From a virus: a DNA stretch of 55,772 bases. The DNA is taken from IMG/VR virus record IMGVR_UViG_3300029448_000049, positions 1-55,772 of that record; one strand, 5' to 3'. Shown in pieces: positions 1-55,772 of this stretch; position 1 is the stretch's first letter; each line of letters opens with the position of its first letter. The translations under genes were made by a program, and so were the position numbers. The notes beneath the pieces were generated by a model. That model had not been told where the DNA came from. It searched no databases and saw only the letters and a program-made list of their open reading frames with translations.

Positions 1-87
1 TACTGATATTGCTATAACTAATAATGGTGCTTTGGCTAATGCTCCTACAGCAACAGTTGCTACAACTGTAACTATTACAGATAATGA
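1..87. repeat. 87-bp direct repeat, left copy (in tail fibre gene)
   Basis: Bases 1-87 are identical to 55162-55248 and then diverge while remaining homologous at protein level. Both copies are read in the same frame, encoding a segment containing TDIAITNNGALANAP. The repeat sits exactly at the window start, which suggests that the assembly broke here. Confidence 0.95.
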
Positions 88-2440
88 AAGTACAGACGAA
101 AACAATGCTATTATATTTGCAGCAGGTGCAGATACAGATGGTGGTAATTTAGGTTTAGAATCAGATGGTAACTTTACTTACAATCCTTCAGATGCAACTA
201 TAAATGCAGGTAAATTAAATCTATCAGGTAGTGGTGTTAATATTACAAATGATAGTGCTACAGAACTTAATTTTAATGGGACAAATAATACAAACATTAC
301 AACTGCAGGTAATATGTATATTAAAGCAGGTTCATCAAAGAAAATGTATCTTGGTGCTAATGCTACTGATAGTTTAGTTACGTTAGATACAAATGGATTT
401 GTAGGTATAGGCAATACAGGTCCTAACCATTTATTACACGTTGGAGATGATGTTACTGCATCTTTTGGAACAACTCCTGATAAAGCAATACAATTATCAA
501 GTTCTACAAATGACCACGAAATTGCCTATATATTGTATGCAGGAGAAGGCACTAATAACATTAGAAGTAAATACTATGTAGATGATGCTACTAAGTATGT
601 AGGTTGGGATTCTACTCATAGTACAGGGTGGCTTGGTTATGAATGGAAGATTGCAGGTAGCCAAAGTATGAAACTTGACACTTCAGGTAATTTAACTTTA
701 AGTGGTGCAATAACTTCAGATGGTGATGTATTTATCCCATCAGGTAATGCTCTACAATTAGCAGATGCAAGTGACCATACAAAAATAGAAAGAAGTACAG
801 GTTTACAATTTTATACAAATAGTGCAGCAAGACTTAATATATTAGATTCAGGTAATGTTGGTATTGGTACTACAAGTCCTTCAACAGAATTAGAAGTCGA
901 TGGTACAATAACTGCTACAGGATTTGTAGCAGGAACAGGTGGACTTACAATTAATGAGCCAAATCCATTAATAGTAATGAAAGATACAACAGATGATGAC
1001 GACCATCAAATACAATTTCAAGATAATAGTGGTAATGTAGACTATAAAATAACTACTGCAGGTGACATATTTAATATTCACGCTGTTTCTAATGTTCCAG
1101 TAGCATTTCATACTAATAATACTGAAAGATTAAGAATATTAGGTGATGGTAAAGTAGGCATAGGTACTGATAGTCCTGATAGTACATTGCACGTCAAAGG
1201 AGCAGGTTCTGATAATAGTACAACATCATTTGAAGTAGATGATAGCACAGGACAAAATTTATTTTATGTTAGAGATGATGGGGTAGTTAGTATAACTCAC
1301 GGATATTTATTTGCACAACATTCTAATGGTATTTATTCAACAGGTTCTATAAAAGCAAGAGGTGGAGTTACAGATGATGGTGGCCCTTTAGGATTAGGGA
1401 GTGATGGTAATGTAGACCATTTAGTTATTACAAGTGGTAATATAACTACAGGTGTATGGAATGGTACTGCTATAACTCACGACTATATAGGTGCAGATGC
1501 AATAGATGGAACTAATATAGGTGATGATGTTATTAATAGTGAGCATTATGTAGATGGTAGTATAGATACTGCACACATAGCAGATGATCAAGTAACTTAT
1601 GCTAAAATACAAAATGTAAGTGCAACAGATAGAATATTAGGTAGAGATTCGGCAGGAGCAGGTGTAATAGAAGAAATAACCCCTGCTAATTTAAGGACCA
1701 TGTTAAATGTAGCAGATGGTGCTACTGCTAATGCAGGAGATATTACAAGAGTAAAATTAATTGGAGATTCAGGAGATTATACTATAAATAGTGGTAATGC
1801 AGATATAAGATTTCAAGGAGCAGCCTCTTATATACAAACTGAAGTAGATGATACTACTGTTATATTTGATTTAGCAAGCTCATCTTCAAGTGCTAAAGGT
1901 ATAGTAGAATTAGCAACAACAGCAGAAACTACCACAGGTACTGATGCAACAAGAGCAGTAACACCTGATGGATTAAAAGATTCAGGTTATATGGGTTTTG
2001 AGTTTAGAAAAATAATAAATGCAGGTTTTAATTATAGTTATACAGCAGGAACAAAAGTTTATATACCACTTGTAGGATATATATTAGAAAGAAATTCTCA
2101 GTTTAGTGCAAATGAATATTTAGCATTTGTTGCACCTTATGATGGGTATTTAAATCAAGTTATATTTAGAAGTGAAGAAGCATGTGGTTCTACTGTTGTA
2201 GGTTTACATATATCATCTACAAATACAGAAGTTCCAAATACTACAGCAAGTGATACAGTAACAGTAGATATGGCTGCTGATGATACTCCATATAAATTTG
2301 CATTTACTGGAGGGGCTAGTGGTACTGATCATCAATTTAGTGCAGGACAAATATTAGCAATATCATTTGACCCTACTAACGATGCAAATGATACAGTATT
2401 TACAGTAGAATTTATTTTTAATAGTAGTTCAGGATTATAG
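2..2440 (+). CDS. Tail fibre protein, C-terminal part (5' end cut by window start)
   Basis: The frame is already open at base 2 with no natural start; it encodes 812 residues to a TAG stop. The sequence is Gly/Ser/Thr/Asp-rich with repeated modules of the type VGIGT-SP---L-V-G (for example VGIGTTSPSTELEVDG), typical of trimeric phage fibre shafts. A short linker with GIVELATTAET, near residue 630, recalls tail-fibre domains seen in many phages. The last 150 residues look like a compact beta-rich tip, probably the receptor-binding part. The same family continues at the right end of the window (51803 onward), so both are probably pieces of one gene that the contig ends interrupt. A short intergenic gap and the ejection-type genes follow. 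Fibre role is confident; receptor unknown. Confidence 0.85.
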   Translation, partial: TDIAITNNGALANAPTATVATTVTITDNESTDENNAIIFAAGADTDGGNLGLESDGNFTYNPSDATINAGKLNLSGSGVNITNDSATELNFNGTNNTNITTAGNMYIKAGSSKKMYLGANATDSLVTLDTNGFVGIGNTGPNHLLHVGDDVTASFGTTPDKAIQLSSSTNDHEIAYILYAGEGTNNIRSKYYVDDATKYVGWDSTHSTGWLGYEWKIAGSQSMKLDTSGNLTLSGAITSDGDVFIPSGNALQLADASDHTKIERSTGLQFYTNSAARLNILDSGNVGIGTTSPSTELEVDGTITATGFVAGTGGLTINEPNPLIVMKDTTDDDDHQIQFQDNSGNVDYKITTAGDIFNIHAVSNVPVAFHTNNTERLRILGDGKVGIGTDSPDSTLHVKGAGSDNSTTSFEVDDSTGQNLFYVRDDGVVSITHGYLFAQHSNGIYSTGSIKARGGVTDDGGPLGLGSDGNVDHLVITSGNITTGVWNGTAITHDYIGADAIDGTNIGDDVINSEHYVDGSIDTAHIADDQVTYAKIQNVSATDRILGRDSAGAGVIEEITPANLRTMLNVADGATANAGDITRVKLIGDSGDYTINSGNADIRFQGAASYIQTEVDDTTVIFDLASSSSSAKGIVELATTAETTTGTDATRAVTPDGLKDSGYMGFEFRKIINAGFNYSYTAGTKVYIPLVGYILERNSQFSANEYLAFVAPYDGYLNQVIFRSEEACGSTVVGLHISSTNTEVPNTTASDTVTVDMAADDTPYKFAFTGGASGTDHQFSAGQILAISFDPTNDANDTVFTVEFIFNSSSGL

Positions 2441-2531
2441 AAGAATGCATGGAACTTAAAGAAAAAAAAATAACTATTGTTTTTTTAAAAACCGTTTAAT
2501 AAATTAAGTTGATATAAAGGGATTAATTATT

Positions 2532-3356
2532 ATGAATATCGGAAGACTAAACTTAATGAAAGATCGAATCGTAGAAAACTACGATGAACTTCAAGAGTGG
2601 GAAGCTTACAACAAAAGAGTTGCTAAAGATGCTGGAAATAAAAGTTTATGGGGTACAATTACAGGTATAGTTTCTGCAGCGACTACATTTATTGCTACAG
2701 GTAATCCTAGTTATGCTAAAGCTGCTTACCATGCTGGAAATAGATTTGGAAGAGAAGTTACAGAATATACAGGATACGAACCTGGGTATGATGCTCCTGA
2801 CATAAAAGGTGGTAAATTCGATGTTGCTGCAAATGAATCTGCAATTGATGCAGAACAAAACAGATTAGATCTTGAAGAAACTACTGAAATTATTGGGTTA
2901 GGTTCAGACTTATTTTCTGTTGCAACTAGTTACTATGGAGGAAAAGAATTTAGTGTACAACAAGAATTAAATGATTTAGAAGAAGCAGGTAATACTTTTG
3001 CATCTATTTCTGGTACAGAAGGTTGGGAAGTAAATCCTATAGTAGCTGGCGATGAAATAATAGACTATCAAGTTTTAGATGAAGCAGGTTTTGAAGTTAC
3101 TTCTCAAGAATTAGCTGGTATGGGATTAGATATTTCTAGCACAGGAGATTTAGTAGGGCAACAAGGTATGTGGGACTCAATACAATTAAGTAGCGGAAGA
3201 TTCTTTGATCCTGCTGCTCAAGAAGTTATAACTCCAGGTATTTTTACTTCTGAAGGACAAATGTATAGAAGGGCTTTATTACAAGAATTAATGCCAGAAA
3301 ACGAAAAAAATAATAAAATGTTGTATGAACTTATCAATCAAAGGATGGGAAATTAA
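2532..3356 (+). CDS. Putative internal virion/structural protein, 274 aa
   Basis: This is the first gene after the fibre, 91 bases downstream, with a GGG-type ribosome site before ATG. Residues 35-65 (SLWGTITGIVSAATTFIATG) form a hydrophobic, Gly/Ala-rich segment that could insert in or contact membrane. The rest is acidic and soluble. I recognise no family. Its position directly before four more structural-looking genes and two giant proteins resembles the internal-core block of podoviruses (compare T7 gp14 to gp16), so a small ejection protein is possible. That is inference from order only. Confidence 0.6.
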   Translation: MNIGRLNLMKDRIVENYDELQEWEAYNKRVAKDAGNKSLWGTITGIVSAATTFIATGNPSYAKAAYHAGNRFGREVTEYTGYEPGYDAPDIKGGKFDVAANESAIDAEQNRLDLEETTEIIGLGSDLFSVATSYYGGKEFSVQQELNDLEEAGNTFASISGTEGWEVNPIVAGDEIIDYQVLDEAGFEVTSQELAGMGLDISSTGDLVGQQGMWDSIQLSSGRFFDPAAQEVITPGIFTSEGQMYRRALLQELMPENEKNNKMLYELINQRMGN

Positions 3357-3860
3357 ATGGATGATGAATTTGATTTAGGTGAATTTGGTCAAGACGTTTA
3401 TTCTTATCAACAAGGTGGTGGTGATTTATCACAGTTTTTTGGTGATTTTTTTATTGAACAAAGCTATCTTAATGATGACAGTTGGACTGATGATATAGAT
3501 ACTTGGTGGAATGAATATGGTAGTTATATAGAAAATATATCAAATACTTGGGACCAAGAATCTTTTAATTTAATTTCAGATATTAGAGACTCAGAAACAG
3601 AAGGCTTTAGAAATAATTTTTCTTATAGTAATAATGATTTAGGTTCTACAGGATTTGCATCTGCATCTAATATAGGAGTTCAAAGTGATTTAGGTGGAAA
3701 CCTTTCTTTTCTTGATGCTTACGAATCTGGTATAGACCCTATTAATAAAAAATTTAATAGAAGTACAGATGCAGCATTTGAAGATTATGGACAAAGTTTC
3801 TTTGATATGATGCAAGATTTAATGATGACTGGAGCTTTTGATAAAGGCCCTGACAATTAA
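3357..3860 (+). CDS. Hypothetical acidic protein, 167 aa
   Basis: ATG follows the preceding TAA directly, so translation is probably coupled. The product is strongly acidic and rich in Asp, Phe, Tyr and Trp, with few basic residues and no membrane segment. Composition resembles the next gene product (237 aa), with recurring short D/W/Y motifs, and the two may be diverged relatives or partners. No family is recognised. The genomic position suggests a virion or assembly role together with the ejection-type proteins. Confidence 0.6.
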   Translation: MDDEFDLGEFGQDVYSYQQGGGDLSQFFGDFFIEQSYLNDDSWTDDIDTWWNEYGSYIENISNTWDQESFNLISDIRDSETEGFRNNFSYSNNDLGSTGFASASNIGVQSDLGGNLSFLDAYESGIDPINKKFNRSTDAAFEDYGQSFFDMMQDLMMTGAFDKGPDN

Positions 3861-3874
3861 AGTAAGGAGTTAAT

Positions 3875-4588
3875 ATGCCAGATGATTTTATGGAAGATTT
3901 GTGGGCAAGTGTTTTTGAAAGTTCTGACTATGAAGGAAGTTCTCAATATGCAGACCAAGCTGAATATGATGCAGCTATGGGTGGTTTTACTGCTTGGCAA
4001 AATGATGAAACTATACTAGATTATTGGGGAGGATTGCAAGATATTGTATCAGATTTTGGTGGTGAATTAGGAAATATAGAAGATTATGATTTTCAAGATT
4101 CAGATTCTTTTATTGATTGGTTAGATGATTTTGGTTACGATTTTGATGCACAATATTTTACAGATGAAATGGTAAATTTGACTAGAGATTGGGAAGAAAG
4201 TTACTTAGAAGGTATGGATCAATCTCAAAAATATTTTGACTGGAAAGATGACTATACTAAATATGTTACTCCTTATAGCGATAAAAAAGAAGGTTATGTA
4301 TCTGAAGATACTAAAAATAAAATAGATTTATATGCAAAAGAATATGGAGTTACAAAACAAAATGTTGCTGTACAAGAAGGACGTTCAGGTATAAGCTCAG
4401 GTAAAATTAATGAGCTAAACAAAACAATTCAAGATAGTTTAGGTTCTAAAACTGACTCTGCTAAATTAGAAGAAAGATTAGATATACTAAATATGAGAAG
4501 TAATTACAAAAAGCAATTTTATGGAAACATAATGGATATTGCTCAATTTACTCCAGGGATTCTTGACCCTGATCAAGTTGACGAATAA
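3875..4588 (+). CDS. Hypothetical acidic protein, 237 aa
   Basis: AGTAAGGAG lies just before ATG. The N-terminal 110 residues are very acidic and aromatic (FEDLW-, DDFGYDFD-like stretches), like the preceding protein. The C-terminal half is more charged-mixed and helical (residues 150-225) and could form a coiled coil. No known domain is seen. It belongs to the unidirectional structural block between the fibre and the giant ejection-type protein. Confidence 0.6.
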   Translation: MPDDFMEDLWASVFESSDYEGSSQYADQAEYDAAMGGFTAWQNDETILDYWGGLQDIVSDFGGELGNIEDYDFQDSDSFIDWLDDFGYDFDAQYFTDEMVNLTRDWEESYLEGMDQSQKYFDWKDDYTKYVTPYSDKKEGYVSEDTKNKIDLYAKEYGVTKQNVAVQEGRSGISSGKINELNKTIQDSLGSKTDSAKLEERLDILNMRSNYKKQFYGNIMDIAQFTPGILDPDQVDE

Positions 4589-4601
4589 TAAAGGAATTTA
4601 A

Positions 4602-6437
4602 ATGAGTGAAGCTACAAGAGCAATTGGGGAAGCTTTAGATAGTCTTACTAACAAAATATTTGATGAATACTTTGCTAGAAAAGATAATGATTTAATGCAA
4701 AAACAGCAGTTGACTGCTAGCTTATTTCAAAATCAAATGAACCTTGAAAATGAATATAGAACAGAACTAATTAATGCAGGAGTTAGTTTACCTGATGAAT
4801 TTAAAAGTTCTAATTATATAGATATAGTTAATCAAGCGGGCAATCAACCTTTATTAAATACATTAAATAAATTGTATGAACAGTCTACAATAAATTTAGA
4901 TAATTTAACTAATGTAAAGAGTTCTTTTTCAGCAGGGCAAAAAATAGCTCAAGACTATTCATCAGGAATGGATATAGATGGTGATGGTACAATTGACATA
5001 GGTTCTTTTACTGCAGGAGAAACAGGTATTGCTCCTTACATGTATAGTCCTGATGAACAAAAAGCTTTATTTGAAAGTTTTGATCAAATAGGTTTAGACC
5101 CTAATTTACCCAATACTCCAGGATTTGCAGAAGGTTTTCAATCTATAAATACACAACAGTTAGCTTTAGAAAGAGCTTCTGCAGCTGCTAGTTTAAAACA
5201 AAGTAATTTACATATAGCTAATGCTAATTTAGATTTAGCCTCTAAAGAATTAAGTGTTGCAACGATGGAGTTAGGGCCAGGTATAGTTTCTCAATTATCA
5301 GGAAGTTCTCCTATTTTTTCAAAATTAGCTGTAATTAAAAGAGGTTTAATGGGAGATAAAGATCAAGTTGATGTTGCAATGGAAGAGTGGAATACTATGA
5401 TGCAAGATATACAAACTAACTTCCCTGCTATAGCTACTTCTTTAAGTTCAGGTGTTGCAAATTATGTTGAAAGAGATCAAACAGATGGAATATCAGGACC
5501 TTATGATGGCTTTATAACTGTAATGTCAAATGCTTACAATGATTTAGAGCAATATTTAAGTATTATGGACCCTAGTATGATTGATGAAAATGGTAATTGG
5601 ATTGGAGATACATCTTATACAGCTTTACATGACAGAGTTACTCAATATCAAATGTCAGGTATTTTAGCTAGAGATATGGGTGGTAGTTTTGATTTAAATT
5701 TATTAGAACTTTCTGTTGGAGTTGATATGGCTAAAGATAATATAATGTCTTCTTTTAGTACTCTAAATGAAAATAATGCTCAAGATTTATTAGCTCAAGG
5801 ATTTGGTTATAATGCTATTAATGATAGTTTAGAATTTATAGATAAAAGTTCTGAACAGTTTATGGATTTTAATAACGAAAATAATCCTGCTTATGAAGCT
5901 TGGTTAGATTCTCAATTAGAAGATCCTATTAACCCTACTATTGATGATTCTAATAAAATAGACTTATCAAATATTGCTGGACTTCCTCAAAATATAATAG
6001 AACTTTCACAAGAAGTTGAGGCAAATCAAATTAATATAGATAAAGCTCGTGACTTAACAAAGAATGTTGCTAGAAAAACAGTTAAATTTGGAGGAGCTGG
6101 CATGGAATGGGCTGATAATCCTAATCAAGGTAAAGATTTATCTGTTTATGTTCCTACAAATACAGAAATTGAAAGAATAAAAGAAAAATTTGTAAAAAGA
6201 CAAGTTCGAAGATTAGATCCTGAAGTTCCAAATACTCTTTTAGAAAACGTTCCACTTGTTGGTCTTCTTACACAGTTTTTTCCTCAAGGTCCTGAAGGTG
6301 TAGTATCTGAATATCCTGAAGTTGTAAAACAATTTGAAGAATTTAATGCTTGGATTGATGAAATTAATGAGATGAGAAGTCTTCGTGGAGAAATTGCAGC
6401 TACCAAAATTGATATTCAAAATTTAATGAACAATTAA
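4602..6437 (+). CDS. Putative virion-associated helical protein, 611 aa
   Basis: AAAGGA precedes ATG by seven bases. The product is largely predicted helical, Gln/Asn/Leu-rich, with an N-terminal helical segment (residues 1-60), a central Ala/Gln-rich region around 185-220 and a C-terminal coiled-coil-like tail. A Ca-binding-like acidic loop DIDGDGTIDIG occurs near residue 125. No enzyme motif is visible. Size and position just before the 2,991-aa protein fit an internal core or ejection protein (T7 gp15-like in role), but no homology is claimed. Confidence 0.6.
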   Translation: MSEATRAIGEALDSLTNKIFDEYFARKDNDLMQKQQLTASLFQNQMNLENEYRTELINAGVSLPDEFKSSNYIDIVNQAGNQPLLNTLNKLYEQSTINLDNLTNVKSSFSAGQKIAQDYSSGMDIDGDGTIDIGSFTAGETGIAPYMYSPDEQKALFESFDQIGLDPNLPNTPGFAEGFQSINTQQLALERASAAASLKQSNLHIANANLDLASKELSVATMELGPGIVSQLSGSSPIFSKLAVIKRGLMGDKDQVDVAMEEWNTMMQDIQTNFPAIATSLSSGVANYVERDQTDGISGPYDGFITVMSNAYNDLEQYLSIMDPSMIDENGNWIGDTSYTALHDRVTQYQMSGILARDMGGSFDLNLLELSVGVDMAKDNIMSSFSTLNENNAQDLLAQGFGYNAINDSLEFIDKSSEQFMDFNNENNPAYEAWLDSQLEDPINPTIDDSNKIDLSNIAGLPQNIIELSQEVEANQINIDKARDLTKNVARKTVKFGGAGMEWADNPNQGKDLSVYVPTNTEIERIKEKFVKRQVRRLDPEVPNTLLENVPLVGLLTQFFPQGPEGVVSEYPEVVKQFEEFNAWIDEINEMRSLRGEIAATKIDIQNLMNN

Positions 6438-6449
6438 TAAAGAGGTTCT

Positions 6450-9400
6450 ATGTCAGTAGATTTCCAATTATTTAAAGAAAACTTAAATAAAAGAGGCCTT
6501 AATTGGTCTGACCAAAAAATACTAGATTATATTTCAGTTCAAGAAGACAAAAAAATTACTCAACCTATTATGCAAAGTGATTTAGGTGGAGAAATATTTA
6601 ATATTGTTAAAAAGTTTGAATATAATGATAGTGCTCGTTCACAAAGACATAACAACCCAGGTGGCCATACTTGGAATTTAGAAAGAGAAGCTAAATATGG
6701 CGCTAAGAAGGGTGAGTCATTCCAAAGTCAAGATGAGTACGGTAACAAAATGACTTTGTATACTGCTAAATACGATACTTATGAGCAAGGTGAAAAAGCC
6801 TCAATTGCTGTTACTAATAATATTATTAATAATACAATTAAAAGATATGATTTAAAACCTAATGACCCAGGCTTTGGCGAAGCTTTTGCTAAAGAATACA
6901 CTAGAAATTCAGATCCTAAAGTTATTAGAAATTATGGTGGTGATATTCAAAATGCTATAAGTAATTACACAAATAACATGCCACAAACTGCTCCTCAAAG
7001 GTCTGTACAATCTACAAATATGCAAGACAAACTTTCTGCTATGTCACAAGCTTCTAGTGTGTATAAACCATTAGGTTATGAAGAACCAAAAGGTGCTGCT
7101 GCTGACTTTATAGGAAACTTTCTTTGGAATGCTGCTGACTTAAGTACTTTTGGTTTATTAGATTATTTAGACGTAGATGAATTTGTATTTGGTAAAGAGT
7201 ATGGAGAAGAACCAGGGCAAGCAGCTCCATCTACATTTGCAGGCAGAGTAGGTGCTGGTCTTGGTGGTTTTGCTGGATTTTTAACACCATTTGGCCTTAC
7301 TAAAGGTGCTGTAGGTGCAGGGATTAAAGGTTTAAGTAAATATGGTACTAGTGCAGCAGCTAAAAATATAGCTAAAGAAGGTGCAGAGTTTCTAGGTAAG
7401 AAAGCTGGCGTATCAAAACAAGGTTATAAAAAGTTTCAAAATTTACCTATAAAAGAACAAAACAAATTTATGGACTTTTTGTATGGTGAAGGGATGACAG
7501 CTTCTGCAGGTATGACTTCAATTGCTAGTAGTATTGCCAGTAAAAAAGGTAAAGATTTATTTGTTAAAAGCTGGAATGAGGGAAGCAATAGAATTATAAG
7601 AGAACAGTTTAAAAAATATGGCATAAGAGCTACAGATTCTAATGTTAGTCAAATTAAAAATATAGTAGATAAAACATTAGGTTTAAGTAACAAATCTGTT
7701 CAGCCTATTACAAACTTACAGCAAAGAATAGCAATAGCGTTAGGTGGAACTCCTGGAGCAGGAAAATTAGCGACAATAGCTTCTCATACAATTGAAGAGG
7801 GTTTGCTATTTGCTATGGTTGAAACTCCAATGGAATTTTTTCAAGCATTAGACCAAGAAAGAGAGTTTGATTTTACAGGTAGATGGAAACATGCTTTCTT
7901 ATTAGGTAATGCTTTAGGTGCTGCTAAAATGATACCTGGTGGATTAAAAATGCCAGATGGTCAAGACTTTAAAATAGGTAGAAATGTTCTTAAAAGATGG
8001 CAATTAGCAGGTAAAAATAAAAAACCATACTCTACTTATTTAACTGATACTCAAAAACAAAGAGATCATTTAGTAGTTATGGCTAGGTCATTATTTAAAA
8101 AAGTTAAAAATAAAAGTGAATTTAGTGACGATGTTATTACTACTTTAGATGATATTAAAGTTTTAGGTCAAACAAAAGCTGGTGGAGATAAATTAAAGAA
8201 AGTTTTATCAAACTTAGAAAAGAATTGGACAGCAAGGTGGAATAAGGATTTTATTAAAGAAGTTTCTAGTGACTTAATAGGGTCAACACCAAGAATGCTA
8301 GCAGGATCTATGGTTTTTAACTATGAAGTAGTATTTGCTGAAGAAGTTCCATTAGAAGATAAAGTATTTAATTTCTTATTAGGTGCATTTATGACTAAGC
8401 AAGGTAAAAGAGTTGACTATGTTTCTCAAACTGGTAAAACAAAAACATTCTTTGCTGAAAGACATAAAGATGTAGGTAAAGATTTTATTGATGCAAATAC
8501 TTATCTAGATTTACTAGGTATTAATCCTAAAGTATACAATGCTCAAGCTCTTTATAATGCTTCTTTAATTGAAAGAAAACATTTAAGAAATCTTGAAATG
8601 AATGAAGACGTTCAAGGGTTAATTAAAATATTAAATTCTGAAAACCTTGTTATTAAAGATGATGGAACACCTATAAAAATAGATAAAAATGCAGCTGCAG
8701 AAGGAGAGTTTCCTATATACGAAGCTATGCAAAATATATTTGACGGCTATTTATCTGGTTCTGGTGAAAGAATGAAAGGTCCTACTGAAATATCTAAAGA
8801 TGCTGTTAGAAAGTTAGAGAAAAAATTAGCTGAAACAAACTTTAAGGCTGCAGAAAGAGGTATAAGAGATGTAAATCATATAGATGATATAATTTATGAT
8901 GCGGCAGACACGGCTATGAAAGATGTTATTAATACTCATTTATTAGCAGCTAATGAAATTTATAATCACTTAGGTGGTAGACAAAATAGAGTTATACAAG
9001 AGCCTGGCGAAACAGCTTCAGGGAAAAAAATTCTTCCAGATTATTTACCTATTAGTATAGAGGCGGGAGAAACTTTAACTGCAGAAAATAGAATTGTACT
9101 TGATAAGTATAACAGAATAGTTAAAACTCTTAATGGAAGACAGTTGCAGTTTAATGAAAAACATCCTAAACCTTTAAAAGTTAAAAATGAAGATTTTCAA
9201 GGATTAAAAGAAAAAATTGAGTCTTATGATATGAAAGTGGATGAATTAGTTAATGGTACTAGACAAGGGCCTGAAGTTGGTAGAGCTTATGGATTGATGG
9301 AAGAAGGCTACTTAATGGACTTAATTATGCATCAAAACTTTTATCGAGGAGTAAGACAAATCCATAACAAAATGACTGATTTTGACAGTGTTTTATGGGG

Positions 9401-12400
9401 TGATTTTTCTGGTTCTCACGATGGTAAATTAGCAAAAGATTTAATAGGTAAATTATTTATAGGTAATGATAGTGTTTTAATCTCTGAATTTAGCACAAAA
9501 GGTTTAAGTACAACAGATGCTAGGTTTGTAGGTTCTTTATTAAATTTATTAAGAACAGATCCTAATTATGAACAAAGAATACTAACTAATACAGGTTCTA
9601 AAGTTTCTTTTACTACAGAACAAATAAGAGATATTAAATCATTAAGAAAAGTTTTTAGAGACAATAGTATGGAACCTTCTTTAATTAGTGGCGATGTTAT
9701 GGAAAGCAGAATGTTTGAATCTATATATTCAGAACGTGCAATGGATGTTTTCTTTAAAGGTGCTGTTAAAAAAGATGGAACTATTTTAAACTCTACTGAT
9801 AGAAAAGTTTTAAGTAAATTAATGGACTTTAAATTATTAACTCCTAATATGGATATGGTAGAAATTATAGGTGTTATAAATCAAATGTCATCTCAGCTAA
9901 GTAATATTGACTTAAAAAAATTAGACTTAAATAGTAATAATAAAATGGGAAAAGGTTGGAGAGTAGTTGTAGATACTATTTTTAAAAATGAACCGACTAT
10001 GGATAAGCTTTTTGAACAAGTTGCAATTGAAATGGGTATTGAAAAACAATTTTTAGCAGCAGAATTATTTAGAAATTATAAAGATGTTATAAGTCCATAC
10101 TTAGTAACTGTTAATCCTAAAACTCAAAAACAAACAGGGTTTATAAAAACTACTTCAACAATTGCTTCTTTAAGGCCAGATCAATTATCTGAAATTATAC
10201 AACAAGTGTCTGCAGTTAAAAAATCTATGGACAATGTATTGCATGATAGTTTTCTTTCTAAATTAGATGCTATTAAAAACAATTCTAAGTTTGATTCAGA
10301 AACAAGAGAAACTCTTAACTGGATTCATCAAATGTATAACAACAGATCTGTAAATAGCAATGAAGTTATAGAGGCTTTAAGGAAAAAGGGTTATTATGAT
10401 ATTATGAATGATAAATTAATAATAGACCCTCTTAACAAAGATTTAAAGAAAGACATGCAAGAAATTTACGATAGAATGAAATTTGATATAGCACAAGGGT
10501 CTGAAGTTGCAAACCTAGAATCACAAATGAATCATTATAGAAGTACTATGAGTAAAGCTTCAGATATAGATTTATATAAATCAGTAACAAGAGATGCTTT
10601 TAAGCAAAAATATAGTTTAGATAAAGACTTTGATTTTTCTAAAGATACTAGTCGTGAAAAACTGATAGAAGATTCTAGAATTTATGACGAAAGTGGTAAA
10701 GAGTTAAAGTTTGAAGATATGAACAGCTCTCAACAATTTGAACTTATGAATGATATTCAACAATTAATTTTAGGTTCTAGAAGTCAAGTTAATGTTCAAA
10801 GACTATCAATTTCAGAAGGTTATGGTGTACATACAGATTTTAAACATACAGTTATGGATAATCATGTATTTAGAGAAATAGTTGAAATTTTTGGTAAAGA
10901 CTCTTTTGCAATTGTTGATATGCTAGTTGCAGGTAAAAACAATAGATTAGTAAATGCTCGTGGAAATCCTAAAATGATGAGTGAAATTATAAACAGAGTA
11001 GCTTTATCTAAAACTAGTATTGACAACAAGTTAAGAACAGACGAGTGGGGTACTTTAGTTCACGAAAAAGGTAATGGTCATATTGTAATAAAGTTAGCCG
11101 ACCTTTCTTGGGGTATAGGTGTTAAAAGAGAAAATGTTCCTAAAATACTTGAGTTATTTGAATCTAAAGTAAATGAATGGGAATCAACTTATAAAGACGT
11201 ACCAAAAAGTGTATTTGATTCTTTAAAAGAAACTCTAAAAATATCTACTAAATCTAAAAAGCCAATCTTAGATAAAGATAATAAAGAAACTGGTAAATTT
11301 GAATATGAATGGGATTTACCTGATGCTACTATACAATCTGAAAGATTGCAAACTATGTTCTCATTTATGTTTATGGATAAAAATATGGGTAAACACTTTT
11401 GGGAGCATATGAAAACAGAAACTCCTGAAAGTACAGCAAAATATGCAGGTAGATTAAGATTGTTAGCAAACACTGCTATGAAAGAATTGTCTACAGATTA
11501 CATAAAAGAAACGTATGATTTTTATCGTACTCATGCTTCTAGTAAAAAAATTAACCCTGAAATGATAAAAGGTTTAAAAAGAATTAATGAGAATGAAGGT
11601 TTAAAGATTATAGTAGCTGCTGATGAACAGTTTACTACTGGTGAACTTACAAAAGGTAAGTCAGCCAACATATTGCAAGAATTAAAAGCTCAAATAGATG
11701 CTGAAACTAAATTTGATAGTAAAATAGTAAATGAATTTGGTGACAATAACAGAACATGGGCTGGTGGTGGAGAAGTTAGTAAATACGACTCATATATGGC
11801 TGTAGGTACAGAAACTATGCAAGCATTGTACGCATTGTCAGGAGCTGCAAATACTCCTGGATTAGGTGGAATAAAACCTATTATACACAGAGTAGGTAGT
11901 AATGTTATTATAGGTAAAACAGCATTTGTAGCAGACCCTAGATTAGATGGTATGCTTAAAAAGAATAACCTTGATGCAGTAATGTTTGGTAGTGCTTCTA
12001 AAATACAAGATAAGAGTAGGTTTTTTACTGAATGGGAATCTTTTGATGATTTAGCTAAACTTAACTTAAAAGGTGGTAAAAAAGTCGATATGTCAAAACA
12101 TGTTGAACTACTTAAAGGTGAAGATATTTCTATAGGTTCTATCGTTAATTCAGATCATAACGCTACAATATCACATTCTGCATTAAATCATTTAAGTGGT
12201 GGAGCATCAAGAAAAGCATTTAATTGGCTTTTAAGAGATAATTTAGAAAACTTAATTAAAGAGTCTGATAAAAAGTTTGACTCTAATAATTTAGTAGATG
12301 GTTTAGCTTACAGTAAATACTTAATGGAAAATATGAGTGTTAAAGATAATGCTTCTTCTTATAATAGATGGATAAAAGCTAATGGTTTACCACAAATATC

Positions 12401-15400
12401 AACATTTTCTAATCAGTTTAGAAATCAATTAAAATCAAATTTAATAGATAAACCTGGTATACTAAGTATGAAAAGTTCTATGGGTGGACAATCTGTTGTG
12501 TCTCCTGGAGAGAAACTTTTGTTTACAACATTTAGAGAAAAATCAGACGGTACTCGTGAAGTTAATACTTATGGTGAAGCTGAAATACCTTTTATCTCAG
12601 GAGAAAAACTTATTGATGTAAATAACTTACATTTTGTAAAAAGAAACTCTAAAGGTAAAGATAATATTATTACTTTAAAAGAATTTGAAAAAGAGACAGG
12701 TAACACTAGTATTGCAAAAGGTGATAGATTAGTAGATGCTTTCTTAAAGATAGCAGATAATAAAGACTATCAAATTATGGCTAATTTTAGAAGAAATCCA
12801 CACACTAGACCTGGAGATGTAAGTTCTATAGGTATTAAAAATATATTAGCTGAAAACTATGGTAATCAAGTTAAATTAAATGCTTATGATTTTGCTATGC
12901 GACATGAAGGTGACTTTGATGTAGATAAATTAGACTTTTGGTGGAACACCCCTAAAGAAGTTGTTAAAGAATGGGATGCGTTATCTGGAAGAGTTTTAAG
13001 AGTTAATCCTGATGGGCCTAATCAAAAAACTAGTCTTCCTAAAAATCTATCTTTTAAAGACGCTGCAAGTATGAATAAATTCTATGAAGGTGACTATATA
13101 GCTCAAACTATAAGAGGTGTTATTGTTAAAACTCCTAGACTTTTAAATGCTTTAAAACATTATAGTTCTGGTGGTGCTATGAATACAGAGACAGGTAAAG
13201 CTTTTGCTGGTCTTAGTCTTAGAATAAAAAGTGCTGAAGGTGGAGGTAAACTGTATATTGATCCAGTTAAAATGGAAAAAACTTTAGATCAATTAGCTAC
13301 TGACATTCAAAATATAACAGATTCTAGACAGGGTTACAATGCTGAAAAGTATAATACTCAATGGTTTGATAGAGTACTATTTGGTGATTCTGAACATGGT
13401 TACGAGGGTGTGTTTAGTAAAGCTACATTTAATACTGAAGGTAAGTTTAAAAACACTTGGACTCCTACTATAGCATCTCATGAATTTACAGCTACAGAAA
13501 AAGCAGTTATAAAAGCAGTTATAGAACCTTACTCACATTTATTAGGTTTGGCTACTGGTAAGTTTTCTACTGGTAAAAGAGAAAAAATAAGTTATGATGA
13601 TATTTTATCTCAAACTAGAACATTTGATTCTCAAATGGCTAATTTACCTCAATATGTTTATTGGAAAGTAACGAAACAAAAAGGCATTGACAAACAAGAG
13701 TTAAACAGAATGTTTGATAGAGATAAAGGTAAAGGTTTCTTTAATCCTTTTGGTAATTTTGGTGACGCTATAAGACCTAACTTAGCTAGAGATACTAGAG
13801 CTACTACTAAATGGATGGATAATCAATTACCTTTTGAAAGAGCTATGTCAGTTATATCTTATCATGATAATATGAAATTAGAATCGCCTGGCAGAATCGG
13901 TGGTGAAATGTTAAGCGAGTTTAAAGCATTTAGTGAAAAAGGTATGTATAGTGAAGATTTTAGTAATACAGCTAAAGATTTTATAACTGAATTAAATAAA
14001 AATAATAAGTTCTTAGGTTATGTAAACTATCTTGATTTTAGAATAAGAAGTCAAGAAAAGGCTAGATATGCTGCTTATGGTAAAGATAATAAACCATATG
14101 CTGAATACTTAACAGAAGAAATTTCTGTATTAAAGAAACAAAAATCTGAAATAGAAAATCAAATGATTCTTGGTGAGTCTGGTCAAGCAGCTCCATGGGC
14201 TAAAGGTATAAGAGAAGCCTCTAAAAGAAAACTTGTTGACGATATGATTAAAGAAAAAAGAGCACCTAAAGGGTGGGCAGAAGGTGAACTTCCTACTAGT
14301 TTTGATTATGCTACAGTCAGCGCTTGGGCTAAAAGAAATGATAATGCTTTAAATAAATATGTTGGTAAAAACAATATTATACGCGTTGAAGGTGTAAGTT
14401 CTATGGAACAACTTGAAAGATTAATATGGTTTAATTCTTTTGATAGGTATAACAAAATATTTATAAATGAAACTATTCAAGACAAAAGAATGTCAGAAGA
14501 CTTTGAAAAAGATATAAAAGATTTTAAAAGTTATTACAGAAATACTTGGAAAAACAATTTTAATGGACAAGAGTGGTATATGGATGCAACTCGTTCTAAT
14601 ACAGTAATAATGGACAAACTAGAAAGAAAGTTTTCAAAATGGCAAGCAGAAGGTGGTTATGGTCAATTATTCTTATGGAAACTTATGTCTCCAGAAACAG
14701 AGTCTTTTAAATTTACTTATGTACATGACAGATTAACACCAGCATTCAAAAAAGAAAGCTTATCTATGATCAGATTAGGTTTAAATTTTATTTCTGGTGC
14801 AGATAACAAGTTATTTACAGAATTTAATAAAGATATGATATTCTCTCATCTTTCAGGGCACGTAAACAACTCTTTAAGAGCAATTTATGGGCTACCTGGT
14901 GAAAGAGGTACTGTAGTGCATAATACTATGTCAAATGCAGCAAATATGAAACATGACATATTTAGAGGGTTTCCTTTAGTTGACGATATAGCTACTTATA
15001 ATTTTAGTGATTGGTCTCCAAGCTTTCAACAAAAATACATAAATCCAGGAGTTTCTAGTTTATTTGGATTTGATGGAGCTAATAAAAACATTGCTTATCA
15101 CATGTCATCTCAACCTTTATTACCAAGTTTTGCAGCTGAAATGGCTAAAGCAAGCTATTTACACTATATGCCTGTTGGATATATACCTGAATTTGTTGGC
15201 GCTACTAAGTATGGTGCTATAAATGGTGGACAAAGTTATTTAAGAGCTGTTGAAAATGGTTTTCAAATAATGCTTGGAGATGCAGTAAAACAAAATTTAA
15301 CTTATGGTGGTCCTAAAAGAGTTGTACATAGACAACCTTATGAAGGCTTACCACCAGTGCCTGCATCAAGTGGTGCTGAAAAATTAAAAGGTATAACTAA

Positions 15401-15425
15401 TTCAAAAGTAGGAGGTGAGTGCTAA
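6450..15425 (+). CDS. Giant ejection-type virion protein with N-terminal muramidase-like domain, 2,991 aa
   Basis: AGAGG precedes ATG. Residues about 45-175 resemble phage cell-wall-degrading domains of the lysozyme-like type found at the head of injected proteins: RSQRHNNPGG, then a Y-T---G motif (KYDTYEQGEKAS) and FAKEYTR. This would open peptidoglycan during DNA entry. Residues 215-300 are hydrophobic and Gly/Ala-rich and could form membrane-inserting helices. The remaining 2,600 residues are mostly helical and lack recognised enzyme motifs. By position and architecture it is an analogue of T7 gp16, but about twice as long. It ends in a TAATG junction with the next gene. The coding sequence is intact over 9 kb, so it is under selection. 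Confidence 0.75.
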   Translation: MSVDFQLFKENLNKRGLNWSDQKILDYISVQEDKKITQPIMQSDLGGEIFNIVKKFEYNDSARSQRHNNPGGHTWNLEREAKYGAKKGESFQSQDEYGNKMTLYTAKYDTYEQGEKASIAVTNNIINNTIKRYDLKPNDPGFGEAFAKEYTRNSDPKVIRNYGGDIQNAISNYTNNMPQTAPQRSVQSTNMQDKLSAMSQASSVYKPLGYEEPKGAAADFIGNFLWNAADLSTFGLLDYLDVDEFVFGKEYGEEPGQAAPSTFAGRVGAGLGGFAGFLTPFGLTKGAVGAGIKGLSKYGTSAAAKNIAKEGAEFLGKKAGVSKQGYKKFQNLPIKEQNKFMDFLYGEGMTASAGMTSIASSIASKKGKDLFVKSWNEGSNRIIREQFKKYGIRATDSNVSQIKNIVDKTLGLSNKSVQPITNLQQRIAIALGGTPGAGKLATIASHTIEEGLLFAMVETPMEFFQALDQEREFDFTGRWKHAFLLGNALGAAKMIPGGLKMPDGQDFKIGRNVLKRWQLAGKNKKPYSTYLTDTQKQRDHLVVMARSLFKKVKNKSEFSDDVITTLDDIKVLGQTKAGGDKLKKVLSNLEKNWTARWNKDFIKEVSSDLIGSTPRMLAGSMVFNYEVVFAEEVPLEDKVFNFLLGAFMTKQGKRVDYVSQTGKTKTFFAERHKDVGKDFIDANTYLDLLGINPKVYNAQALYNASLIERKHLRNLEMNEDVQGLIKILNSENLVIKDDGTPIKIDKNAAAEGEFPIYEAMQNIFDGYLSGSGERMKGPTEISKDAVRKLEKKLAETNFKAAERGIRDVNHIDDIIYDAADTAMKDVINTHLLAANEIYNHLGGRQNRVIQEPGETASGKKILPDYLPISIEAGETLTAENRIVLDKYNRIVKTLNGRQLQFNEKHPKPLKVKNEDFQGLKEKIESYDMKVDELVNGTRQGPEVGRAYGLMEEGYLMDLIMHQNFYRGVRQIHNKMTDFDSVLWGDFSGSHDGKLAKDLIGKLFIGNDSVLISEFSTKGLSTTDARFVGSLLNLLRTDPNYEQRILTNTGSKVSFTTEQIRDIKSLRKVFRDNSMEPSLISGDVMESRMFESIYSERAMDVFFKGAVKKDGTILNSTDRKVLSKLMDFKLLTPNMDMVEIIGVINQMSSQLSNIDLKKLDLNSNNKMGKGWRVVVDTIFKNEPTMDKLFEQVAIEMGIEKQFLAAELFRNYKDVISPYLVTVNPKTQKQTGFIKTTSTIASLRPDQLSEIIQQVSAVKKSMDNVLHDSFLSKLDAIKNNSKFDSETRETLNWIHQMYNNRSVNSNEVIEALRKKGYYDIMNDKLIIDPLNKDLKKDMQEIYDRMKFDIAQGSEVANLESQMNHYRSTMSKASDIDLYKSVTRDAFKQKYSLDKDFDFSKDTSREKLIEDSRIYDESGKELKFEDMNSSQQFELMNDIQQLILGSRSQVNVQRLSISEGYGVHTDFKHTVMDNHVFREIVEIFGKDSFAIVDMLVAGKNNRLVNARGNPKMMSEIINRVALSKTSIDNKLRTDEWGTLVHEKGNGHIVIKLADLSWGIGVKRENVPKILELFESKVNEWESTYKDVPKSVFDSLKETLKISTKSKKPILDKDNKETGKFEYEWDLPDATIQSERLQTMFSFMFMDKNMGKHFWEHMKTETPESTAKYAGRLRLLANTAMKELSTDYIKETYDFYRTHASSKKINPEMIKGLKRINENEGLKIIVAADEQFTTGELTKGKSANILQELKAQIDAETKFDSKIVNEFGDNNRTWAGGGEVSKYDSYMAVGTETMQALYALSGAANTPGLGGIKPIIHRVGSNVIIGKTAFVADPRLDGMLKKNNLDAVMFGSASKIQDKSRFFTEWESFDDLAKLNLKGGKKVDMSKHVELLKGEDISIGSIVNSDHNATISHSALNHLSGGASRKAFNWLLRDNLENLIKESDKKFDSNNLVDGLAYSKYLMENMSVKDNASSYNRWIKANGLPQISTFSNQFRNQLKSNLIDKPGILSMKSSMGGQSVVSPGEKLLFTTFREKSDGTREVNTYGEAEIPFISGEKLIDVNNLHFVKRNSKGKDNIITLKEFEKETGNTSIAKGDRLVDAFLKIADNKDYQIMANFRRNPHTRPGDVSSIGIKNILAENYGNQVKLNAYDFAMRHEGDFDVDKLDFWWNTPKEVVKEWDALSGRVLRVNPDGPNQKTSLPKNLSFKDAASMNKFYEGDYIAQTIRGVIVKTPRLLNALKHYSSGGAMNTETGKAFAGLSLRIKSAEGGGKLYIDPVKMEKTLDQLATDIQNITDSRQGYNAEKYNTQWFDRVLFGDSEHGYEGVFSKATFNTEGKFKNTWTPTIASHEFTATEKAVIKAVIEPYSHLLGLATGKFSTGKREKISYDDILSQTRTFDSQMANLPQYVYWKVTKQKGIDKQELNRMFDRDKGKGFFNPFGNFGDAIRPNLARDTRATTKWMDNQLPFERAMSVISYHDNMKLESPGRIGGEMLSEFKAFSEKGMYSEDFSNTAKDFITELNKNNKFLGYVNYLDFRIRSQEKARYAAYGKDNKPYAEYLTEEISVLKKQKSEIENQMILGESGQAAPWAKGIREASKRKLVDDMIKEKRAPKGWAEGELPTSFDYATVSAWAKRNDNALNKYVGKNNIIRVEGVSSMEQLERLIWFNSFDRYNKIFINETIQDKRMSEDFEKDIKDFKSYYRNTWKNNFNGQEWYMDATRSNTVIMDKLERKFSKWQAEGGYGQLFLWKLMSPETESFKFTYVHDRLTPAFKKESLSMIRLGLNFISGADNKLFTEFNKDMIFSHLSGHVNNSLRAIYGLPGERGTVVHNTMSNAANMKHDIFRGFPLVDDIATYNFSDWSPSFQQKYINPGVSSLFGFDGANKNIAYHMSSQPLLPSFAAEMAKASYLHYMPVGYIPEFVGATKYGAINGGQSYLRAVENGFQIMLGDAVKQNLTYGGPKRVVHRQPYEGLPPVPASSGAEKLKGITNSKVGGEC

Positions 15426-18079
15426 TGGCATGTTTGAACCCTTTAAATGTAAAAGCTAGTGAACAAGAAAGAGCCGCTAGATTAAACACTTTAGTTGATA
15501 AATGGACAAATCATAAAGTAATAAAAGCTATGACTGGTGGTAGAGCTAATGAGTTTGAAAGATTTTATAGTGAAATACTTCCTAATTTAGATTTTGAATT
15601 TAGTAGACTGCCTAATGCAAAAGAATTAAATAAACTTGATAAAAAGATGGATAAATTTTTAAAGGGTTTAACTAAAACTCCTGGTAAAATTGGTCAATTA
15701 TTTAATCTTCCTGAGAATATATTAAGAAAAAACCCTATAACTAAAAAGTATTACAATAATTTAATCCAAGCAAGTAATTACTATCATGGTAATTTACAAA
15801 CTATAGGTAGTGATTTAGCTATGGTTAAAAATTCTTTAAATAGAGCCATGAATGACGTAGGATTTATGAATAAATATGGGTTTGGTAGGGGTAGTATTCA
15901 AAAAGAATTAAATAAACATAAAACTACGCACGAAAAATTAATGAGTGATGGTAAAGTAGAAGAAGCTGATGCTTACGCTAAAAAATGGTTAGAAAATGTT
16001 GATCCTAAATCTCAAATGGCTGTTAATAATGCATTATATGATTTAATGATAGACCCTAGTAAAATTAAAAAACAAGATTTAAGTGCAGCTAAACTAAAAT
16101 ATGGACCTGAAATTGTAGAAGCTGTTAATATGTGGCATTACGGCAAGCCTTCTGAAAATATTAAACCTTTAAAAAATAGGCTTTGGAAAGTTTTAGGAAA
16201 TGGTATACTAGATTATGTTGAAGTTTTAAAAAGTCACAAAAATGAATTTAATGACGTAGGCTTTCAAATAAAACAACTAGAAAATATGTATAAAACTTAC
16301 TTTTCTTCAAAAGCTACTAAAAAACCTAAAGATTATTTTCCTACACAAATACTAGATATAGCTCCTACATTTGCTAAATTTAGTCAAGATATGTTTTCAG
16401 GTAAAATGGATACTAATTATAAAGATATTAGCTCTTATATGTCTACTATGATTAAAAATGTATCAGACAATTTAAATATGCCTAGTATAACTTTTGAAAA
16501 GAAATCAGGTAGATTTGATTATCAAAATAAAGATGTAATAGGTCTTTTAGATACATTCTCAAACAATGTGATTAGATTTAATTATAACGCTAGAGTAACT
16601 AAAGAAACTACAAATGCTTTAAAAGAATTAGGTAAACTAGAAGGTAAAGATTATGATCAGCATCTTCAGTTCTTAGCAGGTTATATAGGCGATACTCATG
16701 AAGCTGTATTAGGAACTAAGTTTAGAGATAGTAAGTTAGCACATTTTTCTAGAGCAATTACATCATTCCAATTTATATCTAAGTTAGGTTTAAACTTAAG
16801 GTCTTCTGCTAGAAATGCTACACAGTCTTTACAGAATTGGGTATATTTTGGTAGTAAAGGTATATATACTGCTATGAAAGATATGCAATCTGAATCTATG
16901 AAAACAATTGTAGATTCTGAAATGAAAAAACATGGATTTGAATTTGTTAACATACAAGAATTAGCTATGCCTAAAGACTTAATGAGACAGTTAGAAGTTA
17001 CTCCAGAAGGTAGAGTTGTAGAAAAAGGTCCTTCTACTGTAGATAAAGTTAATGATTGGTTTGAAAATGTTGCAAGAGTTACAGGTAAACCTATGCAATG
17101 GGTTGAAAATAATATAAACAGGGGTTTAACATTTAAAATTGCTTTTATGACTAAATATAGAGACTTAAAGAAAAGTGAAGAACTTTTAAGAAAGACTCTA
17201 AAAGCATCTAAAGATCAAGAAATGGATATAACTCCTAAAGTAGAAAAACAAATTATAGATAAAGCTTCACAATATGGAGCTGAACTTGTTAAAGAGCTAC
17301 ATTATCAATACGACAGATTTGCTAAACCTAATATTACAAAAACACCAGTAGGTGCTGTATTAGGTCAGTTTTCTACATATGCTTTTAACTTTTTTAATTA
17401 CCAAGCTAAAATAGCAAGAAGAGGTGGTAATGAGGTACTTGCAGGAGAATGGAGTAGTCCTGAAGCTCAAAGATTGTATAGATTAGGTATGTTATATACT
17501 ATGGTAACAGGTTTGTCTGCTCTTACTAATACTAATTTTAATAACTTAATACAAAATGATACTCTAGAAAGAGGAGTAAGATTAAAGCAGTATCTATTAG
17601 GTGATAAAGAGGCTAAAAAGAAAGCATTTTATGGATTAGACCCAATTACAGGAACCTTTGGTGGTCCTTTTATAAGTGACCTTTTAAGAATAGGTCATGC
17701 TGTTAATTTTATGGGTATGAATGGTAAAGATTGGACTACTTATGCTAATGGATACATTAAGTTTAATGAAAGACATAAAACTAGTGCTACAGAAGAAATA
17801 GTTAGAACTCTTAACACGCAAATAGGAAGATTAGTTTATACTACGATACCTAGATCTATAAACGGAACAGGTGTGCCAACATTGTTAGGACAAGAATTAG
17901 GACTATATGGAACACCAGAGTTGTCATCATTTAAAGATGCTATGTTAATGCCTATGCAAAAATATATGCCTAAGCCTGTTTCTGAGTATTTTACTCCTAA
18001 AAAGAGTAAGAAAGAGAAAAAGTATTCAGATGATGAACTCATGCAAATACTTTCCTCTCTCGGCACTTTTAACCAGTAA
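15425..18079 (+). CDS. Putative internal virion/ejected protein, 884 aa
   Basis: I use the ATG at 15425, which overlaps the previous TAA (TAATG) and has AGGAGG about nine bases upstream; the longer GTG start at 15419 is less likely. The product is helical and Lys-rich, with hydrophobic stretches near residues 480-520 and 660-680 that may contact membrane. The family is not recognised. The pattern of a very large protein followed by a large helical protein at the end of the structural operon supports an ejection role. The gene converges with the minus-strand operon, overlapping its last gene by 11 bases, and no terminator hairpin is evident between them. Confidence 0.65.
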   Translation: MACLNPLNVKASEQERAARLNTLVDKWTNHKVIKAMTGGRANEFERFYSEILPNLDFEFSRLPNAKELNKLDKKMDKFLKGLTKTPGKIGQLFNLPENILRKNPITKKYYNNLIQASNYYHGNLQTIGSDLAMVKNSLNRAMNDVGFMNKYGFGRGSIQKELNKHKTTHEKLMSDGKVEEADAYAKKWLENVDPKSQMAVNNALYDLMIDPSKIKKQDLSAAKLKYGPEIVEAVNMWHYGKPSENIKPLKNRLWKVLGNGILDYVEVLKSHKNEFNDVGFQIKQLENMYKTYFSSKATKKPKDYFPTQILDIAPTFAKFSQDMFSGKMDTNYKDISSYMSTMIKNVSDNLNMPSITFEKKSGRFDYQNKDVIGLLDTFSNNVIRFNYNARVTKETTNALKELGKLEGKDYDQHLQFLAGYIGDTHEAVLGTKFRDSKLAHFSRAITSFQFISKLGLNLRSSARNATQSLQNWVYFGSKGIYTAMKDMQSESMKTIVDSEMKKHGFEFVNIQELAMPKDLMRQLEVTPEGRVVEKGPSTVDKVNDWFENVARVTGKPMQWVENNINRGLTFKIAFMTKYRDLKKSEELLRKTLKASKDQEMDITPKVEKQIIDKASQYGAELVKELHYQYDRFAKPNITKTPVGAVLGQFSTYAFNFFNYQAKIARRGGNEVLAGEWSSPEAQRLYRLGMLYTMVTGLSALTNTNFNNLIQNDTLERGVRLKQYLLGDKEAKKKAFYGLDPITGTFGGPFISDLLRIGHAVNFMGMNGKDWTTYANGYIKFNERHKTSATEEIVRTLNTQIGRLVYTTIPRSINGTGVPTLLGQELGLYGTPELSSFKDAMLMPMQKYMPKPVSEYFTPKKSKKEKKYSDDELMQILSSLGTFNQ

Positions 18080-18242
18080 CTTCCTGCTTTTTAAGTTCAA
18101 CTAAACTTTTAAGATAACTCACAGTGTCAAACCACTGGTCTAATTGGTTTAGAAATGATTGAGGTATTTCAGAATAACTTGTGTTGTCTATATACTTTTC
18201 AATCCATTCGATATTTTTTCTGTCTAAGCTGTTTAATTCCAT
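18069..18242 (-). CDS. Small hypothetical protein, 57 aa
   Basis: This short open frame (MELNSLDRKN start) is the last gene of the minus-strand operon. Its ATG overlaps the stop of the nuclease gene as TAATG, the same coupling seen elsewhere here. The product is a short, charged, probably helical protein with no known motif. It overlaps the end of the convergent ejection gene by 11 bases. Confidence 0.6.
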   Translation of the reverse strand: MELNSLDRKNIEWIEKYIDNTSYSEIPQSFLNQLDQWFDTVSYLKSLVELKKQEVTG

Positions 18243-18595
18243 TAAATCTCCCTTAACTTTTGATCAATTAATTCTATAAAATGTTCAAATTCTATAGCTA
18301 CATATATTTTACTTCTATTACGTTTAAAAACAAGCACGGGCTGTCTGTCTTCACAATTAGATTCTGCTTGCTCTAAAGACTTCCACAAGTTTAATCTTTC
18401 TTGATTTTTACATTCAAAACTATACCTAATAGCTCTTTTAGCTGCTGGTGATAATACAATATCTTCACCACTCATTCCCATAACTTGGGATTCAATATCA
18501 TTCGTCTCAAGAGTCTCCGTAAACACAGAGCGAAGGCGGTCCCTCACTAGGTTTTGCAGTTTTCTTCCCTTGTTCTTTGCGGAACGTGATTTCAT
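18242..18595 (-). CDS. PD-(D/E)xK-type nuclease, 117 aa
   Basis: A basic N-terminus is followed by SGEDIVLSPAAKR (Asp45) and SFECKNQE (Glu61, Lys63), which is the D---ExK catalytic signature of the restriction-endonuclease fold, with a Gln/Glu-containing helix after it (WKSLEQAE). Length suits compact phage resolvase-like or recombination nucleases. It probably cuts or resolves branched DNA during replication, recombination or packaging; the exact substrate is not predictable. It sits in the replication region with ERF, SSB and primase-helicase genes. The 5' end overlaps the previous gene by 89 bases in another frame. Confidence 0.75.
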   Translation of the reverse strand: MKSRSAKNKGRKLQNLVRDRLRSVFTETLETNDIESQVMGMSGEDIVLSPAAKRAIRYSFECKNQERLNLWKSLEQAESNCEDRQPVLVFKRNRSKIYVAIEFEHFIELIDQKLREI

Positions 18596-18761
18596 AACTC
18601 CCCTCTCTTATTTTTTTAAGTGCTTGTTTTTTTTCAATTTCTTCACTATCAGTAACATATTCACCATTATCCATTATTTCATAATTATCTGGATGTAAAT
18701 CTTTATACGTTTCTATCATGCTATCAATCTGATTCTTCAATTTTATCAGGTCTTCTATCAT
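18507..18761 (-). CDS. Small hypothetical protein, 84 aa
   Basis: GGAGGAATACT precedes the ATG, a strong ribosome site. The N-terminal 60 residues are acidic and helical (MIEDLIKLKNQIDSMIETY). The last 28 residues are encoded in the region that also encodes the nuclease N-terminus in another frame. The frame ends with TGA. No family is recognised. The good ribosome site argues that it is real; the C-terminal tail may be constrained mainly by the nuclease. Confidence 0.55.
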   Translation of the reverse strand: MIEDLIKLKNQIDSMIETYKDLHPDNYEIMDNGEYVTDSEEIEKKQALKKIREGSYEITFRKEQGKKTAKPSEGPPSLCVYGDS

Positions 18762-18876
18762 AGTATTCCTCCATTATTAATAAAGCACACACCCTACATA
18801 CATATAAACAAGAGTTTGGAGAACTAAGTCTGTATATAGGGGTGCACTTTTCTTTACATTTTGAACAATTAGTCAC
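18724..18876 (-). CDS. Small zinc-finger protein, 50 aa (GTG start)
   Basis: The frame could start at ATG 18924, but a GTG at 18876 (VTNCSKCKEKC) overlaps the stop of the upstream gene as GTGACTAA and leaves a compact protein. Two Cys pairs (NCSKCKEKC and YVCRVCALL) fit a zinc ribbon or treble-clef. It may bind DNA, RNA or protein. It ends in TGA and overlaps the start of the following gene by 38 bases. The start choice is inference. Confidence 0.55.
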   Translation of the reverse strand: MTNCSKCKEKCTPIYRLSSPNSCLYVCRVCALLIMEEYYDRRPDKIEESD

Positions 18877-19000
18877 TTGATATCCACCAAGGTAACTTTT
18901 TTTTAATCCTAGCCCTACGTACATGGTTAGGCTCTTTAGGATTGTTTTTTCTATGCTCTTTAATTGCTTGTAATTGTTTTTTAGTCAATTTCTCTTCCAT
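18869..19000 (-). CDS. Small basic protein, 43 aa
   Basis: The frame starts MEEKLTKKQLQAIKEHRK, after GGAGAC spaced about six bases from ATG. The product is strongly basic, with an RRARIKKK segment, and probably binds nucleic acid. It overlaps the upstream gene by 20 bases and the zinc-finger gene by 8. No family is recognised. Confidence 0.5.
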   Translation of the reverse strand: MEEKLTKKQLQAIKEHRKNNPKEPNHVRRARIKKKLPWWISSD

Positions 19001-19202
19001 TAAACGTCTCCATAATATTATCAAATAAAGGATGCATTTCATCTGGTTCTGGCTCTACTTCTGTACCATACTCTTCCATAGCTACAGATGTTGCAAGTAT
19101 TGCTACACATTGTCCACAATTATCAGGGTCTTTACAATTCTTTTCATGCTCTATAGCTTCTTTTGAATTGCAGTACCATTCCCAGCTACTTTCCTTTTGC
19201 AT
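18981..19202 (-). CDS. Small acidic Cys-containing protein, about 73 aa
   Basis: The frame extends further upstream, but AGGAG sits 6 bases before the ATG at 19202 and 3 before the ATG at 19205, so I start at 19202 (MQKESSWEWYC). The N-terminal part has Cys residues spaced KNCKDPDNCGQC, possibly a small metal site. The rest is acidic. It overlaps the end of the upstream 68-aa gene. No family is recognised. Confidence 0.55.
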   Translation of the reverse strand: MQKESSWEWYCNSKEAIEHEKNCKDPDNCGQCVAILATSVAMEEYGTEVEPEPDEMHPLFDNIMETFNGREID

Positions 19203-19392
19203 CATCTTCTCCTTTATCATATTTATTTTGTAAATGTTCAGTAAATTTATCACCGTCATTTTTAAATATTAAATACTCAGTAAAAGTTAAGTTATTCTGC
19301 TGAAAAGCTTGATATAAGCCATCCATTCTTTTAATGATAATAGATATTGCATCTCTTACTTCATTTAAAGTTGGTTTTTTATTTTTACTCAT
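19186..19392 (-). CDS. Small hypothetical protein, 68 aa
   Basis: GGGAGT precedes the ATG at 19392 (MSKNKKPTLNEVRD); the upstream ATG at 19404 has no site and would lie closer to the RNA element. The product is charged and helical. It is the first gene of a coupled cluster that runs to the nuclease, and it follows the structured element at 19411-19473. No family is recognised. Confidence 0.6.
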   Translation of the reverse strand: MSKNKKPTLNEVRDAISIIIKRMDGLYQAFQQNNLTFTEYLIFKNDGDKFTEHLQNKYDKGEDDAKGK

Positions 19393-19410
19393 AATTACTC
19401 CCAATTTAAT

Positions 19411-19473
19411 AGGGTGTAATGCTGCTTAATAGCCACCTTTTGCAAAGCTCCCCGACTACGTACACTACACCCT
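19411..19473 (-). promoter_or_regulatory. Structured intergenic element A
   Basis: Perfect 8-bp inverted arms (AGGGTGTA at 19411-19418 and TACACCCT at 19466-19473) close a 47-base interior that is richer in GC than the flanks. The interior can also form CTTT-GCA-AAAG. There is no T-run after it on the minus strand, so it is not a standard terminator. It lies between the stop of the 96-aa gene and the ribosome site of the 68-aa gene. Confidence 0.6.
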
Positions 19474-19482
19474 AAGTTTTAT

Positions 19483-19773
19483 TTATGCTAATTTCCAAGT
19501 AAACTCATGTTTACCATAAGGTCCTAGCTTTTGATTGTCAGTTTTAGTTAATTTATTTTCAGAAGTTAAATCACTTAACGCTCTTCTAATACTAGTAATT
19601 GGCCAGTTACAATTTGGATCTTGAAAGCCTATTACACTAAGTATTTCAGTAGGCGTAAACTCTTCGTTAGTATTATTTTTAAATATTTCTAATATAATAC
19701 TTTCTTGAGTTATTGAATTACTTCTACTTGTAGCTAAAGTGCTACCTGTTTCGTTGTTAGTATTGTAATACAT
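19483..19773 (-). CDS. Winged-helix/HTH-like protein, 96 aa
   Basis: Residues about 20-85 have the pattern of a winged helix used by phage DNA-binding proteins: ITQESIILEIFKN, EFTPTEILSVIG, and a recognition-like helix SIRRALSDLTSENKL, followed by a possible wing with GPYGKHEFTW. It may be a small regulator or replication accessory. ATG overlaps the preceding stop (TAATG), so it is coupled with the 51-aa gene and primase-helicase. Structured element A lies after it. HTH assignment is by eye. Confidence 0.6.
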   Translation of the reverse strand: MYYNTNNETGSTLATSRSNSITQESIILEIFKNNTNEEFTPTEILSVIGFQDPNCNWPITSIRRALSDLTSENKLTKTDNQKLGPYGKHEFTWKLA

Positions 19774-19928
19774 TATTTACCCTCCTCAGTTTTTAACATA
19801 CCTTTTAAAGCTTCAACCGCTCCTTCTATTTTGAGCATAGTTAGTTGATGTTGTTGATAAGATTTCATATAATTATCTATCATATCTTGTATCTCATCTT
19901 GTTGATATTTTACCTTAGTTTTAGCCAT
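19773..19928 (-). CDS. Small hypothetical protein, 51 aa
   Basis: The frame begins MAKTKVKYQQDEIQD, with GGAGGG eight bases upstream, inside the end of the primase-helicase gene (8-base overlap). It ends in TAATG with the HTH-like gene. The product is helical and Gln-rich. No family is recognised. Confidence 0.6.
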   Translation of the reverse strand: MAKTKVKYQQDEIQDMIDNYMKSYQQHQLTMLKIEGAVEALKGMLKTEEGK

Positions 19929-21693
19929 TATAGCCCTCCTTTTCTATTCTTACGTTATTTACTGTTAATCTTGCATAAAGATGTTCTTTTTCTCTATTCT
20001 TATCTGATTTAATATCTATAAGCTCTACAAGACCTGTTTCTTTATTCTTATAAGGTTTAAGAGATATTAATTTATTTGCATTATAAGCAATTCTAAATGA
20101 ACCTCTAGATGAAGATATGTCCATACCTTCTTTAAATGCAGCTTTACTTACCTCACTAACAGCAAATACAATTACATTTTGTCTTACTGCAAGTTCCATA
20201 ATAGCTTGAGATGCTTCCTCAACTTTCATATTGTTATCTTTTTGTTTACTCTTAAATAAACCTAAATGATCAACAATTACTATTTCTGGTTTAATAGGTA
20301 ATGCAGTAATTCTTCTTTCTAGTTCATGTGCATATGGAGCTGAATAATCTACATTTAACCATTCAAATCTTTTATCCATACCATTTTTCATTTGCTTATA
20401 ATGATTAGCTAACTGTTTTTCATCCCAGCCCATTTCTATCTGTACAAATCTAGACCATATTTGTCTAGGTGACATCTCCATTTCTACAAAGTATGTAGGT
20501 CTTTTGAAATAATTAACCCAATTTTGTAGTAACATAGTCTTCATACTAGCAGGTGGTGCTTGAATTATAACAGTCTCACCTGGATAAACAGGAAAGTCTT
20601 GACCATATGGCTCACCTAAGTTAAGTGGCTTTAGATCTTGTGCATAGAAATTAATAAGCTCATCTTCCATACCACTAGAATCCATTACATTTTCTGCTTT
20701 AGCTCCTCTATGTAACGTACATTTAGAGTCACAATAAAACTTTATAACAGCATCATCTGCACCATATCTATAACCTTGGCCATCATGACCAGTATAACAA
20801 CCTTCTACTATACCATCCATTTCTTCTTTCTTAAACTCACTTTGAGCACCTTCACTAACTCTTACACGCCAATCTTCCATAATTAGACGTACAATATTCT
20901 CTGGAAAGTTCCATCTTAAATGTGATGCTATTCTAAGAGCAACCATATGACGTTTGCCATGTTGTGCACCTTCTAACATTTTCTGTATACAAGTAGTAGT
21001 TACAGGGTCCCTAGTATTTTTAACTTTAACTACAGGTTTTTCCTTAACTTCTCCTTTATCAAACACATCAAATACTTCTTCACATTGTAAGTCTTTTAAT
21101 GGATATTCTCGTGGTTTATCACACCATTTAATTATCTGTTCTTTCATAACATCTTCATTATCTAACCATTTTTCTTGAAATTGATTCTTCCATGAGCCAG
21201 ATTTAGTATTTTTAGTATGAGGTATACGTATTAGCCTAGACTTATCAGTAACAGATGGATCAGCATATTCAAATATTCCAACTTTAGTAAGTCTTTCTTT
21301 TACTAATATGTGTAAGTTTTTGCTAGGTTTCCATTTAAATGCTGTTTCTGATATGTGTATATGAAAACCCCTACCACTAAAGTATAATTCATAAGGAACA
21401 TTTAGTTTAGTTAGTAGTTTAAGTAACTTTTTAGTTTTCTTTGAAGCTTCTAATGGATTTTCACCATCTACATCTAATATAAACTCATCAGGCATATATA
21501 TTAAGCCATCATAACCTGATAATGAGTTGTTTTTAGCATAAAACTCTACTACATACTCATCATAATCATATAAAGACATAAAAGTATCACTGTCTGTACC
21601 CATCCAATCTTCTATTTTAGTTGTTGATTGAAAATTATGTCTGTTACTAACACCTAAAGCATATTCTTTAATTAACTCTTTATTGCCTGTCAT
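19921..21693 (-). CDS. Primase-helicase: AEP-type primase fused to RecA-like ATPase, about 590 aa
   Basis: I start at ATG 21693 (MTGNKELIKEY), which has GGAGG at good spacing; the ATG three codons earlier touches that site. Counting from the longer start, residues 74-80 (FILDVDG) give the DxD metal motif and residues 109-116 (SGRGFHIH) the sGxGxHxH motif of archaeo-eukaryotic primases, followed by RLIRIPHTKNTKSG. Residues 302-330 contain Cys residues that may hold zinc. A Walker A-like APPASMKT (382-389, degenerate first glycine) and Walker B IVIVDH (474-479) define a DnaB/RecA-type motor. It should prime and unwind phage DNA. It is preceded by three tiny coupled genes. Confidence 0.85.
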   Translation of the reverse strand: MTGNKELIKEYALGVSNRHNFQSTTKIEDWMGTDSDTFMSLYDYDEYVVEFYAKNNSLSGYDGLIYMPDEFILDVDGENPLEASKKTKKLLKLLTKLNVPYELYFSGRGFHIHISETAFKWKPSKNLHILVKERLTKVGIFEYADPSVTDKSRLIRIPHTKNTKSGSWKNQFQEKWLDNEDVMKEQIIKWCDKPREYPLKDLQCEEVFDVFDKGEVKEKPVVKVKNTRDPVTTTCIQKMLEGAQHGKRHMVALRIASHLRWNFPENIVRLIMEDWRVRVSEGAQSEFKKEEMDGIVEGCYTGHDGQGYRYGADDAVIKFYCDSKCTLHRGAKAENVMDSSGMEDELINFYAQDLKPLNLGEPYGQDFPVYPGETVIIQAPPASMKTMLLQNWVNYFKRPTYFVEMEMSPRQIWSRFVQIEMGWDEKQLANHYKQMKNGMDKRFEWLNVDYSAPYAHELERRITALPIKPEIVIVDHLGLFKSKQKDNNMKVEEASQAIMELAVRQNVIVFAVSEVSKAAFKEGMDISSSRGSFRIAYNANKLISLKPYKNKETGLVELIDIKSDKNREKEHLYARLTVNNVRIEKEGYNG

Positions 21694-21787
21694 CGTGTAC
21701 ATCCTCCAAACTACTATTATACATAAGTATTAGTGTACCTATTGCAAGTATAAATATAGATAAGAATATTAAAATAATTTCTATCAT
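21680..21787 (-). CDS. Tiny membrane protein, 35 aa
   Basis: MIEIILIFLSIFILAIGTLI forms one hydrophobic membrane helix, followed by a short acidic tail. ATG overlaps the previous TGA (ATGA), and the end overlaps the primase-helicase start, whose ribosome site it contains. Function unknown; it may be a small host-takeover membrane peptide. Confidence 0.5.
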   Translation of the reverse strand: MIEIILIFLSIFILAIGTLILMYNSSLEDVHDDRQ

Positions 21788-21963
21788 TTACGTTCCTCCG
21801 ATTTCTTTAATTTGGCTTGTTCTCTAAGCATCTTTTGATACTCGTATCTTGCTCTTTTTGCTAACATTCTAGGAGTATAATGCGTATAGTCTCTATCTTT
21901 AGGATTTTGCCCTAAACCTATATCTTTTCTATTCATAAAATGCATAAATTCTGTTGCTCTCAT
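21784..21963 (-). CDS. Small basic protein, 59 aa
   Basis: The frame MRATEFMHFMNRKD to a TGA stop is coupled on both sides by ATGA overlaps. The product is Lys/Arg-rich with a DYTHYTPRMLAKRARYEY segment, perhaps nucleic-acid binding. No family is recognised. Confidence 0.55.
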   Translation of the reverse strand: MRATEFMHFMNRKDIGLGQNPKDRDYTHYTPRMLAKRARYEYQKMLREQAKLKKSEERK

Positions 21964-22100
21964 AGATTACCATATTTCTTTTTGTATTGATTAACTAAAA
22001 AACTAATTTTAGTTTTATTACCTTTTTTTATAGATTTTAGTATATCTTTTTTAAGCATTTTCTTTTGAATTTTTAATTTGCTTGCTTCTTTCTTATTCAT
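21960..22100 (-). CDS. Small very basic protein, 46 aa
   Basis: AAGGAG precedes ATG by about six bases. The product is dominated by Lys (MNKKEASKLKIQKKMLKK) and ends with TGA in an ATGA overlap with the next gene. It is the first gene of the primase-helicase cluster and follows element E. It probably binds nucleic acid; no family is recognised. Confidence 0.55.
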   Translation of the reverse strand: MNKKEASKLKIQKKMLKKDILKSIKKGNKTKISFLVNQYKKKYGNL

Positions 22101-22115
22101 AATACTCCTTATTTA

Positions 22116-22198
22116 TATAGAGAGCCTCACATATTCCTTTGCCAAATGAACTTTCTGGTATCTTTTGGACTTATAGGACCAGTTATTGGCTCTCTATA
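22116..22198 (-). promoter_or_regulatory. Structured intergenic element E
   Basis: An 11-bp perfect stem (TATAGAGAGCC at 22116-22126, GGCTCTCTATA at 22188-22198) encloses 61 bases, within which CTGGT (22155-22159) pairs with ACCAG (22178-22182). It lies between the SSB stop and the ribosome site of the 46-aa gene. There is no U-tract of terminator type. Confidence 0.65.
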
Positions 22199-22214
22199 AA
22201 CGATTAACTGTTAA

Positions 22215-22754
22215 TTAAAACGGTATCTCGTCGTTACTCTCGGAGGTCGAAGTAGTTTGTGCTACTTCTTGTGATTTCTCTATCATTTTAGGTTCAACAA
22301 ATTTCTTATAGAAGTCTATAGCTTTACCTTTCCAATAATCTACATCATCAGCATTAAATGTTTCTACTGCATTTGTAAATTCTGTTGGAGCAGTTTTAGA
22401 TAAAACTCTAGAATATTTACCATCTTTATAGAAATAAACATTCATTTTCTTACCTATAAGTGCATCTTCACTATCATCCATTTTGACAACTTTAGATCCA
22501 TCAGGGCCTTCTAATGCACTAGTTATACCAGCATTAGCAAATCTATATACTTGTCCAATAGCAAATTCTTCGCCATCAGTACCAGTTTTAGCATAGACTC
22601 TCATGTTAAAGTTTTCTGGATACTCATCAAAGTGTATATCAATACATTTAGCACCATTCCAGTCATTATATTTAGCTTTTGAAACTACAAGCTCATGCCA
22701 ACCAGTTGTATACTGATTATTAGCTTTACCTGATTTAATTGTTATTGTTCTCAT
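22215..22754 (-). CDS. SSB-like single-stranded DNA-binding protein, 179 aa
   Basis: The N-terminal 130 residues are beta-rich and acidic, of the type found in phage SSB analogues. The C-terminus is a flexible acidic tail ending NDEIPF, closely like the DDDIPF tip through which bacterial SSB recruits repair and replication proteins. It should coat single-stranded DNA for the ERF annealase immediately upstream and for the primase-helicase downstream. Coupled to ERF with an 11-base gap. The OB-fold itself is inferred, the tail is seen directly. Confidence 0.75.
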   Translation of the reverse strand: MRTITIKSGKANNQYTTGWHELVVSKAKYNDWNGAKCIDIHFDEYPENFNMRVYAKTGTDGEEFAIGQVYRFANAGITSALEGPDGSKVVKMDDSEDALIGKKMNVYFYKDGKYSRVLSKTAPTEFTNAVETFNADDVDYWKGKAIDFYKKFVEPKMIEKSQEVAQTTSTSESNDEIPF

Positions 22755-22765
22755 GTATTCTCCTA

Positions 22766-23266
22766 TTATTTACGAATTGAATTAGCATCGTCATCATACT
22801 GAGCGATACCTACTATTGCAGATAAACCGTATCTACGACCATATGTTATTGCAGCACCTACACCTTGTGCATCTACTTTAGATAAAGGTAATTTAACTTT
22901 TGACCTTAGCCATTGACCTGATGCGTGCATAAGTGTAGTAGTTACACATATTGCATTAGGAACTATTTCATTACCTTGACTAACAGATAATCCATATTTA
23001 CTAAGATGTGGAAATGCTGACTTAATTACCGCATGTAAATCTGCATAACTAGATTTAAAGAATGGATTAGTACTTTCTTTCTTAGCACCTTCTAATTCAG
23101 ATTGAGCTTTAGCTAATGCTTCTGCTAACTTATCTATTTCAGGTGATTTCCAAGAATCTGCTTTAGGCTGTTCACCTAATGCTTTTAACTCTTGTTTTTT
23201 AGTATTTTGTTTGTCTTCTAGTATTGTTTTAGCAATACCAGTTTGCTTAGATATATCAATATCCAT
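22766..23266 (-). CDS. erf: ERF-family single-strand annealing recombinase, 166 aa
   Basis: Strong ribosome site AAGGAGGAAGC before ATG. Residues about 65-85 (NPFFKSSYADLHAVIKSA) and the signature GVGAAITYGRRYGLSAIVGI followed by a DDDAN motif are diagnostic of the ERF annealase family (P22 Erf type). It promotes annealing of complementary strands for recombination-dependent replication and genome circularisation or repair. A non-conserved Lys-rich N-terminus of about 50 residues precedes the core. It is grouped with the SSB-like gene, which commonly accompanies annealases. Confidence 0.9.
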   Translation of the reverse strand: MDIDISKQTGIAKTILEDKQNTKKQELKALGEQPKADSWKSPEIDKLAEALAKAQSELEGAKKESTNPFFKSSYADLHAVIKSAFPHLSKYGLSVSQGNEIVPNAICVTTTLMHASGQWLRSKVKLPLSKVDAQGVGAAITYGRRYGLSAIVGIAQYDDDANSIRK

Positions 23267-23290
23267 TGAGCTTCCTCCTTGTTTAATGAA

Positions 23291-23364
23291 ATAGGGCAGT
23301 ACAATTAGGTTAAGACTACCCTATCTCTTTTGCTATACATAAAGATACCTTCGATTTGAAGGGT
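23291..23364 (-). promoter_or_regulatory. Structured intergenic element F (two hairpins)
   Basis: First hairpin: ATAGGGCAGT (23291-23300) with ACTACCCTAT (23315-23324), 9 of 10 pairs. Second: ACCTTC (23347-23352) with GAAGGGT (23358-23364), five-base loop, read on the minus strand just after the E1-like gene and followed by UUUAU, so it could act as a weak terminator. Together they separate the E1-like gene from ERF. Confidence 0.55.
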
Positions 23365-23371
23365 CTATAAT

Positions 23372-24025
23372 CTATGAAACTAATTTCTTTTTATCAAGTA
23401 TTAATGTTGAAAAGTTGAAAATAATTTCTTTAAAGTATGGTTGTTTCATAACTATGTTCTTAATAGAATTAGATATAAAACTGCCACTCATATTACTACA
23501 ATAAGATGTAGCTTTACGAGTACATGGTTCAGGATCAGAGTCATCATCAGAATACCAGTCCTGTTCATATTGTTTAACAGTAATATTGTTATATATATAC
23601 TGTTGATATTGTTCTGCACCCATACGACCATCTATAACAATTGATGGCTTATAAGGGCATTGTGCTAACAATTTAACTATATCCATACGAGCAGACATAC
23701 TATCTAAACCTAATACAAGTATGTCATCTTTTGTACCAGTATAGTATTCAAATTTATGATTTGAAAGTTTAATTTCAATAGATTCTTCTATTCTTTTAAT
23801 GTGTGAACCTAAAGCGTTTACTTTAGAATTACCAATATCATCATTAACATATTGGCTAACACCTACATTTTCTATACCAACTTTATCAAAATCATATAAA
23901 TGAAACTGATTAGCACCAAGTCTTGCTAATTGTGTTGCTACAGAGCTACCAATAGCACCGCAACCAACAATATGAAACCTAATACCTGATATATCTGCTA
24001 TATCTTGACTTCTCATATTTATCAT
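23372..24025 (-). CDS. ThiF/E1-like adenylyltransferase (ubiquitin-like activating enzyme), 217 aa
   Basis: The Rossmann-type nucleotide site GCGAIGS (21-27) follows HIV; YDFDKVGIENVGVSQY gives the D45/D47 and Asn region of E1/MoeB/ThiF; NSKVNALG contains the conserved Lys (68); LGLDSMSARM has the later Asp (108). Near the C-terminus EPCTRKATSYC offers Cys168 as a candidate thioester or sulfur-transfer residue. Such enzymes adenylate the C-terminal glycine of a beta-grasp protein and may pass it to a Cys. At 217 residues it is a minimal, single-domain version. ATG overlaps the JAB gene stop (ATGA), so the two are made together. The likely partner is the 72-aa ubiquitin-like protein at 27640. 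Confidence 0.85.
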   Translation of the reverse strand: MINMRSQDIADISGIRFHIVGCGAIGSSVATQLARLGANQFHLYDFDKVGIENVGVSQYVNDDIGNSKVNALGSHIKRIEESIEIKLSNHKFEYYTGTKDDILVLGLDSMSARMDIVKLLAQCPYKPSIVIDGRMGAEQYQQYIYNNITVKQYEQDWYSDDDSDPEPCTRKATSYCSNMSGSFISNSIKNIVMKQPYFKEIIFNFSTLILDKKKLVS

Positions 24026-24969
24026 ATATTGTATCCTCCATTATAACTTATCATATCTGCATATAATTCTGCTATATCATTATATTTATTGTCAATTATC
24101 AATATTGCAAATGGATGTTCATCTGCAGCTATAAACTCTTCTATATCTTTCTTAGTTAGTTTATCTATTTGTAAACCATATGGTTCAATTATTACATTTG
24201 TATGTGTTATAGCTGACTTAACTTTATGTGCATTCCATTTACCAGATTTAAACTGACGCATAAATTCTGTTATTTTATTACAAGCATACTCATATTTAGC
24301 TTCAAAGTTAGCTGTTTCTTGATGTGTTGGCTTAATTGTCATATCATCATCTACCCAGTTATAAGTAGACCAGTCTCTATATTTGCCTGATGTAAGACTA
24401 AGTTGATTACCATTAGATGGTAATTTAGCATAACCAGTTTGATAAGAGCTTATTGATCTAGTTGTACATTTAGCTTTAACTTCTGTAAGTATTTCAAGAG
24501 GTATTTCTACTTCAGGTGTGTCATCAATAACTTTTAATTCTATATCTTGATGTACTACTACAGGTTTCCATACAGATATTCTACATTTATATTCTTGTTT
24601 TAAATTAACAACAAGAGCAAACGATACATCTGAATCACCTTCACCATACTCGTCTATACTAGATAAATCTGTACCACTCCAGAAAGCCTCCATTGTGTGA
24701 TGACTATGCCACCAACAAAATCTAAAGGTATCATCTTTATGTTTCATTGCAGCTTTAGTATAATACATAGCTAATTCTTCTTTATCAAGGTCACAAGTTG
24801 TACCAGCTATTTCTTGCTTTACAATCTGTGGATTTTCTATGTGCCAATCTCCATCTTTATCTTGTGTTACTACAGCCATACCACCTATCTCAGCCTTTTC
24901 TGTATGATAAGCAGCTTTAGCATAGTTAATTATTGTGTCCCAACTGTCTTTATGTATAAATATTTCCAT
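24022..24969 (-). CDS. JAB/JAMM-domain metallopeptidase, 315 aa
   Basis: Residues 1-150 form an MPN/JAB domain. Glu27 (EIGG) and the run HSHHTMEAFWSGTD (88-101) match the complete JAMM motif HxH-x7-S-x2-D, so a zinc peptidase should be active. JAB enzymes remove C-terminal tails from ubiquitin-like proteins or cleave isopeptide bonds. The C-terminal 165 residues are unassigned and perhaps bind the substrate. The gene sits in an RHH-JAB-E1 cluster with ATGA coupling to E1 and AGGAGG before its ATG. In this phage the natural substrate is the GG-DQ protein at 27640. Confidence 0.9.
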   Translation of the reverse strand: MEIFIHKDSWDTIINYAKAAYHTEKAEIGGMAVVTQDKDGDWHIENPQIVKQEIAGTTCDLDKEELAMYYTKAAMKHKDDTFRFCWWHSHHTMEAFWSGTDLSSIDEYGEGDSDVSFALVVNLKQEYKCRISVWKPVVVHQDIELKVIDDTPEVEIPLEILTEVKAKCTTRSISSYQTGYAKLPSNGNQLSLTSGKYRDWSTYNWVDDDMTIKPTHQETANFEAKYEYACNKITEFMRQFKSGKWNAHKVKSAITHTNVIIEPYGLQIDKLTKKDIEEFIAADEHPFAILIIDNKYNDIAELYADMISYNGGYNI

Positions 24970-24977
24970 TTAACCTC

Positions 24978-25166
24978 CTAGTTAATTTGATAGTTTATTA
25001 TGCATTGTGTAAGAAATAAATTTGCCTGTTGTGTAATGCTTCTATGTTCACTCATAGCTATTTTTTCTAGTTTATCTAAAACTTCTTTTTCAGCTATAAA
25101 TCTAATAGTAATCATTTCAGGTTTATTTATATCTCTTTTAAAAGGTTTTCTACCTCTAGTTGCCAT
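24978..25166 (-). CDS. Ribbon-helix-helix-like DNA-binding protein, 62 aa
   Basis: A basic N-terminus (ATRGRKPFKRD) is followed by a strand MITIRFI and two helices (EVLDKLEKIAMSE, SITQQANLFLTQCI), the layout of Arc/MetJ-type repressors. It may control its own cluster, which encodes JAB and E1. AAGGAGG precedes ATG and element B lies just upstream. The call is based on pattern only. Confidence 0.65.
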   Translation of the reverse strand: MATRGRKPFKRDINKPEMITIRFIAEKEVLDKLEKIAMSEHRSITQQANLFLTQCIINYQIN

Positions 25167-25184
25167 TTTCCCTCCTTAAGTTAA

Positions 25185-25242
25185 TTAAGTGTACCCTGCT
25201 CGGTTGCTGTTAACAGACGGGAGGCTCACGGGTACAACTTAA
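25185..25242 (-). promoter_or_regulatory. Structured intergenic element B
   Basis: TTAAGTGTACCC (25185-25196) pairs with GGGTACAACTTAA (25230-25242): 12 bp with a single bulged base. The interior holds the palindrome CTGTTAACAG. The outer arm includes the stop codon of the radical SAM gene. It separates that gene from the RHH-JAB-E1 cluster. No U-tract follows on the minus strand. Confidence 0.65.
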
Positions 25243-26108
25243 AATATGTATCTTATTTCTTGCCATGGTAATATTGCATTATGACTGTGTTTCCAAGCTT
25301 CTATTAGCCTACGTTTATATTGATATTTATATCTAATATTAACATTGCCATATTGAGATGTTTTTTGTTCCTGTATACCAGGCTTCCAAAGCAAATCTTC
25401 TGCTCGTTTTGTACTTTCTTTCTTCATATTATGTTCATGCATATTATGATTATGTGTAAGAAATATAACCTCACACTTAACATACTTTTTTATAGCATCA
25501 TCCACATATTTATCTACTTGTTTGAATAGATTTTGATATAATATACCAGCATCTTCTTCTACAATTACAGGTGAATAATTTAAATGAACATCATAACCTG
25601 CAATCCAGAATTTATTAACAGCTTTTAGTCTATCAGCAATAGTAGACGTGCCAGGCTCTAGTATATTAGCATACTTTTGTGGCATTATACTAAATCTGAT
25701 ACGTATTTTACGGTTAGGATTATAGTTTAACAGCTCTTCATTAACATATTTAGTAGCTGCTGTACCCATAGCTCTATCATTTCTCTTAAAATAGTTAAAT
25801 AACTTTTTCCATTCATGATATTCTAAGTGTTTTATATAGTCTTCATTACAACTAAAGTCATATGTGTAATATTTATCATGTGTTTGGTCAGGTTCTTTAG
25901 GCCATTTTAAGTTACCATTATGTGCATCTATAGTACCTATAATTTCTTTTGTATTTAACGCTACTGACAGACCTGTTTTTACATGTCTACGCATATAACA
26001 ATAACTACATTTATATTCACACCCAAAACCAAAGGAAGGCGTAATAAAATTACTACTACGCCCTGAATCTCTGATTATTAGTGCTTTACGTCTTACATAC
26101 TTAGGCAT
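25239..26108 (-). CDS. Radical SAM enzyme, spore-photoproduct-lyase-like, 289 aa
   Basis: I start at ATG 26108 (MPKYVRRKALIIRD), which has AGGAGGG upstream and overlaps the previous stop as ATGCCTAA; a longer in-frame start at 26186 lies inside the upstream gene. GCEYKCSYCYM carries the Cx3Cx2C iron-sulfur motif. Later RIRFSIMPQ and LNYSPVIV resemble the strand motifs of SplB-type radical SAM proteins. Substrate is unknown: DNA photoproduct repair, tRNA or protein modification are all possible. Co-translation with the 457-aa protein and its place inside the ubiquitin-like locus suggest a linked modification, but that is inference. Confidence 0.8.
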   Translation of the reverse strand: MPKYVRRKALIIRDSGRSSNFITPSFGFGCEYKCSYCYMRRHVKTGLSVALNTKEIIGTIDAHNGNLKWPKEPDQTHDKYYTYDFSCNEDYIKHLEYHEWKKLFNYFKRNDRAMGTAATKYVNEELLNYNPNRKIRIRFSIMPQKYANILEPGTSTIADRLKAVNKFWIAGYDVHLNYSPVIVEEDAGILYQNLFKQVDKYVDDAIKKYVKCEVIFLTHNHNMHEHNMKKESTKRAEDLLWKPGIQEQKTSQYGNVNIRYKYQYKRRLIEAWKHSHNAILPWQEIRYIF

Positions 26109-27474
26109 CGTTACCCTCCTCATTTCTTGCGTCAAGTTGTTGTCTAAGTTCTTCAGGATTCCATTGAGCATTTCTATCTTGCTCACGATTACCTTGTATT
26201 GCTTGTTCTGATGCAGGTATACTTACAGTTGGTTGACCACCATCGTCTACACTATGTATTATAGTAGGACCATGATTTACACCACCCATTCTAGTTGCCC
26301 ATTGTAATGTTAGTTGTTCAGCATCTTCTGGTGATATAGGTTCTTTATGTACAGATAAATACCTTGTACAGCTAGACCTAAATCTACATTCATGCATATC
26401 ACAATAGTCTTCTCTACCAGTTGGTTCATAACTACAAGTATCTACGCTATTTGTACCAAATACTTTTCTATATTCATCAGATAATCTACTTGGTTCGCCA
26501 TGATACATTGTTTTAATGTTATTATGTGGACCTGTCTCGTTAGTATAAGATGTAGACCAATTAATACATTGCATTACATAAGAAGGTAAATCAAACTTTC
26601 TTAGTGAAGTATTAAAGTTAGTTGCATCATCACCATAACATACACTTTGACCAAATTCATTATTACTACCATATCTAGAACCAGATATGTATGGAAATGC
26701 TAAATAACCTCTATCATCATGCTGTATTACATTACCATATGTCATAACATCAAAACGAGGATTAGTAAAACTACTATTTCTAGTCATATCTTTTAATGGA
26801 TAAGTTACAATATTTAATTCTATATCCATATCACAAGCTATATTTTCTATATGTTTAGCAGCTTCTGCACTACTTCTACCTTTAGTAATGTATATTTTCA
26901 TAGCATCTGGTGTCATTCTTAGTGTAGATACTAATTTATACCTTTGATTAGTTCTAGATCTTTCAGCTACATACATTCTATGTCTCATATATTCCATATT
27001 ATCTAAATTATCTATAAGACTTTGTGCTATCTCATCTTTTTCACACACATAATTAGAATATACATTCTTTCTTTCAACAAGAATACTTGGGTCTTCAAGC
27101 CACATTTCGCCATTATATCTAGCAGTATATAACATTCTATCTATACCTCTTAACATAGCTTGCATACTATTCCAAGAATGTTGTCTAAAATAATCTTCTC
27201 TAGACATAAAGTTATACATACCACTTGGTTTTCTATTAAATCCTAACATTTCATTAACAGCTTCAGCTACTATTTTGTAACTACCACGTTTCCATTTAAA
27301 TGTTTTAGTTATATCTAAATTAGACCTGTATCTTCTGTTAAATATGTTTACTTGCTCTAATATATCGCCTTGTGGACCAAAATAAATGTGATCACCAAGG
27401 TCTTCTACTTCTATTTCTGCCATACACTGTTCCATTGTACCATCTACAGTGCATACATAATGTGAATCTATCAT
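26101..27474 (-). CDS. Unknown 457-aa protein, possible E2-like domain plus Cys cluster
   Basis: GGAGGG precedes ATG. I know no close family. Residues about 190-320 run from a beta-rich part (AMKIYITKG, IELNIVTYP, PRFDVMTYGNVIQ) through FPYISGS to GQSVCYGDD (Cys279) and then helical segments FDLPSYVMQCINWS. That order resembles the HPxI...CxG core of ubiquitin-conjugating (E2-like) folds in bacteria and phages. Cys347, Cys358, Cys363 and Cys369 (YCDMHECRFRSSC) probably bind zinc or an iron-sulfur cluster. The C-terminus is acidic and disordered. Overlap with the radical SAM gene (8 bases) and the ubiquitin-like gene upstream make a conjugating role attractive; an alternative is a nucleic-acid enzyme working with the radical SAM protein. 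Confidence 0.5.
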   Translation of the reverse strand: MIDSHYVCTVDGTMEQCMAEIEVEDLGDHIYFGPQGDILEQVNIFNRRYRSNLDITKTFKWKRGSYKIVAEAVNEMLGFNRKPSGMYNFMSREDYFRQHSWNSMQAMLRGIDRMLYTARYNGEMWLEDPSILVERKNVYSNYVCEKDEIAQSLIDNLDNMEYMRHRMYVAERSRTNQRYKLVSTLRMTPDAMKIYITKGRSSAEAAKHIENIACDMDIELNIVTYPLKDMTRNSSFTNPRFDVMTYGNVIQHDDRGYLAFPYISGSRYGSNNEFGQSVCYGDDATNFNTSLRKFDLPSYVMQCINWSTSYTNETGPHNNIKTMYHGEPSRLSDEYRKVFGTNSVDTCSYEPTGREDYCDMHECRFRSSCTRYLSVHKEPISPEDAEQLTLQWATRMGGVNHGPTIIHSVDDGGQPTVSIPASEQAIQGNREQDRNAQWNPEELRQQLDARNEEGNDA

Positions 27475-27491
27475 ATACCCTCCAAGGTTTA

Positions 27492-27626
27492 TTTAAATTG
27501 ACTACACGCAGGACATTCTCCTGTTACCTATGATTGTACAATAACAGCTCTTCTTACTGTCTGTCCTAATGCCAATCTCACGCACCATCCTTCGCTAGTA
27601 TATCTCTAGCACCTCGTCTATTTAAA
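27492..27626 (-). promoter_or_regulatory. Structured intergenic element C, about 135 nt
   Basis: An outer stem pairs TTTAAATTGAC (27492-27502) with GTCTATTTAAA (27616-27626), 10 of 11. Inside are AGGACA/TGTCCT (27510-27515, 27562-27567), nested CTGTTA/TAACAG (27521-27526, 27542-27547), the palindrome ATTGTACAAT, and a separate 5-bp, 7-base-loop hairpin GCTAG/CTAGC (27594-27610). This is the most elaborate of the elements and could be a structured non-coding RNA, leader or processing site. It lies between the ubiquitin-like gene and the 457-aa gene. Confidence 0.6.
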
Positions 27627-27639
27627 GTTAATTACTTAT

Positions 27640-27858
27640 TTACTGATCGCCACCAGACTTATTGTTATTAACAGCTGCAACAATATCGCCATCATTAATA
27701 GCATGAGTATTAGTTACAGATATACCATTAACAGCAATAGATGAGCTTGCAGATATATCATCTGGTAACTCAGCTCTTAATTGTTCTACAGTATCAGCAT
27801 TAGTTTGTTTTTCTACAAAGCCACCGCCTTGTAAGAACTTTATTGTTTTAGTTGCCAT
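27640..27858 (-). CDS. Ubiquitin-like beta-grasp protein ending GG-DQ, 72 aa
   Basis: The frame can be read from 27909, but GGAGGT lies seven bases before ATG 27858, giving MATKTIKFLQGGGFVEK. The order is a beta hairpin (TKTIKFLQGGGFVEKQT), a helix (TVEQLRAELP), then SSIAVNGISV and a loop INDGDIVAAV, which is the ThiS/MoaD/ubiquitin pattern (the final part like NG---- L-DGD-V-). Gly69-Gly70 are followed by only Asp-Gln, so one cut would expose a diglycine end. At 72 residues it is close to ubiquitin (76). The same strand encodes JAB and E1-like enzymes that would mature and activate it. It is alternatively a sulfur carrier; conjugation is unproven. Confidence 0.8.
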   Translation of the reverse strand: MATKTIKFLQGGGFVEKQTNADTVEQLRAELPDDISASSSIAVNGISVTNTHAINDGDIVAAVNNNKSGGDQ

Positions 27859-27859
27859 A

Positions 27860-28054
27860 TTAAGCACCTCCTTGTTCATATGATTCAATAGAATTAAACT
27901 CTCTTTCATACTCTTCTAAAAGATCATTTAGTTCTATTACGTTACGTTTTATTTGTCTTTGTACTACTTCTTTAACCTCACCGTTGACATAAGTGAGAGT
28001 TTTTCTTAATACTACATTGTTTCTTTCTATAGTATTTAATTTATCAATATCCAT
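27860..28054 (-). CDS. Small hypothetical protein, 64 aa
   Basis: A charged, helical protein (EVVQRQIKRNVIELNDLLEEYE). Its last residues EQGGA are encoded by the ribosome site (GGAGGT) of the ubiquitin-like gene, so its diglycine near the end is probably incidental. It ends one base before the ubiquitin-like ATG. No family is recognised. Confidence 0.6.
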   Translation of the reverse strand: MDIDKLNTIERNNVVLRKTLTYVNGEVKEVVQRQIKRNVIELNDLLEEYEREFNSIESYEQGGA

Positions 28055-28055
28055 G

Positions 28056-28145
28056 TTATAACCACCACTTTACTATGTAATACCATAGTATAATACCTGA
28101 TATAGTTATACCACCATAAATGAAAAGGTTACTCCAATTTATCAT
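28056..28145 (-). CDS. Tiny membrane peptide, 29 aa
   Basis: The frame MINWSNLFIYGGITISGIIL continues into WYYIVKWWL and is one membrane helix with aromatic ends. ATG overlaps the previous TGA (ATGA), the coupling used by neighbours. It is too short for a family call, so reality is supported only by coupling and hydrophobicity. Confidence 0.4.
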   Translation of the reverse strand: MINWSNLFIYGGITISGIILWYYIVKWWL

Positions 28146-28351
28146 AAGCCCATCCTTTTCTTTATTTTATTCATATCTGTTGTTAGTTCTTTTATTTCAT
28201 CAATAGAACCTTGCATATTTCTGTTTAAAACATCCATATTATTTTGTATTTCTTCTATTGTTTCTACAATAGCATCTATTTCTACTAATGTATCGGTAAC
28301 ACTATAAGATTTACCAGGATCATTTTTAGGTTTAATTGTTTTCGGCATCAT
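28142..28351 (-). CDS. Small coiled-coil protein, 69 aa
   Basis: AAGGAG lies before two adjacent ATGs (28351 or 28348). After MMPKTIKPKNDPGKSY, residues 20-69 form a heptad-like helix (VEIDAIVETIEEIQNNMDVL), so it is probably a small oligomer. It overlaps the preceding gene and ends in ATGA. Unknown function. Confidence 0.6.
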   Translation of the reverse strand: MMPKTIKPKNDPGKSYSVTDTLVEIDAIVETIEEIQNNMDVLNRNMQGSIDEIKELTTDMNKIKKRMGL

Positions 28352-28493
28352 TTTCTCCTTGTTTTGTTTTAATTAACTCATCAATCAGTTTATTTTCTTT
28401 AATTTTTAACAAAGCAATTTTATTCCTTGTCTTTTGTAGTGTTAAAAGCAGTTCTTCAGTACTAGATACTGGATAAAACATTAACTTTCTCAT
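28332..28493 (-). CDS. Small helical protein, 53 aa
   Basis: The frame MRKLMFYPVSSTEELLLTLQ follows GAGGTAAG, and has a Lys-rich helical C-terminus. It is the first gene of the cluster that ends with the ubiquitin-like protein and follows element D. It overlaps the next gene by 20 bases. Family unknown. Confidence 0.5.
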   Translation of the reverse strand: MRKLMFYPVSSTEELLLTLQKTRNKIALLKIKENKLIDELIKTKQGENDAENN

Positions 28494-28517
28494 CTTACCT
28501 CCTCATATTTAAATTTT

Positions 28518-28606
28518 ACACCCACCAACAGGCCTAAGCCCTCAGTGCAGTACTATCGATGATGGGTGTTTACCGTAGTCTGTTTTGGCACTTGTCAGGC
28601 CACTAC
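28518..28606 (-). promoter_or_regulatory. Structured intergenic element D
   Basis: ACACCCA (28518-28524) pairs with TGGGTGT (28563-28569), and an adjoining hairpin has GTAG (28575-28578) with CTAC (28603-28606) enclosing TGGC/GCCA. It separates the zinc-finger/UVR gene from the cluster ending in the ubiquitin-like gene. GC content is visibly higher than in the flanking coding DNA. Confidence 0.55.
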
Positions 28607-28626
28607 AGTATGTTGTCTCCTACCAA

Positions 28627-29115
28627 TCAACTCTTTTGTAATTCTTTTAATCTTTTGTTGATTTTATCGGCAGCTTCATAAAACTCATTATCTATTGCAT
28701 TATCAAGAGCTATATGTAACTGATTTATCATAGCAGATGTTGAATAAGTAATATTATTCTTAGTATAAGAAATATACTGTTTCTTTATACGCTCATGATT
28801 TCTAATTTCTTTATCTAGTTTATCTTCTATCTCTTCTAGAGTACTTCTATCAGTTTCATCTAAGAACATTGCTGTTTGATATTTAACAACTCTATTAATA
28901 AGTTTACTAACATCTTCAGGTATTTTACCTTCTTCAATAAGCTCTATTATCATACATAATTGCCTATCTAAATCATTTATATCTGTGGCTTCTGCAGCTT
29001 TTATGAATAAATTATCACATTCACGACAACAAAAATCAAAGTCTAATATTTCAGCACTTAGTTTAGTTTTAGCTGTTTCTATTTTACCACATATATCACA
29101 TTTATATGTTGGCAT
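28627..29115 (-). CDS. Zinc-finger plus UVR-motif protein (McsA-like layout), 162 aa
   Basis: The N-terminus has Cys pairs (CDICG at 6-10 and CCREC at 29-33), a treble-clef or zinc-ribbon type site. The C-terminal 30 residues (INQLHIALDNAIDNEFYEAA) match the UVR motif found in UvrB, UvrC, ClpC and McsA, which is a protein-interaction helix pair. McsA has this combination and is an adaptor of ClpC/ McsB protein-quality control in Gram-positive bacteria. Here it may bind a host protease chaperone or repair factor. The middle is helical. It overlaps the upstream 33-aa gene. Confidence 0.65.
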   Translation of the reverse strand: MPTYKCDICGKIETAKTKLSAEILDFDFCCRECDNLFIKAAEATDINDLDRQLCMIIELIEEGKIPEDVSKLINRVVKYQTAMFLDETDRSTLEEIEDKLDKEIRNHERIKKQYISYTKNNITYSTSAMINQLHIALDNAIDNEFYEAADKINKRLKELQKS

Positions 29116-29203
29116 AAGTCTCCTCTTTTGTTATATATATCTTATCGTAAGAGTCTGACATATCATTTAAAGCTGTTTCATAGGTTTCTAATTCATCTTC
29201 CAT
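29102..29203 (-). CDS. Tiny acidic protein, 33 aa
   Basis: The frame MEDELETYETALNDMSDSYD overlaps the McsA-like start by 14 bases. Its ribosome site (GAGGGTTTTAAG) is inside the stop region of the upstream gene. Very short, so only moderately supported. Confidence 0.4.
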   Translation of the reverse strand: MEDELETYETALNDMSDSYDKIYITKEETYANI

Positions 29204-29204
29204 C

Positions 29205-29465
29205 TTAAAACCCTCCTAGTAATTTATTAGCCATTTTTCTTGCTTCTTCAGACATATTAGGCTTACTACGAGTACCGCCTTTACTTCTTTTACTATATAA
29301 TGTCTCAGATTTATCTCTCTGTTCTATTATATGGTTTGACAATCTTATCATTGTTTCTAGATTGTTAGAATCTACTGCATGTGACAGTATTTCTACTATG
29401 TTAGCTACTGTTTTAGACTGCATTACAGTAGGATCTAAACTTAATTGGTTAGGATTAAACTTCAT
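29205..29465 (-). CDS. Hypothetical protein, 86 aa
   Basis: AAAGGAG precedes ATG. The product is helical (residues 15-55) with a basic Ser/Lys-rich loop (SKRSKGGTRSKPN) and a C-terminal MANKLLGGF. No known family. It is part of the cluster starting at 30734. Confidence 0.6.
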   Translation of the reverse strand: MKFNPNQLSLDPTVMQSKTVANIVEILSHAVDSNNLETMIRLSNHIIEQRDKSETLYSKRSKGGTRSKPNMSEEARKMANKLLGGF

Positions 29466-29476
29466 TTATTACTCCT

Positions 29477-30031
29477 TTATTCGTATTTATAGTGACCAGT
29501 TATCTCAAATTTAAATAATATATCTTCAATGACTACTCCATTACCACCATTATGGATAATAAGAGGAGTACCATTTATAGTATGTATGTGTGACACTATA
29601 CCTATATGTGGTAGTGTACCATCACGTAAGTTCCAGGTTATTATATCTCCTGGATTATATTCAGCGTCAAATCTACCAGTTATTGGTTTAGAGTAGCCAT
29701 TGTTCTCAAAGAAGACTCTTAAGTGTTTAACTCTTCTGTGATCTATATTATTATCAACTTCATAGGGCGTATCATATAAATGATTGTTGTTTATCATATC
29801 TTCATACACTAATTGTTGTAAATCAATACCACAACAGTCACGATAAGCTCTAATTATTACATCAGTGCATACACCTATATCTCTAGGTATATCACCGTTA
29901 GGATAGTCTATTTCATAGTAATTACCATCATATTTTACATGACTATAAGTCTGTTTAACTGCATGTGCTACAAATACATCAAAATCGACAAATCCATAAC
30001 ACATGCTTAATAACAATATTATCTTTATCAT
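29477..30031 (-). CDS. DUF1287-family hydrolase with N-terminal signal or anchor, 184 aa
   Basis: The first 22 residues (MIKIILLLSMCYGFVD) are hydrophobic, so export or membrane anchoring is likely. The body matches DUF1287 strongly: DYPNGDIPRDIGVCTDVIIR (Cys55), ID-LQ-LV-EDM, NIDHRRVKHL, NPGDIITW, HIGIVSH (His142) and IIHNGGNG. The fold is NlpC/P60-like with a catalytic Cys-His pair, so it may cleave peptide links in peptidoglycan. It is placed in the early minus-strand region rather than the lysis cassette, so it could modify the host envelope early or be a conserved auxiliary. It is coupled by ATGA to the upstream gene. Confidence 0.8.
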   Translation of the reverse strand: MIKIILLLSMCYGFVDFDVFVAHAVKQTYSHVKYDGNYYEIDYPNGDIPRDIGVCTDVIIRAYRDCCGIDLQQLVYEDMINNNHLYDTPYEVDNNIDHRRVKHLRVFFENNGYSKPITGRFDAEYNPGDIITWNLRDGTLPHIGIVSHIHTINGTPLIIHNGGNGVVIEDILFKFEITGHYKYE

Positions 30032-30528
30032 AAACTATATGCCTCCTTTTTATGCTTATACAGAACATAGTTAGCATCTATCATATCTTGTACTCTTATT
30101 CTATGGTTAAGATTATATGTTTTGTCAGATTGAGCTATATCACCTGAATCTTCCTTATTAAAATCTGCATCTAATACTTGAAGTATAGACTCTGTAAAAC
30201 CATTCTTTAAGTCATCTAGCTTTTGCCAAGTCATATTATAACAAGGATAAGAACCACCATATAAGCCATTTCCAGCTCTTTCTTGCTGTATCATACCCTT
30301 AAATAGGAAATATTGTATCAACTTCCTAACTACATCTATATCATGAAAAGCCCATCTATCGTTACTATAACTACTAATAACTTTTTCAAGATCATTAAAT
30401 GATTGAATGTTTGTGCTACTATATATCATTACAACATTCTTTAATAAAACATCCTTTTGCAAGATGTCTCTAATGCATAAGCCTAACGAAGTACCTATGA
30501 CTTTATTCTTTATATCTATATCTTTCAT
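30028..30528 (-). CDS. Conserved-looking hypothetical protein, 166 aa
   Basis: The N-terminal half contains KNKVIGTSLGLCIRDIL and VVMIYSSTNIQSF; the middle has DIDVVRKLIQYFL and GNGLYGGSYPCYNMTW. No family is recalled with confidence. Mixed alpha/beta by eye, no membrane segment. It lies between the 69-aa gene and DUF1287, coupled on both sides (ATGA). Function unknown. Confidence 0.65.
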   Translation of the reverse strand: MKDIDIKNKVIGTSLGLCIRDILQKDVLLKNVVMIYSSTNIQSFNDLEKVISSYSNDRWAFHDIDVVRKLIQYFLFKGMIQQERAGNGLYGGSYPCYNMTWQKLDDLKNGFTESILQVLDADFNKEDSGDIAQSDKTYNLNHRIRVQDMIDANYVLYKHKKEAYSL

Positions 30529-30734
30529 TTTACCTCCAACAAGTTTCTATTACGTTCATTTATGATAGTTACACCACTATCTTCTAATTTATTTATTAAT
30601 ACATTAATAGCCCATCTATCAGCTTTATTATTAATATATCTAACAAAATATTGTATACGTCCATCAGCATGGATTAAGTCAGCAAAATATACATTAGACT
30701 TATTACCTGACTGATCTATTTTAGCATGTTTCAT
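30525..30734 (-). CDS. Hypothetical protein, 69 aa
   Basis: First gene of the cluster downstream of the hairpin at 30747. The ribosome site is AAAGG. The sequence (NVYFADLIHADGRIQYFVRY) has strand-like stretches. No family is recognised. Ends ATGA with the 166-aa gene. Confidence 0.6.
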   Translation of the reverse strand: MKHAKIDQSGNKSNVYFADLIHADGRIQYFVRYINNKADRWAINVLINKLEDSGVTIINERNRNLLEVK

Positions 30735-30746
30735 ACATACCTTTCT

Positions 30747-30766
30747 GCCTAGCTTTTACACTAGGC
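30747..30766 (-). promoter_or_regulatory. Hairpin before the 69-aa gene
   Basis: GCCTAG (30747-30752) and CTAGGC (30761-30766) form six pairs with an eight-base loop, directly upstream of the ribosome site. No U-tract follows. It occupies the cluster-boundary position like the other elements. Confidence 0.55.
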
Positions 30767-30848
30767 GTTAATTGGTTTAGGAGAAAATATCTTATGTCAA
30801 GTGTGGTATAAGTTTATATATATAATACGCACACATGCCTACATTTAG

Positions 30849-30902
30849 ACAGGCTATATCATATCATAGTATACATTGTTTATACACTACATTATTGCCT
30901 GT
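30849..30902. promoter_or_regulatory. Non-coding control region with inverted repeat (element G)
   Basis: ACAGGC (30849-30854) and GCCTGT (30897-30902) enclose GTATA/TATAC. A consensus-like TTGACA occurs on the minus strand near 30790-30800 but without a fitting -10 box at 16-18 bases. This 30735-30941 stretch holds no convincing gene; a short plus-strand frame at 30835 was rejected. Confidence 0.4.
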
Positions 30903-30941
30903 ATTAGTTAATATTATAAGTTTTAAGGTAATTAAAATAGT

Positions 30942-30961
30942 AAAAGGGGACCGAAGCCCCC
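30942..30961 (-). terminator. Rho-independent terminator
   Basis: On the minus strand GGGGGC-TTCG-GTCCCC, six pairs including one G-U and a UUCG tetraloop, runs straight into TTTTA. It ends the transcript of the 122-aa gene. Confidence 0.85.
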
Positions 30962-30980
30962 AGTTACTGGGTAAGTTAAA

Positions 30981-31349
30981 CTATGGTTGTGGTTTAAGTG
31001 CATCCACAATTGATTTAACACTAGCTGTCAATGCTTTGACATCATTAGATAAGTGATATAACTTCTTATCTGATTTATTAGTTGTAGTATCTGACGCTTT
31101 AGCTAGCTCTATAAGCTGACTTAGTTCAGAGTTACCTTGTTGCTGTGGCACTGTACCATTTAATAAGTTAGGCGCAGCCATAGATATTTGTAACAGCTCT
31201 TGGTTATTGTTCGCCATGAACTGAGTAGACTGCCAGTTAGGGGTTCTACCCTTAAGTGCCTGCATATTCATTGCTTGAATAGCAATGTTATTCTTAGCCT
31301 CAAGGCCACTTAGCATAATTGCTAAGGCCTTCTTCAGGTATTCATTCAT
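30981..31349 (-). CDS. Hypothetical monocistronic protein, 122 aa
   Basis: AGGAG precedes ATG. The product is Ala/Gln/Asn/Leu-rich and helical, with two blocks: MNEYLKKALAIMLSGL and, from residue 75, a coiled-coil-like region with ELSQLIELAK and ALTASVKSIVDAL. No catalytic motif. It has its own strong terminator downstream and a second terminator upstream, so it is an isolated, possibly highly expressed unit, unlike all other minus-strand genes. No family recognised. Confidence 0.65.
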   Translation of the reverse strand: MNEYLKKALAIMLSGLEAKNNIAIQAMNMQALKGRTPNWQSTQFMANNNQELLQISMAAPNLLNGTVPQQQGNSELSQLIELAKASDTTTNKSDKKLYHLSNDVKALTASVKSIVDALKPQP

Positions 31350-31412
31350 CTTGTTCTCCTTTTGTTTATGAACGGATTAAAGTAAATCAAAAATAACTAA
31401 AAAGTAAATTTG

Positions 31413-31432
31413 AAAAACCCCCGAAGGGGGGG
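31413..31432 (-). terminator. Rho-independent terminator-like hairpin upstream of the 122-aa gene
   Basis: Read on the minus strand, a run of C pairs with GGGGG across a UUC-type loop and is followed by TTTTT (31417-31413). It would stop minus-strand transcription before it enters the 122-aa gene. Plus-strand reading lacks a U-tract. Confidence 0.75.
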
Positions 31433-31442
31433 TGGGGCACAC

Positions 31443-31470
31443 TATATAGCCAAGCACTAAAATGCTACAA
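31443..31470 (-). promoter_or_regulatory. Possible minus-strand promoter
   Basis: TTGTAG and TATATA are separated by 16 bases on the minus strand. Start would fall just before the hairpin at 31413-31432, giving an attenuated short RNA. Support is weak because AT-rich DNA makes chance boxes common. Confidence 0.25.
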
Positions 31471-31530
31471 TTTTTGAAAGTTGATTAAAATAAGTCTTGT
31501 TTTTAAATAATCCATTTAATAAATTTCAAT

Positions 31531-31707
31531 ATGAAAAAATACATACTTACAATTCAATATGATGAAAAAGAAGATACTGTAGAATGGTTACAAGAAGAAC
31601 TAGTAGAAGTTGATTCAACATCAGATATAACAGTAGATGATATAAATAGTCTAACTATAGATGATGTAAAAGTTTTGTTTGAATTAAAAGATTATGCTAA
31701 GGCTTAA
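31531..31707 (+). CDS. Small acidic protein, 58 aa
   Basis: The frame MKKYILTIQYDEKEDTVEWL to TAA is highly acidic. No clear ribosome site. It is the first plus-strand gene after the divergent control region and lies before TerS. It may be a DNA-mimic-like or regulatory protein, but that is only composition. Confidence 0.5.
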   Translation: MKKYILTIQYDEKEDTVEWLQEELVEVDSTSDITVDDINSLTIDDVKVLFELKDYAKA

Positions 31708-31715
31708 CTATTAAC

Positions 31716-31735
31716 GCCTCCTTGACGGAGGCTTT
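31716..31735 (+). promoter_or_regulatory. Hairpin covering the TerS ribosome site
   Basis: GCCTCC (31716-31721) pairs with GGAGGC (31727-31732), five-base loop, followed by TTT. The 3' arm holds GGAGG, the ribosome site of TerS (ATG 31742). It could hide that site or act as a weak terminator. Confidence 0.6.
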
Positions 31736-31741
31736 GTTATT

Positions 31742-32473
31742 ATGAGAGTATATAAAGTAAATAGAATAGAGCATACAGTATTCGATGACATCAGCGAGGT
31801 ACCTAGTAGTATAGAAATCGCAAGTAACTGGCGCAGTGCTAATATAGGTGATTGGGTTAAAGCTGATGATAAATGTTATATACAAATATTGCGCAAAGGA
31901 AAGATGATTGTGCCGAAAGGGCGGAACAAGGTTAGGGAATACGTTGGCACGTGCACTGGGACATTTCCAGTAACCTCCAAGGCGAAGATGGACACTTCGC
32001 GCAGACTCAATATTTACTCCTTTGGAGGGAGTAAGAGTTCTGCAGACGTTCTGCTAGATCGGACCGTACTAAGTAAGCACGAACATCTCTTTGTTGGATA
32101 TATTGTATCAGGGTTATCTATGCAGGAAGCTTATATAAAGGCATTTCCTACAAATAGTCCTGGTTATGCAAAACAAAAATCAGCACAGCTCGTTAAAACA
32201 AAAAGGATAATGACTGCTATGAAAGAAGAATTAAAACCTGTTCTAGAAGGATTAGGTATAGATGAAACAAGTATTTTAAAAAATATAAATACAATAGCAA
32301 TGTCATCTGAAAAAGATGAAACAAGATTAAAAGCTTTATTTAAGTTATCTGATATTATGGATTTAGAAGATAAAAATAAAACTACTGTTACTCAAGTATC
32401 AGGAGCACTATTTCAAGGGTTTGCAGATAAACACTTAATAGATGCTGAAAGACCAAAAAAAATCGGAGAGTAA
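31742..32473 (+). CDS. Terminase small subunit, 243 aa
   Basis: Position just before TerL and the pattern at residues 120-165 (GYIVSGLSMQEAYIKAF, SAQLVKTKRIMTAM) match small-terminase HTH domains that bind the packaging site. The rest has a helical oligomerisation part (residues 165-215). It directs TerL to phage DNA. GGAGG at 10 bases before ATG. Bases 31921-32100 are 48 percent GC by count, against 22 percent in 32281-32340 of the same gene, and include several inverted repeats. Confidence 0.75.
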   Translation: MRVYKVNRIEHTVFDDISEVPSSIEIASNWRSANIGDWVKADDKCYIQILRKGKMIVPKGRNKVREYVGTCTGTFPVTSKAKMDTSRRLNIYSFGGSKSSADVLLDRTVLSKHEHLFVGYIVSGLSMQEAYIKAFPTNSPGYAKQKSAQLVKTKRIMTAMKEELKPVLEGLGIDETSILKNINTIAMSSEKDETRLKALFKLSDIMDLEDKNKTTVTQVSGALFQGFADKHLIDAERPKKIGE

Positions 32474-32665
32474 ATGAAAGAAGAAAATTCTAGTGATAAA
32501 TATATAAGAAAATCAGCAGATGCTATATTTGATATTATTAATACACCTGTAGGAAAAACTATGCTTCCTCAAGCGCAGGTTTTAAATATTATAGATAGAC
32601 TTATAGAAGGTAGTATTACTGAAGAAGAGTTAATGCAGCTCAAAATGCAAAATGAAAACTACTAA
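32474..32665 (+). CDS. Hypothetical helical protein, 63 aa
   Basis: ATG follows the TerS stop directly. Acidic and helical (DKYIRKSADAIFDIINTPVG, then a second helix with LIEGSITEEELMQ). No family. Between TerS and the peptidase-like gene it may assist packaging or be cargo. Confidence 0.6.
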   Translation: MKEENSSDKYIRKSADAIFDIINTPVGKTMLPQAQVLNIIDRLIEGSITEEELMQLKMQNENY

Positions 32666-32667
32666 AA

Positions 32668-33717
32668 ATGCCTGGGTATATATCAGACTTACTTAGTATT
32701 TGGAATCGTAATTCAAATCGAACTACAGCTAGTAGTGATGGCTTATCTTTTGGTGGAAGTTATAATGTATATTGGTCAAATTATACATATTATGATGATG
32801 AAGATATAAGAGATATAAGTAGTGCAGTTTTACAGGATTACTTTGATTTAGAACAAAATCCAAAAGACTTAAATAGTGTAAGAACAAATATATTTTATGA
32901 CAAAATATCAAAAATGTCTGAATTTACAAAAAATACTGAAGAAGGTTACCGAGAATTAAATAAAATGGTAGCTAAAGAAATATACGGACAAAGTATTGCA
33001 AACCCTGATGAAGCTAGTGTTTATCATAATGAAATAATTAATTCTTATTTAAATAGAAGTGGAAGAGATAATATTTATGATGCTGCAAATTCAACTAAAA
33101 ATATAAAACCTGTAGTAATGCCTGGTGGTAGAGAGTCTTCTATATGTACAGATACAGCTTGTGGAATTTTTGCAGATGCAGGGCTTATTAATTATTTACC
33201 TTGGGACAATACAGCTAAAAAATGGTCTAGTAGTAATGATTACACTATTGACGCTATTAAAGGTAGAAAAAAAAATGAAGAAGCTTGGAAACATTGGACT
33301 ACTGTAGGTTCAGGAAGAATAGAAAAATCATTTCAAAAATTACAGCCAGGTGATTGGGTAATTTATGGAGATGAAGAATTTTTTTTACCTGTAGGTCATA
33401 AAAATAGGCCACCAACTTCAGCAGGTAATGAATCTGGAAAACATTCTTTAATAGTTTTAGATATAACTGAAAACGGAGTATTATTAGGATCAGGTAATGC
33501 TCCTAGCAATGAAAATAGAGGAAGGACTTTAGATACTCGTTTTTTTACATGGCAAAAAATAGGGAAAAATTTTGACAATAGAGCAGCTGAAGTATTTAGA
33601 TTTACACCCCAAAGTGATAAGGTAGTAAAATTTGAACATGAAATATACTCTGGTACAGGAGAGTTTCAAGCTAATGCTGTTATGGGAGAGCTTTTAAAAG
33701 AATTAATGATAAGGTAA
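32668..33717 (+). CDS. Putative cysteine amidase/peptidase (NlpC/P60-like pattern), 349 aa
   Basis: The N-terminal 150 residues are unassigned. The C-terminal part shows RESSICTDTACGIFADAG (Cys160 or Cys165), LQPGDWVIYG and GKHSLIVLDI (His259), followed by NGVLLGSGNA. This Cys...PGD...H order resembles NlpC/P60 or CHAP cell-wall peptidases. It might be a virion-borne lysin, or a protein used early. Its place between TerS and TerL is unusual. The stop overlaps TerL ATG as TAATG. Family identity needs a profile search. Confidence 0.55.
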   Translation: MPGYISDLLSIWNRNSNRTTASSDGLSFGGSYNVYWSNYTYYDDEDIRDISSAVLQDYFDLEQNPKDLNSVRTNIFYDKISKMSEFTKNTEEGYRELNKMVAKEIYGQSIANPDEASVYHNEIINSYLNRSGRDNIYDAANSTKNIKPVVMPGGRESSICTDTACGIFADAGLINYLPWDNTAKKWSSSNDYTIDAIKGRKKNEEAWKHWTTVGSGRIEKSFQKLQPGDWVIYGDEEFFLPVGHKNRPPTSAGNESGKHSLIVLDITENGVLLGSGNAPSNENRGRTLDTRFFTWQKIGKNFDNRAAEVFRFTPQSDKVVKFEHEIYSGTGEFQANAVMGELLKELMIR

Positions 33718-35285
33718 TGTCTAAATATAATTTAAATATTAATAAAGAAAATGTAAGTAAAGCTGAAGAAGCATTATTAATGGCTCAAAAAGATATGATT
33801 TCGTTTGGTAAATTATTTTTACCAGATGATTTTATGAGAAGTGAAACTCCCTTTTTCCATTATGAAGTAGCAGATTCTTTAATGGATATGGATAAAAGAC
33901 AATTAGCTGTTATATTACCTAGAGGACATGGTAAAACAGTATTAACTAAGTGTAGTATTATGCATAATTTTTGCTTTGCTACAAGTCCTTTATTTTATGG
34001 TTGGGTTGCTGCTTCGTCTAAAATTAGTGTTCCAAATTTAGATTATATAAAATACCATTTGGAGTATAACGATAAAGTTTCGTATTATTTTGGTAATTTA
34101 AAAGGAAAAAAATGGACAGAAGACGATATAGAGCTAACAAATGGATGTAAACTTATATCGAAATCAAATCTATCAGGCATTAGAGGAGGAGCAAAGCTCC
34201 ATAAAAGATACGACCTCATTGTTCTTGATGACTTTGAAGATGAAAATAATACCGTTACATCAGAGTCTCGTGCTAAAATTGCCAATCTTGTTACAGCAGT
34301 TGTTTTCCCTGCTCTTGAGCCACATACGGGTAGGCTTAGGATTAATGGAACTCCTGTTCACTTTGATTCCTTTATACAAAACATACTTGTTGGTAAAGAA
34401 AAAGCTAAAAAACAAGGTAAAAAATATAGTTGGCATGTAATTAGTCATAAAGCTATGCAGCCAAATGGTAATTCTTTATGGCCAGGCTGGTTTGGCAAAG
34501 AAGAAATGGAACGTAAGAAAAAGTTCTATGCTGATTCAGGGCAGCCACAAAAGTTTTATCAAGAGTATATGATGGAAGTTCAAAATAGTGAAGATGCTAT
34601 TTTTACTAGAGAACATATAAGATTTTGGGACGGACAATTTAAACATGACGAAGATACTGGAGTTAACTATATTATACTTGAAGACGGAACTGAAAAACCT
34701 GTCAACGTCTTTGCAGGGTGTGATCCAGCTACAGATAGCGCTAGAAGAGATACTGACTTTAGTGTTATCCTTGTTGTCGCTGTTGATGGTGACAATAATT
34801 GCTATGTTCTTGACTATATTCGTAATAGGTCATTACCTGTACTTGGGATTCCTGGAGATGGCAAAAAAGGTATTGTGGATTATTTATTTGATTATCAAAA
34901 AATTTACCACCCTTCTTTATTTACCATTGAAGATACAACAATGTCTAAACCAGTATTTCAATCTCTTGTTTCAGAAATGAGAAGAAGAAATGATTTTAGT
35001 GTTAAATATGTTGCTGAAAAACCTGGTAATAGAATGAGTAAAAGAGATAGAATACAAGAAATATTAGCACAAAGATTTGCAATAAGAAGTATGTTTCTTA
35101 GAAAAGAACAATATGATTTACAACATGAAATTTTTACATTTGGCCCAAGAATGGGACATGATGATACTATAGATGCATTAGCGTATGCATGTAAACACGC
35201 ACATCCACCTAAATCTATGCAAAAAAGTAGAGAAGGTGTTTGGAGAAAACATAGACCTAGCGCAAAAAGTTGGGTTGTAGCTTAA
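33717..35285 (+). CDS. Terminase large subunit, 522 aa
   Basis: Residues 67-74 (LPRGHGKT) form the Walker A motif and YDLIVLDDFED the Walker B motif of the packaging ATPase. The nuclease part has FAGCDPATDSARRDTD and later GHDDTIDALAYA, with the acidic residues that bind metal for cutting concatemers. Length and order are standard for large terminases. It is the DNA translocase docked at the portal. The coupled TAATG start and adjacency to TerS and portal support it. A stretch from about 34180 to 34360 uses more G/C-ending codons than the flanks. Confidence 0.95.
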   Translation: MSKYNLNINKENVSKAEEALLMAQKDMISFGKLFLPDDFMRSETPFFHYEVADSLMDMDKRQLAVILPRGHGKTVLTKCSIMHNFCFATSPLFYGWVAASSKISVPNLDYIKYHLEYNDKVSYYFGNLKGKKWTEDDIELTNGCKLISKSNLSGIRGGAKLHKRYDLIVLDDFEDENNTVTSESRAKIANLVTAVVFPALEPHTGRLRINGTPVHFDSFIQNILVGKEKAKKQGKKYSWHVISHKAMQPNGNSLWPGWFGKEEMERKKKFYADSGQPQKFYQEYMMEVQNSEDAIFTREHIRFWDGQFKHDEDTGVNYIILEDGTEKPVNVFAGCDPATDSARRDTDFSVILVVAVDGDNNCYVLDYIRNRSLPVLGIPGDGKKGIVDYLFDYQKIYHPSLFTIEDTTMSKPVFQSLVSEMRRRNDFSVKYVAEKPGNRMSKRDRIQEILAQRFAIRSMFLRKEQYDLQHEIFTFGPRMGHDDTIDALAYACKHAHPPKSMQKSREGVWRKHRPSAKSWVVA

Positions 35286-35294
35286 GGAGAAACC

Positions 35295-35882
35295 ATGGCA
35301 CAAAGAAAAAATAGATTTGGAATGCGTATGCCAGCAGGGGGAAATTCATCTAAAGGCAACAATTTACAAAATACTAATAATGGTATGAATAATAATCCTA
35401 GATTTGCACCTAGAAGACCACAACAATTTAGACAACAAAGTCAAAATGGTGGAATGCCTGCTGGTCAACAAGGAATGAACAATAATGGAAATAATAGGCA
35501 ACAAGGTGGAGCTAGATTTGCTCCAAGAGGACCTCAAAGATTTGGAATGAATCAAGGACCAATGCCAATGTCAGAACAAGGTGGCTCAAATAACAACTTT
35601 GGACGAAGACAAGATCCTAGATATGTTACACCTCAAGATAACATAACTTACGAAGGTCAAGGAAACGGCCAAGACCCTAGATATGCTCCAAGAAACTCTG
35701 GTGCAGGACGTAGGCCTGTAGGATTACCAAATCAACAATTAAGAAAACCAGGTAGTGGTGGCTCTAGAGTTATGAGTAGACCTACTATGGGACGTATGAA
35801 ATTTAATAGAAGTCCTCAAAATAATAATAATAATGCTTTATCAAGATATAATAAAAATAAACTAGATAACTCAGGATATTAA
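35295..35882 (+). CDS. Low-complexity Asn/Gln/Gly/Arg-rich protein, 195 aa
   Basis: AAGGAG precedes ATG. The protein is almost wholly disordered. Four repeats of the type RFAPRRPQQF, RFAPRGPQRF, DPRYVTPQ, DPRYAPRN are separated by N/Q/G-rich linkers, and the net charge is strongly basic. It probably binds nucleic acid or forms condensates. It lies between TerL and portal and ends in a TAATG junction with the interrupted gene. No known family. Confidence 0.7.
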   Translation: MAQRKNRFGMRMPAGGNSSKGNNLQNTNNGMNNNPRFAPRRPQQFRQQSQNGGMPAGQQGMNNNGNNRQQGGARFAPRGPQRFGMNQGPMPMSEQGGSNNNFGRRQDPRYVTPQDNITYEGQGNGQDPRYAPRNSGAGRRPVGLPNQQLRKPGSGGSRVMSRPTMGRMKFNRSPQNNNNNALSRYNKNKLDNSGY

Positions 35883-36025
35883 TGACTAAAAAAATGCATA
35901 TATGACCTTTTGAAGGAACGCCACACCCAGTTGGGAAAAAGCATAAAAAAGGACCTAAAGGTACAAGTCATTGGAGTGATACTGAAATATCTCTTGGTAA
36001 AGAAAAACTAAAAGAAGGCAAATAA
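35882..36025 (+). pseudogene. Small gene interrupted by in-frame TGA (codon 8)
   Basis: ATG at 35882 overlaps the preceding TAA, and the final TAA overlaps the portal ATG (TAATG on both sides), so the 48-codon frame looks like a real gene. It begins MTKKMHI, then TGA at 35903-35905, then continues open for 39 codons (PFEGTPHPVGKKHKKGPKGT...). No start codon exists in frame after the TGA. A sequencing error (TGG to TGA), a recent inactivation, or read-through are the options. The C-terminal part is small and basic, as in phage accessory proteins. Confidence 0.6.
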
Positions 36026-38370
36026 TGGCAAAAAGAATAGATAAAAATGCACAAAGAATAAGAGATATTTTTGATTTAGCTAACAGCTCATCAAGAGTTC
36101 AATGGGAGTATATAAATCAAAAAGGATATGATTTTGCTCATGACAATCAATTAACTGAAGATGAAAGAATATCTTTAGAAGATCAAGGCATGCCTACATT
36201 TACTATAAATAGAATAATGCCTGTTGTAGAAATGTTAAATTTTTATGCTACGTCTAATAAACCTAGATGGCAAGCTGTAGGTGCTGAAGGTTCAGATATT
36301 GATGTTGCTTCTGTGTTTTCTGATATGGCAGATTATATATGGGATGGTAGTGATGGTTCAACATTGTACGCTAATGCTATAAATGATTGTGTAACAAAAT
36401 CTGTAGGGTATTTATTAATTAATGTAGATAAAGATGCTGATAACGGTATGGGTGAAGTTGTAATAAAAAATCCTGAACCTTTTGATGTTTTTGTAGACCC
36501 TAAATCTAGAGATATGTTATTTAGAGATGCTAACTATATTATTATTAGAAAAATTTTACCAAAAGAACATTTATATTCATTATTTCCTGAACATAAATCT
36601 AAAATTTCTAAAGCAAGTAGTATAGATGATCAAGAGTTTGATTATAGTGAAAAAGCTACTGGTTCTGATAGAAAAGATTTTTTTTACAAAGATATTGATT
36701 CTAATGAATCTGTTACTTCAGATGGAGAACATGATGATTTAATAGAACTGTATGAACATTATGAAAAAGTAAAAGTTTCTTATGTTAATGTATTTTATAG
36801 ACAAAAATTAGAGCCTGAAGTTTTAAATCAATTAAAAAAACAAGTAGATGAAGCTATGCAACAGATGCAAGCTGAAAAACAAGTTCAATTTTTAGAGCAA
36901 CAAAAAAGTATGGAAGTAGCTGTTCAAGAAGGTAAAATGATTCCTGAAAGATATGAACTTGAAATAGCAAATATGCAAAAAGCTATGCAACAAGAAATTG
37001 AACAAGCTTCTCAATCTATGATGGCTGATCTTCAAGAAAAAGCTAGTGTAGTACAAAATACTATTATAACTGAAAAAGAGTTTGATTTAATTAAAAAAGA
37101 TACAAACTTTAAAAATACTTTAGTTGATTATGTTCAATTTTATGGAACAAGAATTAAATTAAATTGTGTAGTTGGAGATAAGACTTTATACTCAAAAGTT
37201 CTTCCAGAAACTATAACAGAATATCCAATTGTACCTTTTCATTTTAAATGGACTGGAACACCATTTCCAATATCTGCAGTATCTCCATTAATTGGAAAGC
37301 AAAGAGAAATAAATAAATCACATCAAATTTTAGTTCACAATGCTTCTTTAGGTAGTAGTTTAAGATGGATGCATGAAGAAGGAAGTATAGATACTGATTA
37401 CTGGGAAAAGTATTCAAGTTCTCCAGGAGCATTATTACCTATAAGACCTGGAGCACAAGCACCTACTCCTATTCAACCAGCTCCTTTAAATAGTGCATTT
37501 TTTAATATTGTACAAGAAGGAAAAGGTGATATGGAGTATTTAGCAGGTATTTATAGTTCTATGATGGGAGACTCAGGTGCTGCAAATGAAACTTATAGAG
37601 GTATGTTAGCTTTAGATGAATATGGAACAAGGAGAATAAAACAATGGATGTCAAATTCTTTAGAACCTGCACTCAAGCAGTTAGGAACTTTAGTCAAACA
37701 ATTTACACAATCTGTTTACACCGCGCAAAAAGTATTCAGGATTGTGCAACCAAATGCTTTACAAGAAGAAAGAAGAGTTGAAATAAATATTCCAATTTAT
37801 AATGATTTTGGAGAAGCTGTAGGTAAAATTATGGATTATGCATCATCTAAATTTGATGTTAGAATTGTTGCTGGTTCAACCTTACCTGTTAATAGATGGG
37901 CTTACGTTGCTGAATTAAAAGAATTAATGCAACTAGGAATTATAGATGATATAGCTTTACTTGCAGAAACTGATATTAAAAATAAAGAGCAAATAGCTAA
38001 AAGAAAATCTATGTATTCTCAAATGCAAGGTCAATTAGGTCAACAAGAAGAACAAATAAAAGATTTAAGTGGAACTATAGAAACCTTAGAAAGACAGTTA
38101 GTTCAGTCTGGTATAAAAGATAAAGTTATGCAGGCAGCAGTTGAAATTAACAAAAAGAAAGAAGAAGTTAAATCTGAAATAGAAAAAGAACTTCTTCAAA
38201 CAGAAGGCGAACAAAAAGTTTTACAGTCTGAAATGAAAAATCAAGTACAAAAAAATCAAACTATTTTAGACGCTGAACAACAAAAAATTATTACTAAAAC
38301 TGATGCTGAGGCTCAGATGGCTGTAAATAATTTAAAAAATGATTTGCAAAGTAGTAATAACAATGAGTAA
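36025..38370 (+). CDS. Portal protein (P22-like type), 781 aa
   Basis: Residues 1-60 and MPTFTINRIMPVVEMLNFYAT and the following GYLLINVDKDAD, NPEPFDVFVDP motif are typical of large P22-type portals. The clip/crown part continues to about residue 640. From 640 to 781 a Gln/Lys/Glu-rich coiled coil extends, probably forming an internal barrel. It forms the dodecameric ring for packaging, neck attachment and DNA exit. Position after TerL fits. About 781 residues is long but normal for this type. Confidence 0.9.
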   Translation: MAKRIDKNAQRIRDIFDLANSSSRVQWEYINQKGYDFAHDNQLTEDERISLEDQGMPTFTINRIMPVVEMLNFYATSNKPRWQAVGAEGSDIDVASVFSDMADYIWDGSDGSTLYANAINDCVTKSVGYLLINVDKDADNGMGEVVIKNPEPFDVFVDPKSRDMLFRDANYIIIRKILPKEHLYSLFPEHKSKISKASSIDDQEFDYSEKATGSDRKDFFYKDIDSNESVTSDGEHDDLIELYEHYEKVKVSYVNVFYRQKLEPEVLNQLKKQVDEAMQQMQAEKQVQFLEQQKSMEVAVQEGKMIPERYELEIANMQKAMQQEIEQASQSMMADLQEKASVVQNTIITEKEFDLIKKDTNFKNTLVDYVQFYGTRIKLNCVVGDKTLYSKVLPETITEYPIVPFHFKWTGTPFPISAVSPLIGKQREINKSHQILVHNASLGSSLRWMHEEGSIDTDYWEKYSSSPGALLPIRPGAQAPTPIQPAPLNSAFFNIVQEGKGDMEYLAGIYSSMMGDSGAANETYRGMLALDEYGTRRIKQWMSNSLEPALKQLGTLVKQFTQSVYTAQKVFRIVQPNALQEERRVEINIPIYNDFGEAVGKIMDYASSKFDVRIVAGSTLPVNRWAYVAELKELMQLGIIDDIALLAETDIKNKEQIAKRKSMYSQMQGQLGQQEEQIKDLSGTIETLERQLVQSGIKDKVMQAAVEINKKKEEVKSEIEKELLQTEGEQKVLQSEMKNQVQKNQTILDAEQQKIITKTDAEAQMAVNNLKNDLQSSNNNE

Positions 38371-38404
38371 ATTCATTTAATTTTTTTTCAATAAAAGGAG
38401 AAAT

Positions 38405-39283
38405 ATGTCAAACGAAACAGAAGGTAACTCAAAAGTGGTAGATAATATCATTGATGACTCCAACGATTTCTTTGGCCAATTAGAAGGTTCCGTTAATGGA
38501 ATCGTGGCAGAAGGGGAAGTTGATAACGCAGAAGTAACCCAAAGTGATAGTGGCTCCGAAAGGGCAACCCATGATAACTCGCAAGGCTCTAATGTGAACT
38601 GGGATAATGAGGACAATCCATACAAAAAAAGGTATACGGATTCAAGTAGAGAGGCTGTTAAAATGAATGAACAGCTTAGAGACTTAAAACCATTTGTGCC
38701 TGTTCTCGATGCAATGAAACGTGATAGTGGTTTAGTAGATCATGTTAGATCATATTTTAAAAATGGTGGTCAACCAGCTAAAACCGTTAAAGAACAACTA
38801 AATCTAGATGAAGACTTTATTTATGATGCAACTGAAGCAGTTGAGAATCCTGATTCTGACTCTGCTAAAGTAATGAATGCACACATAGATGGAGTAGTTC
38901 AACAAAGAGTTGGTAGTGTTCTTCAACGTGAAAAGCAAAATGCTCAAAAAACTCAAGCTAAAATTTCTCAAAAAAATATGGAGAAACAGTTTGTTGAAAA
39001 GCATGGTATGACTGATGAAGAATTTACTTCTTTTAAAGAAGAAGCAAAATCTAGAAAATTAACCATTGATGATGTCTATTATCTATTAAATAAAGATAAA
39101 GCGAACAAAAACGTGGCCAATTCTACTAAAAAAGAAATGTTAAATCAAATGAAAAATGTAAGAGACATTCCTTCTACTGCTAGCGATTCGAACAGTCAAG
39201 GTACATCTAGTAAATCAAAAGACGATGAATTGTTTGATGGTATACTAGGACTTGATGGTAATGTAGATAACTTGTTCGGTTAG
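38405..39283 (+). CDS. Capsid scaffolding protein, 292 aa
   Basis: AAAGGAG precedes ATG. It is very acidic at the N-terminus, with an Asp/Glu/Ser-rich region, then helical Lys/Gln-rich coiled-coil segments (KQNAQKTQAKISQKNMEKQF) and an acidic end. Composition and location between portal and major capsid protein are typical of phage scaffolds, which guide procapsid assembly and then leave. No sequence signature is decisive. The first 250 bases are more GC-rich than the rest of the gene. Confidence 0.75.
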   Translation: MSNETEGNSKVVDNIIDDSNDFFGQLEGSVNGIVAEGEVDNAEVTQSDSGSERATHDNSQGSNVNWDNEDNPYKKRYTDSSREAVKMNEQLRDLKPFVPVLDAMKRDSGLVDHVRSYFKNGGQPAKTVKEQLNLDEDFIYDATEAVENPDSDSAKVMNAHIDGVVQQRVGSVLQREKQNAQKTQAKISQKNMEKQFVEKHGMTDEEFTSFKEEAKSRKLTIDDVYYLLNKDKANKNVANSTKKEMLNQMKNVRDIPSTASDSNSQGTSSKSKDDELFDGILGLDGNVDNLFG

Positions 39284-39287
39284 ATTG

Positions 39288-39343
39288 GGTTAGACCGTCT
39301 ACCGAGCTTCACTTTTAGTCTGAACCGAAGGCATATAATATGC
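39288..39343 (+). promoter_or_regulatory. Structured leader before the capsid gene
   Basis: GGTTAGAC (39288-39295) pairs with GTCTGAACC (39318-39326) with one bulge. It is followed by GCATATAATATGC (39331-39343), an inverted repeat containing TATAAT. No matching -35 box is seen. It may be a terminator/anti-terminator, processing site or promoter for the capsid gene. It is the longest gap within the head genes. Confidence 0.45.
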
Positions 39344-39375
39344 AGTTGAGGGAACGACATTAAGGAGATGGTCCT

Positions 39376-40911
39376 ATGTCAGACTTATTTAGTCTAGAAA
39401 CATATAGTGATACAGTTAGTACCAATGGTGCTACATCTGGTCCTCGTCATGGTACAGGGTTAGATACTGGCGATCTCAGAAGAAAGTTTAACTTTGGTGA
39501 TAGGGTTTCTGAACTAGCAATAGCTCAAGATCCTTTTTTTAGATTTCTTGCAAAAGCTTCTAAAAAAGCCACTGACGATCCTTCTTTTAAGTTCACAGAG
39601 AAAAGACCTTCATGGCACAAGCGTTATGCTTATGTTTCAAATCACGGTACATCAGCACCCGCAGCTTTAGCAGGAGGTGATGCAACAATTACTTCTGGTA
39701 ATGTAGATGCAGGTGATGTGTACTATTTTACAATGATAACTGATTACAATTCTGCAGGTAACTTGCAAAATGTATATGGTCAATCAACAAACGAAATCTC
39801 TCCTGGGGATGCTGGTACAAAACCTGCATTTTTTATTCCAGGTCAGATTGTTAAAATACCTCACTCAACATCAGTAACAGCAGGTTCTTGGACTGATGCA
39901 TCAGCATCAGAAGGTTCAGCACCAACTGATTACATTATTGCTAAAGTTATTTCAGTAGATACAGTAGATACAAATGCTGTTAACTTGAAATGTAGCATAG
40001 TAAAAGGTGTAGCTGCTGCAACTGAATTAACTTCTTATTCAGCATACGACAACGCAATAGATGCAGTTGATGTTTCAGGTAAATCTGTTTCAGATTATCT
40101 TGAAAGAAAAAGATGTTATGTAGTTGGTACTGCATTTGGTGAAGGTACTGGATACCCAGAAACATGGAAAGATCAGCCATACTCTACAGGCTATGGTCTT
40201 ACTCAAATTTGGAAAACTTCTTGTGCTATGACAAACACGTCTAGAGCAACAATCTTGAAGTATGAACCAAATGAGTGGGCTAGAGTTTGGAAAGAGAAAT
40301 TAGTTGAGCACAAATTTGATATAGAGCAATCTTTATTATTTGGTTCGCAATACACTGATGGAGATGGTGTTAACTATACTCAAGGTGCAGTTGACTTCGT
40401 TTCAAACTATGGTAATTCTTTCTCATTAGATACTTCAACTAAAACAGCTGATGACTTTTTAGATGATTTATCAAGTTATGTAGACCCTAGATATAATAGT
40501 AGTCAAGCAACAATCTTTTTTGTTTCTACTGCTGTGTATAACTGGATGCATAAAATGGGTGGATACTTTAAAAACAACATGGAAATCTCTTCTAATTTTA
40601 GAGCAGATTTTGCTATGACTGGCAAGAAAAAAGTGTTTGGTGTAGATATTACTACATTCTCAACACCTTATGGTGATATGAATGTGGCTAGAAACATCCA
40701 CTTAGATAGTACACAAATTAAAATGCTTGGTGTTAACATGAAGCATTGTGCTTATCGTCCACTTGTTGGAAATGGATTAAACAGAGATACTTCAGTATAC
40801 GTAGGAGTTCAGACATTAGAGAACTCAGGAGTCGACCGTAGAGTAGATATGATACTAACTGAAGCAGGTATGCAATGGGAAATGCCCGAATCGCATGCTA
40901 TATGGTTATAA
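39376..40911 (+). CDS. Major capsid protein, 511 aa
   Basis: AAGGAGATGG precedes ATG. Position right after the scaffold and an independent-looking leader are standard. The N-terminal part (RRKFNFGDRVSELAIAQDPF) and the overall mixed beta pattern agree with HK97-fold capsid proteins, and the end (MQWEMPESHAIWL) is compact. Identity rests on order, length and composition rather than on a recalled family. The following decoration-like genes support it. Confidence 0.8.
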   Translation: MSDLFSLETYSDTVSTNGATSGPRHGTGLDTGDLRRKFNFGDRVSELAIAQDPFFRFLAKASKKATDDPSFKFTEKRPSWHKRYAYVSNHGTSAPAALAGGDATITSGNVDAGDVYYFTMITDYNSAGNLQNVYGQSTNEISPGDAGTKPAFFIPGQIVKIPHSTSVTAGSWTDASASEGSAPTDYIIAKVISVDTVDTNAVNLKCSIVKGVAAATELTSYSAYDNAIDAVDVSGKSVSDYLERKRCYVVGTAFGEGTGYPETWKDQPYSTGYGLTQIWKTSCAMTNTSRATILKYEPNEWARVWKEKLVEHKFDIEQSLLFGSQYTDGDGVNYTQGAVDFVSNYGNSFSLDTSTKTADDFLDDLSSYVDPRYNSSQATIFFVSTAVYNWMHKMGGYFKNNMEISSNFRADFAMTGKKKVFGVDITTFSTPYGDMNVARNIHLDSTQIKMLGVNMKHCAYRPLVGNGLNRDTSVYVGVQTLENSGVDRRVDMILTEAGMQWEMPESHAIWL

Positions 40912-40922
40912 GGAGATAAACT

Positions 40923-41387
40923 ATGGCAAATCCAATGTATGGACAAAATAAAGCTGATGGAAACATCGGATGGTTACAAAACTATGAACATGGTATTAAA
41001 GATCATGGAACTTTAGGCGATAATTTAGTTCTTACTGCTTCTGATATGGTAAATGCAGTTGCTCACACATGTGATCCAGCAGCTGCTAGGTCAGTTACAA
41101 CTGCTACCGCTGCTTTAATAGTAGCTGCAATGAAAGTAAAAGCTAGTGACAGCAAATGTGTTGCTGGTGATACTTTTCAAATGTGCTTTATTAATGGTGG
41201 TACAGCTGGTGCTGATGAATCATGCACTATGACTGCTGGTACAGGAGTTACTGTTGTAGGTAATGCAGAAGTTGAAAACCTTGATACTGCTAGCGATGCT
41301 ATTAGTTCAGGTTCATCTTTATGGGCTGTTCACGTTACTGTAGCTAAGGCAGGTTCTGAAGCTGTTTCAATAATCAGACTAGCTTAG
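40923..41387 (+). CDS. Putative head decoration protein, 154 aa
   Basis: AAGGAG before ATG. Starts MANPMYGQNKADGNIGWLQN and continues Ala/Thr/Gly-rich with predicted beta strands (FQMCFINGGTAGADESCTMT). Very similar in style to the next gene (136 aa), suggesting paired decoration or head-fibre proteins. No catalytic motif. Its place right after the capsid gene is the usual one for decoration proteins. Confidence 0.6.
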   Translation: MANPMYGQNKADGNIGWLQNYEHGIKDHGTLGDNLVLTASDMVNAVAHTCDPAAARSVTTATAALIVAAMKVKASDSKCVAGDTFQMCFINGGTAGADESCTMTAGTGVTVVGNAEVENLDTASDAISSGSSLWAVHVTVAKAGSEAVSIIRLA

Positions 41388-41394
41388 GAGGTAG

Positions 41395-41805
41395 ATGATG
41401 GCTAACGCAAAAATGGGCGCATCTCATGGATGGACTGGAAACTATGTAGAATCAGCAACGGCTAGTTTTAGCTTAGTACCTGGTGATGCAGGAAAAACGT
41501 TTATCTTAAAAGATGCAGCTGTAACAGTAACATTACCTGCTTTAAGTGATGTTGAAGCTGGATATTCTATAACTTTAATATCTGGCGATGATAGTGAACA
41601 TATATTAACTGGCGGTGCTAGTAAAATATATGGCCATGCTATTGATGGAAGTGGTTCTGCTGCTGAAACAGTTTTGCCACTTACTGGACATTCAACTATT
41701 ACTCCAGGAGCTGGAATGATAATAGGTTCTAAATATGATATAACTACTGATGGTACAAATTGGTATGTTTATGTTATTGCTGGAGCTGAAGTAGCTGGTA
41801 GTTAA
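41395..41805 (+). CDS. Putative head decoration or fibre-like protein, 136 aa
   Basis: AGGAGG precedes two near ATGs (MMANAKMG; either is possible). Beta-rich, small, Gly/Ala/Thr-rich, with an N-terminus (MANAKMGASHGWTGNYVESA) matching the pattern of the preceding protein, so they are probably diverged relatives. Likely a virion surface component. Followed by a strong hairpin (41816-41865). Confidence 0.6.
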   Translation: MMANAKMGASHGWTGNYVESATASFSLVPGDAGKTFILKDAAVTVTLPALSDVEAGYSITLISGDDSEHILTGGASKIYGHAIDGSGSAAETVLPLTGHSTITPGAGMIIGSKYDITTDGTNWYVYVIAGAEVAGS

Positions 41806-41815
41806 CAAACAATAG

Positions 41816-41865
41816 TTTGGGTGCCCCCTCTGGTGAGCTTCCCCTCCCAAAGGGGGTGGCCCAAA
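41816..41865 (+). promoter_or_regulatory. Long GC-rich hairpin between structural genes
   Basis: TTTGGG (41816-41821) pairs with CCCAAA (41860-41865), and inside CCCCC (41824-41828) pairs with GGGGG (41852-41856). After the stem comes ATTAAAA rather than a U-tract. Likely an RNA-processing or stability site; a partial terminator cannot be excluded. Confidence 0.6.
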
Positions 41866-41879
41866 ATTAAAAGGAAAAA

Positions 41880-43247
41880 ATGGCAGATTTTAAAACACAA
41901 GTAGAAGGATTAACAGGTTTATCAATAGGTACTTCGCCTACTAATGACGAGTTATCTCAATTTTTAGTAGACGGTACTAAAGAAGTTGTTAATAGAATTA
42001 TAAGTTTAAGCCCTTTTGAAACTTCTAAGTTTTGCACTACTACTAACTCTACTACTAGTGTTACTAAAACAGGAAAAATATTATCTATTATGAGAGAACA
42101 TGATAGCACTAGTATATTAAGAAAGTGTGATCAAATTGATCCTCATGATAGGTATAATGCTACAGATAGTGATAGTTTACATTATAGGAGTAAAAATAAT
42201 CCAGGATGGTATGAATTAGATGGTAAAATTTATGCAGTTCCTACCGCTGCTGCAAGTGACAATGATATTGTTGTTACTCAAGTTTCTTACGCAACAAATA
42301 CAGGGCATAGCTCTACAGCTATACAAGATTTTCCTACTGAATATGAGTATTTAGTAGTATTGTATGGAGCTATAAAATCATTACAAAATGCTTTATCTGA
42401 TATAGATAATGACTTACCTAATGATTTAAGTGCTGTAATATTAGATTTTTCTGATACATCTTTACCTACATATACTGGGCCTACAGATTTTGTTTTACCT
42501 GTTCCTCCTGGTGGAGTAGATGTTGATTTTTCTGAAGCAGGAACAGTAGAAACGTTTGTGATGCCAGTATTTAGTGCACCTACTTTATCTACTAGCACTT
42601 TAGAATATAACGCTCCGATTATGGGAGATTTAAATTATTCAGATGCTAATACTTGGATTAATACAGAAGAAGATTCAGAAATGTTAGAATCAAGAATTAC
42701 AGAAATAAGTGCTAAATTAAATGAATTTGAAATTAAATTAGGTAATTCTCAATCAGAATTTGAAAAAAACAATACAGTATATCAAAAAGAAATTAATGAA
42801 TGGGCTCAAGATTATCAAGGAAAGTTATCTGAATATCAAGTTAAAGTTCAAAAAGAAACTCAAAGAATAACTTCTTCATTACAAGATTATCAAGCAAAAG
42901 TAAGTAAAGCTTTACAAAAATATCAAGCTGAAACAGGTTATGACATGACTAAGTATCAAGGTGAAATACAAGCTAATATAAATAAATTTCAATCAGATTT
43001 AACAAAAGAAAGTACTGATTTTCAAAATAATTTAGCTGGATTCTCTGCTAATGTTGAAAAAGCATCAGCATCTAATTCGGCAAAAATAGGTAAATATCAA
43101 GCAGATGTACAAAATTATATAAATAAAGTACAAAAAAATCAATTAAAATATGAATGGATGCAAGGTAGATTAGGAATGTTATCTCAAGAATACAATCAAG
43201 CTTTTTCTATTATAGCACCTAGACAACAACAACAAGGAGAACAATAA
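41880..43247 (+). CDS. Putative structural/connector protein with coiled-coil tail, 455 aa
   Basis: AAAAGGA before ATG. The N-terminal 200 residues look globular (TNDELSQFLVDGTKEVVNRI, FPTEYEYLVVLYGAIKSLQN), resembling head-tail adaptor-like proteins. Residues 270-430 form a long coiled coil with repeated Tyr-Gln pairs (KYQ, DYQ, EYQ) at near-regular spacing. It could be a connector with a rod or a fibre-like extension. Ends in TAATG with the following gene. Confidence 0.55.
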   Translation: MADFKTQVEGLTGLSIGTSPTNDELSQFLVDGTKEVVNRIISLSPFETSKFCTTTNSTTSVTKTGKILSIMREHDSTSILRKCDQIDPHDRYNATDSDSLHYRSKNNPGWYELDGKIYAVPTAAASDNDIVVTQVSYATNTGHSSTAIQDFPTEYEYLVVLYGAIKSLQNALSDIDNDLPNDLSAVILDFSDTSLPTYTGPTDFVLPVPPGGVDVDFSEAGTVETFVMPVFSAPTLSTSTLEYNAPIMGDLNYSDANTWINTEEDSEMLESRITEISAKLNEFEIKLGNSQSEFEKNNTVYQKEINEWAQDYQGKLSEYQVKVQKETQRITSSLQDYQAKVSKALQKYQAETGYDMTKYQGEIQANINKFQSDLTKESTDFQNNLAGFSANVEKASASNSAKIGKYQADVQNYINKVQKNQLKYEWMQGRLGMLSQEYNQAFSIIAPRQQQQGEQ

Positions 43248-43741
43248 TGGCAGATACAGCAAGAGGTTCGGTAAGTATGACACCTGTCGTAACTATAGCT
43301 GCTGATTCAGATGCAGATGCAGTAGATGCAATACATCATGATATAAAACAATCATTAGGTGGTAAATTAGAGTATGCTAAAGCTGATGTTAATGATAAAT
43401 GGTTTTACAGTACTACTAAAGACGTTACAGGAACAAGTGCTGATTTAATAGCAGGAGATTTTACGGAAGGTGGAACAATAGCTACTGGAGATCATGTTAA
43501 GTTTTTATTTATCAAAAATAGTGGCACTACAGATGGAAGCACTGCAACTTCTTCAGTAGTTTATATTTGTTTAGATGGAGGAAACGCAGCTAGTGTAAGT
43601 GATGTAGTTGAAATTGGGCCTAATGAAGCTATGGTGTTAAAATTTAAAGATGGATTAGATGTTGCAGATTTACATGCAGCAACTTCATCAGGTACTGTTA
43701 GATGCACAGTTGCTTCTATTATAGATGATACAGGAGCATAA
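43247..43741 (+). CDS. Putative virion protein, beta-rich, 164 aa
   Basis: Coupled to the previous gene by TAATG. Asp/Ala/Thr/Ser-rich with strand-like segments (VKFLFIKNSGTT, TSSVVYICLDGGNAA) of the decoration/head-fibre type. No motif for enzymatic activity. It follows the coiled-coil connector candidate and precedes two connector-like genes. Confidence 0.55.
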   Translation: MADTARGSVSMTPVVTIAADSDADAVDAIHHDIKQSLGGKLEYAKADVNDKWFYSTTKDVTGTSADLIAGDFTEGGTIATGDHVKFLFIKNSGTTDGSTATSSVVYICLDGGNAASVSDVVEIGPNEAMVLKFKDGLDVADLHAATSSGTVRCTVASIIDDTGA

Positions 43742-43749
43742 GGATAATT

Positions 43750-44037
43750 ATGAAAGTTAAAGAATTAATAGAAAGAGTAGGAGCAGAAGAAATGCCAACA
43801 GGTAGAATGATTGCTTATATAAAAGATGGTTTAGAAGAAATAAATACTATTTCTGAAACTCATGTGACTACTGAAAGAATAGATTTAACTACAAATCAAA
43901 GGTTTTACAAGTTTCCTAATGAAATGATTAAAGTTTTAGAAGTTAGAGTTAAAAATCATTTAAATAGCAAAGATGAATATAGACAAATACCTAGACTTGT
44001 TTTTGAACCTAAAATAAAAGATTCGGATGGTAGTTAA
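43750..44037 (+). CDS. Putative head-tail connector protein, 95 aa
   Basis: Small mixed alpha/beta protein (VKELIERVGAEEMPTGRMIA, ITxxxT-like strand with TTERIDLTTNQRFYKF). Size and place among neck genes suggest an adaptor like those that cap the portal. The stop overlaps the next ATG (TAATGG). Inference mainly from order. Confidence 0.5.
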   Translation: MKVKELIERVGAEEMPTGRMIAYIKDGLEEINTISETHVTTERIDLTTNQRFYKFPNEMIKVLEVRVKNHLNSKDEYRQIPRLVFEPKIKDSDGS

Positions 44038-44720
44038 TGGCGACAGTTAGACAATATGGTTATTATGTAAAAGGTAATCAAGTAGCGATAGTTGAGAAAG
44101 ATACTCAATTTGATAATGATGTAAACTCTAAAGACTACGGCCCAGGAAGTGATAGATCTCAATGGAAATCTCCACTTGCTACTGTTGCTGATGGTCTTGA
44201 AATACAATATGTATATAGTCCTAGTTACTTTATAGAGTCTACAGATGTATCTACCCAAACTGTTTCAGGATGGGATCAAGATAATGATGGTAACTTTAGA
44301 CTTCGTGCATCAGGTAGTACTGATTGGACAACTTCTCCTGATTTAAGTAGTGTTACTTATATAGTATTACAAAATGCTGGAAGATTTAATGGGTTACATA
44401 AAGTTTCGTCAGTTACAAATAATAGAATAGTAACTACTACTAAAGTTTCAGCTTCTACATCAGAAACATTATTTGAAGAAACTGTTACTTTATATTATGA
44501 TGTCAATGCATTAAGCGATGAATCTGATACTATAGATTTACCTAATTATTTAAGTAAAGCTTTAGTATATTATGTGAAAGCTAAAGTAGCAGAAGATATG
44601 ATGAATCTTGAGGCTAAAGAATATTTTATGAAAGAATTTAGAAAAATGGTAGAAAAATACAACAATACTAGAGTTGCTGGGCCTAGAATGCAAAGTTCTG
44701 GACCTTATGCAATTAGATAA
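44037..44720 (+). CDS. Putative head-tail connector/tail protein, 227 aa
   Basis: Coupled with the 95-aa gene. N-terminal half beta-rich (ATVRQYGYYVKGNQVAIVEK), C-terminal helix LPNYLSKALVYYVKAKVAED, which resembles the C-terminus of small tail/neck proteins. No unique domain recalled. Likely a neck or tail-completion component. Confidence 0.55.
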   Translation: MATVRQYGYYVKGNQVAIVEKDTQFDNDVNSKDYGPGSDRSQWKSPLATVADGLEIQYVYSPSYFIESTDVSTQTVSGWDQDNDGNFRLRASGSTDWTTSPDLSSVTYIVLQNAGRFNGLHKVSSVTNNRIVTTTKVSASTSETLFEETVTLYYDVNALSDESDTIDLPNYLSKALVYYVKAKVAEDMMNLEAKEYFMKEFRKMVEKYNNTRVAGPRMQSSGPYAIR

Positions 44721-44730
44721 CAATAAACAA

Positions 44731-44760
44731 GCCCATTCACGCACAGCCAGTGCTTAGGGC
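44731..44760 (+). promoter_or_regulatory. Hairpin before the 186-aa gene
   Basis: GCCC (44731-44734) with GGGC (44757-44760) encloses GCAC (44741-44744) with GTGC (44750-44753). The ribosome site AGGAGG follows immediately. It may control translation or processing. Confidence 0.5.
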
Positions 44761-44771
44761 AGGAGGTAAAC

Positions 44772-45332
44772 ATGGCAGCAAATAAAAAACCAGGACTGAA
44801 TAAATTTACAGTTCAAGAAGCAACTAATAAGCTTTGTCAAAAACATATATTTAGAACAACTCCAACAATACCGTCAGCAGATTATGCTAGTGGTGATGTA
44901 CTGTTTAATTCAGCAGAAATTACAAATGCAGTTTTAGATTCAGGTGGGAAATCTAAACTTGTTGGATGTAGTGTAATTAATACAGCTGATCAACTTTGGG
45001 ATTTTGACTTAGTTTTTATGCAAGTTGCAACTGATTTAGGAACTGTTGATGGTGCTCTTGATATAACTACTGGAGAAATCGCATCAGCAAAAATTTTGGG
45101 AATTGTAAAAATGGATTCATCTATTTACACAACTGATTTAGTTAATGCTAGATTTTCAACAGCTATCTTTGGAAATAATATTGGGAATCCTATTCCTGCA
45201 GTTATTCTTGAAGCAGCAGCAGAATCAACAAGCGTATATATGGGTTGTATTGCAAGAGCAGCTCAGGATACAAGTGGTACTGGTGCAAATACTTCTAATC
45301 ATCTTAGTATAATACTTGACATAGAATATTAA
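44772..45332 (+). CDS. Putative virion structural protein, 186 aa
   Basis: AGGAGG precedes ATG. Beta-rich, with Ala/Ser/Thr-rich loops (TTPTIPSADYASGDVLFNSA, ILGIVKMDSSIYTTDL). No domain recognised. Its hairpin leader and place between neck and lysis genes suggest a virion protein that is made in quantity. Confidence 0.55.
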   Translation: MAANKKPGLNKFTVQEATNKLCQKHIFRTTPTIPSADYASGDVLFNSAEITNAVLDSGGKSKLVGCSVINTADQLWDFDLVFMQVATDLGTVDGALDITTGEIASAKILGIVKMDSSIYTTDLVNARFSTAIFGNNIGNPIPAVILEAAAESTSVYMGCIARAAQDTSGTGANTSNHLSIILDIEY

Positions 45333-45349
45333 TATAAAGGGGAAATGTT

Positions 45350-45754
45350 ATGGATTTAAAAGAAAGTATTAAACAAAATGAAGGTTATGTAGGTATTGTT
45401 TACAAAGATAGCTTAGGTATAGACACTATTGGATATGGTTTTGCAATTAAAGATTTAGAATTAGATAGAGATATATGTGATCTTATTCTTGAGCGCAAAC
45501 TTAAAGAATTAGAAGATAGTATAAAACTTAAATTTGGATGGTATCCATTTATGCCTAAAGTAATTCAAGATGTAGTTATGGAAATGTGTTACCAACTAGG
45601 CGTAACAGGTTTTTCTAAATTTGTTAAAACAATTACATATTTAAAAGATAAAGATTTTAAAAACGCATCTATTGAAATGCTTGATAGTAAATGGGCTAAA
45701 CAAACTCCAAACAGAGCGAAGAAAATGAGTGAAATAGTAGGGAGTATAGTTTAA
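45350..45754 (+). CDS. Endolysin: GH24 lysozyme (T4 lysozyme type), 134 aa
   Basis: GGGGAAATG-type ribosome site. Glu11, Asp20 and Thr26 in NEGYVGIVYKDSLGIDTIGY match the catalytic triad of T4 lysozyme at the same positions. It cuts the glycan chain of peptidoglycan at lysis. No signal peptide, so a holin is needed; the next gene codes a holin-like protein and overlaps the stop (TAAATG arrangement). Confidence 0.9.
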   Translation: MDLKESIKQNEGYVGIVYKDSLGIDTIGYGFAIKDLELDRDICDLILERKLKELEDSIKLKFGWYPFMPKVIQDVVMEMCYQLGVTGFSKFVKTITYLKDKDFKNASIEMLDSKWAKQTPNRAKKMSEIVGSIV

Positions 45755-45916
45755 ATGGACGCAGATACGTTAAAATCGGCAATAATTGGTAGTGGAGGCA
45801 TGAGTATCCAGTTTATGGATATGTTGCCTGAAATAGTACGTTTAGGCGTTGGAATCATTACTATAGTATATTTTGTATATAAAATTGCTTTAATTAGGAA
45901 AGAACTTAAAAAATAA
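45755..45916 (+). CDS. Holin-like small membrane protein, 53 aa
   Basis: The frame MDADTLKSAIIGSGGMSIQF contains one hydrophobic helix (LGVGIITIVYFVYKIAL, about residues 31-47) followed by a basic tail (IRKELKK). Length and layout resemble single-helix class holins of T7 type. It sits right after the lysozyme gene, so it likely forms the pores for lysis. Confidence 0.65.
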   Translation: MDADTLKSAIIGSGGMSIQFMDMLPEIVRLGVGIITIVYFVYKIALIRKELKK

Positions 45917-45932
45917 ATAAAAAGGGGAAGCT

Positions 45933-46703
45933 ATGGATAAAGGTGTTGTAAAAAGAGTTATTGTAACTCCAGATAAACATTTTCCGTTACACGACCAACC
46001 TGCTATTAATTGTCTTAAAAAAACAATAGAAATAGTAAAACCAGATGCTTATGTAGATTTGGGTGATGTAGGAGAGTGGCATGCATTTAGTGCTTGGAGA
46101 TTTAAAAGAAAAAAAGCTCCACCATTAGAATATTTACTTGACAGTTTTGAAAAGGATGTAAAAGATGTTAACAATGGAATGGATCAAATCGATGAGTCTT
46201 TGGATAAAGCAGGTTGTAAAGAAAAGTATCTTACTGAGGGTAATCATGACAATTGGCTTAATATGGCAGTTGAGAAATATCCCTATCTTCCTCAGTATAG
46301 ATTTGCTACTGCTGTTAAGCTTGCTGACCGTGGGTACAAATATTATGAGTTCGGAAAGCACCTTAAGATGGGAAAATTATACTTTTATCATGGTCATCAA
46401 TATGGGGGTCAATATCATACTTCTAACCATCTTAGGAAACTTGGATGCAATGTAATGTATGGACATTGGCACGATTTACAACAGATGAGTGCTACTCATA
46501 TGGATGGACCAAAAAGTGCTTGGAGTATTGGATGCTTAAAAGATATGGGACCAAAATCTAATGAGTGGTTGGCTAATAGAAGAATTAATTGGGCTCATGC
46601 TTTTGCCATCGTTGATTTTTACGCTAGAGGGTTGTTTACGGTTCATATTATTCAAATTATTAATGGAAAAACGTCATTATGGGGAGAACTCATAGAAGGG
46701 TAA
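45933..46703 (+). CDS. Calcineurin-like metallophosphoesterase, 256 aa
   Basis: AAGGGGAAGC before ATG. Motifs are complete: PDKHF (Asp14, His16), LGDVGEW (Asp45), GNHDNW (104-109), HGHQYGG (His153) and YGHWHD (His178, His180). It hydrolyses phosphoesters with two metals; substrate is unknown (nucleotides, nucleic acid or protein). Such enzymes are frequent next to tail and lysis genes in phages. It sits between holin candidates. Its codons are somewhat less A/T-biased than those of its neighbours. Confidence 0.85.
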   Translation: MDKGVVKRVIVTPDKHFPLHDQPAINCLKKTIEIVKPDAYVDLGDVGEWHAFSAWRFKRKKAPPLEYLLDSFEKDVKDVNNGMDQIDESLDKAGCKEKYLTEGNHDNWLNMAVEKYPYLPQYRFATAVKLADRGYKYYEFGKHLKMGKLYFYHGHQYGGQYHTSNHLRKLGCNVMYGHWHDLQQMSATHMDGPKSAWSIGCLKDMGPKSNEWLANRRINWAHAFAIVDFYARGLFTVHIIQIINGKTSLWGELIEG

Positions 46704-46706
46704 TGG

Positions 46707-47015
46707 ATGGATATATTTACAATATTGGAACAATTTGGAATACCAGTGACAGTAGCAATGGCGTTCGGATTCTTTATTTGGAAACAAAATCGATTCATCC
46801 AATCTACTCTTATGACAGAACTAGACCAAGACTTCAAGAGGTTGGAAGGTATTATTATCAAACTGATAGATCAACAGAAGTTAGTTCAGATGGAACAAAA
46901 AAAACTTAATGGTATTTTTAAAGCACAAGTAGAAATAATTGCTAGATTAAGTGGTAATGGTTTAAAAGATAAGTTTTTAAGAATTATGGAACAAGGGGGA
47001 ATGAAAGATGACTAA
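46707..47015 (+). CDS. Membrane plus coiled-coil protein (holin/spanin-like), 102 aa
   Basis: An N-terminal membrane helix (GIPVTVAMAFGFFIW, residues 11-25) is followed by a charged coiled coil (ELDQDFKRLEGIIIKLIDQQ). This BhlA/UviB-like layout is seen in phage accessory holins. Function in lysis is plausible given neighbours. Overlaps the next gene by 8 bases. Confidence 0.6.
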   Translation: MDIFTILEQFGIPVTVAMAFGFFIWKQNRFIQSTLMTELDQDFKRLEGIIIKLIDQQKLVQMEQKKLNGIFKAQVEIIARLSGNGLKDKFLRIMEQGGMKDD

Positions 47016-47154
47016 ACGTGGATTATATGCTAATATACATTCTAAACGTAAACGAATTAAAGCTGGTAGTAAAGAACGTATGAGAAAGCCTGGGACTAAA
47101 GGTGCTCCTACAGCAAAAGCTTTTAAAAGGTCTAAAAAAACTGCTAAAAAATGA
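47008..47154 (+). CDS. Small very basic protein, 48 aa
   Basis: The frame starts MTKRGLYANIHSKRKRIKAG and is Lys/Arg-rich with a GTKGAPTAKAFKRSKKTAKK end. I recall similar small basic proteins in phages of marine bacteria; this is memory, not a search. It may bind DNA in the capsid. It ends with TGA overlapping the next ATG. Confidence 0.6.
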   Translation: MTKRGLYANIHSKRKRIKAGSKERMRKPGTKGAPTAKAFKRSKKTAKK

Positions 47155-47291
47155 ATGAAACTAAAAAAATAAAAATTGAAACCCCGATAGGCAGTATAGA
47201 ATCAGACAGTGGTAATCATTTTGTTGACATTGCTAGTGTAATGTTAATTATTATGTGTGTAGTTATGTTTAAAAAGGTAATGAAATTATGA
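47151..47291 (+). CDS. Tiny single-pass membrane protein, 46 aa
   Basis: The frame begins MNETKKIKIETPIGSIESDS and contains one hydrophobic helix (FVDIASVMLIIMCVVMF, about residues 25-41). ATGA overlap with the basic-protein gene and with the next gene. It may be a lysis accessory or spanin-like peptide. Confidence 0.5.
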   Translation: MNETKKIKIETPIGSIESDSGNHFVDIASVMLIIMCVVMFKKVMKL

Positions 47292-47602
47292 TAATTCCTA
47301 AAATGCTTATAAATACAGTAGCAAATAAATTAGCTAAACATTGGCGTATAGATAAAGTGTTAGCATATGTTTTTGATGATAATGAATTAGATTTAAAAAT
47401 TAAACAATTAGAAAATAGAATTAATTTATTAGAAAAACTATCTGACCATCTAGACTTACATTTAAGAATAGAAGAGTTAGAAAAGAAAGGAGACACTATG
47501 CCATACGGTAAAGGAACTTATGGTTCTAAAGTTGGAAGACCTAAATCTAAAAAAGTAATGAAAAAAAAACCTGCTAAAAAAGCAATGAAAAAAAGGAGAT
47601 AA
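47288..47602 (+). CDS. Small protein with coiled coil and basic tail, 104 aa
   Basis: ATGA overlap start. Residues 1-65 are helical (LDLKIKQLENRINLLEKLSD), and residues 71-104 are Lys-rich (KVGRPKSKKVMKKKPAKK). A second ribosome site AAAGGAG sits just before the internal in-frame ATG at 47498, so two proteins may be made. Unknown family. Confidence 0.55.
   Translation: MIIPKMLINTVANKLAKHWRIDKVLAYVFDDNELDLKIKQLENRINLLEKLSDHLDLHLRIEELEKKGDTMPYGKGTYGSKVGRPKSKKVMKKKPAKKAMKKRR
47498..47602 (+). CDS. Internal start product: 34-aa basic peptide
   Basis: ATG at 47498 begins MPYGKGTYGSKVGRPKSKKV, with AAAGGAG spaced five or six bases before it. It reads in the same frame as the 104-aa protein. Such short Lys-rich peptides look like stand-alone phage DNA-binding proteins, so this may be the real or main product. 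Confidence 0.5.
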   Translation: MPYGKGTYGSKVGRPKSKKVMKKKPAKKAMKKRR

Positions 47603-47604
47603 TA

Positions 47605-47781
47605 ATGGTAGATATGATTATAGCTTATTTAAAAAGCAATAGAGAAGAAATTATTGATGGGATTAATAAAAAAGTTAATCTTCCTTTAATTTCTGAAGCT
47701 AAAGAAGAAAAAATCTTTGGCTCTTTATTTGATGCTTTCATGGAAGTTCTTGAAAATGTATTAAATAAAAAAAGTAAATAA
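47605..47781 (+). CDS. Small protein, 58 aa
   Basis: ATG is two bases after the previous stop, and the stop overlaps the next ATG (TAATG). The product MVDMIIAYLKSNREEIIDGI is charged and helical. No family recognised. Confidence 0.55.
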   Translation: MVDMIIAYLKSNREEIIDGINKKVNLPLISEAKEEKIFGSLFDAFMEVLENVLNKKSK

Positions 47782-50700
47782 TGCCTAAAGCTACTTTAAA
47801 TATTAATGATTTTTCTGGGGGGATTGTTACTAACAAAAACCCCAGAGACATTCAAGTTAATGAAGCTCAAGAGTCTAATGGGTTTGTAAATAATAATCCA
47901 GGAGAATTAAAGTTATCTTCTGGTTTTGTTAGAGCTCATGGTTTTGAAAATAATGAAGGCGGATACGAGCAAGAACTATTATCTCAAGGTATGATTAATA
48001 GTTGGGCAGTTCAGCCTGAGTATGGATTTAGAAAATTTATAATGGTAAAATTTATAAGTAGTTCAGGAGGTTATACTACAGTAGAATGTGTTGGTCTTAG
48101 TAGTTTTACTAGCAACGATAATTCAGGGCTTCAAATAATAAATCATGGTTTAACTACTGGATTAAGAGCAGTTAAAGTTAGACCTTCTGCTTCTAGCACA
48201 AATGTTTCTTGCAGAATAACAAAAGTTAGTGATACTCAATTTAAAGTAAAAGATTCGTTTGATATTACTGTTGATGCTGCAAAAGATTTTGCTTTATTAG
48301 CTATAGAAGCAAGTTATGATTCTTCTGGTATTGCAGGCTCTAATTTTGCTCCCGCCCAAACAAGTCCAAGTAATAATAATTATATTATAAAAACATACAA
48401 TCAAGGTATATTTGGCTTTTATAATGTAGGTTTATTTGGAGCAGGTTTTTACGGAGAGATTGATAGAAATGCTTATCCTGGCCCTCATGGAGAAGATCCT
48501 TGGCTTTTTGATACTCAATATCTTTGGGATTGGCAACAAAAAGGAGGTAGCGCATCTGTACCTTTTTCTACTACTCCTGTTGTAGATGCTTTTTATGATA
48601 ATGGACATTTTAGAGTTTTATTAAAACCAGGAGAAAAATGGAAATTTGGCCATTGTAGAAGACCTGTTTCTTATATACATTTTAATGATAAAGTTTATTT
48701 TTCTAATGATGTAACTGAAGTGCAATTAGCAAATTATGCTTCTAGTGCAGTTACTGATGTTGGTTCTCTTAGAATAACAGAAGGATGGTATCCTTTAAGA
48801 AGCCATATACTTTCACCTATAGAATATAAAGTAGAAAGTAATAGTGGTGATCCTGAATATGATGCAAATTACGGAGATGTTGCTGAAGCTTTTACAAATA
48901 GTGGTACAGCTCCATTAAACACTTATTCAGGCAGAGATGCTGCTGCTGGATTTTTAGCTAGTCAACCTGCAGATGCTTCAAGTTTAGAATTTTTTGGAGG
49001 ACGTGGAGATAAAAGATATGGACCTGCTTTACCTCATAGATATGTTGTAGCTATTGGAACTGGTGCAGGTGATGAGCAGGTTGAAGGTGATTGGCAATTT
49101 AAAACTGGAGAACATAAAAAAATAGCTTTAGGAATATCTTACGTTTATGATGATATAGAATTTACAAGACAATTAGAATCTACAATTAATCCTTTAGAGG
49201 CAGGATTTCATGAAAATACTATTGATAGTAACGGGAGATGGGAATTTGGTGTAAATGAATCTGACAGTAGTGCAAGTTTGCAGTATTGGGTATATGCTGA
49301 TGGAACTGATAATAATGATAGTGTTGTTGCAGATAATACAGCTTTAAATATTTCTGTAGTAGCAAATAAGGGCGCTCCTAATAGTCTTCCTTTAGAAGAA
49401 CCTCAAATAGATGATTGTGGATTAATGCCTGATACAGGTTTAGTAGGTTCTTGGGCTGTTGGAGAACAAAGAGGTTCAGGATATAATAGTGGAAACTCTA
49501 ATAGACTTGTTATGAATCCTAGAATAGTAGGGTTAAATGTTTGGCTTACAGGAACTGATGGCGAAACACTTGAAGATCCTTTTTGGCTTGCTACATTTGA
49601 TTTTGAACATAATAAAAAAGCAGTTTCTCATGACGGTATAGAAGGTGATGGTTGGAATAGAGTAAGTCCAGATAGTGATGCTGTTGCTAACAATGTATTT
49701 GGACAAACAATTACAGGTATAAAAAAGATTCCAAATGTTACTTATAAAGTAAAAAATGGTTATTCACATAAGACTGTTACTCAAGCGTGGTATACAACTT
49801 CTGCAGTAGTTAACAGAAGATTATACGCAGGGAATGTTTCTTATTTTGACTTTCCTATTGAAAAGATAAGAGACGTTTCAGAAAATAAAAAAATAACTCA
49901 TAAACCAGACAGAATTTTAGTATCACCTGTTAATAAATTTGATATACTTCCTATTACTAACTTTTTAGATGTAGTTACTGAAGATGGACAGGACATAGTA
50001 AAACTTATTGGATTTGGACAAAAACTATTAATTTATAAAAATAATGATTTATTTGTAGTTGATGCTTCTGGTGAATTTGAATTTTTAGAAAATACATTTA
50101 AAGGAATGGGTGTTGAAAATCCTGCTAGAGTTACACAAACTCCTGATTTTATTTTTTGGCTAAATAAAAGAGGAATATATGCTTATGGTAAAGATGGTAC
50201 TGTTTTAGATATTATAAAAGAAACAATGGGTGTAGAAAAATGGAAAAATCATTTTTCACCTAGTTCACATATAAGTTACGATCCAGAAGAAGGACAGTTA
50301 ATTGTTCATTGTAAAGATGTTAACGAACAACAAAAAGATAAGAGAGTAATTCTTTTAAATGTTGAGAATGGTAGTATATTTTTTAAAAGAACTCCTTGTA
50401 TTGATTTAATAGATTACTTTAGTCCAGGTTTAATTATAAATAACAAACTATTTATAACAGGATCAAATTCTAATAATACTCATGAAGATTTTACTATTTA
50501 TCAAAATGATGGATATGTTACAAGAGGAAGTTCTGAAGGTGGCGCTAAATTTAAACTGGGCAATGCAGATGGTGCTGCTTTAAATGCTATAGGTGATAAT
50601 TTAAACTATCTTTTATTAAGAAAAGGTTCAGCATGGGTAGTTATTAATACTGAAATATTATCAGGGCTAGGTACTCAGCAAGATTCATTAAAAACTGCTA

Positions 50701-51803
50701 AACAAACTTTAAAAGAATTAAATAGAAAATTGTCTGTAAATGATGAATATGATGTAGTAGTAGATTATGACCATGATTCACAATATTTTAATATGAAAGC
50801 AAGAGCTAGAATAAGTGGTGCAGCATATAATGGTACTGCTACAGATTTAAGTGCTGGTAGTGGTGCTGAATTTGGATCTTCAGCTTTATTTGCATTTAGC
50901 TCTACTAATGCAACAGATGGTGGTGGTATAAATGATTCTAATGTAACTAATTGGTCAAATTCTGGAATGGATACAGGAGTTACAAGTGATACTTGCGTTT
51001 TTCATGTATTAGCAAATAGAAATAGTGAAACTAGCAAAGGTGTTATGTATACTACTAAAGTTACTTTGAAAAAGAAAACTGCAGACCCTTCAGAAGGTAT
51101 TACAACTCTAACTTCTACATATGTTGTTGGAGAACATGGAAAATATGAAAAAAATAGAATTGGTACTGGATTTAACTATGGAGATGATAATGGTGGTGCT
51201 AATGCAGCTAATACAGAAAATTTAGTAATTAATCTTAGAGAATTTTTAGTATCTAACCCTATGCAAGATCAGTTTGGTAAAGAAGTATTTTTAGATGAGT
51301 TTTTTACTATAAGTGCTACTTCAGGGTCAGGAGTAAACGAAACTTTTAGTCTTACTCCATTATCTGAAGCTACTGAAGATTTTGATGAAATTATTGTAGA
51401 TTCAGAAACTTACAATAGTTCTGGTGGAAAAATATCTGTTTGGTCAAATGTATCTAATAATATACTTACTGATGCACAATGGGTATCAAAAGATTTTGAT
51501 TTTGGACAGCCTAATGTTAGAAAAAAAGTTTACAGAGGTTATATTACATACAAAGGTGATGCAGGTATAAAAATATATTATAAAGTTAATCAAGCAGGTA
51601 GTTGGACATCTTGTACTATAAAAGATGATGCTAATAATCAACTAGATCAGTCTACCCAATTTACAAGAGAAGAATTTAATTTTACTTCAGGAACAACAAG
51701 TAGCATATTTTCAATTGCAATAAAACTTGAATCAACTTCTTTAATTAAAGATTTTAGTGTTAATGATATAACTTTAGTTTATAGAACAAAAAGTATAAGA
51801 TAA
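47781..51803 (+). CDS. Large tail structural protein, 1,340 aa
   Basis: TAATG-coupled start (MPKATLNINDFSGGIVTNKN). It is beta-rich throughout, with Gly/Asn/Ser loops and no transmembrane helix. The N-terminal NDFSGGI and residues 620-720 (VNKFDILPITNFLDVV, FLENTFKGMGVENPAR) resemble beta-propeller-like or nozzle domains of short-tail phages. Its stop overlaps the fibre ATG, so it is probably the tail tip or nozzle to which the fibre binds. Exact family is not recalled. Confidence 0.65.
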   Translation: MPKATLNINDFSGGIVTNKNPRDIQVNEAQESNGFVNNNPGELKLSSGFVRAHGFENNEGGYEQELLSQGMINSWAVQPEYGFRKFIMVKFISSSGGYTTVECVGLSSFTSNDNSGLQIINHGLTTGLRAVKVRPSASSTNVSCRITKVSDTQFKVKDSFDITVDAAKDFALLAIEASYDSSGIAGSNFAPAQTSPSNNNYIIKTYNQGIFGFYNVGLFGAGFYGEIDRNAYPGPHGEDPWLFDTQYLWDWQQKGGSASVPFSTTPVVDAFYDNGHFRVLLKPGEKWKFGHCRRPVSYIHFNDKVYFSNDVTEVQLANYASSAVTDVGSLRITEGWYPLRSHILSPIEYKVESNSGDPEYDANYGDVAEAFTNSGTAPLNTYSGRDAAAGFLASQPADASSLEFFGGRGDKRYGPALPHRYVVAIGTGAGDEQVEGDWQFKTGEHKKIALGISYVYDDIEFTRQLESTINPLEAGFHENTIDSNGRWEFGVNESDSSASLQYWVYADGTDNNDSVVADNTALNISVVANKGAPNSLPLEEPQIDDCGLMPDTGLVGSWAVGEQRGSGYNSGNSNRLVMNPRIVGLNVWLTGTDGETLEDPFWLATFDFEHNKKAVSHDGIEGDGWNRVSPDSDAVANNVFGQTITGIKKIPNVTYKVKNGYSHKTVTQAWYTTSAVVNRRLYAGNVSYFDFPIEKIRDVSENKKITHKPDRILVSPVNKFDILPITNFLDVVTEDGQDIVKLIGFGQKLLIYKNNDLFVVDASGEFEFLENTFKGMGVENPARVTQTPDFIFWLNKRGIYAYGKDGTVLDIIKETMGVEKWKNHFSPSSHISYDPEEGQLIVHCKDVNEQQKDKRVILLNVENGSIFFKRTPCIDLIDYFSPGLIINNKLFITGSNSNNTHEDFTIYQNDGYVTRGSSEGGAKFKLGNADGAALNAIGDNLNYLLLRKGSAWVVINTEILSGLGTQQDSLKTAKQTLKELNRKLSVNDEYDVVVDYDHDSQYFNMKARARISGAAYNGTATDLSAGSGAEFGSSALFAFSSTNATDGGGINDSNVTNWSNSGMDTGVTSDTCVFHVLANRNSETSKGVMYTTKVTLKKKTADPSEGITTLTSTYVVGEHGKYEKNRIGTGFNYGDDNGGANAANTENLVINLREFLVSNPMQDQFGKEVFLDEFFTISATSGSGVNETFSLTPLSEATEDFDEIIVDSETYNSSGGKISVWSNVSNNILTDAQWVSKDFDFGQPNVRKKVYRGYITYKGDAGIKIYYKVNQAGSWTSCTIKDDANNQLDQSTQFTREEFNFTSGTTSSIFSIAIKLESTSLIKDFSVNDITLVYRTKSIR

Positions 51804-54800
51804 TGATTTTTGATCCAAGGAAAAGAGACAGGAAACGTCCTAATATTGGGTTACCCTCTAATTCTAATGGAAGTGATGGAGATATTGAATTATACTTGAC
51901 CCCAAAGGGATTAGCGTTATACGGAAAATTTAATGGTGAATGGTATCCTTTTGCAGAAGCTCAAGAAAAGGGTATAGTTAACAAAGATATAAAGTCTTTT
52001 ATAGAAGTTAAAAACTCTCTATCTATTAAAAATCAAGGTGTTCTAAAACTTTTTAACAGTGCTAATAAATACTTTAGTTCTTTTAAAAACTCTGATTCTG
52101 CTACTGAAAATATAGAATACACATTGCCTGTAACAGGGTATAGTGATGCAGGTATGTATTTATCTGTTGGTGCTACTAACAGATTAGCATGGAAACCTGT
52201 TGGAGATGTTTTAACTGATTTAGGTATAACTGGCGCTGAAATATTAGACTGGACATCTGATCAAGGTAGTAGTAATATACATGCTAGTAATTTTGTAAAT
52301 CTAACTCCTTCAGGAACTCTTAATATTTCAACTGGCACTTTAACTACTTCTGCAGCTCAAAATAAATCAATAGTTGAAGGTGTTGGAGCTAATACTGATA
52401 TAGGCGCTTATGAATTTAGAGCACAAACTTTTCAGTCTGATGCTACTACTATTTCTGGATCATCCCCCTTTACAGTAGCTTCTACAATTAAAGTTGCAAA
52501 TTTAAATGCAGATAAACTAGATGGAGCTGATTTAATAGATGAAGATGATATGTCTTCTAATAGTGCTACTAAAATACCTACACAACAATCAGTAAAAGCA
52601 TATGTAGATACTGAAGTTTCAGGATTAGTAGACTCTGCACCAGGTGCTTTAGACACACTTAATGAACTTGCTGCTGCACTTGGCGATGATGCAAGTTTTG
52701 CTACTACAGTTACTAACAGTATAGCAACCAAAGTATCATTAACAGGTATAGAAACACTTACGGGAAGAAAAACAATTAATACTTCATTCCCACAACTTTC
52801 ATTTACAGATGATAGTAATACTGATTATGTTCAAATAGGTTTAAGTGGTAACACATATTATCACAAAACATCAGATACAGGTATTAATTTTGGTTGGAGA
52901 GATAATAGTAATAATGATGTATTAAGTATTGATACAAGTGCTAAGACCCTTACAATAGGCGAAAGTGCACAAGAAACTTATGCTTTAAAAGTAGGCGATA
53001 ATGGTAGAATGAATATGCCTCAAAGAGGATTAGAGTTTGAAAATGCTCATGGGTATTTTAGTCCATTAGGTGATATGCACATGCCTTTATATATTAATGT
53101 TACTCAAACAGATTTAATAAGATTTCAAACACCAATTACTTGGGAGTATTATGATTATTCAGGAAGTGCTTGGGTAGATGATAGCAGTAATGTTAGTAAT
53201 TTACAGAATATGCTTGACGGTAGGAGAGGAACAAATTATGCAGTTTCTAATACTAAAAGAAAATTTAGATTTGTAATACAAAGGTCAAGTAGTTGGGCAG
53301 ATGACCATTTATTCTATATAGAGAATACTTGGAGTTCTATTGGAACTTGGACATCAAGTGCTTCAGGAGGTGGAAGTTTAACACCTACAATGGTAGTAGA
53401 AAGATTAGATGGAAGTTTTGATGCAAGTGATGATAGTAATAATGATTGGACTACTAATAGTGGTATTACTACAGACTGGCATACAACAGGAATATGGAAT
53501 GCTTTTGGATTGGGTATGTATTACTCAACAGGTATGCACAATACAGAAACTCATATAAGAATTACAGTAACTTTTCCTGAATATGCAGATGCAAGTAAAG
53601 AAATCAATATTAAAAATATTGGAGTAATGTCCTCTTATTCAAGTCAAAATACTAATCAAGATGCTTTTGTTCAAGATTTTAACAGAAATTTAACAGGTTA
53701 TGGTAGCATAAGTATACCAACAGGAGATACTTATAAAATAAATGCAACCACAGTTTTAAGTGGTAATGGATTAGGTAGTGGTATAATAAATTCATCACTT
53801 ACAAGTTTAGGAACAATATCAACAGGAGTATGGCAAGGAACTGCAATAGCAAGTGCATACTTAGATAGTGATACTGCACATTTATCAGGTACTCAAACAT
53901 TTAGTGGAGCTAAGACATTTAGTAGTCCTGTTACAATTCATACTAGTTCAGATGCTATGTTTAACCTTAAAACAGCTGATGGTTGGGCATATATGCAATT
54001 CTTAGAAAATGACGGAACAAGACGAGCATATATTGGTATGGATGCAGATTTAGATAGACTTATTCTTAATGCTACTGAAAATGGTGCTAATGAAATAGAA
54101 ATAAATACTACAACGGTAGATATAAATGCAAATGTTGATATAAGTGGAACTATTACAAATGCAGAATGGAATGGCGATGTAATAGCAAGTGCATATTTAG
54201 ATAGTGATACTGCTCATTTAACAACTACACAAACATTTAGTGGAGCAAAGACATTTGGTGCTGATACTACATTTAGTGGGCATATTATATTAGATGCAGA
54301 TAATAAAATTAAGAGTGATACATCAGGAACTTGGAACTTTATAGAGTTTGATGATGATTCAGGTAGTCCGGGAAACCAAACATTAATAAGCAGTGTAACA
54401 AATGTTGCTGCAATAGTAGATGGCAATAATAATGGAACAGGACACTTTGAAGTATTAAAAGGTGGAACAGATGCTACTGCTACTGAATTATTTAGAATAG
54501 AAAATGATGGTGATGCAGTATTTACAGGTAATTTATCTGTAGGAGATAACAATATTACCAATGTAGGCGATATAGCATTAGATACAATAAGTTCAGACGC
54601 AGGTACATCAATAGGTGTAACATTAGGAACAGATGCAGGAGATGATTTTAATGTAGGTAGTGGTAAACTAGTTGTAGAAGGCGATACAGGCGAAGTTGGT
54701 ATAGGTACTGCAAGTCCTACAGCAACATTACATATTTCAGATGCAAGTAATAGTGGAGTAACTTCACTTAGTCTTAATAATAGAGTAAAAGTAAGAGGAG

Positions 54801-55772
54801 ATGGAGTAGTATATTGGGGTTCTGCTGCTGCTCACGGTACTTTAAGTTGGGACAGTGGTAAAACATTAATATATTCTCAAGGAACAAATGATTTACAAAT
54901 ATCAGCAGGTAATGCGCATACAGACCATATTTATATTGATGGTAGTGGAAGCACTAATGATGGGTGTGTAGGTATAGGTACTAATAGTCCAAGTTGGAAA
55001 TTGCACGTATCAGGGTCTCTTTATGCTACAAGTACGTTTAGAACCAATGGAGTTATATTACAACAAGAAAGAGCTGCTGCTTCTGGAAGTTACGCTACTT
55101 TAGGGCAGATTTGGACTAAAAATGATGCACCAAATAATCTATACTTTACTGATGATGCAGGTACTGATATTGCTATAACTAATAATGGTGCTTTGGCTAA
55201 TGCTCCTACAGCAACAGTTGCTACAACTGTAACTATTACAGATAATGAGAATACGAATGAAGAAAATGCTGTTATATTTACTGCAGGTGGAGATGTTGAC
55301 GGTGGCAATGTTGGATTAGAATCTGATGGAGACTTAACTTACAATCCTTCTACTGGAACATTAAGCAGTACAGCTCTACATATTAAAAACACAACAGCTT
55401 ATACTTTAGGAGAAGATGATTATAGTACTGATAGTATAGCGTTATATGGTTCTGCATCAAGTAATAATGGTGCATATTTTGGAGGTATTACTTGGCATAA
55501 TGACAGTAGAAGAAGGGCTGGAATATCTTCGGTAATGGAAAGTACAGATGCAGATTTTGTAGGTCTTGCATTTCATACTCAAGGTACTGATGGTTCAGGA
55601 GGTTATTCTGAGTCAATGAGAATTAGCAGGGAAGGTAAGGTAGGTATAGGTACTACAAGTCCTACTACTACACTTGACGTAGATGGTACTGTATCATATA
55701 AACATACTGCATTTACTACGGCAGGACCTACAGACAATGTAGACGTATCAGATACTACAGTATTAGAAGTAG
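51803..55772 (+). CDS. Tail fibre protein, N-terminal part (3' end cut by window end)
   Basis: ATG overlaps the tail gene stop (TAATG). The frame MIFDPRKRDRKRPNIGLPSN stays open to the window end (1,323 codons). Residues up to about 300 include the anchoring part, then long beta repeats with DKLDGADLIDEDDMSSNSAT, IPTQQSVKAYVDTEV and many VGIGTxSP modules. The segment NAPTATVATTVTITDNE is shared with the left end of the window. The total fibre would be 1,932 residues if the ends are joined through the repeat. Start choice relies on the coupling. Confidence 0.9.
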   Translation, partial: MIFDPRKRDRKRPNIGLPSNSNGSDGDIELYLTPKGLALYGKFNGEWYPFAEAQEKGIVNKDIKSFIEVKNSLSIKNQGVLKLFNSANKYFSSFKNSDSATENIEYTLPVTGYSDAGMYLSVGATNRLAWKPVGDVLTDLGITGAEILDWTSDQGSSNIHASNFVNLTPSGTLNISTGTLTTSAAQNKSIVEGVGANTDIGAYEFRAQTFQSDATTISGSSPFTVASTIKVANLNADKLDGADLIDEDDMSSNSATKIPTQQSVKAYVDTEVSGLVDSAPGALDTLNELAAALGDDASFATTVTNSIATKVSLTGIETLTGRKTINTSFPQLSFTDDSNTDYVQIGLSGNTYYHKTSDTGINFGWRDNSNNDVLSIDTSAKTLTIGESAQETYALKVGDNGRMNMPQRGLEFENAHGYFSPLGDMHMPLYINVTQTDLIRFQTPITWEYYDYSGSAWVDDSSNVSNLQNMLDGRRGTNYAVSNTKRKFRFVIQRSSSWADDHLFYIENTWSSIGTWTSSASGGGSLTPTMVVERLDGSFDASDDSNNDWTTNSGITTDWHTTGIWNAFGLGMYYSTGMHNTETHIRITVTFPEYADASKEINIKNIGVMSSYSSQNTNQDAFVQDFNRNLTGYGSISIPTGDTYKINATTVLSGNGLGSGIINSSLTSLGTISTGVWQGTAIASAYLDSDTAHLSGTQTFSGAKTFSSPVTIHTSSDAMFNLKTADGWAYMQFLENDGTRRAYIGMDADLDRLILNATENGANEIEINTTTVDINANVDISGTITNAEWNGDVIASAYLDSDTAHLTTTQTFSGAKTFGADTTFSGHIILDADNKIKSDTSGTWNFIEFDDDSGSPGNQTLISSVTNVAAIVDGNNNGTGHFEVLKGGTDATATELFRIENDGDAVFTGNLSVGDNNITNVGDIALDTISSDAGTSIGVTLGTDAGDDFNVGSGKLVVEGDTGEVGIGTASPTATLHISDASNSGVTSLSLNNRVKVRGDGVVYWGSAAAHGTLSWDSGKTLIYSQGTNDLQISAGNAHTDHIYIDGSGSTNDGCVGIGTNSPSWKLHVSGSLYATSTFRTNGVILQQERAAASGSYATLGQIWTKNDAPNNLYFTDDAGTDIAITNNGALANAPTATVATTVTITDNENTNEENAVIFTAGGDVDGGNVGLESDGDLTYNPSTGTLSSTALHIKNTTAYTLGEDDYSTDSIALYGSASSNNGAYFGGITWHNDSRRRAGISSVMESTDADFVGLAFHTQGTDGSGGYSESMRISREGKVGIGTTSPTTTLDVDGTVSYKHTAFTTAGPTDNVDVSDTTVLEV
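55162..55248. repeat. 87-bp direct repeat, right copy (in tail fibre gene)
   Basis: Identical to bases 1-87, then diverging to a related module. Frame in this copy places base 55162 at codon position three, as base 1 is in the left copy, so a join through the repeat keeps the frame. Confidence 0.95.

Follow-up and report, generated by a model that had tools for sequence, protein, structure and literature searches.

The gene cassette and its genomic setting

The window, by which we mean the whole stretch of 55,772 nucleotides analysed here, is a contig of an aquatic phage. It encodes terminase, portal, and major head proteins, and its GC content is 32%. Read from upstream to downstream, its minus strand carries the genes for a 72-aa ubiquitin-like protein (UBL; 27640..27858), a 457-aa protein which we term G457 (26101..27474), a radical SAM protein (25239..26108), a 62-aa RHH-like ORF with weak matches to CopG/Arc (24978..25166), a JAB/JAMM metalloprotease of 315 aa with a C-terminal extension (24022..24969), and an E1/ThiF-type adenylating enzyme of 217 aa (23372..24025). 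On the same strand follow a neighbouring recombination gene, which codes for an ERF-type ssDNA annealing protein (22766..23266; Pfam ERF, 84 bits), a probable SSB (22215..22754; phrog_378, single strand DNA binding protein, E 1.3e-4), and a primase/DnaB-like helicase (19921..21702; phrog_19, DnaB-like helicase, 87 bits; phrog_16345, primase, 58 bits). Among 105 related loci, a helicase is encoded downstream of the cassette in 95, an SSB in 79, and ERF in 59, and contig ends may explain part of the missing neighbours.

A good ribosome-binding site lies ahead of each of the four core genes (UBL, G457, JAB, and E1), and the reading frames of JAB and E1 share 4 nt (ATGA). Two gaps in the operon, 25167–25238 and 27475–27639, are non-coding, the first containing a GTACCC...GGGTAC inverted repeat; a search of the operon for structured RNA returned no Rfam match at E ≤ 0.1. 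Elsewhere in the window, a DUF1287 protein with a hydrophobic N-terminus (29477–30031, minus strand; 188 bits) is kept in some related contigs, and a 2991-aa ORF (6450–15425, plus strand) and two further very long ORFs of 802 and 1340 aa are without any Pfam match.

A strict four-gene unit owned by phages

UBL, G457, JAB, and E1 are all found in each of the 45 related viral loci in which the contig extends at least 6.5 kb upstream of E1. As this set includes contigs that are nearly identical to one another, we prefer the count of non-redundant E1 clusters, where the four genes are complete and on a single strand in 30 of 30 and identically ordered in 29. A lack of such co-occurrence in related phages had been named beforehand as a refutation of the initial proposal, which has withstood this test. 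The four genes are a strict unit, and chance cannot, by far, account for this observation. All four are under purifying selection (dN/dS well below 1), which is strongest on UBL (about 0.10–0.20) and E1 (0.13–0.28), intermediate values being obtained for JAB (0.23–0.35), while G457 evolves fastest (0.44–0.62).

A search of viral contigs with the E1 from the window retrieved 38 relatives, and one with an alignment of E1s gave 379 confirmed matches, 80 of which were kept. A scan of 84,980 bacterial and archaeal species genomes, which detects E1 relatives that retain the searched peptides, gave 64 pattern matches and no confirmed relative. The contrast between 379 viral matches and none in bacterial or archaeal genomes indicates that phages own the E1, and the claim of the first-pass annotation that the UBL/E1/JAB pathway belongs to the phage is supported.

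The radical SAM gene was initially counted as part of the pathway. However, it is found between G457 and JAB in only eight of 81 loci, so it is a passenger, an occasional insert outside the core, and its membership in the cassette is rejected. The protein belongs to a spore-photoproduct-lyase-like family (TIGR03886; 286 bits against a cut-off of 437.6). It shows 88–91% identity in most phages that have it at this position and is missing from most relatives. We read it as a recently moving repair-type gene.

UBL, JAB, and E1

The UBL ORF starts at an ATG preceded by AAGGAGG, and an 89-aa version of the ORF merely adds an upstream in-frame start. An AlphaFold2 (AF2) model (pLDDT 83.8) has the element order b-b-a-b-b-b and a disordered tail. 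When this model was compared to the PDB with Foldseek, the best matches were almost all of the Ub/NEDD8/SUMO/MoaD type, including the Caldiarchaeum ubiquitin. The proposed beta-grasp fold is therefore that of the predicted structure. The closest Pfam family is ThiS, with a score (21.5 bits) just below the cut-off of 22.5.

The protein ends in KSGGDQ, as had been described. A C-terminal (di)glycine is general in this family, Gly-Gly being retained in 51 of 51 distinct homologues. Eight of these stop at this point, and the other 43 extend further by 1 to about 60 aa, with tails that differ in sequence. An invariant Gly-Gly followed by a freely drifting tail is the pattern of a processed precursor, consistent with the presence of a JAB protease in the same operon. 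Two UBLs of the window type (L107:3078-3515 and L103:674-1111) have a 60-aa extension after the Gly-Gly and form a bridge to the arrangement in crAss phages described below.

The JAB protein has the complete motif of Glu plus HxH-x7-S-x2-D (E27, H88-x-H90, S98, and D101; HSHHTMEAFWSGTD at 88–101), and its metal-binding and catalytic residues are kept in homologues. Its score against Pfam Prok-JAB is 24.8 bits, under the cut-off of 25.0, and it is thus identified via the motif and its homologues, including a profile of JAB proteins from crAss phages.

The E1 matches Pfam ThiF with 65.4 bits; among NCBIfam models, its top score is to ThiS adenylyltransferase (75 bits). Its relatives of solved structure (PDB) are UBA6, UBA5, MccB, PaaA, ThiF, MoeB, and Cap2. 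The adenylation residues, which are the Rossmann GxGxxG (GCGAIG at 21–26), Asp45, Lys68, and Asp108, are invariant in homologues, and so is Cys168 (in EPC168TRKATSYC), which is also retained in crAss-type E1s. Cys168 is a candidate for the thioester cysteine. The residues listed for both enzymes in the first-pass annotation are all present.

G457, a putative E2-like protein

G457 had been noted for a cysteine in a VCYG context and tentatively called E2-like. This residue is C279 (SVCYGDD), and it is preceded by the motif F260-P261-Y-I-S. Across 50 homologues, C279 and P316 are invariant and P261 is nearly so. The residue before PYIS is usually His, as in classical E2s, and Phe in the clade of the window. 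An AF2 model (pLDDT 85) consists of a helix, a beta-meander (160–251), a strand (276–278) that leads to Cys279, and two helices, an order of elements that, as modelled, is broadly compatible with the E2 fold.

The search for E2 relatives was negative throughout. There was no match of the Pfam E2/UBC/RWD families to G457 and its 50 homologues, nor of three Pfam E2 families to ten phage records, and a PDB sequence search for E2 relatives was negative as well. Foldseek against the PDB gave nothing at E ≤ 0.001, with no E2 among the 50 matches listed. A profile of G457 scored against four eukaryotic E2s at the level of unrelated controls, though the H-P and the Cys line up. G457 is thus rejected as an E2 by family or by fold, and structure comparison gave no PDB match from which a UBC fold could be assigned. 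With neither an E2 family nor a solved fold matched, it is from the sequence motif that we infer an E2-like enzyme with Cys279 as its active site. The tentative original call is strengthened by the invariant Cys279, the (H/F)PYIS motif, and the pairing with a crAss protein (see below).

On the C-terminal side of G457, four cysteines (C347, C358, C363, and C369) are nearly invariant and are absent from the crAss counterpart. They likely form a zinc site that might serve as an integral E3-like or substrate-binding element.

A second lineage in crAss-like and Flavobacterium phages

Matches to the E1 with 28–31% identity were obtained in crAss-like Steigviridae and in Flavobacterium phages. The order UBL with extension, E2-like protein, JAB, and E1 was found in 19 loci of the crAss/Fipvunavirus type, two of which are near-copies of others and one of which (L131) ends before E1. 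Profiles match across the two lineages for E1 (4e-37) and JAB (2.5e-32). For G457 against the profile of the crAss protein at the equivalent position, P was 0.004, compared to 0.005 for the UBLs across lineages and 0.2–0.3 for unrelated control pairs. In the crAss E2-like protein, H[SP]H precedes a C-x-G that is invariant (17 of 17) and whose Cys aligns with C279. Independently, Foldseek against the BFVD viral models gives a fold link between G457 and the crAss protein A0A7M1RZ27. In this comparison, G457 pairs with a 435-aa protein of cr128_1 and with a second crAss-like protein, both at a probability of 0.96 but at low TM-scores of about 0.2. The former is apparently the protein encoded at locus L005, which is from the same phage and has the same length.

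In the cultured phage crAss001, the cassette corresponds to gp79–gp76 and lies beside genes for primase, UDG, Holliday resolvase, and exonuclease; replication functions have been reported among the middle genes of this phage (PMC8375218). The cassettes of crAss001 and Fipvunavirus resemble that of the window in having homologous E1 and JAB proteins, the same gene order, a UBL-like N-terminus, and a protein with H[SP]H...C-x-G. They differ in a long C-terminal extension of the UBL and in an E2-like protein that is devoid of the four-Cys cluster. Most Flavobacterium-type UBLs have KSGG, whereas those from Crassvirales mostly have KxxSG-A, with one Gly rather than two, so that the exact cleavage product may differ. 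Several extensions in the crAss UBL genes at L002, L003, L005, and L134 end in a repeated motif like SRSEINKMFDFV or SDAEIDEMFDFV, possibly a docking tail that is freed by JAB.

Existing labels of the homologues from crAss001 and Fipvunavirus are hypothetical, metalloprotease, or thiamine biosynthesis, the last being also the label of the Flavobacterium phage E1; one deposited genome has a gene labelled "E1 enzyme family protein".

Relation to known systems

What is known of ubiquitin-like conjugation in bacteria comes from defence systems and plasmid cassettes. The available text of Iyer et al. (2006) (PMC1779556) covers bacterial operons with UBL, E1, E2, and JAB as well as a UBL plus JAB pair in the tail gene clusters of lambda/T1, and in that text a complete phage set is not described. 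Of the systems treated there, PRTRC (type 6d: Ub-like, JAB, E1, E2-like, and a helical protein) likewise has a gene of its own for each of four components (a small UBL with Gly at the C-terminus, a JAB, an E1, and an E2-like protein that bears a Cys), but the cassette analysed here is owned by phages and has different neighbours. It is not a PRTRC member by the respective models, the scores being 30 of the required 144.75 bits for PRTRC_ThiF and 12 of 101.8 for PRTRC_A, with no match for UBL or G457. The tail assembly proteins I (UBL) and K (JAB-NlpC) of lambda/T1 are also phage-borne (PMC1779556, same text), but these are tail genes without E1 or E2. Their arrangement is unrelated, and membership is ruled out by the location of the cassette in a replication block rather than a tail cluster.

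Type II CBASS (Cap2–Cap3), Bil (BilABCD), and Bub share the logic of E1, E2, and JAB acting on a ubiquitin-like C-terminus, and the E1 of the cassette is related to Cap2-type E1 domains. In contrast to these systems, the cassette has no E1–E2 fusion and no CD-NTase, its UBL has a single domain, and it is borne by phages and not by the defended cells. The E1 matches the E1–E2 models only partially, and there are no matches for UBL or G457, so that membership in type II CBASS or Bil was rejected. Our searches of the open-access PMC literature turned up no phage E1/E2/UBL/JAB set, and an earlier description in subscription papers or preprints is possible. The cassette represents a known logic with a new owner and with an E2-like component that has no recognised family.

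Proposed function and alternatives

We consider it fairly probable that the four genes form a phage-encoded ubiquitin-like conjugation cassette. The individual reactions are taken from the named families, and their order and targets are what we infer. JAB would remove the variable tail of the UBL (DQ in the window) to expose Gly-Gly, the C-terminus would be adenylated by E1, probably with formation of a thioester on Cys168, and G457 would take over the UBL via Cys279 and attach it to a target, from which JAB may also detach it. Several points weigh against this reading: G457 matches no E2 family or PDB fold, the clade of the window has Phe where classical E2s have His, Crassvirales UBLs mostly have one Gly instead of two, and neither a substrate nor an E3 or degradation partner came to light. 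Since the cassette lies within the DNA replication/recombination block of both lineages, phage or host proteins of replication and recombination are the leading target candidates, together with host defence proteins that may act there.

The main rival to conjugation is a sulfur carrier. JAB would again expose Gly-Gly and E1 adenylate it, and a sulfur source would then convert the UBL to a thiocarboxylate, from which G457 would pass the sulfur on to a nucleotide, tRNA, DNA base, or cofactor. QbsCDE and CysO-Mec+ work by the same logic of UBL, tail, and JAB. Sulfur gene clusters that combine JAB with ThiS/MoaD are described by Iyer et al. (PMC1779556). ThiS is the Pfam family nearest to the UBL, as is ThiS adenylyltransferase the top NCBIfam model for the E1. 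This alternative has to be taken seriously, as UBL, E1, and JAB, which alone make up known sulfur-carrier systems, suffice for it. However, the annotations around the cassette in crAss and Flavobacterium phages include no rhodanese, cysteine desulfurase, ThiG, or MoaE-like gene, the neighbours are replication genes, and G457 is ever-present with its invariant Cys in an E2-like motif. As the E2-like partner is always there and sulfur enzymes are not annotated nearby, we favour conjugation and regard the sulfur carrier as rather unlikely. The invariant Cys168 of the E1 and the linked JAB, together with a Gly-Gly plus variable tail in 51 of 51 UBLs, also speak against the reading that E1 modifies the C-terminus of a peptide or protein in the manner of MccB or PaaA, with G457 as an unrelated enzyme. 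MccB and PaaA do occur among the E1 relatives of solved structure and G457 is without a recognised fold, yet we judge this reading very improbable.

The cassette might also serve as a decoy for, or work against, the ubiquitin-like defences of bacteria (CBASS Cap2/Cap3, Bil, and Bub), for example by tagging or de-tagging host proteins. The PADLOC E1–E2 model matches the E1 with 57 bits and the JAB model matches the JAB with 29 bits, and G457 is the fastest-evolving component, as a target-facing part might be. However, the cassette has a complete enzyme set of its own, is set among replication genes, and is a stable core feature that is constant in the lineage instead of a sporadic accessory, all of which makes a role in counter-defence improbable.

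Returning to conjugation, a wider proposal is that a full pathway of ubiquitin-like conjugation, including a divergent E2-like enzyme of its own, is present in two tailed-phage lineages, the crAss phages being one, and serves to tag phage or host replication proteins during phage DNA replication, in parallel to the control of replication by SUMO and ubiquitin in eukaryotes. We advance it tentatively, at slightly less than even chances. Phages of the crAss group are abundant in the gut and dominant in many human guts. For four genes of the cultured phages crAss001 (gp79–gp76), DAC15/DAC17, and Flavobacterium phage FpV4, which are currently annotated as noted above, the proposal offers a concrete function, and the presence of the cassette in such cultured model phages makes the question testable at once. 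Such a complete set of genes, which belongs to phages, is fixed in the lineages that carry it, and was found in none of the bacterial genomes searched, suggests that phages tag proteins during infection; if this is true, viruses use protein tagging in their own cycle.
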